Source: a virus. From it: 42,820 bases of DNA. Made by a program: the position numbers and the translations under genes. This document shows positions 1 through 42,820 of this stretch, piece after piece. The stretch is from positions 1 to 42,820 of the IMG/VR virus record IMGVR_UViG_3300035698_004635; one strand, given 5' to 3'. The number at the start of each line of letters is the position of its first letter. The first letter of the stretch is position 1. The notes beneath the pieces are model-generated. The model searched no databases, was not told where the DNA came from, and worked only from the letters and a program-made list of their open reading frames with translations.

Positions 1-226
1 CCTGCAATGATTCGTCATAAGTATAAATACCGTCAAACTCTGAATGATTATCAAACATGATACTAATACTATGAATATCCTGAGTGTTTGAAGCAATCTC
101 TTGAAGATCCCAAATTGCAAGTTTACCGCCGTACTTAATTATTCCGGTGTATCTTATTACTGGGTCTGTTGTTGTACTACATGATACTAATAAAAACAAT
201 GCTACTACTAATACTAAATACTTCAT
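1..226 (-). CDS. Small lipoprotein (3' end outside window)
   Basis: The start codon is at 226, after an AGGGGGT ribosome binding site. The first residues, MKYLVLVVALFLLVSC, form a lipoprotein signal peptide with an LVSC lipobox, so Cys16 should be lipidated and the protein anchored in a membrane. About 75 residues are visible; the rest (GGKLAIWDLQEI and onward) matches no family I know. The frame is still open at base 1. If the window closes as a circle, it ends one codon later (GCT TAG). It is the third gene after TerS. Phage lipoproteins often act in superinfection exclusion or as lysis spanins, but nothing here decides between these. Confidence 0.8.
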   Translation of the reverse strand, partial: MKYLVLVVALFLLVSCSTTTDPVIRYTGIIKYGGKLAIWDLQEIASNTQDIHSISIMFDNHSEFDGIYTYDESLQ

Positions 227-239
227 ACCAACCCCCTGG

Positions 240-632
240 TTAAAATTTCATCCACCAATCTATAAATTTAATTGTTTCAGCGTATCCAATTATAAATTCT
301 ACAAAGTAATTCTCTTTTCTCAATCTCTTGTGCATTTCTGATTGTTCTGCTAAATGGTCGCTTTTCCTTAGTGTGCCGTCTTTTTTGTATATCTTTGCTC
401 CGGTAGCTTTCAACTCGATGTAACATCCATAAATAAGGAATCCGTCAATCATTTTAGCTTTCGGTATGAATATGTCAGGATAACCACGCTTGGCCATTTG
501 TAAAGCTTTATTTTTCTTTGCTTGACCGATTGAAAGTTTAACATCAGCACCTATGTCAATTCTATAAATAAGATCAGGATATTGTCTTTTTATATATTGT
601 GTTATTATTGCAAGATCATTCTTTTCAGCCAT
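240..632 (-). CDS. VRR-NUC family nuclease
   Basis: The protein has 130 residues. The segment RGYPDIF, followed some 20 residues later by YIELKATG, gives the G-x-PD...E-x-K arrangement of the PD-(D/E)XK superfamily, specifically the VRR-NUC (virus-type replication-repair nuclease) family. Its length matches stand-alone phage VRR-NUC proteins, which are thought to resolve branched DNA during replication or packaging. The gene starts one base after the TerS stop codon, and such nucleases commonly sit next to terminase genes in phages. The family assignment is good; the substrate is inferred. Confidence 0.8.
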   Translation of the reverse strand: MAEKNDLAIITQYIKRQYPDLIYRIDIGADVKLSIGQAKKNKALQMAKRGYPDIFIPKAKMIDGFLIYGCYIELKATGAKIYKKDGTLRKSDHLAEQSEMHKRLRKENYFVEFIIGYAETIKFIDWWMKF

Positions 633-633
633 T

Positions 634-1248
634 CTATTCCCCTTTCGTTTGTTTTATCATATCCTTATACGCGTTGCCTGCCTCAATATCTGTCATTTCT
701 TCACTGATATCTTTTAGTTCTTCAGCTTTAGGTTCTACAACTTCAACTGGTTTTCTCATTGATTCATTATTGCCGTCTCTTAATCCATAATTTGCCTTTA
801 ATAGGAATATTGACATTGTTGAATTAGCTTGTCCGGATATGCCTACGGTTATCAATCTATTTTTTAATTCATCTTCAATCTTTTTAATAGCTTCCGAAAA
901 ATCACTATATTTAGGGTGTTCTTTAAACTTCTTATTATTTTTCCATTCAGACCATCTTTGAACTGAGTAAGGCTTGTATTTGATTAAATCCTGGATAAAT
1001 AGGTGTTTTGATTTTTCGCAATAAAGCTCGTCAAATATCTGTATAACTTCACCTAAACAATAATCAAAAGTGTACTTTTCTGGACGACCTCTTTCCATGG
1101 GTTTCACTTCAACAAGATCATAAACTTTAATTTTTTTCTTAGCAGTACGCTTTTTAGGCTTCTTAGACACCTTTTTCTTAGTTCCCTTTTCAGGAACTTT
1201 CTTAGTCTTTGGCTTAGTCTTCGGTTTTGTCTTTTTCTTTTCAGGCAT
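634..1248 (-). CDS. terS: Terminase small subunit (TerS)
   Basis: The protein has 204 residues. The first 45 are a very Lys-rich, repetitive tail of KPKTKPKTKK type. A domain follows with GRPEKYTFD near residue 54 and the segment LITVGISGQANSTMSIFLLK near residue 133, typical of phage DNA-packaging small subunits (ISG...S..IFLLK.NYG.RD). It should recognise phage DNA and load TerL, whose gene lies at the other end of the window in the same orientation and becomes a near neighbour if the genome is circular. The lysine tail probably adds nonspecific DNA binding. Confidence 0.78.
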   Translation of the reverse strand: MPEKKKTKPKTKPKTKKVPEKGTKKKVSKKPKKRTAKKKIKVYDLVEVKPMERGRPEKYTFDYCLGEVIQIFDELYCEKSKHLFIQDLIKYKPYSVQRWSEWKNNKKFKEHPKYSDFSEAIKKIEDELKNRLITVGISGQANSTMSIFLLKANYGLRDGNNESMRKPVEVVEPKAEELKDISEEMTDIEAGNAYKDMIKQTKGE

Positions 1249-1297
1249 ACGTACAATATAACACTTTTTTAGTTAAGTAGTTAATTTAGGCTATACA

Positions 1298-1753
1298 TTA
1301 TAACAACGTAGCATCTTTTTCAAATTGAACTAACACCCTAGATTTTAGGTTCTGCAGAAAATATCTGCCGTTACATTCTTTGGGTAATTCTAAGCAGATA
1401 TTCCACTCAGGAATGTTTTCATTATTTTTAATAGACAAGTTTTTAATCTTTGCAAATGAAGTAATTCCTTCTCGATCGTAGTCTCCATTGTCATCAGTTC
1501 CAATAATTCCAACCTTAAGACCTTCAATCATCATTTCGCCAAAATTCACGACCTTAAACGGCATCGGTTCGACGGCTTGCAATATTTCACGTATGACCGG
1601 ATTAAAATCATCCATATTATCATATTCAATACTATTTGTTGCGATTGTAACAATATAAGACCCTTCATTGATCTTACTGCCATCATTCATTAAAACCTTT
1701 GAACTCTTTGTTGAAACTGATTTTATCATTCCTGTAAATTCTTCAAACTTCAT
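1298..1753 (-). CDS. Hypothetical protein, 151 aa
   Basis: I do not recognise this protein. It is mixed alpha/beta and mildly acidic, with no Cys cluster, membrane segment or clear catalytic motif. It starts at ATG 1753 after a GGAGATAAA ribosome binding site. It lies between TerS and the cassette ending at element M, in the region of DNA-metabolism genes. A small DNA-binding or replication accessory role is possible but not shown. Confidence 0.65.
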   Translation of the reverse strand: MKFEEFTGMIKSVSTKSSKVLMNDGSKINEGSYIVTIATNSIEYDNMDDFNPVIREILQAVEPMPFKVVNFGEMMIEGLKVGIIGTDDNGDYDREGITSFAKIKNLSIKNNENIPEWNICLELPKECNGRYFLQNLKSRVLVQFEKDATLL

Positions 1754-1770
1754 TTTATCTCCATTGGTTT

Positions 1771-1809
1771 ATTTTAACTTGAGAAAAAGATTTTTCTCCG
1801 TGTTAGTAG
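1771..1809 (-). repeat. attC-like cassette boundary element M (array end)
   Basis: This is a short member of the family. On the minus strand it reads CTACTAAC, then a perfect 8-bp hairpin (GAGAAAAA/TTTTTCTC, two-base loop), then GTTAAAAT. It closes the single-gene cassette 1813-2004: CTACTAAC is the reverse complement of GTTAGTAG and matches the cassette start GTTAGCAG at 7 of 8 positions. It lacks the TTTACA loop. The hairpin could also terminate transcription. Confidence 0.65.
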
Positions 1810-1812
1810 AAA

Positions 1813-2004
1813 TTATTGTTGCTTAGATCTATAGTAGTAATATTTAGTATTCATCCCGCAGTCTATAGATACTCCATCTGTTCGTAAACACATACCATAT
1901 TCTTTCGAATTTTTAGTTATTAACTTAATACCTATCCTATTCTTGTAGCAATAAATATCAATACACCATTTTTTAGATACTCTTAAACTTTTATACATTA
2001 TCAC
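1813..2004 (-). CDS. Cassette-borne small protein, 63 aa
   Basis: A basic, Tyr-rich protein of 63 residues with no family recognised. Its ribosome binding site is CTAGGAG, upstream of ATG 2004. It is the only gene between elements J and M. Its untranslated leader (GATGTGAAAATAAATAATAA) is shared almost exactly with the cassette gene at 8770-9081, although the two proteins are unrelated. The 3' flank (CAATAATTTCTACTAACAC) is also shared with that cassette. Confidence 0.6.
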   Translation of the reverse strand: MIMYKSLRVSKKWCIDIYCYKNRIGIKLITKNSKEYGMCLRTDGVSIDCGMNTKYYYYRSKQQ

Positions 2005-2032
2005 TCTCCTAGTTTATTATTTATTTTCACAT

Positions 2033-2092
2033 CTGCTAACTACAAGTAAGCAACATTCTGTAAACTACGAACACTTTTACTCGTCTCCATTA
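2033..2092 (-). repeat. attC-like cassette boundary element J
   Basis: On the minus strand the arm CGAGTAA (2083-2077) pairs with TTACTTG (2049-2043), seven pairs including one G-T. TTTACA (2064-2059) lies in the loop, and the right box GTTAGCAG (2040-2033) opens the next cassette. The left box is TTTAATGG and overlaps the stop codon of the gene at 2090. Element D has the same arms in a different surrounding sequence. Confidence 0.7.
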
Positions 2093-2269
2093 AACATTCA
2101 CATCATTATAAGGCTCGAATATCTGTCTACAAGCCACCTTTATTTCGTCTTTATCATAATCTTCACCGGATATCTTCGCAACTTTTTTAGATAACTTCGT
2201 TGCCATGACTGCTTTCAATCCGTAATTTTTCAGGAAAATACCCTTTGCTATTTCTTCAACTGTTTTCAC
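2090..2269 (-). CDS. Small hypothetical protein, 59 aa (GTG start)
   Basis: The gene starts at GTG 2269, which overlaps the TGA of the upstream gene (GTGA), after the ribosome binding site GAGGTGAAAAC. The product is a basic, helical protein (VKTVEEIAKGIFLKNYGLKA at its start). Its stop codon falls inside element J. The tight overlap and strong binding site suggest translation coupled to 2266-2547. No family is recognised. Confidence 0.7.
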   Translation of the reverse strand: MKTVEEIAKGIFLKNYGLKAVMATKLSKKVAKISGEDYDKDEIKVACRQIFEPYNDVNV

Positions 2270-2547
2270 GTTTTCACCTCTTTAGTTTTCCAAGTCTTTA
2301 CAAAGTTTTTGCCGTGGTTTATCCTTTTATATCTAGCTTTTACTCTAGCTCTTTTCCGATCTCTTCTTTCTATCCTTGCAATTTCTTGATCATCTTTATC
2401 AAGCTCTATTTGAGCGTCGATTGTCTTATTATCTGAACTGAATATAAAATTTTCTTTAAGATTACAATTTTCATTCGTGCAACCATGCTGATTTATCACA
2501 GCATGGAATTTACATTTTACACAAGATATGTTTTTGATAGGTTTCAT
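2266..2547 (-). CDS. Cys-rich basic protein, 93 aa
   Basis: The first 30 residues contain C-x2-C and C-x4-C pairs (SCVKCKFH, GCTNENC), a likely zinc knuckle. The second half is Arg/Lys-rich (IERRDRKRARVKARYKRI), suggesting nucleic-acid binding. Its start overlaps the methyltransferase stop (TAATG), so the two are translationally coupled. No named family is recognised. Confidence 0.7.
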   Translation of the reverse strand: MKPIKNISCVKCKFHAVINQHGCTNENCNLKENFIFSSDNKTIDAQIELDKDDQEIARIERRDRKRARVKARYKRINHGKNFVKTWKTKEVKT

Positions 2548-3527
2548 TAGAATAAGCTCGGATTTTCTACTTTTAATTGCTCTTCACAAGTGTTCATATG
2601 TTTTACCATTTGCTTATAATAACTATCTTTCAACTCAATACCAATAGCTTTACGACCTAGCTTAACAGGCATATAAACTTCACTACCAACACCTGCGAAC
2701 GGAGTTAATACAACCTCATTTTTATTTGAGTATAATTCTACGATTCTACCTATAACATCAAGCTGTAAAGGGTGTACGTGTTTTTCATCATCTTCTTCTT
2801 TTGAATCTCTAAATGGTAAAGTATTTTTTGACCTTATATCATCCCAAACACTCGAAGCGTAACGCTGCCAAATTATATGACTTAATTTATTTACTTTTTG
2901 ATCTTTACATCCAAACCATTTTTTTCTAACATCTTCAAAAGATCCATATTTACGTTCCATTTCAGGAAGCATTGGAGTTGAACCATAGTAGTCAATCAAT
3001 CCGTTTTCATGTGTTATTGGTACTTTATTCTCTCCTGCTTTTACAAATATCAATAAGTAATCCGGAACTGCCGTAAATACTTTTGAACTATCTTCAACTA
3101 TCATTTTATGCATTAAGGATTTTACCATAGTTCTCATTCTAACTTCTAAAGGTTCTTTCCAGATTGTAATTCTATTTCTATAATGAAAACCATATTTTTC
3201 ATGCAACTTAATTATTTCGTGTGGAAAGTCCCAAAGATTATGAGCTGTTGTATTTGTTAAAATATCTTGACAATGAACTGCCGTAACTCTTCCAGGCTTT
3301 GTTACTCTTGCAATCTCTTTAATTAAAAATTCGTATTGCTCTAAAAATTGTTCTTTACTTTCACAATTACTAAAGTCATTTTCATGGCTTGAATAGTTGT
3401 AAAGTCCTGCGAATGGAGGTGAGTAAACACTTAAATCAATACTATTTTCTTCAAGTGTTGGAAGTACGTGCATGCAATCACCACTATAGATTGCATATTT
3501 ATCAGTTGTTTTCTGTTCTTTTACCAT
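2547..3527 (-). CDS. DNA methyltransferase, beta-class, probably N4-cytosine
   Basis: The protein has 326 residues. The catalytic motif SPPF (residues 36-39) is near the N-terminus and the S-adenosylmethionine-binding motif FAGVGS (277-282) near the C-terminus. This order (motif IV, target recognition, motif I) defines beta-class amino-methyltransferases. S-P-P-F/Y rather than D-P-P-Y favours N4-methylcytosine, so it should methylate exocyclic amino groups in phage DNA. No cognate restriction gene is present, so it probably protects the phage from host restriction. It follows the helicase gene by 10 bp and shares its promoter at 5022-5050. The target sequence cannot be read from the protein. 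Confidence 0.88.
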   Translation of the reverse strand: MVKEQKTTDKYAIYSGDCMHVLPTLEENSIDLSVYSPPFAGLYNYSSHENDFSNCESKEQFLEQYEFLIKEIARVTKPGRVTAVHCQDILTNTTAHNLWDFPHEIIKLHEKYGFHYRNRITIWKEPLEVRMRTMVKSLMHKMIVEDSSKVFTAVPDYLLIFVKAGENKVPITHENGLIDYYGSTPMLPEMERKYGSFEDVRKKWFGCKDQKVNKLSHIIWQRYASSVWDDIRSKNTLPFRDSKEEDDEKHVHPLQLDVIGRIVELYSNKNEVVLTPFAGVGSEVYMPVKLGRKAIGIELKDSYYKQMVKHMNTCEEQLKVENPSLF

Positions 3528-3536
3528 TTTATACCC

Positions 3537-4907
3537 CTATAAAAAGTTTGGTTTATTTACTTCTTTATTGAATGATTTATTTTTTGACACTTTTATATAA
3601 TCACTGTGCAAATTACTGTTAAGCATTTCAAATAACTCAATAGCTTTTTTAGTCTTTAAAAGTAATGTATCAATTACTCTTTTTTGACCGTCTGAATGAA
3701 CCATGTCAACCGTTACTTCTTTTTTTTGTCCAAATCTCCAAAATCTTCTAATTGATTGATAATATTGTTCATAACTCCAAGTAGGAAAGTAAACGGTATG
3801 ATTACAATGTTGCCAGTTTAAACCAAATGCAGTCATTTTAGGTTTGGTTATTAACTTCTTAATTTTACCGTCATAGAAATTTAACAACATTTCTTCTTTT
3901 TTATCTAAATTCATTGATCCTTTAACTTGATAAGCATCTTTGTCAAGTTCATTTAATAAATCACCTTCTTTATTAAAATTACACCAATATACTGAAGTGT
4001 CATAATTCTTAGCTAATTCAACTGCTTTTATGCAACGACTTTCTATTGTTAGTTTTTGTTCTTCTCTAACCTCTCCCATTGATCTGGCTATTTGATTGAA
4101 CATCATGTATTGACCATCAATACAAAAGTTTCTATTATTTTTTACACTGTGATAATTAACTATCAATTCAGGAAGTATAAACCTTTTATCACTAAATCCT
4201 AAATCTGAAGGTTTTCTCATTGATATTGACCATGAGCTAACCCACTTAAAAAATTGCTCTTTAGCGTGTGGTTTAAGATACCATTTACAAGCTATTTCTT
4301 GAGGTCGTATATTATTCTCATTATTGCCAAAATACATCCTAAGCATTTCCATATAGCCCAAATATCCTAAAGCCTCGCTTGAAGTTCCCAATTCTATAAA
4401 GTCATTAGGGCTTGGCGTTGCTGTGAATAAGTATCTATATTTAACTTTCTTTAGAAATGCTGTTACTTGTCCCTTAATAGCTCCGTCAAAGTTTTTAAGA
4501 ATTGAACTTTCGTCAAGTATAACGCAGTCAAAATCATTATAATCAAAATTACCTAACCTTTCATAATTACAAACTACAATCTTACTTTTATAAGACCCAT
4601 CTTTTGAATACTCAATATCATCAATTCCAAACTTTTCAGCTTCTTTAATAAATTGATGTGCAACCGCTAAAGGTGTAATAATCAATACAGGTTTATTGCT
4701 TTGAATGTTGTAATTCCTAGCAACCGTTAACTCAATTATTGTTTTACCTAGTCCAGTGTCTAAGAATACAGCACATCGACCTTTTTTAACTGCGTATTTG
4801 GTTACATACTCTTGAAAGTCAAACATTCCTTTGGGTAAATAAGTAAGATCAATTCCATACTCACTACTCGAATGTTGTTTACTTTCTATGAATTGTTGGT
4901 AGTCCAT
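3537..4907 (-). CDS. SNF2-like superfamily 2 helicase
   Basis: The protein has 456 residues. Visible motifs are Walker A DTGLGKT (50-56), Walker B DESS (132-135), motif III TATP (162-165) and motif VI QSIRRFWRFGQ (384-394), the last typical of SNF2/Rad54-type helicases and phage relatives. It should use ATP to translocate on double-stranded DNA, in replication, recombination or with the methyltransferase encoded immediately downstream. The start at 4907 has a very strong AGGAGGT site. The gene is preceded by a structured leader RNA with its own promoter, so expression is probably controlled after initiation. Confidence 0.88.
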   Translation of the reverse strand: MDYQQFIESKQHSSSEYGIDLTYLPKGMFDFQEYVTKYAVKKGRCAVFLDTGLGKTIIELTVARNYNIQSNKPVLIITPLAVAHQFIKEAEKFGIDDIEYSKDGSYKSKIVVCNYERLGNFDYNDFDCVILDESSILKNFDGAIKGQVTAFLKKVKYRYLFTATPSPNDFIELGTSSEALGYLGYMEMLRMYFGNNENNIRPQEIACKWYLKPHAKEQFFKWVSSWSISMRKPSDLGFSDKRFILPELIVNYHSVKNNRNFCIDGQYMMFNQIARSMGEVREEQKLTIESRCIKAVELAKNYDTSVYWCNFNKEGDLLNELDKDAYQVKGSMNLDKKEEMLLNFYDGKIKKLITKPKMTAFGLNWQHCNHTVYFPTWSYEQYYQSIRRFWRFGQKKEVTVDMVHSDGQKRVIDTLLLKTKKAIELFEMLNSNLHSDYIKVSKNKSFNKEVNKPNFL

Positions 4908-4909
4908 TC

Positions 4910-5015
4910 ACCGACCTCCTACAAAAGCAAGAGAGCCACCGCAAAAAATGCGGGTCGGATTGTGGCTCTCAGCTTTCTATGTTTACTTTGAATTTTCATT
5001 TAGGTTTCCGACCTT
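4910..5015 (-). ncRNA. Structured 5' leader of the helicase gene (pseudoknot candidate)
   Basis: On the minus strand: arm 1 GGTCGGA (5013-5007), an A-rich linker, arm a GAGAGCCAC (4970-4962), arm 1' TCCGACC (4959-4953), a small hairpin CGCA/TGCG (4952-4940), then arm a' GTGGCTCTC (4939-4931). Arms 1/1' (7 bp) and a/a' (9 bp) interleave, forming an H-type pseudoknot with an embedded hairpin. The ribosome binding site repeats GGTCGGT, so arm 1' could alternatively pair with it (6 bp) and block translation. A T-rich stretch follows a', so premature termination is also possible. Confidence 0.6.
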
Positions 5016-5021
5016 TTGAGA

Positions 5022-5050
5022 ATAGTAATAAAATTATACTTATTTGTCAA
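5022..5050 (-). promoter_or_regulatory. Sigma-70-type promoter of helicase-methyltransferase operon
   Basis: TTGACA (5050-5045), a 17-bp spacer and TACTAT (5027-5022) on the minus strand. The start point would fall near 5015, exactly where the structured leader begins. The promoter overlaps the 3' end of the gene at 5040-5204. Confidence 0.72.
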
Positions 5051-5204
5051 GTGTTTTCTTTTGCTTAAAACATGGATGATTCTGAGCTTCGTTACTTTCA
5101 TAGTTAAACCATGCTTCATTTTTAATATGACTTTCGTCTTTATAGTCTGGGCGTTCACAGTTTTTTCGTTGAGGGCAAGTTGTATTTGTGCATCTTACAG
5201 ACAT
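5040..5204 (-). CDS. Small Cys-containing protein, 54 aa
   Basis: The gene starts at ATG 5204, overlapping the stop codon of the upstream membrane protein (TAATG), with GGGGT as ribosome binding site. Residues C5, C10, C16 and C45 are spaced like a small zinc-binding protein (RCTNTTCPQRKNC). The rest is hydrophilic. No family is recognised. Its last codons contain the promoter of the helicase operon. Confidence 0.68.
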   Translation of the reverse strand: MSVRCTNTTCPQRKNCERPDYKDESHIKNEAWFNYESNEAQNHPCFKQKKTLDK

Positions 5205-5377
5205 TATAAACCCCAAATTATTATTAAATAAATTCCGAAAGCTCCGATACCTATTTCTCCAAGACCTCTGTATATCGAACTTGAGCGATCTAGCATTATG
5301 TAAGGGCTTTTATGATTTCTTATTATTAAAGTAAATTTCTTCGTTCTTAAAAGTTTTATATATTTCCATTCCATCAT
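5204..5377 (-). CDS. Small membrane protein, 57 aa
   Basis: The start ATG 5377 overlaps the TGA of the upstream gene (ATGATGG), and its stop overlaps the next start. The N-terminal half is basic. The C-terminal 20 residues (EIGIGAFGIYLIIIWGL) form one transmembrane segment. The coupling on both sides supports a real gene despite its size. An internal ATG at 5296 is an alternative start. Function is unknown. Confidence 0.65.
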   Translation of the reverse strand: MMEWKYIKLLRTKKFTLIIRNHKSPYIMLDRSSSIYRGLGEIGIGAFGIYLIIIWGL

Positions 5378-5778
5378 TTGTTCCTTTGTTTTTCTTCATA
5401 ATAATACTTTCTAAGCTCCAAGAGTTTATTTAAAATATGGAGTTGAAAGCTTATGCGGTTATTTAAAAATCTTATCTTGAGATGCCTTTTTGTGCTTTGA
5501 GTTGACACGATCGTTAAATCTTCATAGCTTTTATGTTCAACACACATTTTATTTGTTACAATCCAAATAGGACAAGCAAGGCAAGAGTGCTTTTGAAATA
5601 TGTGAGCAAGTTCACAAATAGGGCAAGAACCGGGACCGATATAAACATTATATTCTTTAGTTATATTTTCAGCTTCTGCGATTGATCGGTATTTTGTGAT
5701 CAGTTCACGAACTAATTTTATAAACTTTTCGGTCCGGTGAAAATTGTAATACTTTGCCCTGATTATTATCTCTTGCAT
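5374..5778 (-). CDS. Cys-cluster protein, 134 aa
   Basis: Central residues contain paired cysteines (SCPICE, then SCLACP, then KMCVEH), a plausible zinc site in a basic, helical protein. The C-terminus is very Lys/Arg-rich. It lies in an operon of small Cys-rich proteins between the YopX-like gene and the helicase promoter. No named family is recognised; a nucleic-acid-binding accessory role is inferred only from composition. Confidence 0.65.
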   Translation of the reverse strand: MQEIIIRAKYYNFHRTEKFIKLVRELITKYRSIAEAENITKEYNVYIGPGSCPICELAHIFQKHSCLACPIWIVTNKMCVEHKSYEDLTIVSTQSTKRHLKIRFLNNRISFQLHILNKLLELRKYYYEEKQRNK

Positions 5779-5781
5779 GGG

Positions 5782-6321
5782 CTATCCTATGATAAAATAC
5801 TTATTAAATTCAGCTTCTTTGAATCCCTTAAGAAATACAAGTCGTTCACCTACCAACTTAAAAATATTTCTTTTGAATCCATATATTTTTTCTTCCATTC
5901 TAAAGTATAAATTATCGGTTGTTTTGATCTTGAATGAATCCCTTTTACATTGACCTCTGCGTATATACTCTTCAATACACTTACACTTAATATTGATAGG
6001 GTTTTTTATATTACTCAGTTGCTTTAATGTTGCCTTCGATTCTCTGTTAAGCTTAAGCATTAACTGATATTGTCTGTTGTATTGCTCTTTGGTTAGCCTC
6101 TTTTCTTCTTTAGATTTAACAGGCTCTGGACTGTTTAGATCACAAGTATAACTTGTCATTATTGCCCTTTTCAGTAACGGACACCGATATCCAGATCCAC
6201 GGTCAACATCTTTAACTTTGTTTAGGCATTTACAACATCGGGTTTCAGGAGTAGGGGCTTTCTTGTAGTGGTTTTCTAAGCTTATATAATTCATTTGCTT
6301 TGATTTTGGTAGTGTTATCAT
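5782..6321 (-). CDS. Cys-rich basic protein, 179 aa
   Basis: The N-terminal third has CCKCL, YRCPLL and YTCDL cysteines, which may bind zinc. The remainder is basic, with a C-x-C-x8-C cluster (CKCIEEYIRRGQC) near residue 117. The start at 6321 overlaps the stop of the upstream gene. No family or function is recognised. Confidence 0.62.
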   Translation of the reverse strand: MITLPKSKQMNYISLENHYKKAPTPETRCCKCLNKVKDVDRGSGYRCPLLKRAIMTSYTCDLNSPEPVKSKEEKRLTKEQYNRQYQLMLKLNRESKATLKQLSNIKNPINIKCKCIEEYIRRGQCKRDSFKIKTTDNLYFRMEEKIYGFKRNIFKLVGERLVFLKGFKEAEFNKYFIIG

Positions 6322-6773
6322 TAAATCCCCAGTCTTTTACATTCATTTAAAACAAATTCTCTTTTGAATAGCTTCCCAAACTTGCAAACCGTCAACTGAA
6401 ATTCTCCCAGGCATTCTTTCATCTTGAGCATTAACATATTGTAGATTCGCTCTCTTGCAACTGAATATCTCAGGAAAACATCCCTGTCACGTTGAAACAT
6501 GAACTTTGCTTTAACCAAATAATCGAGTTGCCTTTTATTCATTTTGAAATACTCAGAACTTTCTTTGGTTCGTCCAGAATTGAATATTGAATTATCTCTA
6601 TAGTCTCGCTTCTTAACTTCATGGACCATAGGCAAACCGTCAACATAGTAATAGTCAACGGTTACAGCTGGTCTGTATAAAGTCATTACTCCGTTTGCTT
6701 TGATCTTTAAAGCGTACTTATGAAGCTCTGTTTTATCCTTCTTAACTTTGTCGTATTCGGATTGCTTGAACAT
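6321..6773 (-). CDS. Hypothetical protein, 150 aa
   Basis: A basic protein. The segment YYYVDGLPMVHEVKKRD (about residues 41-57) places an E-x-K after a hydrophobic strand, followed by a helix with KMNKRQLDYL, faintly recalling PD-(D/E)XK nucleases. I cannot confirm that fold and leave it as hypothetical. It starts right at the stop of the YopX-like gene. Confidence 0.6.
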   Translation of the reverse strand: MFKQSEYDKVKKDKTELHKYALKIKANGVMTLYRPAVTVDYYYVDGLPMVHEVKKRDYRDNSIFNSGRTKESSEYFKMNKRQLDYLVKAKFMFQRDRDVFLRYSVARERIYNMLMLKMKECLGEFQLTVCKFGKLFKREFVLNECKRLGI

Positions 6774-7169
6774 CTAAGATTCCTTTAATAGTTCAGGTGT
6801 TTCGTGTATATTTCCAATTACTTCAAGTAAATTCATACCCATATCAGTAAACCTAAAATGACCTTTTACGCCTTTCCTGCAAAACATTATATAACTTCCA
6901 TTTTTATATTCAACTTCACAAGTAAATGAGATATATTTAATTATATCACCATCATAAATCTCTTTGTCATTCTTGTCTTTTAACCCAACTGATAATTCAG
7001 CACCATCATATCCACCCAACCCACAATGACCTTCAAAAGTATCATTTCTAAATACTACTTTAGGTTGCAAAACATCATTATCATCTTTTAAAAAATCTAT
7101 CATCAATTCATCTACATAGATAAATCTTTTATACGTTTTATCCCAAATCCTTAACTTTAACTCTTCCAT
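6774..7169 (-). CDS. YopX-family phage protein
   Basis: The protein has 131 residues. The pattern LRIWDKTYKRFIYVDEL at the N-terminus, GLKDKNDKEIYDGDIIKY in the middle and VIGNIHETPELL at the end is diagnostic of the YopX family, common in phages and prophages of many hosts. Its role is unknown; it is usually found among early phage genes, as here. Length matches the family. Confidence 0.85.
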   Translation of the reverse strand: MEELKLRIWDKTYKRFIYVDELMIDFLKDDNDVLQPKVVFRNDTFEGHCGLGGYDGAELSVGLKDKNDKEIYDGDIIKYISFTCEVEYKNGSYIMFCRKGVKGHFRFTDMGMNLLEVIGNIHETPELLKES

Positions 7170-7172
7170 TGT

Positions 7173-7487
7173 TTACGCCTCAAACTTTTCGTTACAAAAT
7201 TTATTAACAGTCTCAGAGAATTCAAGTGTGTCAACGTGGATTAAACATTCTTCACCGTCCTCACATACGAAATGTATAAAGTTCCTGCCGTTAAATTGCC
7301 TAAGCTCAATTTCTGCTTTGATAGTTCTGTCAGGATCTGGCATTAGATCAAAACAACTATTTTCAATTATATTTCTACCACTTCTACCGATTACTTCGCT
7401 GATACTTTTTTCTGAAGGTTTTGAAAGTTCAGTTTCTTTGGGTTGCTCTACTATTGGATATTCTCTATCAATAAATTGGTTTTCCAT
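7173..7487 (-). CDS. Hypothetical protein, 104 aa
   Basis: I place the start at ATG 7487 (MENQFIDREY), with GGGGA about 9 bases upstream. A GTG at 7502 is in frame, but the Shine-Dalgarno would then lie inside the gene. The protein is acidic and hydrophilic; its second half resembles a small beta domain (IELRQFNGRNFIHFVCEDGE). It is the first gene after the recT terminator. No function is recognised. Confidence 0.62.
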   Translation of the reverse strand: MENQFIDREYPIVEQPKETELSKPSEKSISEVIGRSGRNIIENSCFDLMPDPDRTIKAEIELRQFNGRNFIHFVCEDGEECLIHVDTLEFSETVNKFCNEKFEA

Positions 7488-7510
7488 TTGTTCTGTCCCC
7501 ACAGTTTGAT

Positions 7511-7534
7511 TAAAAATAAGGCTCCGAAGAGCCT
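7511..7534 (-). terminator. Terminator after recT
   Basis: On the minus strand, AGGCTC-TTCG-GAGCCT followed by TATTTTT: a 6-bp stem with a stable UUCG loop and a T-rich tail, directly after the RecT stop codon. Confidence 0.85.
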
Positions 7535-7539
7535 ATAAA

Positions 7540-8631
7540 TTATTTATTGTTAAATACAAGTAATTTCTTAAGCTCGTCTTGATTTGTTACCATCTTATTC
7601 CTAAAGCTTGCAAAATCTAAGCTAGTGTAAACTGCTGAAGCTCTCGAAACTTTGATGTTTTCAGATTCGTTCATGAATTTAATTAGAGTTTCGTCACTGA
7701 CTTTGTTTTCTTCAAGAACTATTTTAAACAATTCAGCTTTTGACGGTTCTTTCATATTATTGCCAACTATAGCCTTGTCGAGTTCTGAAAGTTCCTTTTC
7801 TATCTCTTCAGTTTTAGCCTCTTCGATAACTTCTTTTTTGACTGGCTTCTTTACGATTGTGCGTTCATCATTTGGGTTTTCGACAACAGGTTCAACTTTT
7901 ATCTCTTCGCCTTTCATGTCAAACATATCTTCAATATCTGAGCTAAATGACTTAACAGTCTCATCTGCGTCCATTGCGTTCTGCATTTCAATAGATAAAG
8001 GCATATATTTCAAAACTCTCTTAATGATCGTTTTTAATGCCATTTGTGGACGGTCTGTTTTCCACGGTCCATTATTAACTGACTTCGAATATTTCCTGGC
8101 GTGTTTGTCAATCTCATCAGCAGTCATGTAGTCAAACCCCATAGCTCCACTTTTAAGCTTTGCGATTGCATAGTAACCTATTGGTTCGCCACGATCTGTT
8201 TTAGCGGGTTTATGAACTAAAGAACTTTCAAGACCGAACTCATAATTAAAATAGTCGTTCTCGTGAACTACTCTAGCTTCTAAAGATTTTGCACTTTCAG
8301 ATCTGTAGAATAATTGTATCATTCCTTTATATCCAACTTGGAATTGACATTGTTGACCGTAAGGAATAAGATAAGCATGACCCATTATAGGCTCAAGACC
8401 TAACTGTGCAGATTGTATCACAGCACCGACTATCGACCCTTCGTCACAATTTAACAACTTAGGATTTAACCTAAAATTAGTTAAACATACTCTGATCATT
8501 CTTTCCGGTGTAATCATTTTTGGCAATGCTTCTTTAAGCATCGTATTCATGCTTTTCATTACCTTTGCGACTCTTTGCTCTTTTTGCTTCGCTGGACTTA
8601 GCGCGTTTTTTGCACTTTCATTATTTGCCAT
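7540..8631 (-). CDS. recT: RecT-family single-strand annealing protein
   Basis: The protein has 363 residues. The core resembles RecT, with conserved stretches such as LGLEPIMGHAYLIPYG, FQVGYKGMIQL and PWKTDRPQMALKT (about residues 77-200). The C-terminal 130 residues are an acidic, Lys/Glu-rich extension. It should coat single-stranded DNA and anneal complementary strands with the YqaJ exonuclease encoded upstream at 10229-11152. Start ATG 8631 follows GAGGTCGGT. It has its own promoter (8659-8687) and terminator. Between it and the exonuclease sits a three-cassette array. Confidence 0.93.
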   Translation of the reverse strand: MANNESAKNALSPAKQKEQRVAKVMKSMNTMLKEALPKMITPERMIRVCLTNFRLNPKLLNCDEGSIVGAVIQSAQLGLEPIMGHAYLIPYGQQCQFQVGYKGMIQLFYRSESAKSLEARVVHENDYFNYEFGLESSLVHKPAKTDRGEPIGYYAIAKLKSGAMGFDYMTADEIDKHARKYSKSVNNGPWKTDRPQMALKTIIKRVLKYMPLSIEMQNAMDADETVKSFSSDIEDMFDMKGEEIKVEPVVENPNDERTIVKKPVKKEVIEEAKTEEIEKELSELDKAIVGNNMKEPSKAELFKIVLEENKVSDETLIKFMNESENIKVSRASAVYTSLDFASFRNKMVTNQDELKKLLVFNNK

Positions 8632-8658
8632 ACCGACCTCACTTTTGTTATTTGATAT

Positions 8659-8687
8659 AATTTAATTCAGGTTTACTTGAAAGTCAA
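8659..8687 (-). promoter_or_regulatory. recT promoter with CTTGACTTTCAAG palindrome
   Basis: TTGACT (8687-8682), 17 bp, TAAATT (8664-8659) on the minus strand. The -35 lies in the palindrome CTTGA-CTT-TCAAG (8688-8676), which recurs at three other promoters and may bind a regulator. Confidence 0.6.
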
Positions 8688-8710
8688 GTGTTTTTATTTA
8701 TTTGTTTCTT

Positions 8711-8766
8711 GCTACAACTTATGAAAATAGACAGCTTACAGCCGTCCTTTTTCCTTGTGTTAGTAG
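8711..8766 (-). repeat. attC-like cassette boundary element L (array end)
   Basis: On the minus strand: CTACTAAC, then GAAAAAGGACGGC (8753-8741), loop TGTAA, GCTGTCTATTTTC (8735-8723), then GTTGTAGC. The arms make 12 of 13 pairs including G-T. Element C has the same design with different bases in the upper stem (GACGGTC/GACTGTT), i.e. compensatory change. The left box is the exact reverse complement of the cassette start GTTAGTAG at 9122. Confidence 0.75.
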
Positions 8767-8769
8767 AAA

Positions 8770-9081
8770 TTATTGTCCTTGCACTGCGGTTTTAAAATGA
8801 TCGTAACCTCTGTATTTATTTTTAATGTAGTTAAAAAGATCAGTTTTAGTTACAGTAATATTGTAAGTTTCGTGAAGAAATCTACACTCATAAATAAATA
8901 CATCCTTGTCAATTTTAAAGTAAGTTGAATTGTGAGTGTCATTCCAAAATAAAAATCTTCCATCACCTTTATAATTTTCAGGCTTTAATTTTATATTTTT
9001 TAGAAATTTACTGTATACTTCATCTACTTCTTTTTTTATTTTTACATTCATTTCAAGTTCTTTAGTTTCTTCGTAGTTCAT
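8770..9081 (-). CDS. Cassette-borne protein, 103 aa
   Basis: A hydrophilic, Lys-rich alpha/beta protein (NYEETKELEMNVKIKKEVDE at the N-terminus) with no family recognised. The ribosome binding site is TTAGGAG before ATG 9081. It is alone between elements I and L. Its leader and trailer are homologous to those of the cassette gene at 1813-2004, while the coding sequences are unrelated. Confidence 0.65.
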   Translation of the reverse strand: MNYEETKELEMNVKIKKEVDEVYSKFLKNIKLKPENYKGDGRFLFWNDTHNSTYFKIDKDVFIYECRFLHETYNITVTKTDLFNYIKNKYRGYDHFKTAVQGQ

Positions 9082-9114
9082 GTATTACTCCTAATTTATT
9101 ATTTATTTTCACAT

Positions 9115-9178
9115 CTACTAACAATTAAAAAATGATAATTTGTAAACTGCAATCACTTTTTTTCATCTCCGTTATATC
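9115..9178 (-). repeat. attC-like cassette boundary element I
   Basis: Left box GATATAAC, arm ATGAAAAAA (9166-9158) pairing with TTTTTTAAT (9132-9124) apart from one mismatch, inner pairs TGA/TCA, TTTACA (9146-9141) in the loop, and right box GTTAGTAG (9122-9115). Confidence 0.72.
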
Positions 9179-9182
9179 CCAA

Positions 9183-9455
9183 CTATTTCCCTTTAATTTT
9201 TCCCACTCTTTTAAAGTGTTCTTTAATCCCCGAAACCAATCTTATCAAGGCATCGTCACTTAATCTAATACAAGTTCTTACAGCTTTACCTTTTAATATT
9301 GTATGTGATGTTCTTGGACTTATGTCACCATCCATTATATCGAATATACATGCAGCACCGTCACTTTTAGAATTTTTTGGTTTCTCAAATACCCCAACAC
9401 TTCTATTGTTGAAGTGGTATTTAATACCATTTTTATATGACTTTATTTTATGCAC
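9183..9455 (-). CDS. Cassette-borne protein, 90 aa (GTG start)
   Basis: The gene starts at GTG 9455, five bases after AAGGAG. The product is basic, with a middle segment FDIMDGDISPRTSHTIL. No family is recognised. It is alone between elements H and I; cassette start GTTATACCC and end GGATATAAC are complementary at 8 of 9 positions. Confidence 0.62.
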   Translation of the reverse strand: MHKIKSYKNGIKYHFNNRSVGVFEKPKNSKSDGAACIFDIMDGDISPRTSHTILKGKAVRTCIRLSDDALIRLVSGIKEHFKRVGKIKGK

Positions 9456-9491
9456 CTTAACTCCTTTATGTTTTTACTATTCATTTCCGAT

Positions 9492-9558
9492 GGGTATAAC
9501 AAATTAAAAATGACATTACTGTAAACTTCGTATCACCTTTTTAATAACCATTGTATTA
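9492..9558 (-). repeat. attC-like cassette boundary element H
   Basis: Left box AATACAAT, perfect 8-bp arms ATTAAAAA (9545-9538)/TTTTTAAT (9510-9503), inner TGA/TCA pairs, loop TTTACA (9525-9520), right box GTTATACC. Element G has the same arms. Confidence 0.73.
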
Positions 9559-9576
9559 CAGATTAGCTGATAAAAT

Positions 9577-9741
9577 TTAATCTTTATCATGTTTGCTCAG
9601 TTTTTTACGTAGTTTCTCTATTAGTAATTCTTTTTCTAACAAGTTCTGTCTTAATTTCTGCGTATGCTCCTGTACTATCTTACAATCTTCAACATTGCAT
9701 CCGTGCATTAATCCACATATTTCCTTGCACATATCAGTCAT
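9577..9741 (-). CDS. Cassette-borne coiled-coil protein, 54 aa
   Basis: The gene starts at ATG 9741 after TAGGAG. Five cysteines or histidines fall in the first 20 residues (C5, C9, H13, C15, C20), suggesting a metal site. Residues 22-50 form a Lys/Leu-rich amphipathic helix (ENLLEKELLIEKLRKKL-like). It is alone between elements F and H. Too short for confident family assignment. Confidence 0.6.
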   Translation of the reverse strand: MTDMCKEICGLMHGCNVEDCKIVQEHTQKLRQNLLEKELLIEKLRKKLSKHDKD

Positions 9742-9786
9742 TTTTACACTCCTAGTTTTTAAATTTTAAGTTTACAGCTAAACCAA

Positions 9787-9844
9787 AATACAACATCAAA
9801 AAACATCTATTTGTAAACAACATCTTTTTTCGTAGCGTTACTCT
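9787..9844 (-). repeat. attC-like cassette boundary element F
   Basis: Left box AGAGTAAC overlaps the stop codon of the gene at 9838. Spacer GCTA, arm CGAAAAA pairing with TTTTTTG (9803-9797), loop TTTACA (9817-9812), right box GTTGTATT (9794-9787). Nearly identical to element B on the opposite strand 7.4 kb away. Confidence 0.74.
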
Positions 9845-10008
9845 ATATAAGCAATCTCGCTCACTCTTATTAGCTTTGAAAGTCTTACACGCCTTCTTAT
9901 TGCACAGAAGTCAATATTCGGACGCTCTAGCATGTGCTTTTCGAGATGTTCAAGCTCTTCCTCTGTGATCACTCTTTCCCTTCCAGATCTTAGCGTTATA
10001 GTTGGCAT
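9838..10008 (-). CDS. Small basic protein, 56 aa
   Basis: ATG 10008 overlaps the stop of the upstream gene (TAATG) after GAGGCTG. The product is charged (RSGRERVITEEELEHLEKHM) and helical. Its stop codon lies inside element F, so it directly precedes the first cassette of the array. A small DNA-binding or regulatory role is conceivable; nothing proves it. Confidence 0.65.
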   Translation of the reverse strand: MPTITLRSGRERVITEEELEHLEKHMLERPNIDFCAIRRRVRLSKLIRVSEIAYIE

Positions 10009-10226
10009 TATTCAGCCTCTATCTTTTCAACATACCAAAACCAACCATTAACAAGCCATTTATTTAATAACCTGATATTCCAAGAATAAAAGAACGAAGT
10101 GCAATAAACTCTATTTCTTGCGTAGACACGATCTCTTTTAGTCAATACCTGAAATAATCTATCTAAATTATCTATTTTAGTTCCAAGTTTGAACTTTCTT
10201 GATTTTGTTATCATTCCTGAATACAT
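10008..10226 (-). CDS. Small hypothetical protein, 72 aa
   Basis: A basic protein with an aromatic C-terminus (NKWLVNGWFWYVEKI). It starts two bases after the YqaJ stop codon. An internal Met (MITKSRK) is an alternative start. No family is recognised. Confidence 0.58.
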   Translation of the reverse strand: MYSGMITKSRKFKLGTKIDNLDRLFQVLTKRDRVYARNRVYCTSFFYSWNIRLLNKWLVNGWFWYVEKIEAE

Positions 10227-10228
10227 AA

Positions 10229-11152
10229 TTAACCTATCGCTTTAATTTTAAAAGGTCTTGAACTGCTTTCTTTGCAATATTCCTTATAAATCTCCGGTTT
10301 ATCTGCTTTTAATCGCTTTGAATCAATTCTGTTAGCAGTTTGATATTTGCAAGTTATTTTAAAATTAGAAGTAAGACCGATTCCAAACTCACCCATTTTA
10401 ACTATGATTTCGCCTGCTGACTTTTCATTATCAGCTTTTAAATCTTTGATTAGCTCTTTGTTGGATTTGATTTTTGCTATCTTTGCGTCACAATCCAGCT
10501 CAATAGATTCATCTCTGCTCTCAGGGAAAAGAACCTTCATGGATTCCTTGCTCATTTTCGCACCAAATTCTTTAACATCGGGAAGTATTTTATTTTCTAC
10601 GTGCCACATAAATTTAATATATCGTTTAATCATCATTCCTTGCAGTTCTTCATCTCTTGGAACTTCACTATGTTTTAATTTATTACCCCCAACTAAACCG
10701 GCAACATACCACTTTGAAGCTCCTGTTACTATCATATAATGTTGAGATTGAAAAAGTGCAGCCTTTGGCACTTCATCGCCTTCCCATTTTTCAAGCATAT
10801 ATTCATTTGTGTTTTTACATTCAAGACCAGCATCTTCTCCGACTATTTCACGATCAAGATTTGCCGAAAGGAAAGGATACTCTTCGCTATATAAAACATA
10901 GTTGTTTCTTCTTATTTTTTTACCTGTTACGTTTGCAAACTCAGAAGCTATAATAGGTTCTAATAAATTACCCCATCTAACAGATTCGTTATCAGATAAA
11001 TCTTTAGGATCTACTTGACCGGTCTTTTCAAGCCATAAATCAATAGGGCTTGAAAAATCACTCATACCCATAATAACAGCTGAATCAGATCCACCGATTG
11101 ACTTTGATCTTACTTCTTGAGCTAAATTGTCTTCATACTTTACTTTTTGCAT
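10229..11152 (-). CDS. YqaJ-family viral exonuclease
   Basis: The protein has 307 residues. GGSDSAVIMGMS (20-31), RWGNLLEPIIASEF (59-72, with E65), LSANLDREIVG (95-105, with D100), GLECKNT (109-115, with E111 and K113) and QSQHYM (135-140) match the lambda-exonuclease-like YqaJ recombinase fold. It should digest one strand of double-stranded DNA ends and pass single strands to RecT. It has the family's usual length and intact catalytic residues. Its promoter is probably at 11407-11435. Confidence 0.93.
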   Translation of the reverse strand: MQKVKYEDNLAQEVRSKSIGGSDSAVIMGMSDFSSPIDLWLEKTGQVDPKDLSDNESVRWGNLLEPIIASEFANVTGKKIRRNNYVLYSEEYPFLSANLDREIVGEDAGLECKNTNEYMLEKWEGDEVPKAALFQSQHYMIVTGASKWYVAGLVGGNKLKHSEVPRDEELQGMMIKRYIKFMWHVENKILPDVKEFGAKMSKESMKVLFPESRDESIELDCDAKIAKIKSNKELIKDLKADNEKSAGEIIVKMGEFGIGLTSNFKITCKYQTANRIDSKRLKADKPEIYKEYCKESSSRPFKIKAIG

Positions 11153-11167
11153 ACTGTACCCCTACAG

Positions 11168-11371
11168 TTAAATTTTAGTAATTGTAAATCTCTTTTTCCT
11201 ATCTGTATAAATTTTTTGTGGTTGTCCTTTCTTTTCCCACCTCCAGAACCAATCTAAGATAGTTCCTGCGTTTGTTTTTAAGTGTTCACAAGCTTTAGTA
11301 ATCGTATCGAACTTGAAAGTTCTACCTGTTTCAAGCACCTTTAACCTACATGGTCCGTCTTTTCTTTCCAT
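11168..11371 (-). CDS. Small HTH-like protein, 67 aa
   Basis: ATG 11371 follows GAGGGG. The segment KFDTITKACEHLKTNAGTIL (about residues 20-39) looks like a small helix-turn-helix of the kind found in nuclease-associated modules (NUMOD1-like), ending in a basic tail. It could bind DNA and regulate the adjacent recombination genes. This is a weak resemblance by eye. Confidence 0.6.
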   Translation of the reverse strand: MERKDGPCRLKVLETGRTFKFDTITKACEHLKTNAGTILDWFWRWEKKGQPQKIYTDRKKRFTITKI

Positions 11372-11406
11372 AATCCCCTCTGTTTAGTTATTTGTAACTG
11401 AAAGCA

Positions 11407-11435
11407 AAGATAACTATAAAATCCTTGAAAGTCAA
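11407..11435 (-). promoter_or_regulatory. Promoter of YqaJ operon with CTTGACTTTCAAG palindrome
   Basis: TTGACT (11435-11430), 17 bp, TATCTT (11412-11407) on the minus strand, with palindrome CTTGA-CTT-TCAAG at 11436-11424. It follows the tandem terminators, which fits a new transcription unit. Confidence 0.62.
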
Positions 11436-11463
11436 GTTTTATTTTAATTATTTTTAGGCAAAT

Positions 11464-11491
11464 AAAAAAGACCCTGATTACAGCCAGAGCC
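11464..11491 (-). terminator. Terminator 2 after lysis region
   Basis: On the minus strand GGCTCTG, an 8-base loop, CAGGGTC, then six T: 7 pairs including G-T. Confidence 0.75.
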
Positions 11492-11555
11492 TTTAATATA
11501 AGAGAAACAAATGAATGAGTTACTAAGTTAATAAATAAATCTTTCTTTGTCAAGT

Positions 11556-11582
11556 AAAAAAAGACCCTTATTTCTAAGAGCC
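11556..11582 (-). terminator. Terminator 1 after lysis region
   Basis: On the minus strand GGCTCTT, a 6-base loop, AAGGGTC, then seven T. It is similar in sequence to the next terminator about 90 bases downstream; together they close the late capsid-lysis operon. The stretch 11372-11660 holds only these terminators and the promoter at 11407. Confidence 0.75.
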
Positions 11583-11660
11583 TTTTTAACTGCGGGGTAT
11601 TAGTATGCTTTCAAGAAGCGAACTAACATAAATATACAAATTTTATTATGATTTTACAAC

Positions 11661-12137
11661 CTATCTAGAATTTAACTTTCTGCATTTATTCCATTTATAC
11701 CATCCAAGCATTCTCAATACTCTATATTCGGTTTTTCTTTTCCACTTTTTAACTTTCCGAGACTTCATAAATTCTAAATAATGAGTATCAACTTCCTTTT
11801 GATTGAGCTTAATAAATACGTTATCAATAATCCTATTATCAAAACCCATTATAAGCATGTGAAAACCTCCGTCTTCATAACCTGCATCGTGAAAACCTGA
11901 CGGCCTGTTGTGCTTTCCTGACTTTGGTATTAAACATTGAGCAATCCATGGTATTGACGCACCGTTGACGACCTTTTCAGCTTCTACATATATAATTCCG
12001 TTCGGAGTTTTTGCATACATTCTTTCAACGTAGTAATAATCTCCATTGGAATTTTCACAGTCGTGAATGTTAGGATCATTTATTATGGTCCAGTCAGGCA
12101 GTCTCATCCATTCAATATATTGCTTTGTAGAAATCAT
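11661..12137 (-). CDS. DUF1353-family protein in lysis region
   Basis: The protein has 158 residues. VVNGASIPWIAQCLIP followed by PSGFHDAGYEDGG matches the DUF1353 signature (T/N-GAS-I/V-P...HD..Y). The family is phage-associated and its biochemical role is not established. Its place after two small membrane proteins is where an endolysin usually sits, and no recognisable endolysin appears elsewhere in the window. The conserved His-Asp pair could be catalytic or metal-binding, but that is speculation. It is the last gene of the late operon. Confidence 0.75.
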   Translation of the reverse strand: MISTKQYIEWMRLPDWTIINDPNIHDCENSNGDYYYVERMYAKTPNGIIYVEAEKVVNGASIPWIAQCLIPKSGKHNRPSGFHDAGYEDGGFHMLIMGFDNRIIDNVFIKLNQKEVDTHYLEFMKSRKVKKWKRKTEYRVLRMLGWYKWNKCRKLNSR

Positions 12138-12391
12138 TCAGTTATTACCTTTTCAATCTCTGGAAGGTCTGAATTGATTTTAGTAACAGGAATAGGCTTT
12201 TCCATTACTTGCTCTTTAAAAACCTTATGCCATGCTAAAGGAACGTAAACCTGAGCGACTTCTACAATTCCATGACCTATCAGCATACAAAGAGTAATAT
12301 AAACCACCATTACGCCTCTAAATGCTTTTAGTTCTTTTATATTTCTAAGTGGATCAATTAAGAAAAATAATAAGTTTGTGAGTTTATTCAT
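12134..12391 (-). CDS. Small membrane protein, holin candidate
   Basis: The protein has 85 residues with one strong hydrophobic segment (about 27-54, GVMVVYITLCMLIGHGIVEV) and a charged C-terminus. Its stop overlaps the DUF1353 start. Size, single membrane span and position suggest a holin or another lysis regulator. No sequence family is recognised. Confidence 0.6.
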   Translation of the reverse strand: MNKLTNLLFFLIDPLRNIKELKAFRGVMVVYITLCMLIGHGIVEVAQVYVPLAWHKVFKEQVMEKPIPVTKINSDLPEIEKVITE

Positions 12392-12395
12392 TTTT

Positions 12396-12701
12396 TTATC
12401 CTTTATAAATTCTCATTACTGTCAATACGACGGTTAATATTGCACCAATACTACCAAATGTTTTCCCAACAGCCCAGTAGCTAACTTTCTTTTTCAGGTC
12501 CTTTTTAATGCAATCAATTTCATCTTTGCTAGGAAACCCCTTAATCATAGTTTCGTGATCTTCTTGCTTTATAAACTCACGACAAAGGCTTGAAGGCTGT
12601 TCTCTTGCCTCGATAATTCCTACTTTCTTATCAATTCTTGAAAGTTTCTCATTTATCTTATCTATTTTCTCGAATAATAAAGCTTCATTTGCCATTTGCA
12701 T
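12396..12701 (-). CDS. Coiled-coil protein with C-terminal membrane anchor, holin-like
   Basis: The protein has 101 residues: an N-terminal coiled coil (LFEKIDKINEKLSRIDKKVG, about residues 9-28) and a C-terminal transmembrane helix (SIGAILTVVLTVMRIY, about 84-99). This layout resembles XhlA/hemolysin-type holin partners and phage DUF1515-like proteins. Start ATG 12701 follows AGGA. Adjacent to a second small membrane protein, it probably forms part of the lysis cassette. Confidence 0.62.
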   Translation of the reverse strand: MQMANEALLFEKIDKINEKLSRIDKKVGIIEAREQPSSLCREFIKQEDHETMIKGFPSKDEIDCIKKDLKKKVSYWAVGKTFGSIGAILTVVLTVMRIYKG

Positions 12702-12730
12702 TTAGTTCCTATGGTTACGGATCATAAACC

Positions 12731-12862
12731 CTATTTCTTCTTAGATTTCTTAGCTTTCTTTTTAACCTTAACAGGCTTTTCAATTTTTGGCTGTTTACAA
12801 CGATGCTTTTCCATTCCGAACTTTTCACCGCATCTTTTACAAGTAAATTCAAATTGACTCAC
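12731..12862 (-). CDS. Small zinc-ribbon-like protein, 43 aa (GTG start)
   Basis: The gene starts at GTG 12862, preceded by GAGGTATAAA. Residues C8 and C11 (TCKRCGEKF) with H20 and C22 (KHRCK) make a compact C2HC-type site, followed by a very Lys-rich tail. It sits between the fibre-like gene and the lysis genes. The strong binding site and clean frame support it. Confidence 0.65.
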   Translation of the reverse strand: MSQFEFTCKRCGEKFGMEKHRCKQPKIEKPVKVKKKAKKSKKK

Positions 12863-12888
12863 TTTATACCTCGATTTATTTTAAATTA

Positions 12889-14091
12889 TTACCAACTTCC
12901 TAAATATTTAAGAACTAAACTACCTGTAATTACATTTTCAAATGGTTCATAGTGTGGTTGTATCTTAAAATCTGAATCAGTGATATAAACTTGAATAAAT
13001 AAAGTATCTCCTGACATTACATAAACAGGTGTATCTATAATTAGACTACTTTGATCTAGTGGAGTTCTTGATACTGTTTTCGAAAATTGTCCATTCTTAG
13101 AATATACCCTACCTGTAGGTTTACCAATAACTAATCTTGAATAAGCACCTGCAGCAGTATTTCCACCATCCCAAAATGTATATAATTTCGCCCTTAAATC
13201 TAAAACCGCTTTGATAGCACCACTATATATAACTCCTGTACTATCTGCATTATAAGCAAAATGGTCTGAGTTATTTGGATTATTTACATCTTTAAATCCT
13301 ACCGTATGCCATGTATTTATTGAAGGGATTACGAAAGCACTATCTCTTGCAAATGTAGCCATATCAGCTTCACTATGAACGTGACCGTCAACCGTTACAT
13401 CTCCGTTAAAATCAGCATCACCGGTAATAAAATTAAACTTCCAAGGATTAACCCAGTTTGTAACATATCCTGCAGCATTTTGATAGTCAGTTGACCACCC
13501 ACCAAATGTAGAATCACCTTCGTTTATAAATATACATTCACCACGACCTGCATGACCCAAATACCAATCAGTACCATCGTGATAATTGTTACTTATCTCA
13601 ACACCATTAAACCCACCAATTCCAAAAGTTGTAAACATAGAACCTAATATTTTATTTGTCGAAGGATTTTTAAATATTAGTTGACTTTTAGTTGTATCGG
13701 TTAAAGTAATGGTTTTAGAAATAGGATTAACTAAAGAAGCATTTAAGCTATCAATGGCGAATTGCGTTGAGTCCGTTACCATTAAAGTATATGCCGTAGT
13801 AATAGCCCCTTCCCTCTCATCTGTGTAAGCTTTTGAAATGTTTATAGCGTATAAAGACGTATCACCAATCGTAATTGCATAACCTATGCTATCAGCCGTT
13901 AGAATGGTTTTTGATGTATCAGCATAAGAAAATAAATGATACATTATATAGCCAGTTTCGTCATAGATAAGCGTATTTTTTGGCAGCCCTCTTGTGAATT
14001 TGGTACTATCAGTTTCTACCATAAATATACTTGCAAATTCACCAGCAAATACAAATGATACCATAAATAAAAGTAATAAAAATCTTTTCAT
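12889..14091 (-). CDS. Fibre-like protein with signal peptide and C1q-like C-terminus
   Basis: The protein has 400 residues. It opens with a clear Sec signal peptide (MKRFLLLLFMVSFVFAGEF). Residues 20-140 carry repeated Thr/Asp/Ser phrases (TDSTKF, GDTSLYA, TDSTQFAIDS) typical of phage fibre shafts. Residues about 275-400 resemble a C1q/TNF-like jelly roll (HFAYNADSTGVIYS... SGDTLFIQVYI... TGSLVLKYLG). A signal peptide is unusual for a virion fibre, which assembles in the cytoplasm, so this may instead be exported to the host surface. It follows the capsid genes and precedes the lysis region. Confidence 0.65.
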   Translation of the reverse strand: MKRFLLLLFMVSFVFAGEFASIFMVETDSTKFTRGLPKNTLIYDETGYIMYHLFSYADTSKTILTADSIGYAITIGDTSLYAINISKAYTDEREGAITTAYTLMVTDSTQFAIDSLNASLVNPISKTITLTDTTKSQLIFKNPSTNKILGSMFTTFGIGGFNGVEISNNYHDGTDWYLGHAGRGECIFINEGDSTFGGWSTDYQNAAGYVTNWVNPWKFNFITGDADFNGDVTVDGHVHSEADMATFARDSAFVIPSINTWHTVGFKDVNNPNNSDHFAYNADSTGVIYSGAIKAVLDLRAKLYTFWDGGNTAAGAYSRLVIGKPTGRVYSKNGQFSKTVSRTPLDQSSLIIDTPVYVMSGDTLFIQVYITDSDFKIQPHYEPFENVITGSLVLKYLGSW

Positions 14092-14099
14092 AATTTCAC

Positions 14100-14393
14100 C
14101 TATACAGTTAAATAAACTTCAACACCTAAAGTTAATGGAGTTGCGAAAGTAATTGATAAAGTTCCCAGTCCGGTTATTCCAGCCGTAACAATAACATTAT
14201 CCTTAAACACATTATTTATATTGAATGTTGCTGCAAATACTGTTTGACCTTCAGTCGCTACTTGCAAATCATTTTCAAAATCTACATTAACAACTGAACC
14301 AGCAGATCTTGTCAAAGGAACTAAAGTGCCTCTTTGGGGTCTGTTTGCGTTTCCTATTATTCTATTTACGTTTTTAATCATTGATCTTGCCAT
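14100..14393 (-). CDS. Small structural-like protein, 97 aa
   Basis: A beta-rich, Thr/Val-rich protein (QTVFAATFNINNVFKDNVIV) ending in a strand. It lies between capsid and fibre-like genes. It could be a capsid decoration or fibre-associated protein. No family is recognised. Confidence 0.6.
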   Translation of the reverse strand: MARSMIKNVNRIIGNANRPQRGTLVPLTRSAGSVVNVDFENDLQVATEGQTVFAATFNINNVFKDNVIVTAGITGLGTLSITFATPLTLGVEVYLTV

Positions 14394-14427
14394 GATTAGC
14401 CTTCTATTTAAAATTATTGATTACAAA

Positions 14428-14452
14428 TTAAAAAGCAGAGTTTCCCCTGCTT
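14428..14452 (-). terminator. Terminator after 75-aa gene
   Basis: On the minus strand AAGCAG, an 8-base loop, CTGCTTTTTAA. It is a near copy of the hairpin at 14708-14733. Confidence 0.7.
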
Positions 14453-14456
14453 GAAG

Positions 14457-14684
14457 TTATTTATTTGCATACTGTTTTAATGCGTTGTACTCATTTTCTG
14501 ATTTGCAGGAATAAATCCCTGGTTCATAACTTTTTTTAAGTTCTTCACACCAACCACCACCATCAAATGAAAGTAAAAGGTTCTTAACTTTCTTTATCGG
14601 TTCGGTTTCTGTTTTTACTTCTTCAACTATCGGAGTTTCTTTAATAGTTTCTTTTTTACTTGGTTTCGCATTTTTCTTTGGCAC
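14457..14684 (-). CDS. Small capsid-region protein, 75 aa
   Basis: The N-terminal 35 residues are charged and probably disordered (Lys/Glu/Thr/Pro). The C-terminal half (LLLSFDGGGWCEELKKSYEPG) looks like a small folded domain. It follows the capsid gene and is enclosed by two homologous hairpin terminators, as if inserted or duplicated as a unit. A head-decoration or connector role is a guess from position. Confidence 0.6.
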   Translation of the reverse strand: MPKKNAKPSKKETIKETPIVEEVKTETEPIKKVKNLLLSFDGGGWCEELKKSYEPGIYSCKSENEYNALKQYANK

Positions 14685-14707
14685 TATATACCTCGCTTTC
14701 TAAATTA

Positions 14708-14733
14708 AAAGTAAAGCAGGGTTTCCCCTGCTT
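14708..14733 (-). terminator. Terminator after major capsid gene
   Basis: On the minus strand AAGCAGGG-GAAA-CCCTGCTT: a perfect 8-bp stem with a GAAA tetraloop followed by TACTTTTAA. Its T tract is weak, so read-through to the next genes is likely. Confidence 0.75.
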
Positions 14734-14743
14734 AGAATATTAC

Positions 14744-15922
14744 CTAGGTTGCCGTTCCTGTCATAAGGATATGGTCATAACCTACGTTCTCAATAGCAAA
14801 TCCAATCTTACCCTGGATAGACTTTGAAAACTCTCTTGAACTTGTTTGAGGTTCATCAACAAGCTTCAAAGAATCGTCAATATGCCATTGCTTGAAACAT
14901 TTATCTTGCTTCACAATAGGTACATAGAAGTCGGTTAAATCAGCATCAATTCTGATATTGACTAAATGACCTTGGAAGTCGTAGAATCCTACAGAATTAC
15001 CGATTGTGTTATTTGCACCTTGATAGTTATTTATTGCAGTTGGATTTAAAAGAGCATCAAACTTGTTTTTATTAGTCCATGACATCCAAGCTGTGTCTGG
15101 CATATCTCCGGAAGCTTTCGCAATTTGAAGTAAAGCTGCCTTAAACTTATCTTCTGTGAAAGTTCCACCGGCTGCATAAGTTTGAGTAGGTCGTCCACCC
15201 GAAGATGTATCAGCTAACTGTTGCAAAAGTCCAGCCGTGAAGTAAGGACTTGTACTTTTAGAACCTACTGCTTTCTTTCCTACAATAGCAGTTCTTGAAA
15301 GATATTCCGCTATTCTAGTCGAAGCTTCATTGATGATTATTTGATCTGCCAAAGCACCTTCAATACCTTTTCTTCTTTGGATCTTAAGCTCTTTTTCCCA
15401 GTCAATTTTTTCAAGGAACAACTGAGCATAATTCGTGTACTTCTTAGTTGATTCAAAACTCGCTTCAACATTTGAAGTATCAGTTGAGTTAATTCCGTGA
15501 GTTTCAACTGTATAAACAGCATTATCAGCGTGAACTGCAGCCGTTGTTCCTGCAACGCCCCTTACTACTGTTGCCTTATAAGTTGCTCTCTGTGCTGCTG
15601 TTATAGCAGAAATCCACATCCACTCAGTTCCAATTTGAATAACGTGGCCAACTGTTAATCCAGTGATTGAAGTTGTGTCAAATGTTACTTCGGTTTCACT
15701 ATCATCAAGTGCCTCTGTGATAGTTCCACCTTTAGCTGTTTTGGTTCTGTTGTAGACTTCAAAGATATCTTCATCTAAAGCTACGGTCGGAGCCATACAG
15801 GCTTGATAAAAAGCACCCTTGTTTGGTGCGATGTTGATAGCTTGAGCAGCTACCATGATTGCCGGATCACCAATACTTACAGAATCATCGTATTGTGTTA
15901 TCGGTCCGAAATTAAAAGCCAT
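14744..15922 (-). CDS. Major capsid protein (DUF5309/SU10-like)
   Basis: The protein has 392 residues. It fits the DUF5309-type major capsid family: an N-terminal arm, an inserted beta domain at about 65-145 (IGTEWMWISAI then VRGVAGTTAAVHADNAVYTV), a helical spine region (YAQLFLEKIDWEKELKIQRR), and a C-terminal part with IAKASGDMPDTAWMSW. It follows the scaffold gene by 33 bp, the normal order. It should form the icosahedral head. The RG..GTTAA.HA motif also occurs in the tail hub protein. Confidence 0.85.
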   Translation of the reverse strand: MAFNFGPITQYDDSVSIGDPAIMVAAQAINIAPNKGAFYQACMAPTVALDEDIFEVYNRTKTAKGGTITEALDDSETEVTFDTTSITGLTVGHVIQIGTEWMWISAITAAQRATYKATVVRGVAGTTAAVHADNAVYTVETHGINSTDTSNVEASFESTKKYTNYAQLFLEKIDWEKELKIQRRKGIEGALADQIIINEASTRIAEYLSRTAIVGKKAVGSKSTSPYFTAGLLQQLADTSSGGRPTQTYAAGGTFTEDKFKAALLQIAKASGDMPDTAWMSWTNKNKFDALLNPTAINNYQGANNTIGNSVGFYDFQGHLVNIRIDADLTDFYVPIVKQDKCFKQWHIDDSLKLVDEPQTSSREFSKSIQGKIGFAIENVGYDHILMTGTAT

Positions 15923-15955
15923 TTAAGACCTCCCTTTGTTATACTTTTGTTTATT

Positions 15956-16756
15956 CTATGCTTTTTCTTTTGCTTCTAAAGTTCTTATCTCTGCGGCTAT
16001 TCCAGCGGCTAAAACTTGGTCTTTTGGTGAAACACCGTCTTTATTACTCAATATCTTATTAAGTTCTTCTCTTTTATCTGCTGCGGTTGTGCTTGAACTA
16101 CCATTAAAACTCCCACCCTTATCGCCATTTCCAGTGCTTCCTTTCATCCAAGTAGAATTCTTTGACCTTTCGTCAAAAGCTTCGTTTGCAGCCACACCAT
16201 CTTTATTGTAGAAAGCTTGTTTTTCTTCATTCCATTCAAGATTTTTTTCACCCCAAAGATCAATATCCTCTCTTGCTGCTGCATGAACTTTATAATCTTT
16301 AGTGTCAGGATCAATTAAAAGCTTTTCAATAACTGATTTTCTTTTGCCTTTAATAGTCGCCTTTGCTTGGTTTTCAGTTGTTGTCGTAAGATCTGCAATG
16401 GTGTCCGTGTAACCTTTCTCTTTCTTATCCCATTCTTTTTTCTCTATCAACATTCTTTTATCAAATTTAGTTTCAAAATCTTCATCACTTTTCGATCCAT
16501 TTGCTTTAAGTATTTCAAAATCCTTAAGATCTTTGGTGATTTCTTTGTGGTCCATATCTTCAAAAGGTTTGAACTTTGTCGTCAATTCCTTATTGCTTTT
16601 CGTAAGGTCTTTAACTTCTTTGTTTAGATCTTCAAAATCCTTAACATCCTTAAAGCCTTCCGGAGTTCCTTTTAAAACCCATTTACCACCAACTTCTTTA
16701 AATTCACTCTCAGAATTTGGTATGTCCTCTTTCTTATCATACGCCTTTTTAAACAT
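15956..16756 (-). CDS. Capsid scaffolding protein
   Basis: The protein has 266 residues, highly charged, with long Lys/Glu/Asp coiled-coil stretches (FEDLNKEVKDLTKSNKELTT and so on). A Gly/Ser/Thr-rich linker near 210-225 precedes a short C-terminal helix (KEELNKIL... AAEIRTLEAKEKA-like). Composition, size and position just before the capsid gene are typical of phage scaffolds, which guide prohead assembly and are then removed. It has its own promoter at 16795-16823 and a GGGG-type ribosome site. Confidence 0.78.
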   Translation of the reverse strand: MFKKAYDKKEDIPNSESEFKEVGGKWVLKGTPEGFKDVKDFEDLNKEVKDLTKSNKELTTKFKPFEDMDHKEITKDLKDFEILKANGSKSDEDFETKFDKRMLIEKKEWDKKEKGYTDTIADLTTTTENQAKATIKGKRKSVIEKLLIDPDTKDYKVHAAAREDIDLWGEKNLEWNEEKQAFYNKDGVAANEAFDERSKNSTWMKGSTGNGDKGGSFNGSSSTTAADKREELNKILSNKDGVSPKDQVLAAGIAAEIRTLEAKEKA

Positions 16757-16794
16757 CCTGTTACCCCTTTTTTTTATCTTTGGTTAATTACTAT

Positions 16795-16823
16795 AATATA
16801 CTAATTTTAATTGAATTTTACAA
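16795..16823 (-). promoter_or_regulatory. Promoter of scaffold-capsid operon
   Basis: TTGTAA (16823-16818), 17 bp, TATATT (16800-16795) on the minus strand. It is needed because the plus-strand island at 16863-17555 interrupts the late transcript. Confidence 0.6.
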
Positions 16824-16862
16824 CACAACGGAGAAATATTATCACAATGAAAAAGAAAACAC

Positions 16863-16891
16863 TTGACTTTCAAGTAATATATTACTAGATT
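16863..16891 (+). promoter_or_regulatory. Plus-strand promoter with CTTGACTTTCAAG palindrome
   Basis: TTGACT (16863-16868), 17 bp, TAGATT (16886-16891), with the palindrome at 16862-16874. It would drive the two-cassette plus-strand island that begins three bases later. Confidence 0.55.
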
Positions 16892-16893
16892 GT

Positions 16894-16958
16894 ATATGAA
16901 CGCTACAACAAAAAGAAAGTACGATGTTTACAGTATTTATATTTGTTGATGTTGTACG
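16894..16958 (+). repeat. attC-like cassette boundary element A
   Basis: Left box ATATGAAC, spacer GCTA, arm CAACAAA (16906-16912) pairing perfectly with TTTGTTG (16942-16948), TTTACA (16927-16932) in the loop, right box GTTGTACG (16951-16958). Arm sequence differs from all other elements yet pairs fully. Confidence 0.75.
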
Positions 16959-16995
16959 ATGTGGAACTAAACTAAAACTAATTGAGGAATATAAG

Positions 16996-17178
16996 ATGAC
17001 AAATGAAGGATTAAAAGAAAGAATAGAAACACTTGGAGTAATCTTATTGATAGCACTCGGAGTATTATCAATTATAATTGTTTTTATGATAGATAAATCC
17101 AACCAAAATACAAAAGATAGAATAGACATACACTTTAAAAATATCAATAAAAAGATAGACACAATAATATTAAAGTAA
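16996..17178 (+). CDS. Cassette-borne small membrane protein, 60 aa
   Basis: Start ATG 16996 after TTGAGGAA. An upstream in-frame ATG at 16924 would run through element A and lacks a binding site. Residues 13-34 (LGVILLIALGVLSIIIVFMI) form one transmembrane helix, followed by a basic, helical tail. It is alone between elements A and B; cassette start GTTGTACGA is the exact reverse complement of its end TCGTACAAC. Function unknown. Confidence 0.7.
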   Translation: MTNEGLKERIETLGVILLIALGVLSIIIVFMIDKSNQNTKDRIDIHFKNINKKIDTIILK

Positions 17179-17186
17179 AATAGTTT

Positions 17187-17245
17187 CGTACAACGCTACG
17201 AAAAAAGATGTTGTTTACAAATAGATATTTTTTTGATGTTATACT
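17187..17245 (+). repeat. attC-like cassette boundary element B
   Basis: Left box CGTACAAC (17187-17194), spacer GCTA, arm CGAAAAAA (17199-17206) pairing with TTTTTTTG (17228-17235), TTTACA (17214-17219) in the loop, right box GTTATACT (17238-17245). TGTTATACT also resembles an extended -10. Confidence 0.76.
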
Positions 17246-17266
17246 GAAAAACTACGGAGGTAAAGG

Positions 17267-17461
17267 ATGGAAAGATTGATTAAGAAATTAAATGAAATGA
17301 AACTGACAAAAGCGTATATAACACCTGGTAATGTAAAGAAATTAATGGATGCTGAACTTTCAGGATACAATCAAGCAATCCAAGATGTTATAAAGGAAAT
17401 TGAAAAACAAGAATTTAATGATGAACTTATAAGCATGGATATAATGCTTAGTGATGAGTAG
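17267..17461 (+). CDS. Cassette-borne small acidic protein, 64 aa
   Basis: Start ATG 17267 seven bases after GGAGG. A helical, soluble protein (MERLIKKLNEMKLTKAYITP at the start) with an acidic C-terminus. Alone between elements B and C. No family recognised. Confidence 0.7.
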   Translation: MERLIKKLNEMKLTKAYITPGNVKKLMDAELSGYNQAIQDVIKEIEKQEFNDELISMDIMLSDE

Positions 17462-17468
17462 TTTTGTG

Positions 17469-17528
17469 GATATAACACAAGGAAAAAAGACGGTCATTTA
17501 CAGACTGTTTATTTTCATCTGTTGTAGA
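17469..17528 (+). repeat. attC-like cassette boundary element C (array end)
   Basis: Left box GATATAAC, arm GAAAAAAGACGGTC (17482-17495), loop ATTTACA, arm GACTGTTTATTTTC (17503-17516), right box GTTGTAGA. The arms form 13 of 14 pairs counting G-T. Compared with element L, several stem positions have changed on both sides so that pairing is kept. Confidence 0.76.
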
Positions 17529-17532
17529 AATC

Positions 17533-17555
17533 GCCTCTTAGTTGAGGCTTTTTTT
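17533..17555 (+). terminator. Terminator of plus-strand island
   Basis: GCCTC-TTAGTT-GAGGC followed by seven T. It ends the plus-strand transcript just before the converging MuF gene. Confidence 0.85.
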
Positions 17556-17564
17556 ATTTGCAAA

Positions 17565-18773
17565 CTATATTTTAATATTGTATTTATTGAATAGTGGTGT
17601 ATATATTGAATACAGTTCGTCAACATTATATTTTATACCCGAACTATCAACGAATTTGCTTAATGGCATCCCACTTTTTCTGAATAGTTCAGCTTGCTTT
17701 TTACCTAATACCTGATTCTGGAAAGTTGTATCAGAATTTTTTAAAAATTCCGTGTAAGTTGTTTTTACTGGAACTTTACCGATATTAGCTTTTGACCAGA
17801 TAGTCTTTTCGTTTTTAATCAGTGAGTTTCTTTTTGGCACTGACATTTTTTTCCACTTAGCGGCTCCAACTTTAGCCTTTGCGTCAGCTCTGAAGTTTAT
17901 ATTTCTTACTCTTGCCGTTCTTGTATCTGTGATTGTTGGTCGTGTTCCGAGTAATTCAATGCCGTCAACTTGTCCAAGGATTAAAGACCTGCATTGCCTG
18001 TGAAGTGGTGGGACTGGTGCTTGACCTCGCTTGAATACTTGACCGTCTAAAGATCCGCACTCTGCCGTAGTTCTGCCATCTAGTACAGCCGTGAAAATTT
18101 CATTTTTTATAATGTCATCATTTGCCTTATAGAACTCTGATCTCGAATTATTAGAAATACCCATTGACACGGTACGAACTAACTGATTCGCTATATTTCG
18201 AGTGGTATTTATAACACCATCTTTATAAACTAGGCTTTTAGTTCCGATTATATCATTGACTATTTCGTAAACTGCTTTCTCTTGAACTAATCCGGTCCTT
18301 ACAGTATTTATAATTCTTTGTGAATCTCCATATTGAATATTGGTGAAATACTCATTGAAAACTTTACCGTCAATAGTTCCATAATTTAAAAGATTGACCG
18401 GGTTTGTTTTTGGAAGTGCTGCGGTCCATTCTTCAATCCCTACTGAATTTGTGTATAAAACTTTCATATATTTTGTTTCATTCTCAATGGTCTTTAAAAG
18501 TTCCTTAGAATACTGATCTTGATATGGATCGAATAATGTTTTTTCTCTTAACGAATATATTTTTCTTGAGAATGTATCGAATTTCTTTAAAGCAGTTTTA
18601 TTTAGTCCAACCGTTAAATCTGGAATTGTTTCACTGAGTAAAAAAGCAAGTTCGGGATTTGCTTTATTTATCATAGTTTGAAAGCTTGTTTGTTGTCCTG
18701 AAATAAGTCTAAGCAAATAAACTTGATGCTTGACAAGTGCTTCATATATTAGTTCGTTAGCTGGTTTTAGCAT
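17565..18773 (-). CDS. MuF-like head morphogenesis protein
   Basis: The protein has 402 residues. The segment AVLDGRTTAECGSLDGQVF followed by PPLHRQCRS (about residues 230-265) is the Mu gpF/SPP1 gp7 signature. Such proteins enter the head in a few copies with the portal and may aid DNA ejection. Its start overlaps the portal stop by one base. The remaining C-terminus shows no toxin or ADP-ribosyltransferase domain that I can recognise. Transcription converges with the plus-strand island. Confidence 0.88.
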   Translation of the reverse strand: MLKPANELIYEALVKHQVYLLRLISGQQTSFQTMINKANPELAFLLSETIPDLTVGLNKTALKKFDTFSRKIYSLREKTLFDPYQDQYSKELLKTIENETKYMKVLYTNSVGIEEWTAALPKTNPVNLLNYGTIDGKVFNEYFTNIQYGDSQRIINTVRTGLVQEKAVYEIVNDIIGTKSLVYKDGVINTTRNIANQLVRTVSMGISNNSRSEFYKANDDIIKNEIFTAVLDGRTTAECGSLDGQVFKRGQAPVPPLHRQCRSLILGQVDGIELLGTRPTITDTRTARVRNINFRADAKAKVGAAKWKKMSVPKRNSLIKNEKTIWSKANIGKVPVKTTYTEFLKNSDTTFQNQVLGKKQAELFRKSGMPLSKFVDSSGIKYNVDELYSIYTPLFNKYNIKI

Positions 18774-20206
18774 TATATTCCTAAGTCCATTGATTCAAGA
18801 TTTTCAAGCCATTCTTCAAATGTTTTAAACTGCGTTTCATTATTACGTTTATAGTACTCATAAAGATCATGTTTTGTATAGTGACCAGCACTTACAAGCG
18901 TCCCCCTTTTAAGAAGATCATCAGCATTTATAACAGTCTTTGAAAATTCAGTGAAAGGAACTATCCACTCAGGGCTTGATTCTTCTTTAGAACCTCCCCA
19001 CTTATTTATTAAATAAAGTATTTGAATTATACCTTTAACTCTTGTCATTGCAAGTATTTTGTATTCGTTGGTTTGATTCCGTGTTCTATTTTCAAGTGCA
19101 ACGCCACTTTCAACGGCTGATTTTTCAGAGATAACAACGCCTTTAGCTTGAGCTTTTGCAATTAAGTCATCTCTATTATCTTTTATTGAAGTAACAGCAT
19201 CTGCACTTGGTGTGATATATTCAGCAGTTGCATCCGGATTTTCGGCATCAATAACACCATCGGATTTAAGAGCCGTGTCTGGTAGTTTTTCAATATCAAA
19301 TCCGGCACGAACTAACAACGCCCATGTTTGTGATGCAACTTTCTTTTCATACCATCCAGAGCCGTTATAAGCATGGATTGAAAGGTCAACTTGAGCATAT
19401 AAAGGTGGTACTTCCAAGTCACTATCAATATCAGTTACATTGATTGCAACGAAAGGAACTTGATTAAACTTTTTGCCCTTATATTCCGGTTCTATGTAAG
19501 TTCCATTTGCAACACCTTTCAAGAATCTTTTAACGTAGGTATCGCATTCTTTAAAATCTTTTTCATTTAGTTCTAACCTATAATAAATGCCTGGAAATTC
19601 TGCACCCTCTGGAGTGATTCCGTGAACTTTATAAATTATTTCATCGCTGTATTCAAATGTTTCAGAATCGAAAACCTGAGTATTGATTTTAAATAATACA
19701 AAGTCGTAGGCAATCTTGCCATTGATTACGGTTTGATTCCAGTTAATAATTGATTTAGCATTATACATTGAAACTACAGGAAGCTTTTGCCCTAGAAGAT
19801 CATCAACGGTACTTGCAAGCAATCCAACACGACCGTATGTTAATTGTTCAACTCCGATATTGCTTTCGAGATATGCAAGCCCTTGCCCTGTATTTAGGAT
19901 AGTATCAATATACGGCTTGAATAAGACAGGTAAATTATAAGTTGAAGGCTTTTCAAACATAATGCCTGAAATACTTCTTACCGAATCGCTTGGAATATCA
20001 TACCATACGGCATTTTGTAGATAAATATTATAAGCCTTTTCGCTTTGAAGCTCACCCGGCTTTGTCATACTTTCAAGCTTGTAAAGGTAGTCATCTCTTT
20101 TCGCCTTTACTGTCTTAGGGTCGCCTTTCTCAATAAGGTCGTAGCATTCATCGTAATACGGTGACTTCTCTTTATATTGTGGGTGTTGGTTTTCTGCGTT
20201 TGCCAT
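18773..20206 (-). CDS. Portal protein (DUF4055 family)
   Basis: The protein has 477 residues from ATG 20206 (MANAENQHPQYKEKSPYYDE). A slightly longer frame exists, but it would begin with TTG inside the GAGGT ribosome site. N-terminal KTVKAKRDDYLYKL, SVRSISGIMFEKPS and LTYGRVGLLAS segments match the DUF4055 portal-like family, and the next gene is MuF, the usual partner. It should form the dodecameric ring for DNA entry and exit. Confidence 0.85.
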   Translation of the reverse strand: MANAENQHPQYKEKSPYYDECYDLIEKGDPKTVKAKRDDYLYKLESMTKPGELQSEKAYNIYLQNAVWYDIPSDSVRSISGIMFEKPSTYNLPVLFKPYIDTILNTGQGLAYLESNIGVEQLTYGRVGLLASTVDDLLGQKLPVVSMYNAKSIINWNQTVINGKIAYDFVLFKINTQVFDSETFEYSDEIIYKVHGITPEGAEFPGIYYRLELNEKDFKECDTYVKRFLKGVANGTYIEPEYKGKKFNQVPFVAINVTDIDSDLEVPPLYAQVDLSIHAYNGSGWYEKKVASQTWALLVRAGFDIEKLPDTALKSDGVIDAENPDATAEYITPSADAVTSIKDNRDDLIAKAQAKGVVISEKSAVESGVALENRTRNQTNEYKILAMTRVKGIIQILYLINKWGGSKEESSPEWIVPFTEFSKTVINADDLLKRGTLVSAGHYTKHDLYEYYKRNNETQFKTFEEWLENLESMDLGI

Positions 20207-20226
20207 TTTATACCTCAATTTTAATA

Positions 20227-22710
20227 TTATACTCTATTTACAGCGATTGACCATTCTTGATAACTTTCCCAGTATGTTACGCCATCTTCTTTTAATCTTT
20301 TAGAACTTAACTTAACAATCTTATCGGATAAAGTTCCGAAGTCTGAAACTTCCATTGCTGTAGTGTAATCATACTGATCTGAATTTATAAGATCAATGGT
20401 TCTTTTTAAAGTTGTATCTGTACTATCCCAAATTTCAATCTTATAAAGAACTCCTGGCTCGCTTGTAATTGATGGGTATGATTGACTGATATAATTCCAA
20501 TCCCACTGAGCTAATCTGTTTCTATAGGTCCACTCAATTAAAGAAGTTACAGCAAGTCCAATTTCTACAATTCCGCTATTGTCATAATCTAAGGTGTTGA
20601 CTTTGAATCCACCGCCATTATAAGGCTTAATTGATCTATTCTCAGGAGTTAAGCTGTTAGTGTTTGCATCTAGTGGATTCTGCGAACCTGAAATGGCTTC
20701 ACTTGCTAATTTAAAATCGTAGATAGAATCAATAGTAGCATTAAGGAATGCTTGAAATCCAGTAGTTGCTCCGATTGTCAATAAATAAATTACAGCACTT
20801 GCTGCATGTTCTGCTGGCAATGTATCATGTATTCCCCTATAAACATAAATTTCACTTGGAGCTACATTATAAACATACATTATTTCATCGTCAACAAGAA
20901 GATAAGAACCTCTCGCAAACGGTAATGTATCTCCGACATCTAACACGTAATCTTTAAATCCTGTGGATTCTATTAAGGCAACTGCTGCAAACCGAGACCC
21001 TGAACTATACTGCTCGAAATTAACATCAACATGTAATTTATAGTGCAATCCAAATCCTAAATAATTACTAGGTTGAAAACACATAGCCATCATATTACCC
21101 AATAATTCGCCTTGGCTTAAATCTGGGTCCGGGTCGGTTCTTCTATTTATAAAGTACGGTGTTTCTCTTATAGCTTCGTATTTAACATCAAGCAATACAG
21201 GGTATGATGGTTCATTATCTCCGGTTCCATAAGCACCTTCACCAATTCCGAAGAAGTCCTCAATAACGGCTAAAGATATTCTTTCAGAATTGCTTTCGGA
21301 TCTTGTCTTTTCAATTACCCGAACTGTTATTTTATCGAATCCAATTCTATTGTCTGTTAAGTTGAAAACATCACCTGAATTATATTCATCAAGTTCTAAA
21401 GGTCCTTCTATCTGCAATCCATGTAATTGAGCTATTGACATTAAAACGATCTGCATTGCTATCTTATTAGCATAAGCAGCATTCATCAAATATGGCATAT
21501 TAACCGTGTCTCTATTTATTCCAATACTTGTAATACTTGCATCATCTGAATACTTAACTGATTTTTGCTCAAAGTTGAATCTATCCGTATAAAGGACTTC
21601 AACACTATTCACGACCTCAGTATTATCTTTTCTCATTACATTTGTAATTTTTATCACATCTGAAGTTGTTACTTCTGGCAAAGTTGCATAAGTATAATCT
21701 TTTCTAAAAAGCTTTATCTTGAAAGTTGCTGAATCCATATCGAACCAAAGAAAACCGACTACATACTCCATTAAAGCATCAATTAAATCTTTTACCGTAC
21801 CGTCTGTGTTATTATAATGAAATGACATACCGATACCTTCAGTAAAACAAGTATTAGCAGCTGCTTCAAAAGTCGTTGAATCAATTACGTCATTAGTAAG
21901 AGCATCTACATAATTACCCAAACCTGCACCGATTACACTTGAAACAATAAGTTCTCTAATACAGTGAACTACATTAAGACCATAGCCACAATGAGCTTTA
22001 GGGAGTAGCCATTGAGCCGTTCCATCGTGTTGTATGTCGGTTCTTTTGACAAGGTATTGGTTGGGAGTTGGGATAGGTGGGGTTAAATCGGTACTCAATC
22101 CCACAAGTTTATTTTTCCAAATAGCCTGAACAACACCTCTGTTGGCAGGTATATTGTTAGCCCCTTGCTGATCTGCGGTTTCAAGAAACGCATTAGGAAC
22201 TTGTGAGTCCCCACCAAATTCTAAATCTAGAAATGCAATTTGCCTATCTCCGTAATTAAAAAAACTTATTTTATCACCAGATATTTGCCCATACCTACTT
22301 GCTATTACAATATCACTTTCATTAGAAGTCCATCCATAGTATATAGGTGTTGTCTCATTTCCATTCCAATCACACCTGTTAGACTTACCATTTAAAAAGA
22401 CGTACTCAATGGAGTCAATATTACTCAAGCATAGTATTTCTTGAAATGAATAGTAAGTATTCAAATACCCTACTACACCCTCTATTCCCCCACCTAAATA
22501 ATTTGCAGCACCCTTTTTATACCAAGCGACTTGAGGGTCTTTTATGTATGCAAACCCAAAAACAACACTAACTGGCTCGCCATCTTCAAATCTTGGAAAA
22601 TTAGAAGTATCGCTTGATTGATCTTTGGGTTTTTCTATTTCAGGTTTTGTTACCCATTGGTAAATAATCGAACCAACAAATAAGGCGGTTCTTAGAATCG
22701 TTAGCCACAT
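20227..22710 (-). CDS. Tail hub / tip protein
   Basis: The protein has 827 residues. A hydrophobic N-terminus (MWLTILRTALFVGSIIYQWV) is followed by a large, mostly beta region. Position after the DUF2163 gene, size, and segments like KITNVMRKDNTEVVNSVEVL suggest the central tail hub (gene-transfer-agent 'megatron' C-terminal/lambda J-like). Near 615-655 it carries LVDDEIMYVYNV...YRGIHDTLPAEHAASAVIYL-type sequence (motif spread over about 40 residues), echoing the capsid insertion domain. It is likely part of the host-recognition baseplate. Confidence 0.7.
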   Translation of the reverse strand: MWLTILRTALFVGSIIYQWVTKPEIEKPKDQSSDTSNFPRFEDGEPVSVVFGFAYIKDPQVAWYKKGAANYLGGGIEGVVGYLNTYYSFQEILCLSNIDSIEYVFLNGKSNRCDWNGNETTPIYYGWTSNESDIVIASRYGQISGDKISFFNYGDRQIAFLDLEFGGDSQVPNAFLETADQQGANNIPANRGVVQAIWKNKLVGLSTDLTPPIPTPNQYLVKRTDIQHDGTAQWLLPKAHCGYGLNVVHCIRELIVSSVIGAGLGNYVDALTNDVIDSTTFEAAANTCFTEGIGMSFHYNNTDGTVKDLIDALMEYVVGFLWFDMDSATFKIKLFRKDYTYATLPEVTTSDVIKITNVMRKDNTEVVNSVEVLYTDRFNFEQKSVKYSDDASITSIGINRDTVNMPYLMNAAYANKIAMQIVLMSIAQLHGLQIEGPLELDEYNSGDVFNLTDNRIGFDKITVRVIEKTRSESNSERISLAVIEDFFGIGEGAYGTGDNEPSYPVLLDVKYEAIRETPYFINRRTDPDPDLSQGELLGNMMAMCFQPSNYLGFGLHYKLHVDVNFEQYSSGSRFAAVALIESTGFKDYVLDVGDTLPFARGSYLLVDDEIMYVYNVAPSEIYVYRGIHDTLPAEHAASAVIYLLTIGATTGFQAFLNATIDSIYDFKLASEAISGSQNPLDANTNSLTPENRSIKPYNGGGFKVNTLDYDNSGIVEIGLAVTSLIEWTYRNRLAQWDWNYISQSYPSITSEPGVLYKIEIWDSTDTTLKRTIDLINSDQYDYTTAMEVSDFGTLSDKIVKLSSKRLKEDGVTYWESYQEWSIAVNRV

Positions 22711-22711
22711 A

Positions 22712-23554
22712 TTAGGTCTCGCTTATTGGATTTAGGTTAATTGCTCCAGTTTCTCCTTCCAAGCTCTCATATGGATTGGTTCCAAGATATGGACTACCGA
22801 AGAAATTATCAGTATTTGCAAATCCTGTACAACTTCCTGTTAGCAACCTATCACATTTATCATACACTAAAAATGTAGTTGTAATAATTGCTTTGTTGAA
22901 CGGTCTTAATATTTCTACTATCCCGGTTCCAGGATCTGAAATAATTTGTCTTTCCTCACCGTCTGAGGTTATGATTTTAGAACTTAAATATTTGTCAAGA
23001 GTATCATTGAATACCACAGCACCTATAAAAGTACCGTCTGTTATTCCTGTAATAGTTCCCGCTGTTTTATGCGAATCAGCATCAAGCGTGCAACCACTAT
23101 CATATAAGGTGTGTTGGCATAAATTAGAATGAACTTTTTTAATAACTCTTTTGCTTAAAGCTGCTACGATGCTACTGACCATTATTTTTGAAGTTTGATC
23201 ATTCAAGACAACATCAGAAATATACCCATACCAAAGTCTTTTAAATAAAGTCGGATCACTATCTTGTATCTTGTAAAGATTTAACCATATTTTAGGAGCT
23301 TGGAATCTTCCTATATTATCTGCGATTATTCCAAGTCCGGTATCACAATTAACCTCAAGCTTATCATCGTAAGGATTTTGAGATTGATTTATAGGATTGT
23401 GATCGATAGTTGCAGGATAATAAGTTTTACCGTCAAAAATCATAGAGCTTTCAGTTCCACTTGTATAATACCAACTATCCACACCGTCACTGAAATTATA
23501 TAAATATATTGCGTGGCTTTCTCTTTTAGAATATTCTTGAGTATCAAATGTCAT
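22712..23554 (-). CDS. DUF2163 / BR0599-type tail protein
   Basis: The protein has 280 residues. The C-terminal region with FNDTLDKYLSSKIITSDGEE and VYDKCDRLLTGSCTGFANTDNFFGSP-like spacing (C, C, F.N..NF.G.P) matches the DUF2163/phage BR0599 family, the equivalent of gene-transfer-agent gp13. It belongs to the distal tail hub complex. It overlaps the preceding gene by one base and is followed two bases later by the hub gene. Confidence 0.8.
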   Translation of the reverse strand: MTFDTQEYSKRESHAIYLYNFSDGVDSWYYTSGTESSMIFDGKTYYPATIDHNPINQSQNPYDDKLEVNCDTGLGIIADNIGRFQAPKIWLNLYKIQDSDPTLFKRLWYGYISDVVLNDQTSKIMVSSIVAALSKRVIKKVHSNLCQHTLYDSGCTLDADSHKTAGTITGITDGTFIGAVVFNDTLDKYLSSKIITSDGEERQIISDPGTGIVEILRPFNKAIITTTFLVYDKCDRLLTGSCTGFANTDNFFGSPYLGTNPYESLEGETGAINLNPISET

Positions 23555-26500
23555 TATACTTGTACCTCTCTAAAATTTAACATTGCAAAGGCATATTTAT
23601 TATAATATCTAATATCAATCTGATCGGAGTTTAAGCAACCTTTGAACATCCAGCAAATAAAGAAACTATCGTTTAGAATATCAATGTCAATTCCGAAAGC
23701 AGTTGCTAAAGTTAGAACCTCAATATCTGAATCTGTTTTAGTTATGCTTGTGACCTCTGAATAGTAATAAGTTCCTTCGTGATAAAGCATAATTGATCTA
23801 TTGAATCCATCGCTTGAGAAATACTCTAAAAGACCCTTATTAGTTACATTTATAACCGTTTGACTTGAAGCAATATCTGCTAAAGGTTCGAAATCTCTTT
23901 GAAGTGTTGGAATCCATATTGCTCTTTGTTGTCCGTTCATGTAATTTATAAGATTTAACATATTAACAATTTCAGTTCTACCTTCTGCTTTCAGTCCCCA
24001 ACTTTTAATATTAATACTTTGGTTATAATTCTTATAATACTCAATCGATCCGAACCCGAAATCATTTACAATCATTCCAGTGCTTAAAGTGTTCGACTTA
24101 GTTTTATCTTCATAATAATTACTTTCAGTTAAGACCATAATAGAACCAAAAGTTTCGACTGGTGTGTAAGTTCCGAAAGCTGGATTGCTTATCAATTTAA
24201 AATCAAGCTCACAGTTAAAGTAAATATTATTCGTTGTTACTTCCCAGCTCGGAGTTCCTAATAATAAAGCTTTGAATATCGGAATAATTACAGGATTTAC
24301 AAATTGCCTTGTCATAATATCAGTAAATATAATCTTATTACTGACTACTGTATCAATTTCTTTTATCGTATAATTGTCTTTATCAATCCAAAGCAATAAC
24401 CAGCCACCGTCAATGAAATCATAACCAGAAGCTGTAAAAGTTCCTATCCTATCATATGCCAAAACCTCTGTTAGTGTCGGAGTTGTTGATCCTGTTAATG
24501 TTTCTTTTCCTACAATTATATCTCTAGTGATTAAAGTATTGCCCATTCTACCGATAAAAACTATATCGTCTCTGTTTAGCTCTATATCTGAGTTATCTAA
24601 AGCGTTAGGAACTTCACCTGTAAACATGAACGGCGTTGTTAAACCTAAGTCAATCGCTTTTAGTTCAGGGCATATAGGGAACTTGTAAGTGGTCCAATCC
24701 TCAGCATCTAACAATAATGGATATTCACACTTACCTAAATAATCACAATCATCTTGCTTATAAACATCTACTTGATTGTAAAAGCTTGCAACCGCATTAG
24801 TTACTATGCCGGTATTATTATTTCCTGAATAGTCAATCGCATTGCCTGAAGCTTCATTACATTTATACCATAATAGCTTAGTAGTTTCGGTTATATCTGA
24901 ATATATTGTTATGTTACTTATATAAATATTAGGTATTGGATAAGCATTTGAGATATTACCTATTTCGTAACCATTTACACCTGTGAAAGCCGTGCTTAAA
25001 GAATTGTCTGTATTAGTTATATCAATGTCGTCTAAGAATATAGTTGTTCTACTTCCTGCTGTAGCTGTGTTATCTATCACAAACTTAACTACATGGTCAA
25101 GACTATCAGCTGTAGGCAATGCAGAGCTATAAGCATCATTATTACCAACCGCTTTAACTCTATTTATAAACCTGTAATCAGTCCCACCAAACCATAATAT
25201 CCCAAAGCTTTCGAATTGTGTTGAGGTTGTATAATTCAATAACCAATCTTCCTGACCATAAGCAACGCTATTTCTATTATAAGTAAACTGAATTATCTTC
25301 TTAGTTCCTAAAGTTGTTATCTTAGTTGTCGGTACTATCTTGTCATTAACTCCGTCGAATAAGAATGAACCACCTATTGTATCATAAACCCAAGCAAATG
25401 ACTTAGTAGGATTTAAAGGGTCTTGCCTTACTATCGTATCAGCTTCATATAGGTTCGTTGCTGTGCTGTCGGTGTATTGAGTAGTTCCGTTGGCTATTGT
25501 GAAGCCATTGTCTTTTTCGTTATATTCCGTTGCTAAGTCATTATCAATTTGATGCGTTAAGCCGTCAATAGTTCCTTCAAGTTCTAATATTGAGCCTAAA
25601 CTTCCAACAATCCATTTGCCATTTTCTTGATTAAAGTAGAAATCTTCACCACAACCTTGATAATAAGAAAGTAAGCTATCATAATAATTTGTTGTTATAC
25701 CTCCTGACCTTCTAACATTTAGATGGATATTATCAGTTGAAAGTGTAGCCGTTGGTATTACTATTGATAATGTAGTGCTTATTTGGATACCTGCCAAAGT
25801 CCACATTGAATAATCAAAATTACCTGCACCATCATTTTCAATTCTGCATTCATACCATTCACCTATTGTGAATAAAGTCCATAAATACTGAACACTTGAA
25901 GTCCCACTTCCATAATAAAATCTTAATGAACTGCCAAATGTTGAGTTTAATATAGCGAAAAAATCAGTTCCCGAAGTTGAACACATATAATAAACACCTG
26001 TACTTTCTTGATGTTTAAATCTAAATTTAAAAGCATTAGTAGGTGTAATATTGGCAGGTTTGCAATTTGTTTCAATCACATTCAAATTTAATGCTGTAAG
26101 ATTTATATACCTGCCTTGTCGTGGCTCTCCGTTAAGTGGAAAATAATCGCCTGTTTCGTCACGCATAAAGTAATTTGAGCTTGAAGGGTCGAGATATGGT
26201 TTATACATTTGTGACCATAGTAAAAGGTCATCGGTTGGTAAAGGTGTCGTCGTTGCATTTATCCAGTTGTCACCAATCTCGATAGTATCATCGTAAATCT
26301 GCAATTGATCCCAAATAGGTAAATAGAATAATTCAGGATTAAATAAAATGCTTTCTAATCTGAATGAATCTTTTTTGAAAACTTTGTAAGTATATTTATA
26401 GCTTCTTTGTGGCGTAGTTCTATTTCTCTGAATGTATTCGTCACCTTTCTTAGTTCGCAACACAGAACTGCTATATCTTAAATATTGATTCAATTCAGCT

Positions 26501-26562
26501 TGAGGACTGTAAGGAATAAGCTTTATTTTAACTGTTGGAGCTGTCGGTTTTACGAATGGCAT
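23554..26562 (-). CDS. Large distal tail protein with two LamG-like inserts
   Basis: The protein has 1002 residues. The N-terminal about 100 and C-terminal about 350 residues look like a distal tail (Dit/DUF2460-like) protein. Inserted between them are two jelly-roll domains: about 150-310 (AFKFRFKHQESTGVYYM, GEWYECRIENDGAGNFDYS) and about 400-600 (GGSFLFDGVNDKIVPT, SLDHVVKFVIDNTATAGSRT, WYKCNEASGNAIDYSGNNNT), both typical of LamG/concanavalin folds. These probably bind cell-surface glycans. The DUF2163 gene follows, overlapping by one base. Confidence 0.72.
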   Translation of the reverse strand: MPFVKPTAPTVKIKLIPYSPQAELNQYLRYSSSVLRTKKGDEYIQRNRTTPQRSYKYTYKVFKKDSFRLESILFNPELFYLPIWDQLQIYDDTIEIGDNWINATTTPLPTDDLLLWSQMYKPYLDPSSSNYFMRDETGDYFPLNGEPRQGRYINLTALNLNVIETNCKPANITPTNAFKFRFKHQESTGVYYMCSTSGTDFFAILNSTFGSSLRFYYGSGTSSVQYLWTLFTIGEWYECRIENDGAGNFDYSMWTLAGIQISTTLSIVIPTATLSTDNIHLNVRRSGGITTNYYDSLLSYYQGCGEDFYFNQENGKWIVGSLGSILELEGTIDGLTHQIDNDLATEYNEKDNGFTIANGTTQYTDSTATNLYEADTIVRQDPLNPTKSFAWVYDTIGGSFLFDGVNDKIVPTTKITTLGTKKIIQFTYNRNSVAYGQEDWLLNYTTSTQFESFGILWFGGTDYRFINRVKAVGNNDAYSSALPTADSLDHVVKFVIDNTATAGSRTTIFLDDIDITNTDNSLSTAFTGVNGYEIGNISNAYPIPNIYISNITIYSDITETTKLLWYKCNEASGNAIDYSGNNNTGIVTNAVASFYNQVDVYKQDDCDYLGKCEYPLLLDAEDWTTYKFPICPELKAIDLGLTTPFMFTGEVPNALDNSDIELNRDDIVFIGRMGNTLITRDIIVGKETLTGSTTPTLTEVLAYDRIGTFTASGYDFIDGGWLLLWIDKDNYTIKEIDTVVSNKIIFTDIMTRQFVNPVIIPIFKALLLGTPSWEVTTNNIYFNCELDFKLISNPAFGTYTPVETFGSIMVLTESNYYEDKTKSNTLSTGMIVNDFGFGSIEYYKNYNQSINIKSWGLKAEGRTEIVNMLNLINYMNGQQRAIWIPTLQRDFEPLADIASSQTVINVTNKGLLEYFSSDGFNRSIMLYHEGTYYYSEVTSITKTDSDIEVLTLATAFGIDIDILNDSFFICWMFKGCLNSDQIDIRYYNKYAFAMLNFREVQV

Positions 26563-26570
26563 TTATTGTA

Positions 26571-26837
26571 TTATCCTTTTCTTTTTTCAAATATCATTTC
26601 AAAATGTTGGCGTTCCATAACTTGCGTAAAGCTATTTTTTTTATAAAGATAATCTCCGATACTAGCATTATACTTTAAGTCCATAAAAGGATAAAATACT
26701 ATATGCTTTGTTTTCATATCTGTTATCTCTACCGATTTTTCAAACTCTTTTAATTCTTTAAAGTTTTCTCCAGTCCATTGAATCGCATCAACTTTTATCA
26801 GCTTTCTGTGTGTTTCTTTTTCAATATACTTTTCCAT
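26571..26837 (-). CDS. Small phage protein of the IQWTGEN type, 88 aa
   Basis: Start at ATG 26837 (MEKYIEKETH), because GAGGT lies just upstream; a longer GTG frame would include the binding site. VDAIQWTGENFKELKEF at the N-terminus and ASIGDYLYKKNSFTQVMERQHFEMIFEKR at the C-terminus (spread over about 30 residues) match a widespread small phage protein that often precedes tail genes. No function is established. Confidence 0.72.
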   Translation of the reverse strand: MEKYIEKETHRKLIKVDAIQWTGENFKELKEFEKSVEITDMKTKHIVFYPFMDLKYNASIGDYLYKKNSFTQVMERQHFEMIFEKRKG

Positions 26838-26867
26838 TTTGTTCAACCTCACTGATTTGGTTTATTT

Positions 26868-29342
26868 TTAACCTGTTATTGATTTATAATTTTTGCCTAA
26901 ATATTGCACTATTATTCTTTCACCTTCTTTAGATTTCATTTGCTCAAGATACTGCTCTCTTGAATCCACGACAACAACTTTAGTATTACCACCTTGACCA
27001 CCTTGACCTGCGACTGCTGCCATTGAATCTTGCTTAGACAAAACACGACCGTTAGAACTTGGAATGGTAATTTCTCCAGAACCATATTCATTTTTCATCA
27101 TTGGCGTACCTGAGCTGTACTCACCACCGAAAGCGTAATTAGGAACAACTCCAAGCGAACCTGCAAGCAAACCGCCCGAATCTCCACCAGCTCCAAATCC
27201 CGCAACATTAGAACCGCCACCACCCAAGCCACCAAGCATAGTCATAAAACTAGTAACTGCTTGATTAGTCATCATTCGTATTATCTGAGAAGTAACAGAG
27301 TTTAGAAAGCTTGCAAATGAAGTTTCTGTATTGGTGAAAAGGTCGCCTAAAGAACTTGAGATATTATTTGAGAAAATATCCATGACATCTTTGTTTTCTT
27401 CTGCAAAAGTTTTAATATTCTCGGTTGTGTTATCAAGGGTCTCTTTAGGGATTAAGGAATCTTCTTTAGAGAATACAAATGAAACATCCATTTCGGGTTC
27501 TATGAATTCGTCACCTACTTTGACTACTTTCTTTTTAGCACCCACCAACCCCATTAAAGCACTTGTATATTTAGCTGTTGCTTCTTCAGCTTTTTTTGTA
27601 AGTTCGTTTTGTTGTTCTTGAATATCGGTTAATTCATTATCTAAATCTAGTGATGTTTTCTTTTGACCGTCAAGAACCATAAAGGAATCTCTAAAGTCAT
27701 AGTTTGTAGTTTCTCCAAGCTTCATATTTGATATACTAGCTAATTGAGAAGCTGTGTAATCATCAATTGCATCGGTCTTATAGCTATCTCTTATGGCTTG
27801 TCTAGATTTGTTTAATTCACCAATACTTTTTATTGCAGCAGCTCTTGAATCTTCTAAGTCGTCGGATAATATTTTTTCTTTTGCCTTAGAAGTATTTAAC
27901 CTATCAGCTACATCTTTTTCTTTAATCTGCAATGCTATTTGTTGCTTTGCTAATGCACTTAATTCTTCTTTCTGCATTTCTAAAGCCATGTTCTGAATAA
28001 TCAAATCTCTTTGAGCTTCAAGTGCTGTATTTACGGCTTCATATTTAGTTTTTTGAGAATCTATATTAGAAAATAACTTAGGGTATTCAGATTGCATTGT
28101 TTGTATAGCATCAGAGTAAGCTATTTGTTGTTCTTTTGTTCTGTTTGTCTTTTTACCTAAAGTTTCAACTACTATAGCAAGTTTTTCAAAATTTAATCTT
28201 GAAGTATTTACCACTACTTTAGTTTCGCCAAACATATCAATCAGCTTATTAGCTCCTGACATTACTAATGTTAAACCACCAACGACACCGGATAAAATAC
28301 TTGTAAAGCCAGCATCTCCCAAACTCAACATTACTTCTTCGGTTACACTTTTAAGCTTTAGGAAAGCAGCATTAAGACCTGAATCCATTGTATCGGCGGC
28401 AGCTTTTGCAGCACCTTCTGAGTTCTCATTAAGCTCTATTAAATCTTCTAAATTATCATTAAGTTTTGCGGTTGACAAGGCAGCGGCTACGGCTCTAGTT
28501 CCGAAAATGTCCTGAGCTTCACTTGCTCCCATTCCTGCGTTCTTTAAAGTTCTGAATATTTCAACCAAGGAATTGCTTTTGATGTCAACATCTTTAAGCT
28601 CTAAACCCATACGACCTAAAGCAGCTTTGAATTTATCAGAAGGATTTGCCATTTGCAATAGCATCATTCTAAATGAAGTACCTGCCATCGATCCACGGAT
28701 ACCCGCATTTGCGAAAGTTCCCATCATTGCAGAGGTTTTCTCTAAAGTGAAACCCATTGCCGCAGAAGTAGCACCTGCGAACTTCATAGCTTCTGCAAGT
28801 TGACCAACATTAGTACCTGCATTGTTCGCAGTTGTAACGATCACATCTGCAACCCTTCCAGCATCGGTTGCCTGTAATCCAAATTGCCTAATTGTGACGG
28901 CTGTAAGATCCGCAGCGTCTCCAAGTTCAAGAACTCCTGCAATAGCTAGATTTAAAGTTTCTGGTAAAGCTGCTATACTTTCATTGGCTGCAAATCCTGC
29001 TCTTGAAAGTGCTAAAATTGCCGTTCCTGCCTCAGCTGCTGAGAATCGAGTTGTTGCTCCCATATCTCTAGCGGCTTGACTCATTACATCAAAAGTCTCA
29101 GCAGTTGCTTGTGTAACCGCTTTAACTTCAAGCATGGTAGTATCAAATTCTTTAATAGTCGAAATAGTCGAAGTAATTATCTTAAATCCTGCAAAAGCAG
29201 CGATCAGTGGAGCCATGTTTGCTTGCATTCCGAACATCTTTTTAGATGTCTTAGATACTGAAGCTCCTAACTTTTGCATCTTTGTGGATGTTTTACCAAT
29301 TCCACTACTCGTTACTTGTAAATGTGCCCTGCTAAATGACAT
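26868..29342 (-). CDS. Tail tape measure protein
   Basis: The protein has 824 residues. The TP901-type core is plain: MGATTRFSAAEAGTAILAL, GFTLEKTSAMMGTFANAGIR and GTSFRMMLLQMANPS (about residues 90-240). Long coiled-coil stretches follow (400-560), and the C-terminus is Gly-rich (GGLGGGGSNVAGFGAGGDSG). It sets tail length and is ejected with DNA. By its size the tail would be of the order of 120 nm, using the usual rule of about 0.15 nm per residue. Confidence 0.93.
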   Translation of the reverse strand: MSFSRAHLQVTSSGIGKTSTKMQKLGASVSKTSKKMFGMQANMAPLIAAFAGFKIITSTISTIKEFDTTMLEVKAVTQATAETFDVMSQAARDMGATTRFSAAEAGTAILALSRAGFAANESIAALPETLNLAIAGVLELGDAADLTAVTIRQFGLQATDAGRVADVIVTTANNAGTNVGQLAEAMKFAGATSAAMGFTLEKTSAMMGTFANAGIRGSMAGTSFRMMLLQMANPSDKFKAALGRMGLELKDVDIKSNSLVEIFRTLKNAGMGASEAQDIFGTRAVAAALSTAKLNDNLEDLIELNENSEGAAKAAADTMDSGLNAAFLKLKSVTEEVMLSLGDAGFTSILSGVVGGLTLVMSGANKLIDMFGETKVVVNTSRLNFEKLAIVVETLGKKTNRTKEQQIAYSDAIQTMQSEYPKLFSNIDSQKTKYEAVNTALEAQRDLIIQNMALEMQKEELSALAKQQIALQIKEKDVADRLNTSKAKEKILSDDLEDSRAAAIKSIGELNKSRQAIRDSYKTDAIDDYTASQLASISNMKLGETTNYDFRDSFMVLDGQKKTSLDLDNELTDIQEQQNELTKKAEEATAKYTSALMGLVGAKKKVVKVGDEFIEPEMDVSFVFSKEDSLIPKETLDNTTENIKTFAEENKDVMDIFSNNISSSLGDLFTNTETSFASFLNSVTSQIIRMMTNQAVTSFMTMLGGLGGGGSNVAGFGAGGDSGGLLAGSLGVVPNYAFGGEYSSGTPMMKNEYGSGEITIPSSNGRVLSKQDSMAAVAGQGGQGGNTKVVVVDSREQYLEQMKSKEGERIIVQYLGKNYKSITG

Positions 29343-29350
29343 AATTTATC

Positions 29351-29779
29351 CTATCTTAATAAAGGGGTTCTTCCACCTGTAAAGCTCACATTTTCAACTG
29401 CTCTTTCAATATACCCCGGTGCTGCTTGATCCGACCATCCGTTATTCAATCTGTTTATATATGGCACGTTGTTTGAAATCCAAATAGAACCATCATTGAG
29501 CTTAAAACCTATTGCTATTCTTTCACCTTTTGCAATAGTAGCTCCGCCATCTTTATCTTTTTTCTTAAGTTGCTTATTTGTTGGCCTCTTTAATGTTACC
29601 TGCCAGTTTGCCCTTGCCTTTCCTGTATCGTGTGGAGTTGCATAAATAACACTTTGAAGAATACCGACACCCATCTTACGGACTATATTAGTGCCGTTCT
29701 TTTCGATTATCTTAGATATTCCGATTAGCTCATTTGCTATAATATCAAAATTGTGCGTTATCCCAGGCAATGTATTCAC
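29351..29779 (-). CDS. HK97 gp10-like tail/neck protein
   Basis: The protein has 142 residues. YATPHDTGKARANWQVTL, ISNNVPYINRLNNGWSDQAA and APGYIERAV are typical of HK97 gp10-like proteins, which act at the head-tail junction or tail terminator. The likely start is GTG 29779, overlapping the preceding frame by 35 bp; no strong binding site is seen, so the start is uncertain. Confidence 0.75.
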   Translation of the reverse strand: MNTLPGITHNFDIIANELIGISKIIEKNGTNIVRKMGVGILQSVIYATPHDTGKARANWQVTLKRPTNKQLKKKDKDGGATIAKGERIAIGFKLNDGSIWISNNVPYINRLNNGWSDQAAPGYIERAVENVSFTGGRTPLLR

Positions 29780-30104
29780 CGTCCATTGTGTAAATTATTT
29801 GCTTAATCTCTTCAACTTCATAATCATTAAATCCGTATCTTTCAATTCTGTTTTCTATGTCAACTGGTTTTATTGGTAGTGGAATCTTTGCGTTCTTTTG
29901 CTTTTTACCTTTTACTTTCGTTCCTATCAAACAGTTTCTTGATCGATCACACTCTATAAAAATTCCGTATATCAACATCATTCTATTAGGTATCTCGACT
30001 TTATTTCTTAAATGCTCAGGGATCTTTTGAAATGTTGCTTTCATTACTTCGATGTTTTGTTCATCAGATCCATAATTTAAGTTCCATATAAAGCCGTCTA
30101 TTAG
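29745..30104 (-). CDS. Tail assembly chaperone, frameshifted C-terminal part
   Basis: This frame stays open from the slippery site at 30104-30110 down to 29745. Twenty codons precede its first ATG (30044). It is therefore best read as the downstream half of a -1 frameshift product, giving a fusion of 260 residues with the 141-residue upstream protein (the lambda gpG-gpGT arrangement). It is basic with PNRMMLIYGIFIECDRSRN near the middle. Independent initiation at 30044 is possible but has no strong binding site. Confidence 0.72.
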   Translation of the reverse strand, partial: LIDGFIWNLNYGSDEQNIEVMKATFQKIPEHLRNKVEIPNRMMLIYGIFIECDRSRNCLIGTKVKGKKQKNAKIPLPIKPVDIENRIERYGFNDYEVEEIKQIIYTMDGEYIAWDNAQF

Positions 30105-30526
30105 TTTTTTAGTTCACCATCTTCTACAACTTGAAAGTTCTTAATATTGACCGCATACATCATTACTAAAACTACGGCTTCTGGAGCAGAATCAAATAAT
30201 TCTACAATATCATTCACTGATAATTCAGAATCTTCACCATGGTCTTTAGTGTCCGTATATCTCCAGTCGATTATTACTTCACCATCGACAAGTAGTATTG
30301 CTAAATCCTCCTGAACTGCTTTGTCAAAGTACATTCTATCCTCATACCCTGCACCGTGCTTTTTCTTCATGTTCATTTTTAAAGCAAGTGCCGTCTTAAC
30401 TTTATTATGGTGCGTTGACGGTCTTACAAGAAAATCAATATTTGTTTCAGGAATTGTTAGCCATTTTCCAGACTTTAAAATCTTTGGACTTACACCGTAC
30501 GCTTTGTTGATTGATTGAAATTTCAT
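30101..30526 (-). CDS. Tail assembly chaperone (short form)
   Basis: The protein has 141 residues, with AHGAGYEDRMYFDKAVQEDL-like and VNDIVELFDSAPEAVVLVMM segments. Position between tail tube and tape measure, and the slippery heptamer right before its stop, mark it as the gpG-type chaperone that coats the tape measure during tail assembly. Ribosome site AAAGGGG before ATG 30526. Confidence 0.78.
   Translation of the reverse strand: MKFQSINKAYGVSPKILKSGKWLTIPETNIDFLVRPSTHHNKVKTALALKMNMKKKHGAGYEDRMYFDKAVQEDLAILLVDGEVIIDWRYTDTKDHGEDSELSVNDIVELFDSAPEAVVLVMMYAVNIKNFQVVEDGELKN
30104..30110 (-). other. Programmed -1 frameshift site A AAA AAC
   Basis: The zero frame reads GAA CTA AAA AAC TAA. The heptamer A AAA AAC fits X XXY YYZ exactly and is followed at once by the stop codon. 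Slipping back one base continues as CTA ATA GAC GGC and stays open into the next gene. Confidence 0.85.
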
Positions 30527-30546
30527 TTTAATACCCCTTTGTTTAT

Positions 30547-30828
30547 TTATTTAAGTGAAAAACCTTTTTTCATGTGTTTTATTATTATCGCTTCTGCTTC
30601 AGGTGTGTTCAAAGCATCAATTAAAGCTTTTGAATCTTGATTGACTATTAAAACTTTACTGTCTTCTCTTACTTCAGCAATGACATAATTAAAAGGAATT
30701 ATTGCGACTACTTTGCCATCTCTTTCTAAAACTGTTACACTCATCTGAACATCTGTTGAATCAAATTCCACTTCAATCTCTCCGTGCTCATGATAAATTA
30801 TTGCTTTTGTTACTTTTGAATCTGACAT
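30547..30828 (-). CDS. Small tail-region protein, 93 aa
   Basis: A beta-rich protein (AIIYHEHGEIEVEFDSTDVQ; VTVLERDGKVVAIIPFNYVI) with an Ala/Glu-rich C-terminal helix. It sits between tail tube and chaperone genes. Ribosome site AAAGGGGT. No family recognised. Confidence 0.65.
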   Translation of the reverse strand: MSDSKVTKAIIYHEHGEIEVEFDSTDVQMSVTVLERDGKVVAIIPFNYVIAEVREDSKVLIVNQDSKALIDALNTPEAEAIIIKHMKKGFSLK

Positions 30829-30850
30829 CTTATACCCCTTTGTTTTGAAT

Positions 30851-30877
30851 TAAAATAAGGGAGCTTTTAAACTCCCT
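30851..30877 (-). terminator. Terminator after tail tube gene
   Basis: On the minus strand AGGGAG, an 8-base loop, CTCCCT then TATTTTAA. It probably attenuates rather than stops transcription, since the tail operon continues. Confidence 0.75.
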
Positions 30878-30883
30878 GTTTAT

Positions 30884-32647
30884 TTATGCTCTGTTAATTA
30901 TAAAAATATCTCCTGCCGTTGGGACTATTGAAGTATCAGCACTTTCATTCACGTTGTAAGTTACTGACCCAACTGCAAAAGCATTAGCTGGATTTAAAGC
31001 ATAACTTGACAACTCATTTATATAAGTGTCGTTGTTGATCAGTTCGTCAATATCCGGCTCTGTATTTGGCGAAAGGATTACAAAATACTTAGTTCCTGGA
31101 TTTGTTGGAACTTCAAAGTTACCGTAATAATTTGACATTTTAGAAAGCTCTGCAACTGTGATACTTGCCGGATCTGTTACCCATCCAAAATATAAAGGTG
31201 GGTATAAAGAAATATCAGGAATGTAAGTAAATCTTATTTCAGTTAGCTTTGTTGGATCTTCCTGTAACTGATAAGTCATATTTTCCATTATGCTAGCATC
31301 TTCTGCATTTGGTGCTTGAGGTTCGCCACCGTCAAAAACACCCTGGAACATTTGGATTCTATACCCTTGAGTTCCATTAGATATTGTAAGCTCAGTGTAA
31401 AAATCAGTTCCTAAGCTTTTAAATAACTGAAATTCGTTGTTGTAGAATTGAGCTGTCCAAGATCCTTTTACCTCTCTTATGCCTCTTGAAATGTCAATAG
31501 CTTTGTAGTTTGGATAAGTTTTATTGATATTACTTGTACAAGTACCGTCTTGAGGTGTTACTGTATTGTCAATAGTGAACGAAACATCATTTACGCATTT
31601 AGTACCAAAAACATTATTAAAAATAACATTTCTTAACTGTGCAAATTCCATAATCGCATTCGTTGACTTTACTGTTAAGGTATTATCTTGATACCATTGA
31701 GTACCGACACTTTCAAGATTCCAGTTCATGATCTTAGTCCATACATTCGTATTATCGCCCTGGTTAATCTTTTGGTAAATATCACCGTGATAAGTTTCTG
31801 AGCCGTCACCAGTACGAATATAAAGAGAATTGCGACCACCTACAGCACTTGAAGGTATCCCAGTACCATTAAACCAAGCATAAGGAAGCCATGTAAAAGT
31901 CAAGACTGGTGCTAAAGTACCATCATCAAGGTAAACTTTACCGTTAACTGTATTCAATATCCATTGAGCTGTTGAAGTTGTTACCGTTGGATCAACTGTT
32001 ACCGTTGACCATTGCTCACCACTTGAAAAAATACTACCTGCATTGATCGCAGTTGCTGAGTATTCCCTTAAGGTCTTTTTATAAAGCAATCCGGTTGCTG
32101 TGTTTAACCAAACTGAATCATTCCCACCGAAAATATTGTCATAAGCTCCAGCGTCTTGATAACCTAGTTGAGTTTTCCTTATGATTTGCTCAACTCCGTT
32201 CGGTGTAAGATTTGCGAGGTTTAACTGCTTTGCTACAATGCTGAAAGCAAATGAAGCAGAAACACAACCTAAAGTATCAGTAATTGATGATTCTTGATCG
32301 TTGGTTATTACCCTTCTTACATCCATCCACTTATTAACATTCTTAGCGTCAAGAATATTATCAGCATCAAAAGCACCGTTAACAATCCATTCAAGTATTA
32401 GCCTTTCGACTGCGTCACCTGTAAGATTGATATTGAAAGGGGCTACTGGATTAGATCCTGTTTTAATTACTTTTTTAACTGCATTGCTTTGTGAAAATTC
32501 GCTTGACTTTGTAGTCTCAATATTATCTGACATACTTTCACCAGTTGCACGAACCGCATACCATGTTGGGCTGGCTTCGATAGTTCCCGGTGTAGTTGGA
32601 AAGTGTACCATTATCTGCGTATCACTAGCTTTTGTTGAAACAGGCAT
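30884..32647 (-). CDS. Major tail tube protein, large
   Basis: The protein has 587 residues, about twice the usual tail tube length. The N-terminal part (YAVRATGESMSDNIETTKSS, SQSNAVKKVIKTGSNPVAPF) and a later segment (RGIREVKGSWTAQFYNNEFQ) are typical of siphophage tube proteins. A middle region (about 190-330, Trp-rich: WLNTATGLLYKK, WYQDNTLTVK) looks inserted and could decorate the tail. It precedes chaperone and tape measure, as expected for a tube gene. Confidence 0.75.
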   Translation of the reverse strand: MPVSTKASDTQIMVHFPTTPGTIEASPTWYAVRATGESMSDNIETTKSSEFSQSNAVKKVIKTGSNPVAPFNINLTGDAVERLILEWIVNGAFDADNILDAKNVNKWMDVRRVITNDQESSITDTLGCVSASFAFSIVAKQLNLANLTPNGVEQIIRKTQLGYQDAGAYDNIFGGNDSVWLNTATGLLYKKTLREYSATAINAGSIFSSGEQWSTVTVDPTVTTSTAQWILNTVNGKVYLDDGTLAPVLTFTWLPYAWFNGTGIPSSAVGGRNSLYIRTGDGSETYHGDIYQKINQGDNTNVWTKIMNWNLESVGTQWYQDNTLTVKSTNAIMEFAQLRNVIFNNVFGTKCVNDVSFTIDNTVTPQDGTCTSNINKTYPNYKAIDISRGIREVKGSWTAQFYNNEFQLFKSLGTDFYTELTISNGTQGYRIQMFQGVFDGGEPQAPNAEDASIMENMTYQLQEDPTKLTEIRFTYIPDISLYPPLYFGWVTDPASITVAELSKMSNYYGNFEVPTNPGTKYFVILSPNTEPDIDELINNDTYINELSSYALNPANAFAVGSVTYNVNESADTSIVPTAGDIFIINRA

Positions 32648-32673
32648 TTTAAAACCTCCTTATAAATTTAATT

Positions 32674-33093
32674 TTATTGTATAGTTTCTATTGTAAACGG
32701 ACAAATAACAAGCTTAGTTTTCACACCGTCAAACGTGCCACCACCTGAAGGATAGGATGGCCTAAACTTTATATATCCACTGTTTAATGTTTTATTACTG
32801 AATAATTCAATCGCTTTCTGAATCAATGCAGGACCTTTTATATATCCTATTTGCTGTGACATTTTAAGCAATAAGTTTACCGTACCGCCTGAAATATCAT
32901 ATCTCTTATTATCAACTCCAACGGTTCCCAAGCATCCCGGATCTGAATTAGTAACACCTATGTTAATATCCATTGTTGGTGGGTCTTGAGTTGCATCATT
33001 GGTCAAATATTCACTAATCGGAGTTGCATCAGTATTGCTCCAGTTTGCAGTGATGTAATCATAAATATATATTTCAAATTCTTCAGTAGTCAT
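32674..33093 (-). CDS. Tail terminator-like protein
   Basis: The protein has 139 residues. Residues 1-25 (EEFEIYIYDYITANWSNTDA) and the closing beta strands (GTFDGVKTKLVICPFTIE) resemble gpU-like/DUF4128 tail terminators. It lies directly before the tail tube gene, the standard place. The family call is by pattern and position only. Confidence 0.65.
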   Translation of the reverse strand: MTTEEFEIYIYDYITANWSNTDATPISEYLTNDATQDPPTMDINIGVTNSDPGCLGTVGVDNKRYDISGGTVNLLLKMSQQIGYIKGPALIQKAIELFSNKTLNSGYIKFRPSYPSGGGTFDGVKTKLVICPFTIETIQ

Positions 33094-33521
33094 TATTTTT
33101 TGTCATCCGGGGTTATATGTAGTATTCTTTCTGCATAAACTTTATATAAAGCTGTCAAATTATACGGCGTAACATCTCCGACCATATAGACCTTGTATGT
33201 GTTAATAATACCGTTTTTAGTTGTTATAATCTTATCACCTATTCCAATCTCTACAGCCAAATTTAAAGGACTTAGAAGGATTTTTTTATACTTATGAACT
33301 GAAGTACCATCGTTCTTAAGCAGAATATCCATATCTTTAACACTAACACTCAAAACAACACTTGCAACATTGATTGGAGTTCCATCAGCTTTCGGTTCGA
33401 ACTGATTTGCCTGTGCTCCTGATTGCTGTGTTAAGGTACACTCGGAACTTGAAAAACCGAACTTAGTTATAAGTCTTTCAGTTGTTCTTTGCTTCTTTCC
33501 ATAGTCTGTTTTAGTAGCCAT
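33093..33521 (-). CDS. Head-tail connector protein (head-closure type)
   Basis: The protein has 142 residues, with a long beta region (ASVVLSVSVKDMDILLKNDG; GIGDKIITTKNGIINTYKVY) like phage head-closure proteins. It lies between the DnaT-like adaptor gene and the tail terminator, overlapping both neighbours by one base. Assignment rests largely on order. Confidence 0.62.
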   Translation of the reverse strand: MATKTDYGKKQRTTERLITKFGFSSSECTLTQQSGAQANQFEPKADGTPINVASVVLSVSVKDMDILLKNDGTSVHKYKKILLSPLNLAVEIGIGDKIITTKNGIINTYKVYMVGDVTPYNLTALYKVYAERILHITPDDKK

Positions 33522-34045
33522 TAAATGTATAAACTCCCTTGTGAAGACGATAAATCTATTAGATACCCTGACCGCTTAATATTTGAAGCTAAGCCAATCA
33601 CTTTGGAGTTGTATTTGACCGAACCGAAATATTCCTTCTCTTCAAACAATCCAGTAGAAACACTATCTTTGAACTTCTTAACCCCTGCACTATCACCATC
33701 AATATTGTCGTAAAGCTCTTCTCCTGGATTATCTAAAAGCCATTTTGCAAGAACGTAAGTATCATATTTGACCGGCAATGGTATGGCTTCGATTTGAACG
33801 CCATTAAGATCATAAACATAGTCTCTAGGAAACACCGTGCCTTGATCTTCGTTGACTTGAGTTGAAACATATCTATATTCAATATTTATAAAATCTGTAG
33901 CTTTAATTAAAACAACTTGAATCTCAGCATCCGATTCACCTGGAGTAGCTCCTCTATCCGTAAAGTAAGTCGTGTATTCCGCAACTGTAACGTGACTATT
34001 TGCGTTGTCTATTGAACCTGCATCATTTTGAGCTAAGAAAGCCAT
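33521..34045 (-). CDS. DnaT-like head-tail adaptor
   Basis: The protein has 174 residues. ANSHVTVAEYTTYFTDRGAT at the N-terminus, IKATDFINIEY and QGTVFPRDYVYDLNG match the phage family annotated as DnaT-like ssDNA-binding protein (DnaT_2), which in phages serves as the head-tail adaptor. It is the first gene of the late operon, downstream of the promoter at 34071-34099. Confidence 0.8.
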   Translation of the reverse strand: MAFLAQNDAGSIDNANSHVTVAEYTTYFTDRGATPGESDAEIQVVLIKATDFINIEYRYVSTQVNEDQGTVFPRDYVYDLNGVQIEAIPLPVKYDTYVLAKWLLDNPGEELYDNIDGDSAGVKKFKDSVSTGLFEEKEYFGSVKYNSKVIGLASNIKRSGYLIDLSSSQGSLYI

Positions 34046-34070
34046 TGCAACCCCTTGAATTTATTATTAA

Positions 34071-34099
34071 AATATACTAAATATTTGTTGAAAATACAA
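34071..34099 (-). promoter_or_regulatory. Late operon promoter candidate
   Basis: TTGTAT (34099-34094), 17 bp, TATATT (34076-34071) on the minus strand, just after the terminator at 34115 and before the first head-tail gene. Confidence 0.55.
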
Positions 34100-34114
34100 C
34101 ACAAGGTCAAAGAA

Positions 34115-34143
34115 ATAAAAAAAGCCCCTTGGATGGAGGGACT
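34115..34143 (-). terminator. Terminator at early/late boundary
   Basis: On the minus strand AGTCCCT, loop CCATCCA, AGGGGCT, then a run of T: seven pairs including one G-T. Confidence 0.83.
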
Positions 34144-34215
34144 TTAAAAGTAAATTATAAATCATATTATTAAAATTTCTGTTAGTTATAATCAATAAAC
34201 TTTAAATTATGACGT

Positions 34216-34344
34216 GAATCTTTTAGCTATGTCAGCCGTAGTCTCTCTGCATGACATTATCACACTGCTCAGATTCGTTTGATCGCTTGGATAGGCTTAT
34301 CTCTGGGGAGAGCTTGTGACTCAACACAAGCCTTGGTGCTATCC
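34216..34344 (-). ncRNA. Candidate structured RNA, nested helices
   Basis: Two domains. On the minus strand, domain one has GGATAG (34344-34339)/CTATCC (34294-34289) enclosing GCTTGTG/CACAAGC (loop of 6) and CTCT/AGAG (loop CCCC), a three-way junction. Domain two has GAATCT (34276-34271)/AGATTC (34221-34216) enclosing ATGTCA/TGACAT. No protein frame fits. A terminator follows 70 bases downstream, so the minus strand is the likely sense. The 326-bp gap 34046-34370 contains this, the terminator and the late promoter. Confidence 0.6.
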
Positions 34345-34370
34345 ATACGAAATATGTTTGAAGTATTCTT

Positions 34371-34508
34371 TTAGACATTTATTTTGCTTACTCTTTTTAT
34401 TTTTTCGCTAACTTCTTTTACGTATATATCAAACTCCCTACTGGTAATTATACGGCTTCTTATTAAAAGAGCAATTATTATAAATTGAACTACAATTATC
34501 GTTGTCAT
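34371..34508 (-). CDS. Small membrane-like protein, 45 aa
   Basis: ATG 34508 follows a strong GAGGTGG site placed right after the previous stop codon. Residues 2-16 are hydrophobic (TTIIVVQFIIIALLI); the rest is basic. It is the last gene before the structured RNA. Function unknown. Confidence 0.65.
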   Translation of the reverse strand: MTTIIVVQFIIIALLIRSRIITSREFDIYVKEVSEKIKRVSKINV

Positions 34509-34520
34509 GATTCCACCTCG

Positions 34521-35069
34521 TTATTTCTCTATTAAATTTCTTATGCTTTCTCTTTCTAAGATTCTAACATCAATCTTTGTAATATCAACTTTCGCTATTA
34601 CTTCCTGCTTTTCTCTAGTGTTAATATCTAAAGGAAGTTTTCCATAGTCAACTCTTAAAGCTTGTATTTTATCAAGTGAGTAAGTGAATATAGAACCTTT
34701 CTGATCAATTCCTATCTTAGCTGTTTTTAAATCTCTTGCCTTCAGAACCTCTTGAAGCTTTCTTTTGATTCTTAGATTGTTTTCAGTGATAACAGAGATG
34801 GCTTTTTCACGAACAACAATACAGCATTGTTTGTACTTCTTCCCACTCATACAAGGGCAAGGATCGTTTCGTTTTATCTTTGCTTGACCACAACTCTGAA
34901 TGTGTTTGCCTTCTTTGATTATTTGATCGTAGTTGCTTTCCTCATTTTCTTCTTCATAGTCTGGATTGTCTTCCCAAACCCCATCGGGGCAGTGATCAGG
35001 GTCGTTATCACAGCGACCGTTATAATTATCTTCACAGCTTGTTATACATATTTTTTTAAGATTTGACAT
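34521..35069 (-). CDS. SEC-C zinc-motif protein, 182 aa
   Basis: Start ATG 35069 (MSNLKKICIT) after AGGGGTTGAAG. The first 60 residues are acidic with several cysteines. A SEC-C motif follows (RNDPCPCMSGKKYKQCC, about residues 66-82), a zinc-binding tail best known from SecA and found in many phage and bacterial accessory proteins. The last 100 residues are basic alpha/beta. It may mediate binding to a partner protein; the role is unknown. Confidence 0.75.
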   Translation of the reverse strand: MSNLKKICITSCEDNYNGRCDNDPDHCPDGVWEDNPDYEEENEESNYDQIIKEGKHIQSCGQAKIKRNDPCPCMSGKKYKQCCIVVREKAISVITENNLRIKRKLQEVLKARDLKTAKIGIDQKGSIFTYSLDKIQALRVDYGKLPLDINTREKQEVIAKVDITKIDVRILERESIRNLIEK

Positions 35070-35316
35070 CTTCAACCCCTTGGATGTATTTAGTTCTATC
35101 TTCCATCTTGTTAAGCATCAGAATTATAATATCTATTTCATCACAGTTCTGTTGAACATCTTCATACTTAAGCTTAGGATCATTAACATCCCCGAACATT
35201 ACTTTCTTGCGTAGTTCCTGCATTTCCGGTCTTGCTTCGTCAAGTAGCATGTTTGCGACTTTGATTTTTTCATGTAGTTTCATTTGTTTCTCCGTTTGTT
35301 TTAGTTTGTTACTCAT
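35056..35316 (-). CDS. Coiled-coil protein, 86 aa
   Basis: A charged helical protein (KLKQTEKQMKLHEKIKVANM) overlapping the SEC-C gene start by 14 bp. No family recognised; probably a small early gene. Confidence 0.62.
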   Translation of the reverse strand: MSNKLKQTEKQMKLHEKIKVANMLLDEARPEMQELRKKVMFGDVNDPKLKYEDVQQNCDEIDIIILMLNKMEDRTKYIQGVEDVKS

Positions 35317-35325
35317 TTTTACACC

Positions 35326-35532
35326 TTATAAGTGAAATTCTATTGCATTCCATTCAGATCTATAACATTCAGATTCATCATAAAACCTACAAGTATATTC
35401 ATTTTCTTTCCTAGTAATTTTTCCAACACCAATTCCAGTTATAGGAGTATATACGTTTTCGTGTGTCCACTTTACTACATCATATTCAGGATTATACATT
35501 TGTAATTCTTTTATTAAGTCTTTTATCTTCAT
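35326..35532 (-). CDS. Small phage protein, 68 aa
   Basis: MKIKDLIKELQMYNPEYDVV at the N-terminus matches a very common small phage protein pattern (lysine/leucine helix then 'P-x-a-x-V' strand). It has a Tyr/Trp/His-rich C-terminus. Function unknown; usually found in early accessory regions. Confidence 0.68.
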   Translation of the reverse strand: MKIKDLIKELQMYNPEYDVVKWTHENVYTPITGIGVGKITRKENEYTCRFYDESECYRSEWNAIEFHL

Positions 35533-35534
35533 AT

Positions 35535-35705
35535 TTATCCTTTCTTTCCGTAAGTTTTAATATAACAATTATAACAATATGGTTTTGAGTTTTTAGTTAT
35601 CGCCCTATTATTACAATCAACATAATAATATATTTTATCAATAGTATGCTCAATTCCACATATTGAACATTTACATTTTTTATTTATATTATATAGTACA
35701 CTCAT
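35535..35705 (-). CDS. Small zinc-binding protein, 56 aa
   Basis: Start ATG 35705 (MSVLYNINKK) after GGGTTAT. A C-x2-C (KCSICG) and a second C-x2-C (YCYNCY) 27 residues later form a likely zinc ribbon, with 'HTIDKIYYYVDC' between. Perhaps nucleic-acid binding. Confidence 0.65.
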   Translation of the reverse strand: MSVLYNINKKCKCSICGIEHTIDKIYYYVDCNNRAITKNSKPYCYNCYIKTYGKKG

Positions 35706-35707
35706 TT

Positions 35708-35965
35708 TTATAACCCACAATATTGTTCAGATTGCTTTTGTAATATAGTTAAATTTGTAGTTAAAAAAGTTTCATACGTATTATTTACAATGTACTCAAT
35801 AATTGAATTTACAGTGTCATTACCTTGACCAATCTCACATAAAACAAAATTAACAACATCTTTTGTATCATTGTTGATTTTATAAGTCAATGATTTTTCA
35901 GTCATTGCGTTAATGCAGTTTGTTTTTGCTGTGTTATATTGTTGTGATGTTATTTCGTAAAGCAT
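35708..35965 (-). CDS. Hypothetical protein, 85 aa
   Basis: A Thr/Asn-rich helical protein (TSQQYNTAKTNCINAMTEKS). First gene after the strong promoter at 36003-36031, with GGGAGA as ribosome site. Family unknown. Confidence 0.62.
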   Translation of the reverse strand: MLYEITSQQYNTAKTNCINAMTEKSLTYKINNDTKDVVNFVLCEIGQGNDTVNSIIEYIVNNTYETFLTTNLTILQKQSEQYCGL

Positions 35966-36002
35966 TTTGTATCTCCCTTTGTTTCAGTTAATTTCTATAT
36001 AC

Positions 36003-36031
36003 AATATAACTCTAGAATACTTAACTGTCAA
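36003..36031 (-). promoter_or_regulatory. Strong sigma-70-type promoter
   Basis: TTGACA (36031-36026), 17 bp, TATATT (36008-36003) on the minus strand; drives the small-gene operon 35965-34371. Confidence 0.72.
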
Positions 36032-36043
36032 GTGTTTTCTTTT

Positions 36044-36580
36044 CTAAATCGAAAGTTTTTTTATCTCGTGTATGAAATGGAATAAATTAAATACTCTTTG
36101 AAAATCTTTTACGGTCCGGTTATGCGGTTGATCGAATAAAAATTTATGCTTTGCATTGTGATTCTCAAGATTGTCTTGATAGTCGTCAATGATAACATCT
36201 GCTTTGACTTCGTTTTTATTTCCGGTATAAATTATCTCACTGACCATTATCTCAATTCCGTAGCTCTTTAACCATTGAGTAGTGAAGATCTTATTTTCTG
36301 TATTGATTTGATTTGAAACGAGAATGACTTCATGGCGTGTAGTTAACCAGGTTAAAGCTTCGATTGATTCCCGGTATGGTTCTGCATTGAGGAATATTTG
36401 CCTTCCATATTTCGTGAATAAAAAACTAGGTTCAACATCAATACATTTTTTCAGATCCCAGCATTTAATATCTTCAAGTTCAATCCGGTCGTTGTAATTG
36501 CTTATATAAATATTCCAGACTTGCACAATCTTTTCATGAATGTTTCTGATCACTCCGTCAATGTCAATTATTATTTTCAT
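36044..36580 (-). CDS. HAD-family 5'-nucleotidase-like phosphatase
   Basis: The protein has 178 residues. Motif I DIDGV (6-10, nucleophile D6 and acid D8), motif II VSN (88-90), motif III K126 and motif IV IDD (131-133) are in order, as in NT5C-type deoxyribonucleotidases. It should hydrolyse phosphate from nucleotides or a related substrate, altering nucleotide pools in infection. Start ATG 36580 follows AAAGGACACC. It follows the cassette array ending at element T2. Confidence 0.83.
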   Translation of the reverse strand: MKIIIDIDGVIRNIHEKIVQVWNIYISNYNDRIELEDIKCWDLKKCIDVEPSFLFTKYGRQIFLNAEPYRESIEALTWLTTRHEVILVSNQINTENKIFTTQWLKSYGIEIMVSEIIYTGNKNEVKADVIIDDYQDNLENHNAKHKFLFDQPHNRTVKDFQRVFNLFHFIHEIKKLSI

Positions 36581-36604
36581 GGTGTCCTTTGGGTTATTGG
36601 TTAG

Positions 36605-36655
36605 GCTACAACTATGAAAAAAGCCGTTGCACTCATTTTTTTCAAATGTTGTACG
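36605..36655 (-). repeat. attC-like cassette boundary element T2 (array end)
   Basis: Left box CGTACAAC, arm TGAAAAAA pairing with TTTTTTCA, 13-base loop region TGAGTGCAACGGC, right box GTTGTAGC. The left box and the next base are the exact reverse complement of cassette start GTTGTACGA at 37002. It is nearly identical to T1, 1.5 kb away, and could double as a bidirectional terminator. Confidence 0.72.
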
Positions 36656-36658
36656 AAA

Positions 36659-36970
36659 TTAGTATAAATCTTCACTGTATAACTGACCACCACGAATAAG
36701 GCTTGGATCAATTACTTGGTTGTTCTTTAATGCTATTTCAAGACCTTTCTTCCTATCTACAAACCTATTCTGAGAAGTTACAAAGCCTTGTTCTTTGTTT
36801 AGTTTGCCAATCTGTTCTCTTGTTCTTGACCATGATAGGTTGTCATTTATAGCAGCGAAACAATGATTATGTCTGTGTCCATAATAAATTTTATCATTTA
36901 CTTTAATCGCTGCACATATTATAATTTCTTCTGCTCTTATTCTGTCTGCTACTCTGAATGGGTTATCCAT
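36659..36970 (-). CDS. Cassette-borne phage protein, 103 aa
   Basis: MDNPFRVADRIRAEEIIICA and IYYGHRHNHCFAAI (about residues 28-41, His/Cys-rich) then TSQNRFVDRKKGLEIALKNN. This His-rich pattern is shared by small hypothetical proteins of several phages as far as I recall, but has no assigned role. Alone between elements D and T2; ribosome site GGAGAGG. Confidence 0.68.
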   Translation of the reverse strand: MDNPFRVADRIRAEEIIICAAIKVNDKIYYGHRHNHCFAAINDNLSWSRTREQIGKLNKEQGFVTSQNRFVDRKKGLEIALKNNQVIDPSLIRGGQLYSEDLY

Positions 36971-36994
36971 GTTCCTCTCCTTTTATTTAACTAT

Positions 36995-37061
36995 CGTACA
37001 ACATCAAGTAAACAACACCTTTGTAAACTACAAGCCGATCTTTTACTCGTAGTGTTCATAG
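36995..37061 (-). repeat. attC-like cassette boundary element D
   Basis: Left box CTATGAAC, arm CGAGTAAA (37049-37042) pairing with TTTACTTG (37012-37005), eight pairs, TTTACA (37027-37022) in the loop with ACTACGAG/CTTGTAGT nearby, right box GTTGTACG (37002-36995). Confidence 0.76.
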
Positions 37062-37069
37062 ACAGTTTA

Positions 37070-37258
37070 CTATTGTCCTTGTGGATATACTATTTTTCTT
37101 AACTTACATCTTAATTCTGAAATATCTTCTATTAGTGGAGTGTATATTCCATGATGCCTTAGTCTGTCCTCGAACTCTTGCCATTCTTCTACTGTCATTG
37201 TTATTTTCATTGTTACATTTATTTTATCAGGTTTATCAATCATTGCTCTTACTTCCAT
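37070..37258 (-). CDS. Cassette-borne small protein, 62 aa
   Basis: Ribosome site AAAGGAG before ATG 37258. Amphipathic alpha/beta (NVTMKITMTVEEWQEFEDRL), perhaps a ribbon-helix-helix-like dimer, but unproven. Alone between elements K and D; cassette ends complementary at 7 of 8 positions. Confidence 0.65.
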   Translation of the reverse strand: MEVRAMIDKPDKINVTMKITMTVEEWQEFEDRLRHHGIYTPLIEDISELRCKLRKIVYPQGQ

Positions 37259-37291
37259 TATTAACTCCTTTAATTTATTTCCGTAAACCGA

Positions 37292-37350
37292 CTTTGAACA
37301 TTAGCAAAATACAGCCTGTAAACATCGTACAAGTTTTTGCCCTCTCCATT
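37292..37350 (-). repeat. attC-like cassette boundary element K
   Basis: Left side AATAATGG next to the DnaC stop codon, arm GCAAAA (37340-37335) pairing with TTTTGC (37309-37304), TTTACA (37322-37317) in the loop, right box GTTCAAAG (37299-37292). Confidence 0.65.
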
Positions 37351-37352
37351 AT

Positions 37353-38054
37353 TTATTTTATACTTCTATGATCTTGATCTTTAAAACTTATAAACCCATT
37401 CCCTGAAAGCCTTGATGAAATTCTCCGACCGTACCTATTTAATATCTCATCCTTGCTTAGATTCGTTGTTATTATCGTTGGCTTTCTAACTTCCTGCCTT
37501 AGTTCAATAACTCTTTCTAGTCTATCCGAATGAAGTTCATGAGTGTTTTCAATTCCAAGATCATCAATAACGAATAAATCAACTTCTATTATTTGACTGT
37601 TAGAAAGCTTTAAATCTAATAAATATCTTGACTTGACAAAATATACAGACTTTAAATATATATTAACGATATCGTGTAGGATTGAGATTGCAAGGTGCGT
37701 TTTACCTATGCCAACATCTCCGGATAAGATAACACCTATTCCAGTCAGAAAACATTTATTAAACTCTTTAACATATCTTTTACACCCATCCAAAGCTTTT
37801 CTATTATCTTTATTCTCAACGAATGAATTGAATAACATATCACTATGGACCGGCATCAAATTACTTTTAGAGTAGATTTCTTCAACTTTGAATTTTCTTT
37901 GGTTGTATTGATTCTCAATTTCTTTTTCTGCAAGTTTTTTAAAATGATCCTGAGTTCCTTTACAATCACAATTTTCATAGAATTTAATATTTAAAACTCT
38001 GGTCATTTCTTTTTTCTCTTTATTGCAGAATATACAGATTTTATTTGTTAGCAT
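37353..38054 (-). CDS. dnaC: DnaC-like helicase loader
   Basis: The protein has 233 residues. Cysteines at 7, 10, 29 and 31 (CIFCNKEK, NCDCKG) form an N-terminal zinc site. Walker A GDVGIGKT (112-119) and Walker B DLFVIDDLG (159-167) mark a DnaC/IstB AAA+ ATPase, followed by a sensor-1-like TTNLS. It should load the replicative helicase; no DnaB-type helicase is encoded here, so it probably recruits the host enzyme. Its own promoter is at 38085-38113. Confidence 0.88.
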   Translation of the reverse strand: MLTNKICIFCNKEKKEMTRVLNIKFYENCDCKGTQDHFKKLAEKEIENQYNQRKFKVEEIYSKSNLMPVHSDMLFNSFVENKDNRKALDGCKRYVKEFNKCFLTGIGVILSGDVGIGKTHLAISILHDIVNIYLKSVYFVKSRYLLDLKLSNSQIIEVDLFVIDDLGIENTHELHSDRLERVIELRQEVRKPTIITTNLSKDEILNRYGRRISSRLSGNGFISFKDQDHRSIK

Positions 38055-38084
38055 TTCGTTTTCTCATTTGTTTTACTTGGATAT

Positions 38085-38113
38085 AATATATAATCATATT
38101 ACTTGAAAGTCAA
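38085..38113 (-). promoter_or_regulatory. dnaC promoter with CTTGACTTTCAAG palindrome
   Basis: TTGACT (38113-38108), 17 bp, TATATT (38090-38085) on the minus strand; palindrome at 38114-38102. Confidence 0.68.
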
Positions 38114-38119
38114 GGGTTT

Positions 38120-38170
38120 TATACAACTATGAAAAAAGCCGTTGCACTCATTTTTTTCATATGTTGTGCC
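38120..38170 (-). repeat. attC-like cassette boundary element T1 (array end)
   Basis: Left box GGCACAAC, arm ATGAAAAAA pairing with TTTTTTCAT (nine pairs), loop region as in T2, right box GTTGTATA. With two more bases the left box is the reverse complement of the RtcB cassette start GTTGTGCCTA (10 of 10). Confidence 0.75.
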
Positions 38171-38173
38171 TAA

Positions 38174-39340
38174 TTAACCTTTAACAACAGCGAGTGGCTT
38201 TAACTCTACCAATATGCTCACAAGGTCTGATTGGTTATTCATTACAGTTTCAATATCCTTATATGCCCCTACTGATTCATCTAGGTCGGATTCACTTTTA
38301 ATGCTGTGTATCACATCCATATCTTGCATTATTTTAAGTTCATCTTTTAAATTAAGTTCCCTTTGTGCTTGTTTTCTACCCATTTTCCGACCTGCTCCAT
38401 GTGAGCATGAGCAGAAAGATTGCTTATTACCTAGTCCTTTAACTATATACGACTTAGAACCTTGTGACCCGGGTATAATGCCTATTTCTCCTTCTTTTGC
38501 AGAAGTAGCTCCTTTTCGGTGTATTATCACATTGTTCTTAAAGTGATTTTCAAATCTTGCGTAATTGTGTGCTATATTTATTATCTCATCAAATTCAATA
38601 TCAGAAAAAGATTGCTTGAATATTTCGCAGATATTACCTATCATAAGTTTTCTATTAGCTAATGCGAAATCTATACAGTATTGCATTTCTTTTCTGTATT
38701 GGTGTGCTTCATTTGATTTTAAAGGCAAGAATGCAAGTTCTTGTTTCTTATCTACAACTGAATGGTATTTTTCATTCAAATCTACAGCAACCTTATTATA
38801 ATGATTAGCTACTTTATATCCTAAGTTCCTTGAACCTGAGTGAATCATTATCCATATATGATTATCTGATCCTTTTTGTATCTCTATAAAATGATTTCCA
38901 CCGCCTAAAGTTCCAAGTTGTGTTCTTGCTGAATCGTATTGCTGTAAACAGATTGAATGAAAGCCATCTAATGTATTAAGAGATGGCATAAGATTTTCAT
39001 CTTGCATTCTTTCTTGGTGTTCAAATCCGACAGGTATTTTTTTTCTGATATCTTCTAGTATCAAAATAAGTTTATTTTTTGTTATTGAAGTAAGATTTGT
39101 TTTAACCGCACACATTCCACAACCAATATCTACACCTACAGCATTAGGTATTATCACATCTTTTGTTGCTAATACACCACCGATAGGCATTCCGTACCCT
39201 TGATGTGAGTCGGGCATTATAGCAATATGTTTAAATGCAAATGGTAAGTTTGCAAGGTTCTTAGTCTGATTTAAAGCACCATCTTCAATTTCTTCAAGCC
39301 ACATTTTTATTGGCAATCTTTCTGTTGAAATTACTTTCAT
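38174..39340 (-). CDS. rtcB: RNA-splicing ligase RtcB
   Basis: The protein has 388 residues, near full family length. All signature motifs are intact: DIGCGM (71-76, metal-binding Cys74), GGGNHF (146-151), HSGSR (167-171), HNYARFENH (258-266), HRKGATSA (274-281) and SHGAGR (313-318, with His314 forming the GMP adduct). RtcB joins 2',3'-cyclic-phosphate or 3'-phosphate RNA ends to 5'-hydroxyl ends, so it could repair tRNAs cut by host anticodon nucleases. It is the only long gene carried in a cassette, between elements E and T1. Confidence 0.95.
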   Translation of the reverse strand: MKVISTERLPIKMWLEEIEDGALNQTKNLANLPFAFKHIAIMPDSHQGYGMPIGGVLATKDVIIPNAVGVDIGCGMCAVKTNLTSITKNKLILILEDIRKKIPVGFEHQERMQDENLMPSLNTLDGFHSICLQQYDSARTQLGTLGGGNHFIEIQKGSDNHIWIMIHSGSRNLGYKVANHYNKVAVDLNEKYHSVVDKKQELAFLPLKSNEAHQYRKEMQYCIDFALANRKLMIGNICEIFKQSFSDIEFDEIINIAHNYARFENHFKNNVIIHRKGATSAKEGEIGIIPGSQGSKSYIVKGLGNKQSFCSCSHGAGRKMGRKQAQRELNLKDELKIMQDMDVIHSIKSESDLDESVGAYKDIETVMNNQSDLVSILVELKPLAVVKG

Positions 39341-39369
39341 TTTGTATCTCCTTATATATTATTAAACTA

Positions 39370-39435
39370 GGCACAACATCATCAAAACATCCAACTTGTA
39401 AACTACAGCCGTCTTTTTGCTGTAGCGTTATATCG
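39370..39435 (-). repeat. attC-like cassette boundary element E
   Basis: Left box GATATAAC, then hairpin CTACAGC (39425-39419)/GCTGTAG (39409-39403), and a nested outer pair CAAAA/TTTTG; TTTACA (39402-39397) and right box GTTGTGCC (39377-39370). Confidence 0.73.
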
Positions 39436-39438
39436 AAA

Positions 39439-39621
39439 CTATTTTTCTTTATCTTCATTTATTATTTCACAGCCAATAATAGTCCTAGTGAAGTAACTAT
39501 TTTTAATTCTTAAGAGTGACTCCATTTCCTCTAATTTATCAGATGTAAATGTCAGGTACTTATTTCCCACATTACTTCCATCGGGTATCATTTCGGCTTC
39601 TCTGATTATAAATCTTAACAT
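39439..39621 (-). CDS. Cassette-borne small protein, 60 aa
   Basis: Ribosome site AAAGGGG before ATG 39621. Mixed charged protein (MLRFIIREAEMIPDGSNVGN at the start). No family recognised. Alone between elements G and E. Confidence 0.62.
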   Translation of the reverse strand: MLRFIIREAEMIPDGSNVGNKYLTFTSDKLEEMESLLRIKNSYFTRTIIGCEIINEDKEK

Positions 39622-39650
39622 AATTACCCCTTTGTTTTTTATTTTCGATT

Positions 39651-39714
39651 AGTATAACATATTAAAAATGACAATTTGTAAACTGCAATCACTTTTTTAA
39701 TCGTTCGTTATATC
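39651..39714 (-). repeat. attC-like cassette boundary element G
   Basis: Left box GATATAAC follows the stop codon of 39713 almost directly. Arms ATTAAAAA (39701-39694)/TTTTTAAT (39668-39661) pair perfectly, with inner TGA/TCA; TTTACA at 39682-39677; right box GTTATACT. Confidence 0.74.
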
Positions 39715-40528
39715 AACATTTCTTTTCTAAAGAATTTAATATATCATCAACCGAATGTTCTTCTAAGTAAATACTCGAATCATTTTCTTCAAACTTCAGC
39801 TTTTCTTTTTTGCCAAAACTATTTAACTCAAATATATCAGTCCAATTACTATCAATGGATTTACTTATCATAGCATCAGCTGTTTTATAATCTTTGTTAG
39901 CGTGTTTTTCAATACGGTTAAATATTCTTTTAGTGATCAACTCTGTTAATGGAGCTTTCTTCTTAACTCTCATATCCCAAAATTCTAAAAACAAATCCTT
40001 AGTAGAAGTTTCAAACCAATCGAAAAATATCAAATCTTTTTTTGTATATTTTTTTATCTTTTCTTTTTCTTTATCTTTATCTTTATCTTTATCTGATTTG
40101 ATTTCTATTTGTTCGGTTTCGTTCAGCGGTCGTTCAGCGGTCGTTCCTTTTTGTTGCCTTTTTATACCTGAAGCAATACCAGCATTTACTCTTTGCTCTC
40201 TTGTTTTATTCATATTACTAACATTAACCATAACTCTTTCAGAATAAATAACACCTTCATTTTCGACCAATAACTCACAATCATTTATCATTATATTAAC
40301 GACTTCTTTTATTCGTTCAACGGTCGTTAAAGTTTGTTGAGCAAGTGCAATATATTCATATTCTTTTTGCTTCATTATATTATCTTTTTTAGAGTGTAAA
40401 TTTTCAATTAAAATCCAGTAAATACCCAAACCCTCAGCTCCGCAAATAGATAATAACGCTTTAATCTTTGGATCTTCACTTGCTCTTTGATCGTGTGGAA
40501 AATATAATGGTTTAATTATTTTAGTCAT
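39713..40528 (-). CDS. Replication initiator-like protein (Lin1244/DUF4373, DnaD-like)
   Basis: The protein has 271 residues. The N-terminal about 110 (YFPHDQRASEDPKIKALLSI, EGLGIYWILIE, NMIKQKEYEYIALAQ-like pattern) match the Lin1244/Lin1753 N-terminal domain, a winged-helix seen in phage replication proteins. A charged low-complexity linker (DKDKDKDKEKEKIKK, about 148-162) precedes a DnaD-like C-terminus. It would bind the phage origin and recruit the DnaC-like loader encoded downstream. It overlaps the upstream gene by 8 bp. Confidence 0.8.
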   Translation of the reverse strand: MTKIIKPLYFPHDQRASEDPKIKALLSICGAEGLGIYWILIENLHSKKDNIMKQKEYEYIALAQQTLTTVERIKEVVNIMINDCELLVENEGVIYSERVMVNVSNMNKTREQRVNAGIASGIKRQQKGTTAERPLNETEQIEIKSDKDKDKDKEKEKIKKYTKKDLIFFDWFETSTKDLFLEFWDMRVKKKAPLTELITKRIFNRIEKHANKDYKTADAMISKSIDSNWTDIFELNSFGKKEKLKFEENDSSIYLEEHSVDDILNSLEKKC

Positions 40529-40871
40529 TTAATAAACTCATATCATAATTACTGACAATGAATCTTTCTGTAAGGTAATTATTGCAGGCATTTCCAAGTG
40601 GTGTATAGATATTATCCATATCTTCTTTAGTAAATCTAGTTCCTAGAAACTCATTTATCCCTTTAAGTATAAAATCCTGTGACTTCTTAGTACCACCTTT
40701 ATGATCAGATCTCGAACACCAATTTATTACTTTACATTTTAATTGAAATTCAGACCCAACATCTTCAAGCCTAAAATAAGTATTAAATTCCACTTCAATT
40801 ATCAATTCATTACGACCAGTTATAAAGCTCCGTGGGAAGCATCGCATACATCTTTTTACGTATTCTTTCAT
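40521..40871 (-). CDS. Hypothetical protein, 116 aa
   Basis: A Cys-containing, mixed protein (KRCMRCFPRSFITGRNELII) with a DnaD-distal position; it is the first gene of the replication operon. Ribosome site GGAGG before ATG 40871. Family unrecognised. It is translated from a structured leader. Confidence 0.62.
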   Translation of the reverse strand: MKEYVKRCMRCFPRSFITGRNELIIEVEFNTYFRLEDVGSEFQLKCKVINWCSRSDHKGGTKKSQDFILKGINEFLGTRFTKEDMDNIYTPLGNACNNYLTERFIVSNYDMSLLND

Positions 40872-40997
40872 TATAAAACCTCCATGAATCTATAAAAGAA
40901 TAGCTTAATCTGCAAATGCAGACCCGACAAAAGGATTTAAGCTACCCTAAGTATAGATATGTAAGTTTGTGTTTTAATTTTGATACCTTTTGTCGTT
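40872..40997 (-). ncRNA. Structured 5' leader of the replication operon (pseudoknot candidate)
   Basis: On the minus strand: arm 1 CGACAAAAGG (40995-40986), A-rich linker, arm a TAGCTTAA (40944-40937), arm 1' CCTTTTGTCG (40934-40925), hairpin TCTGCA-TT-TGCAGA (40922-40909), arm a' TTAAGCTA (40908-40901). Ten- and eight-base-pair helices interleave. The order of elements equals the helicase leader, with different sequences. Confidence 0.65.
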
Positions 40998-41007
40998 GTA
41001 CTCAGGA

Positions 41008-41036
41008 ATAATAAACAATATTCATTCCATTGTCAA
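41008..41036 (-). promoter_or_regulatory. Strong promoter of the replication operon
   Basis: TTGACA (41036-41031), 17 bp, TATTAT (41013-41008) on the minus strand, beginning just after the TerL stop codon. Predicted transcription start at about 41000, next to leader arm 1. Confidence 0.78.
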
Positions 41037-41041
41037 GTCTT

Positions 41042-42637
41042 TTATAATGCCATACCCATTTTGTCAATGTTTTTACCTTTAGCAAAGCAGATCATGATAG
41101 CTTCTGCATCATCCGGTGAAGAACTACCATCAGGAGTTTTAACGATGATTATTTGACCTCTCTCATTAAGTCTAAATGTAGGTTGTGAAAGCTGACCTGT
41201 AATGCCATTAAGGTTGTCAATATTCCTATCTATACTAATCATTTCGTCAAGTGTGAAAGGTAAAGATCCGTTGCTCTTTCTAAACCTATAAGCATTTAAA
41301 AACCTTAGTCTTAAATTCCACCATTCCTGAGCTTTAATATTTGCAAACTGGTCTTTATTTTTAATATTATCAATAAACTTTTTAAACGGATTGCGTACCT
41401 TATTTGCAGCGTTCCAACCCTGCACCCTAAACCGTTCTACATTCTCATTAGAATCGAATAATACATCCATTTCATGCTTAAATTGAGAACCTACGCCTAT
41501 ATTGTCAAACTTAAAGAAGTTTACACCATTAGAAACTGATTCATTAAAAGCTATTTTCGCAGAAATATGAACCTCTCCAGGTTTACCAGCCCATCTTTTA
41601 TTATAATAAAGTATTGGACCTGTTCGCATTGCTAGAGAATTAAAGTCACCACCACCGTCTGAAATATCCATTCCAGCATCGACAATTTCTGAGTAGTCTT
41701 CAAATTCAAAGTCTTCATGCAACCCTACAGCTGCCTCAATCCAATCGTAAGGAATAACAAGCATATTGACCGATCCTGCGTAATTAAGATCATACTCCTG
41801 AGCAAATACCCATCCTATGCCCTTGCCTTCATATTCAGCTTTTAAATTGTCGTGCCATTCTTGAGTCTTTCTAGGGTCGTCTTCCCATGAGAATCTAAAT
41901 ACAGGTGTTATCTTATCTTTAATTGTTTCGTGCCAAAGCGTGCCGGTCCCATTAGGTGTTGAAATCCCAACCGTGTGATCCGTGGTCTCTGCTAATGCTG
42001 CGGATCTTATGTCAGCGTGTTCATAGTGAGCCTCTTCATCGTTAAACCAAAAAAAAGCCCTTCCACCCCTACCAATATTATCACCTGCCTTACCTACAAT
42101 AGTCGAACCATTGTCAAGATTTTCAATAAGCATCTTAATAGCTCTTATATTAGGTAAAAATATATTAGGCATATATTCAAGTATTGAGTTGAGCTTTGCG
42201 AATATGGTAGTTCTATCACCTATCTTGTCAACTGATTCGGATTTATTAGAACCCCAACCAACAACCAAATCACTATAAAATATTAACATCCAAATAGACA
42301 AATGGCAACCTAACCAAGTCAAACCAACACCCCTTGACTTTTCAGCTACTCCCTTTGCTTCAGGAGTTCCTGGTTGTGCCATCATTCGCTCAACACACCA
42401 TTCGACAAAGTCTTTTTGCCTAGGAAATAATATCATGGGCATCAGTGCAGGTTTTGTGCTTCCTATACCTGCATTCCTTGGATCAATAGTAATCATCCAA
42501 TCCTGTATAAAGTCCACCGGGTGAGTCTTGTAATACTTCTTTATCTTCTTAATCTCACCTGGATTATTCATATAATAGACTAGCATATCTCGCCTACGCT
42601 TGAACTCTGTCTTATAATCTGGGTGCCAGTTAGTCAT
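41042..42637 (-). CDS. terL: Terminase large subunit (TerL)
   Basis: The protein has 531 residues. Walker A variant KSRGVGLTW (100-108), Walker B FFWFNDEEA (195-203) and the C-terminal nuclease aspartates (GMDISDGGGDF, D324; DDAEAIM near 512) are all visible. It packages DNA into proheads by ATP hydrolysis and cuts concatemers. The K-S-R-x-V-G-x-T Walker A is typical of T4-like/TerL_6N ATPase domains. Its start overlaps the preceding small gene's stop codon. Confidence 0.94.
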   Translation of the reverse strand: MTNWHPDYKTEFKRRRDMLVYYMNNPGEIKKIKKYYKTHPVDFIQDWMITIDPRNAGIGSTKPALMPMILFPRQKDFVEWCVERMMAQPGTPEAKGVAEKSRGVGLTWLGCHLSIWMLIFYSDLVVGWGSNKSESVDKIGDRTTIFAKLNSILEYMPNIFLPNIRAIKMLIENLDNGSTIVGKAGDNIGRGGRAFFWFNDEEAHYEHADIRSAALAETTDHTVGISTPNGTGTLWHETIKDKITPVFRFSWEDDPRKTQEWHDNLKAEYEGKGIGWVFAQEYDLNYAGSVNMLVIPYDWIEAAVGLHEDFEFEDYSEIVDAGMDISDGGGDFNSLAMRTGPILYYNKRWAGKPGEVHISAKIAFNESVSNGVNFFKFDNIGVGSQFKHEMDVLFDSNENVERFRVQGWNAANKVRNPFKKFIDNIKNKDQFANIKAQEWWNLRLRFLNAYRFRKSNGSLPFTLDEMISIDRNIDNLNGITGQLSQPTFRLNERGQIIIVKTPDGSSSPDDAEAIMICFAKGKNIDKMGMAL

Positions 42638-42758
42638 TTATATTTCTCAATACTTCCCTTATTGATTTACGCTCTTTCTTCTTGTTTCTAAAGTGTAGCC
42701 ATGCAAAGAATAACACCGGGATTAAATTCGATGCTATAGCGATTAAAAAGCACTTCAT
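42630..42758 (-). CDS. Small membrane protein, 42 aa
   Basis: ATG 42758 follows GAGGTGTTAGA and overlaps the upstream stop codon (ATGA); its own stop overlaps the TerL start. Residues 2-21 (KCFLIAIASNLIPVLFFAWL) form one membrane helix, with a basic tail. Translational coupling into TerL supports it. Confidence 0.68.
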   Translation of the reverse strand: MKCFLIAIASNLIPVLFFAWLHFRNKKKERKSIREVLRNIND

Positions 42759-42820
42759 TCTAACACCTCAATAGTTACCAATTCGTCTTTGAGCATATTG
42801 TCAAATAGATCATTTCTAAG
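42755..42820 (-). CDS. Partial small gene, C-terminal 21 codons
   Basis: The minus-strand frame starting at 42820 is open for 21 codons (LRNDLFDNMLKDELVTIEVL) and stops on the start codon of the next gene. The 5' end is outside the window. If the window is circular, it would extend six codons to an ATG at 18-16. Confidence 0.5.
   Translation of the reverse strand, partial: LRNDLFDNMLKDELVTIEVLE

Follow-up and report, generated by a model that had tools for sequence, protein, structure and literature searches.

Results

The window, i.e. the whole stretch of DNA analysed here, is a viral record of 42,820 bases with a G+C content of 33.6%. It encodes a terminase, a portal protein, head and tail genes, RecE/RecT, a DnaC-like loader and a replication initiator. 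Ten small genes of this phage reside in units that start with GTT and end with AAC, and these units (cassettes C1 to C10) form five arrays at five loci. C1-C2 and C3-C4 (36.6-39.7 kb), C5-C7 (8.8-9.8 kb) and C8 (1.8-2.0 kb) are located on the minus strand, and C9-C10 on the plus strand at 17.0-17.5 kb. The gene of C2 (38163..39377) is rtcB (38174-39340), whose product of 388 amino acids has a Pfam match to RtcB of 2.7e-110. Most of the other genes code for proteins of 54 to 103 residues with weak family matches or none. On the minus strand, they comprise a 60-residue gene in C1 (39427..39658, gene 39439-39621), 62 residues in C3 (37054..37299, gene 37070-37258), 103 in C4 (36648..37002, gene 36659-36970), 54 in C5 (9550..9794, gene 9577-9741), 90 in C6 (9171..9500, gene 9183-9455), 103 in C7 (8759..9122, gene 8770-9081) and 63 in C8 (1802..2040, gene 1813-2004). 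The plus-strand cassettes C9 (16951..17194) and C10 (17238..17476) carry genes for 60 and 64 residues at 16996 and 17267, respectively.

Several features of these regions deserve mention in their own right. The region of C9-C10 (16840-17560) is a moron-like plus-strand insert amid minus-strand genes and has its own promoter-like and terminator-like sites. Conserved promoter-like sites are found at 5026-5062, 8655-8699, 16851-16897, 35997-36043 and 38081-38125, and also at 11416-11452; their sequences suggest a temperate-type early regulon. The palindrome CTTGACTTTCAAG, which spans the -35 box in several of these sites, is possibly a repressor operator. The flanks of C8 resemble those of C7: leaders (GTTAGYAGATGTGAAAATAAATAATAAAYTAGGAG) and ends (CAATAATTTCTACTAAC) of the two (8770-9122 and 1813-2040) are near-identical and the encoded proteins are without similarity, as though one gene had replaced another within a common frame. 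C8 contains an extra 8-nt complementary pair, GTTGCTTA/TAAGCAAC (2038-2091 and 1802-1822), that crosses its box pair and perhaps reflects chance or a relic boundary.

The preliminary description of this DNA had claimed that each cassette starts with the reverse complement of its own end and had proposed shuffled pairings as a check. The claim was borne out. The first nine and last nine nucleotides of the ten cassettes matched at 7.8 of 9 positions within cassettes and at 5.1 of 9 between cassettes (shuffled pairings, p 1.3e-5), and the difference persisted when AAC/GTT was left out (4.9 of 6 within versus 2.2 of 6 between, p 1.3e-5). Local alignments over 28 nt, likewise compared with shuffled pairings, gave p 3e-6, and complementarity continued outside the 9-nt boxes (p 0.0014). 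When each box family was represented by a single cassette, the true pairing ranked at the top of all 720 orders, which is equivalent to the minimum possible p of 0.0014. Element limits in this hand-curated test were placed by eye. The coordinates 16951-17194 given earlier for C9 are exact, and all box pairs quoted at that time are present.

Ungapped pairing is complete (9/9) in C9 (start GTTGTACGA, end TCGTACAAC), C4 and C7, and reaches 10/10 in the rtcB cassette (GTTGTGCCTA/TAGGCACAAC). Out of 9 positions, the remaining cassettes match at 6 (C1), 7 (C3), 7 (C5), 8 (C6), 8 (C8) and 6 (C10, GTTATACTG/GGATATAAC). A single gap raises several pairings, for example in C1, where TTTCGA pairs with TATAAC, i.e. 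TTTCGA(TTAG)TATAAC, and the extended pairing of C10 (GTAGTTTT...TATAAC) is a 19-column gapped alignment. Long pairing was observed over about 17 nt in C3 (14/17) and about 26 nt in C5. The two boxes flanking one internal element agree at no more than 4-6 of 9 positions, chiefly AAC/GTT, in agreement with the earlier remark that boxes on either side of a single element often do not fit each other beyond these triplets. For the outermost boxes of whole arrays, complementarity was not significant (p 0.11), and a search of the 42,820-nt record for unsplit sites with matched boxes revealed none that was convincing.

A scan by a fixed rule over the 64 called ORFs gave a score of at least 8 in four genes (0.65 expected) and of at least 9 in three genes (0.27 expected). 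This signal is weaker because gaps were disallowed and the gene at 16996, absent from the ORF calls, was missed; the 1813 gene, one of the four scoring at least 8, did so via a pair other than its assigned boxes. The start boxes are GTTGTAC, GTTATAC, GTTGTGC, GTTAGTA, GTTAGCA, GTTCAAA and GTTGTAT. They contain GTT/AAC itself but are GTTRTRY-like and deviate from the core consensus GTTRRRY/RYYYAAC. This deviation is not decisive, because the VIM-2 and arr-3 cassettes among our controls also depart from GTTRRRY (GTTATGC).

A hairpin element with GTTTACA in its loop is located upstream of each of the ten cassette genes. On the minus strand, these elements precede C1 (39656..39709), C2 (39375..39429), C3 (37297..37350), C4 (37000..37056), C5 (9792..9839), C6 (9498..9552), C7 (9120..9173) and C8 (2038..2091); on the plus strand, one precedes C9 (16899..16953) and one lies between C9 and C10 (17192..17240). 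The inner arms of every one of them pair. A conserved loop motif is unexpected for attC sites. Each array ends with an element of a different kind, the T-type (5/5). The element closing C1-C2 (38125..38165) is near-identical to that closing C3-C4 (36610..36650; both repeat family D6). The others follow C7 (8716..8761, hairpin z -4.1), C8 (1776..1804, a short version) and, on the plus strand, C10 (17474..17523, z -3.7 on the gene-sense strand); beyond the latter lies a terminator-like hairpin (about 17530). If hairpins are assigned to the upstream cassette, the chance of finding the five T-type elements on all five ends is 1/252, a post hoc figure.

Left and right arms between AAC and GTT pair better within their own element than across elements (p 1.3e-4; p 7e-4 with near-duplicate elements dropped). 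The junctions almost always carry AAC and GTT, and AAT replaces AAC in three of the ten GTTTACA-type sites. The elements at 9792-9839 and 17192-17240 share 98% identity in a 42-nt core (9798-9839 in the former), and their boxes differ on both sides. Such near-identical cores with differing outer boxes indicate that the inner stem is a property of the element and that the outer stem goes with the cassette. Taken one by one, the GTTTACA-type hairpins are no more stable than shuffled sequences, and an Rfam search returned no match. GTTTACA was also considered as part of a sigma-70 promoter and rejected, since TTTACA and any TATAC(T)-like box are 20-23 nt apart in the ten elements, as opposed to 16-18 nt between the -35 and -10 boxes of such promoters.

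The same pairing test was applied to known systems. Twelve class 1 integron cassettes from plasmids gave 8.67/9 within versus 5.72/9 between cassettes (p 3e-6), with pairing to 12 nt in several of them. Nine cassettes of flavobacterial phages gave 8.0/9 versus 5.1/9 (p 1.5e-5; past 9 nt p 6e-4). An automatic scan produced a signal from six or seven cassettes in Vibrio phage Va_90-11-286_p16, which carries a known integron, a weaker signal from methyltransferase cassettes in the known phage CALIN of P12002L, and nothing in TJE1 under the same rule.

Exact insertions of whole units directly after AAC are visible in other phages, namely in the pairs Flavobacterium filifjonk9-1/mumin6-1 and Polaribacter P12002L/P12002S, which are near-identical within each pair. 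In P12002S, an upstream gene and a hairpin-plus-methyltransferase that are the same in P12002L are separated by an additional methyltransferase unit, with breakpoints directly after AAC. Comparison of filifjonk with mumin revealed an inserted block between CACTAAC and GTTCTCGTGG, and the hairpin remains with the downstream gene. The inserted cassettes in the flavobacterial phages mostly carry methyltransferase genes, and a related methyltransferase gene is present in Cellulophaga phage phi12:1.

Searches for close relatives of our phage in IMG/VR with TerL, RecT, RtcB, the C4 protein and DNA patterns yielded distant or chance matches only. DNA similarity to phages and plasmids was absent or confined to an AT-rich chance match, and the four matches of the element pattern in bacterial genomes were all due to chance. 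The nearest relatives of rtcB in IMG/VR (57-68% identity) have flanks devoid of such boxes.

In the 42.8 kb of this possibly incomplete record, neither an integron integrase (TIGR02249, E<=0.001) nor any tyrosine recombinase (PF00589, E<=1) was detected. An attI site or a Pc promoter was not identified either, so that the combination defining a complete integron (intI, attI and Pc beside the array) is absent from the record. No tyrosine recombinase was found in P12002L/S, mumin, filifjonk and phi12:1.

Discussion

We interpret the ten genes as phage-borne integron-type cassettes in five short arrays, in a record that lacks an integrase and is CALIN-like in this respect; we assign this reading a probability of about 0.78. 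An attC site that is split upon insertion of a circular cassette predicts both pairing layers, i.e. outer pairing between the two ends of a cassette and inner pairing within an element. According to this model, each unit would once have been circular, with end box, hairpin and start box together making up an uninterrupted attC-like hairpin. A tyrosine recombinase supplied in trans, such as a host IntI or a similar enzyme, would act on the folded single strand and join the circle to a resident site, so that each end of the cassette would receive one of the outer boxes. As no close relative was found, and hence no gain or loss of a cassette was seen in this lineage, recombination in this phage is deduced from its traces. 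The split attC site of the preliminary description has thus fared best among the readings, in view of the class 1 control, the inner arms and the insertions in flavobacterial phages. The part that stands less well is its fit to a standard integron, as the record has no integrase and the polarity looks reversed. The absent enzyme is the main gap; the host or a missing part of the genome must supply it, unless it is of another kind.

The complementarity alone had been taken to imply a circular intermediate. This was too strong, as the outer layer could also result from an RNA helix or from terminal inverted repeats. If the start and end boxes paired in the transcript, they would form a helix enclosing the gene, and the intergenic hairpins would be RNA structures serving processing, stability or weak termination. 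The transcript could indeed form both pairing layers. Furthermore, inner-arm wobble on the gene-sense strand amounts to 15 G.T versus 0 A.C, and the two terminal hairpins with the z scores given above are strong on the sense strand. Against this, wobble is unbiased (4 to 5) over the initial 10 positions of the boxes, and the greater stability of sense over antisense hairpins is mostly an effect of base composition (p 0.04), for which reason the folding bias does not prove an RNA function. In the case of rtcB, such a helix would have to span 1.2 kb of translated sequence, it does not predict invariant AAC/GTT and exact breakpoints after AAC in other phages, and the outer pairing is equally present in true integron cassettes. 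We therefore regard it as unlikely, although it is the rival to which we give most weight.

Regulatory repeats account for the inner layer at most. PeSL cassettes of T4-type phages consist of a stem-loop and a promoter-like motif between small phage genes and are thought to shuffle genes. A similar role of the elements described here, in which GTTTACA would be the -35 box and the repeats would undergo homologous recombination, would agree with the presence of GTTTACA upstream of 10/10 genes and with the occurrence of GTTTACA...GATGTTGTAC in some T4-type contigs. To our knowledge, complementarity between the ends of a gene unit has not been described for PeSL cassettes. Regulatory repeats do not predict it, a point on which we agree with the earlier statement about promoter and terminator repeats, and several operons already possess TTGACT...TATAAT-like promoters. 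This explanation appears quite improbable. Slightly less probable still are elements with terminal inverted repeats that a transposase-like enzyme had mobilized, with incidental hairpins between them. The outer complementarity by itself resembles repeats of 9-26 nt. Its sequence, however, varies among the cassettes of one genome, which is unlike a single transposon family, no target duplications were noticed, and no transposase or recombinase was among the proteins scanned, which represent part of the ORFs. Terminal inverted repeats provide the outer layer only and leave the arm pairing within elements and the shared cores unexplained. Neither an RNA helix nor terminal inverted repeats would produce the combination of both layers with nearly invariant AAC/GTT.

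Assuming integron-type cassettes, the polarity of the sites relative to the genes is probably reversed compared to a standard integron. To judge from the order of genes and elements and from the flavobacterial insertions, the hairpin seems to travel with its downstream gene, i.e. on the 5' side of the gene, with the cut at the AAC box rather than between G and TT of GTT. Viewed from the other strand, the arrays would be canonical, with the T-type element in the position of attI and every gene directed towards it. From that side, the flavobacterial insertions correspond to ordinary integron insertion between G and TT, the genes being inverted with respect to their attC. Extrahelical bases determine which strand recombines (PMC2727003), and extra bases on the right arm would thus fit reversed sites. 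The ratio of extra bases in the inner stem (left:right arm) ranges from 2:19 to 13:15 in our record, depending on the alignment setting and about even in stricter ones, as compared to up to 23:1 in class 1 cassettes and 12:0 in Vibrio. In gene orientation, the extrahelical bases of this record do not concentrate on the arm beside the AAC box. As the elements are interrelated and the count depends on the alignment, this evidence is weak on its own. G.T pairs lie on the gene-sense strand, a pattern that selection on RNA would produce as well. A more far-reaching, tentative version, to which we would give clearly less than even odds, is a mirrored phage-specific system common to this phage and the flavobacterial phages in spite of their unrelated hosts. 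Here, the folded gene-sense strand would recombine at the AAC box with the hairpin 5' of the gene, the T-type sites at the five loci would serve as landing platforms, and the enzyme would act in trans.

The cassettes share the essential layout of class 1 and Vibrio cassettes with their attC sites (59-base elements): outer boxes that are complementary within a cassette and mismatched across the junction, shared cores with cassette-specific boxes, and AAC...GTT limits. In most attC sites, outer pairing comprises 9-11 nt, and AAC/GTT alone is conserved (PMC2727003). In contrast to class 1 and Vibrio systems, the phage record lacks IntI, attI and Pc, its boxes are GTTRTRY-like, extrahelical bases are off the canonical arm in gene orientation, and the order of gene and hairpin is reversed. 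Virulent phages carry clusters of attC sites without an integrase, and five of six sites tested were active with IntI1 (PMC9892861). The Polaribacter phage P12002L (NC_028924), a phage CALIN (Qi et al. 2023), resembles our phage in having several small cassettes and no tyrosine recombinase or integrase, and in details such as end pairing past the box within cassettes, sites starting with AACG, a longer spacer on the AAC side and G.T pairs on the sense strand. Our phage differs by the number and distribution of its cassettes (ten, in five arrays that occupy both strands), by a conserved GTTTACA in the loop, by unrelated genes and by Shine-Dalgarno-like leaders. Va_90-11-286_p16 (MK672802) also contains phage-borne cassettes with 9-10 nt of end complementarity but encodes tyrosine recombinases and has long Vibrio-type attC sites in a single contiguous array. 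The analogy with the flavobacterial phages is one of architecture rather than of demonstrated kinship.

A survey of integron cassettes in phages did not appear until 2023 and showed them to be infrequent. Ten cassettes at five loci, together with the exact insertions in flavobacterial phages, suggest that some phages diversify small accessory genes by cassette capture. If the reversed polarity is true, it bears on how attC recombination selects strand and orientation, a choice attributed in the literature to a single extrahelical base. In that case, standard attC finders, which rely on the usual orientation and on training with GTTRRRY, would likely miss such sites.
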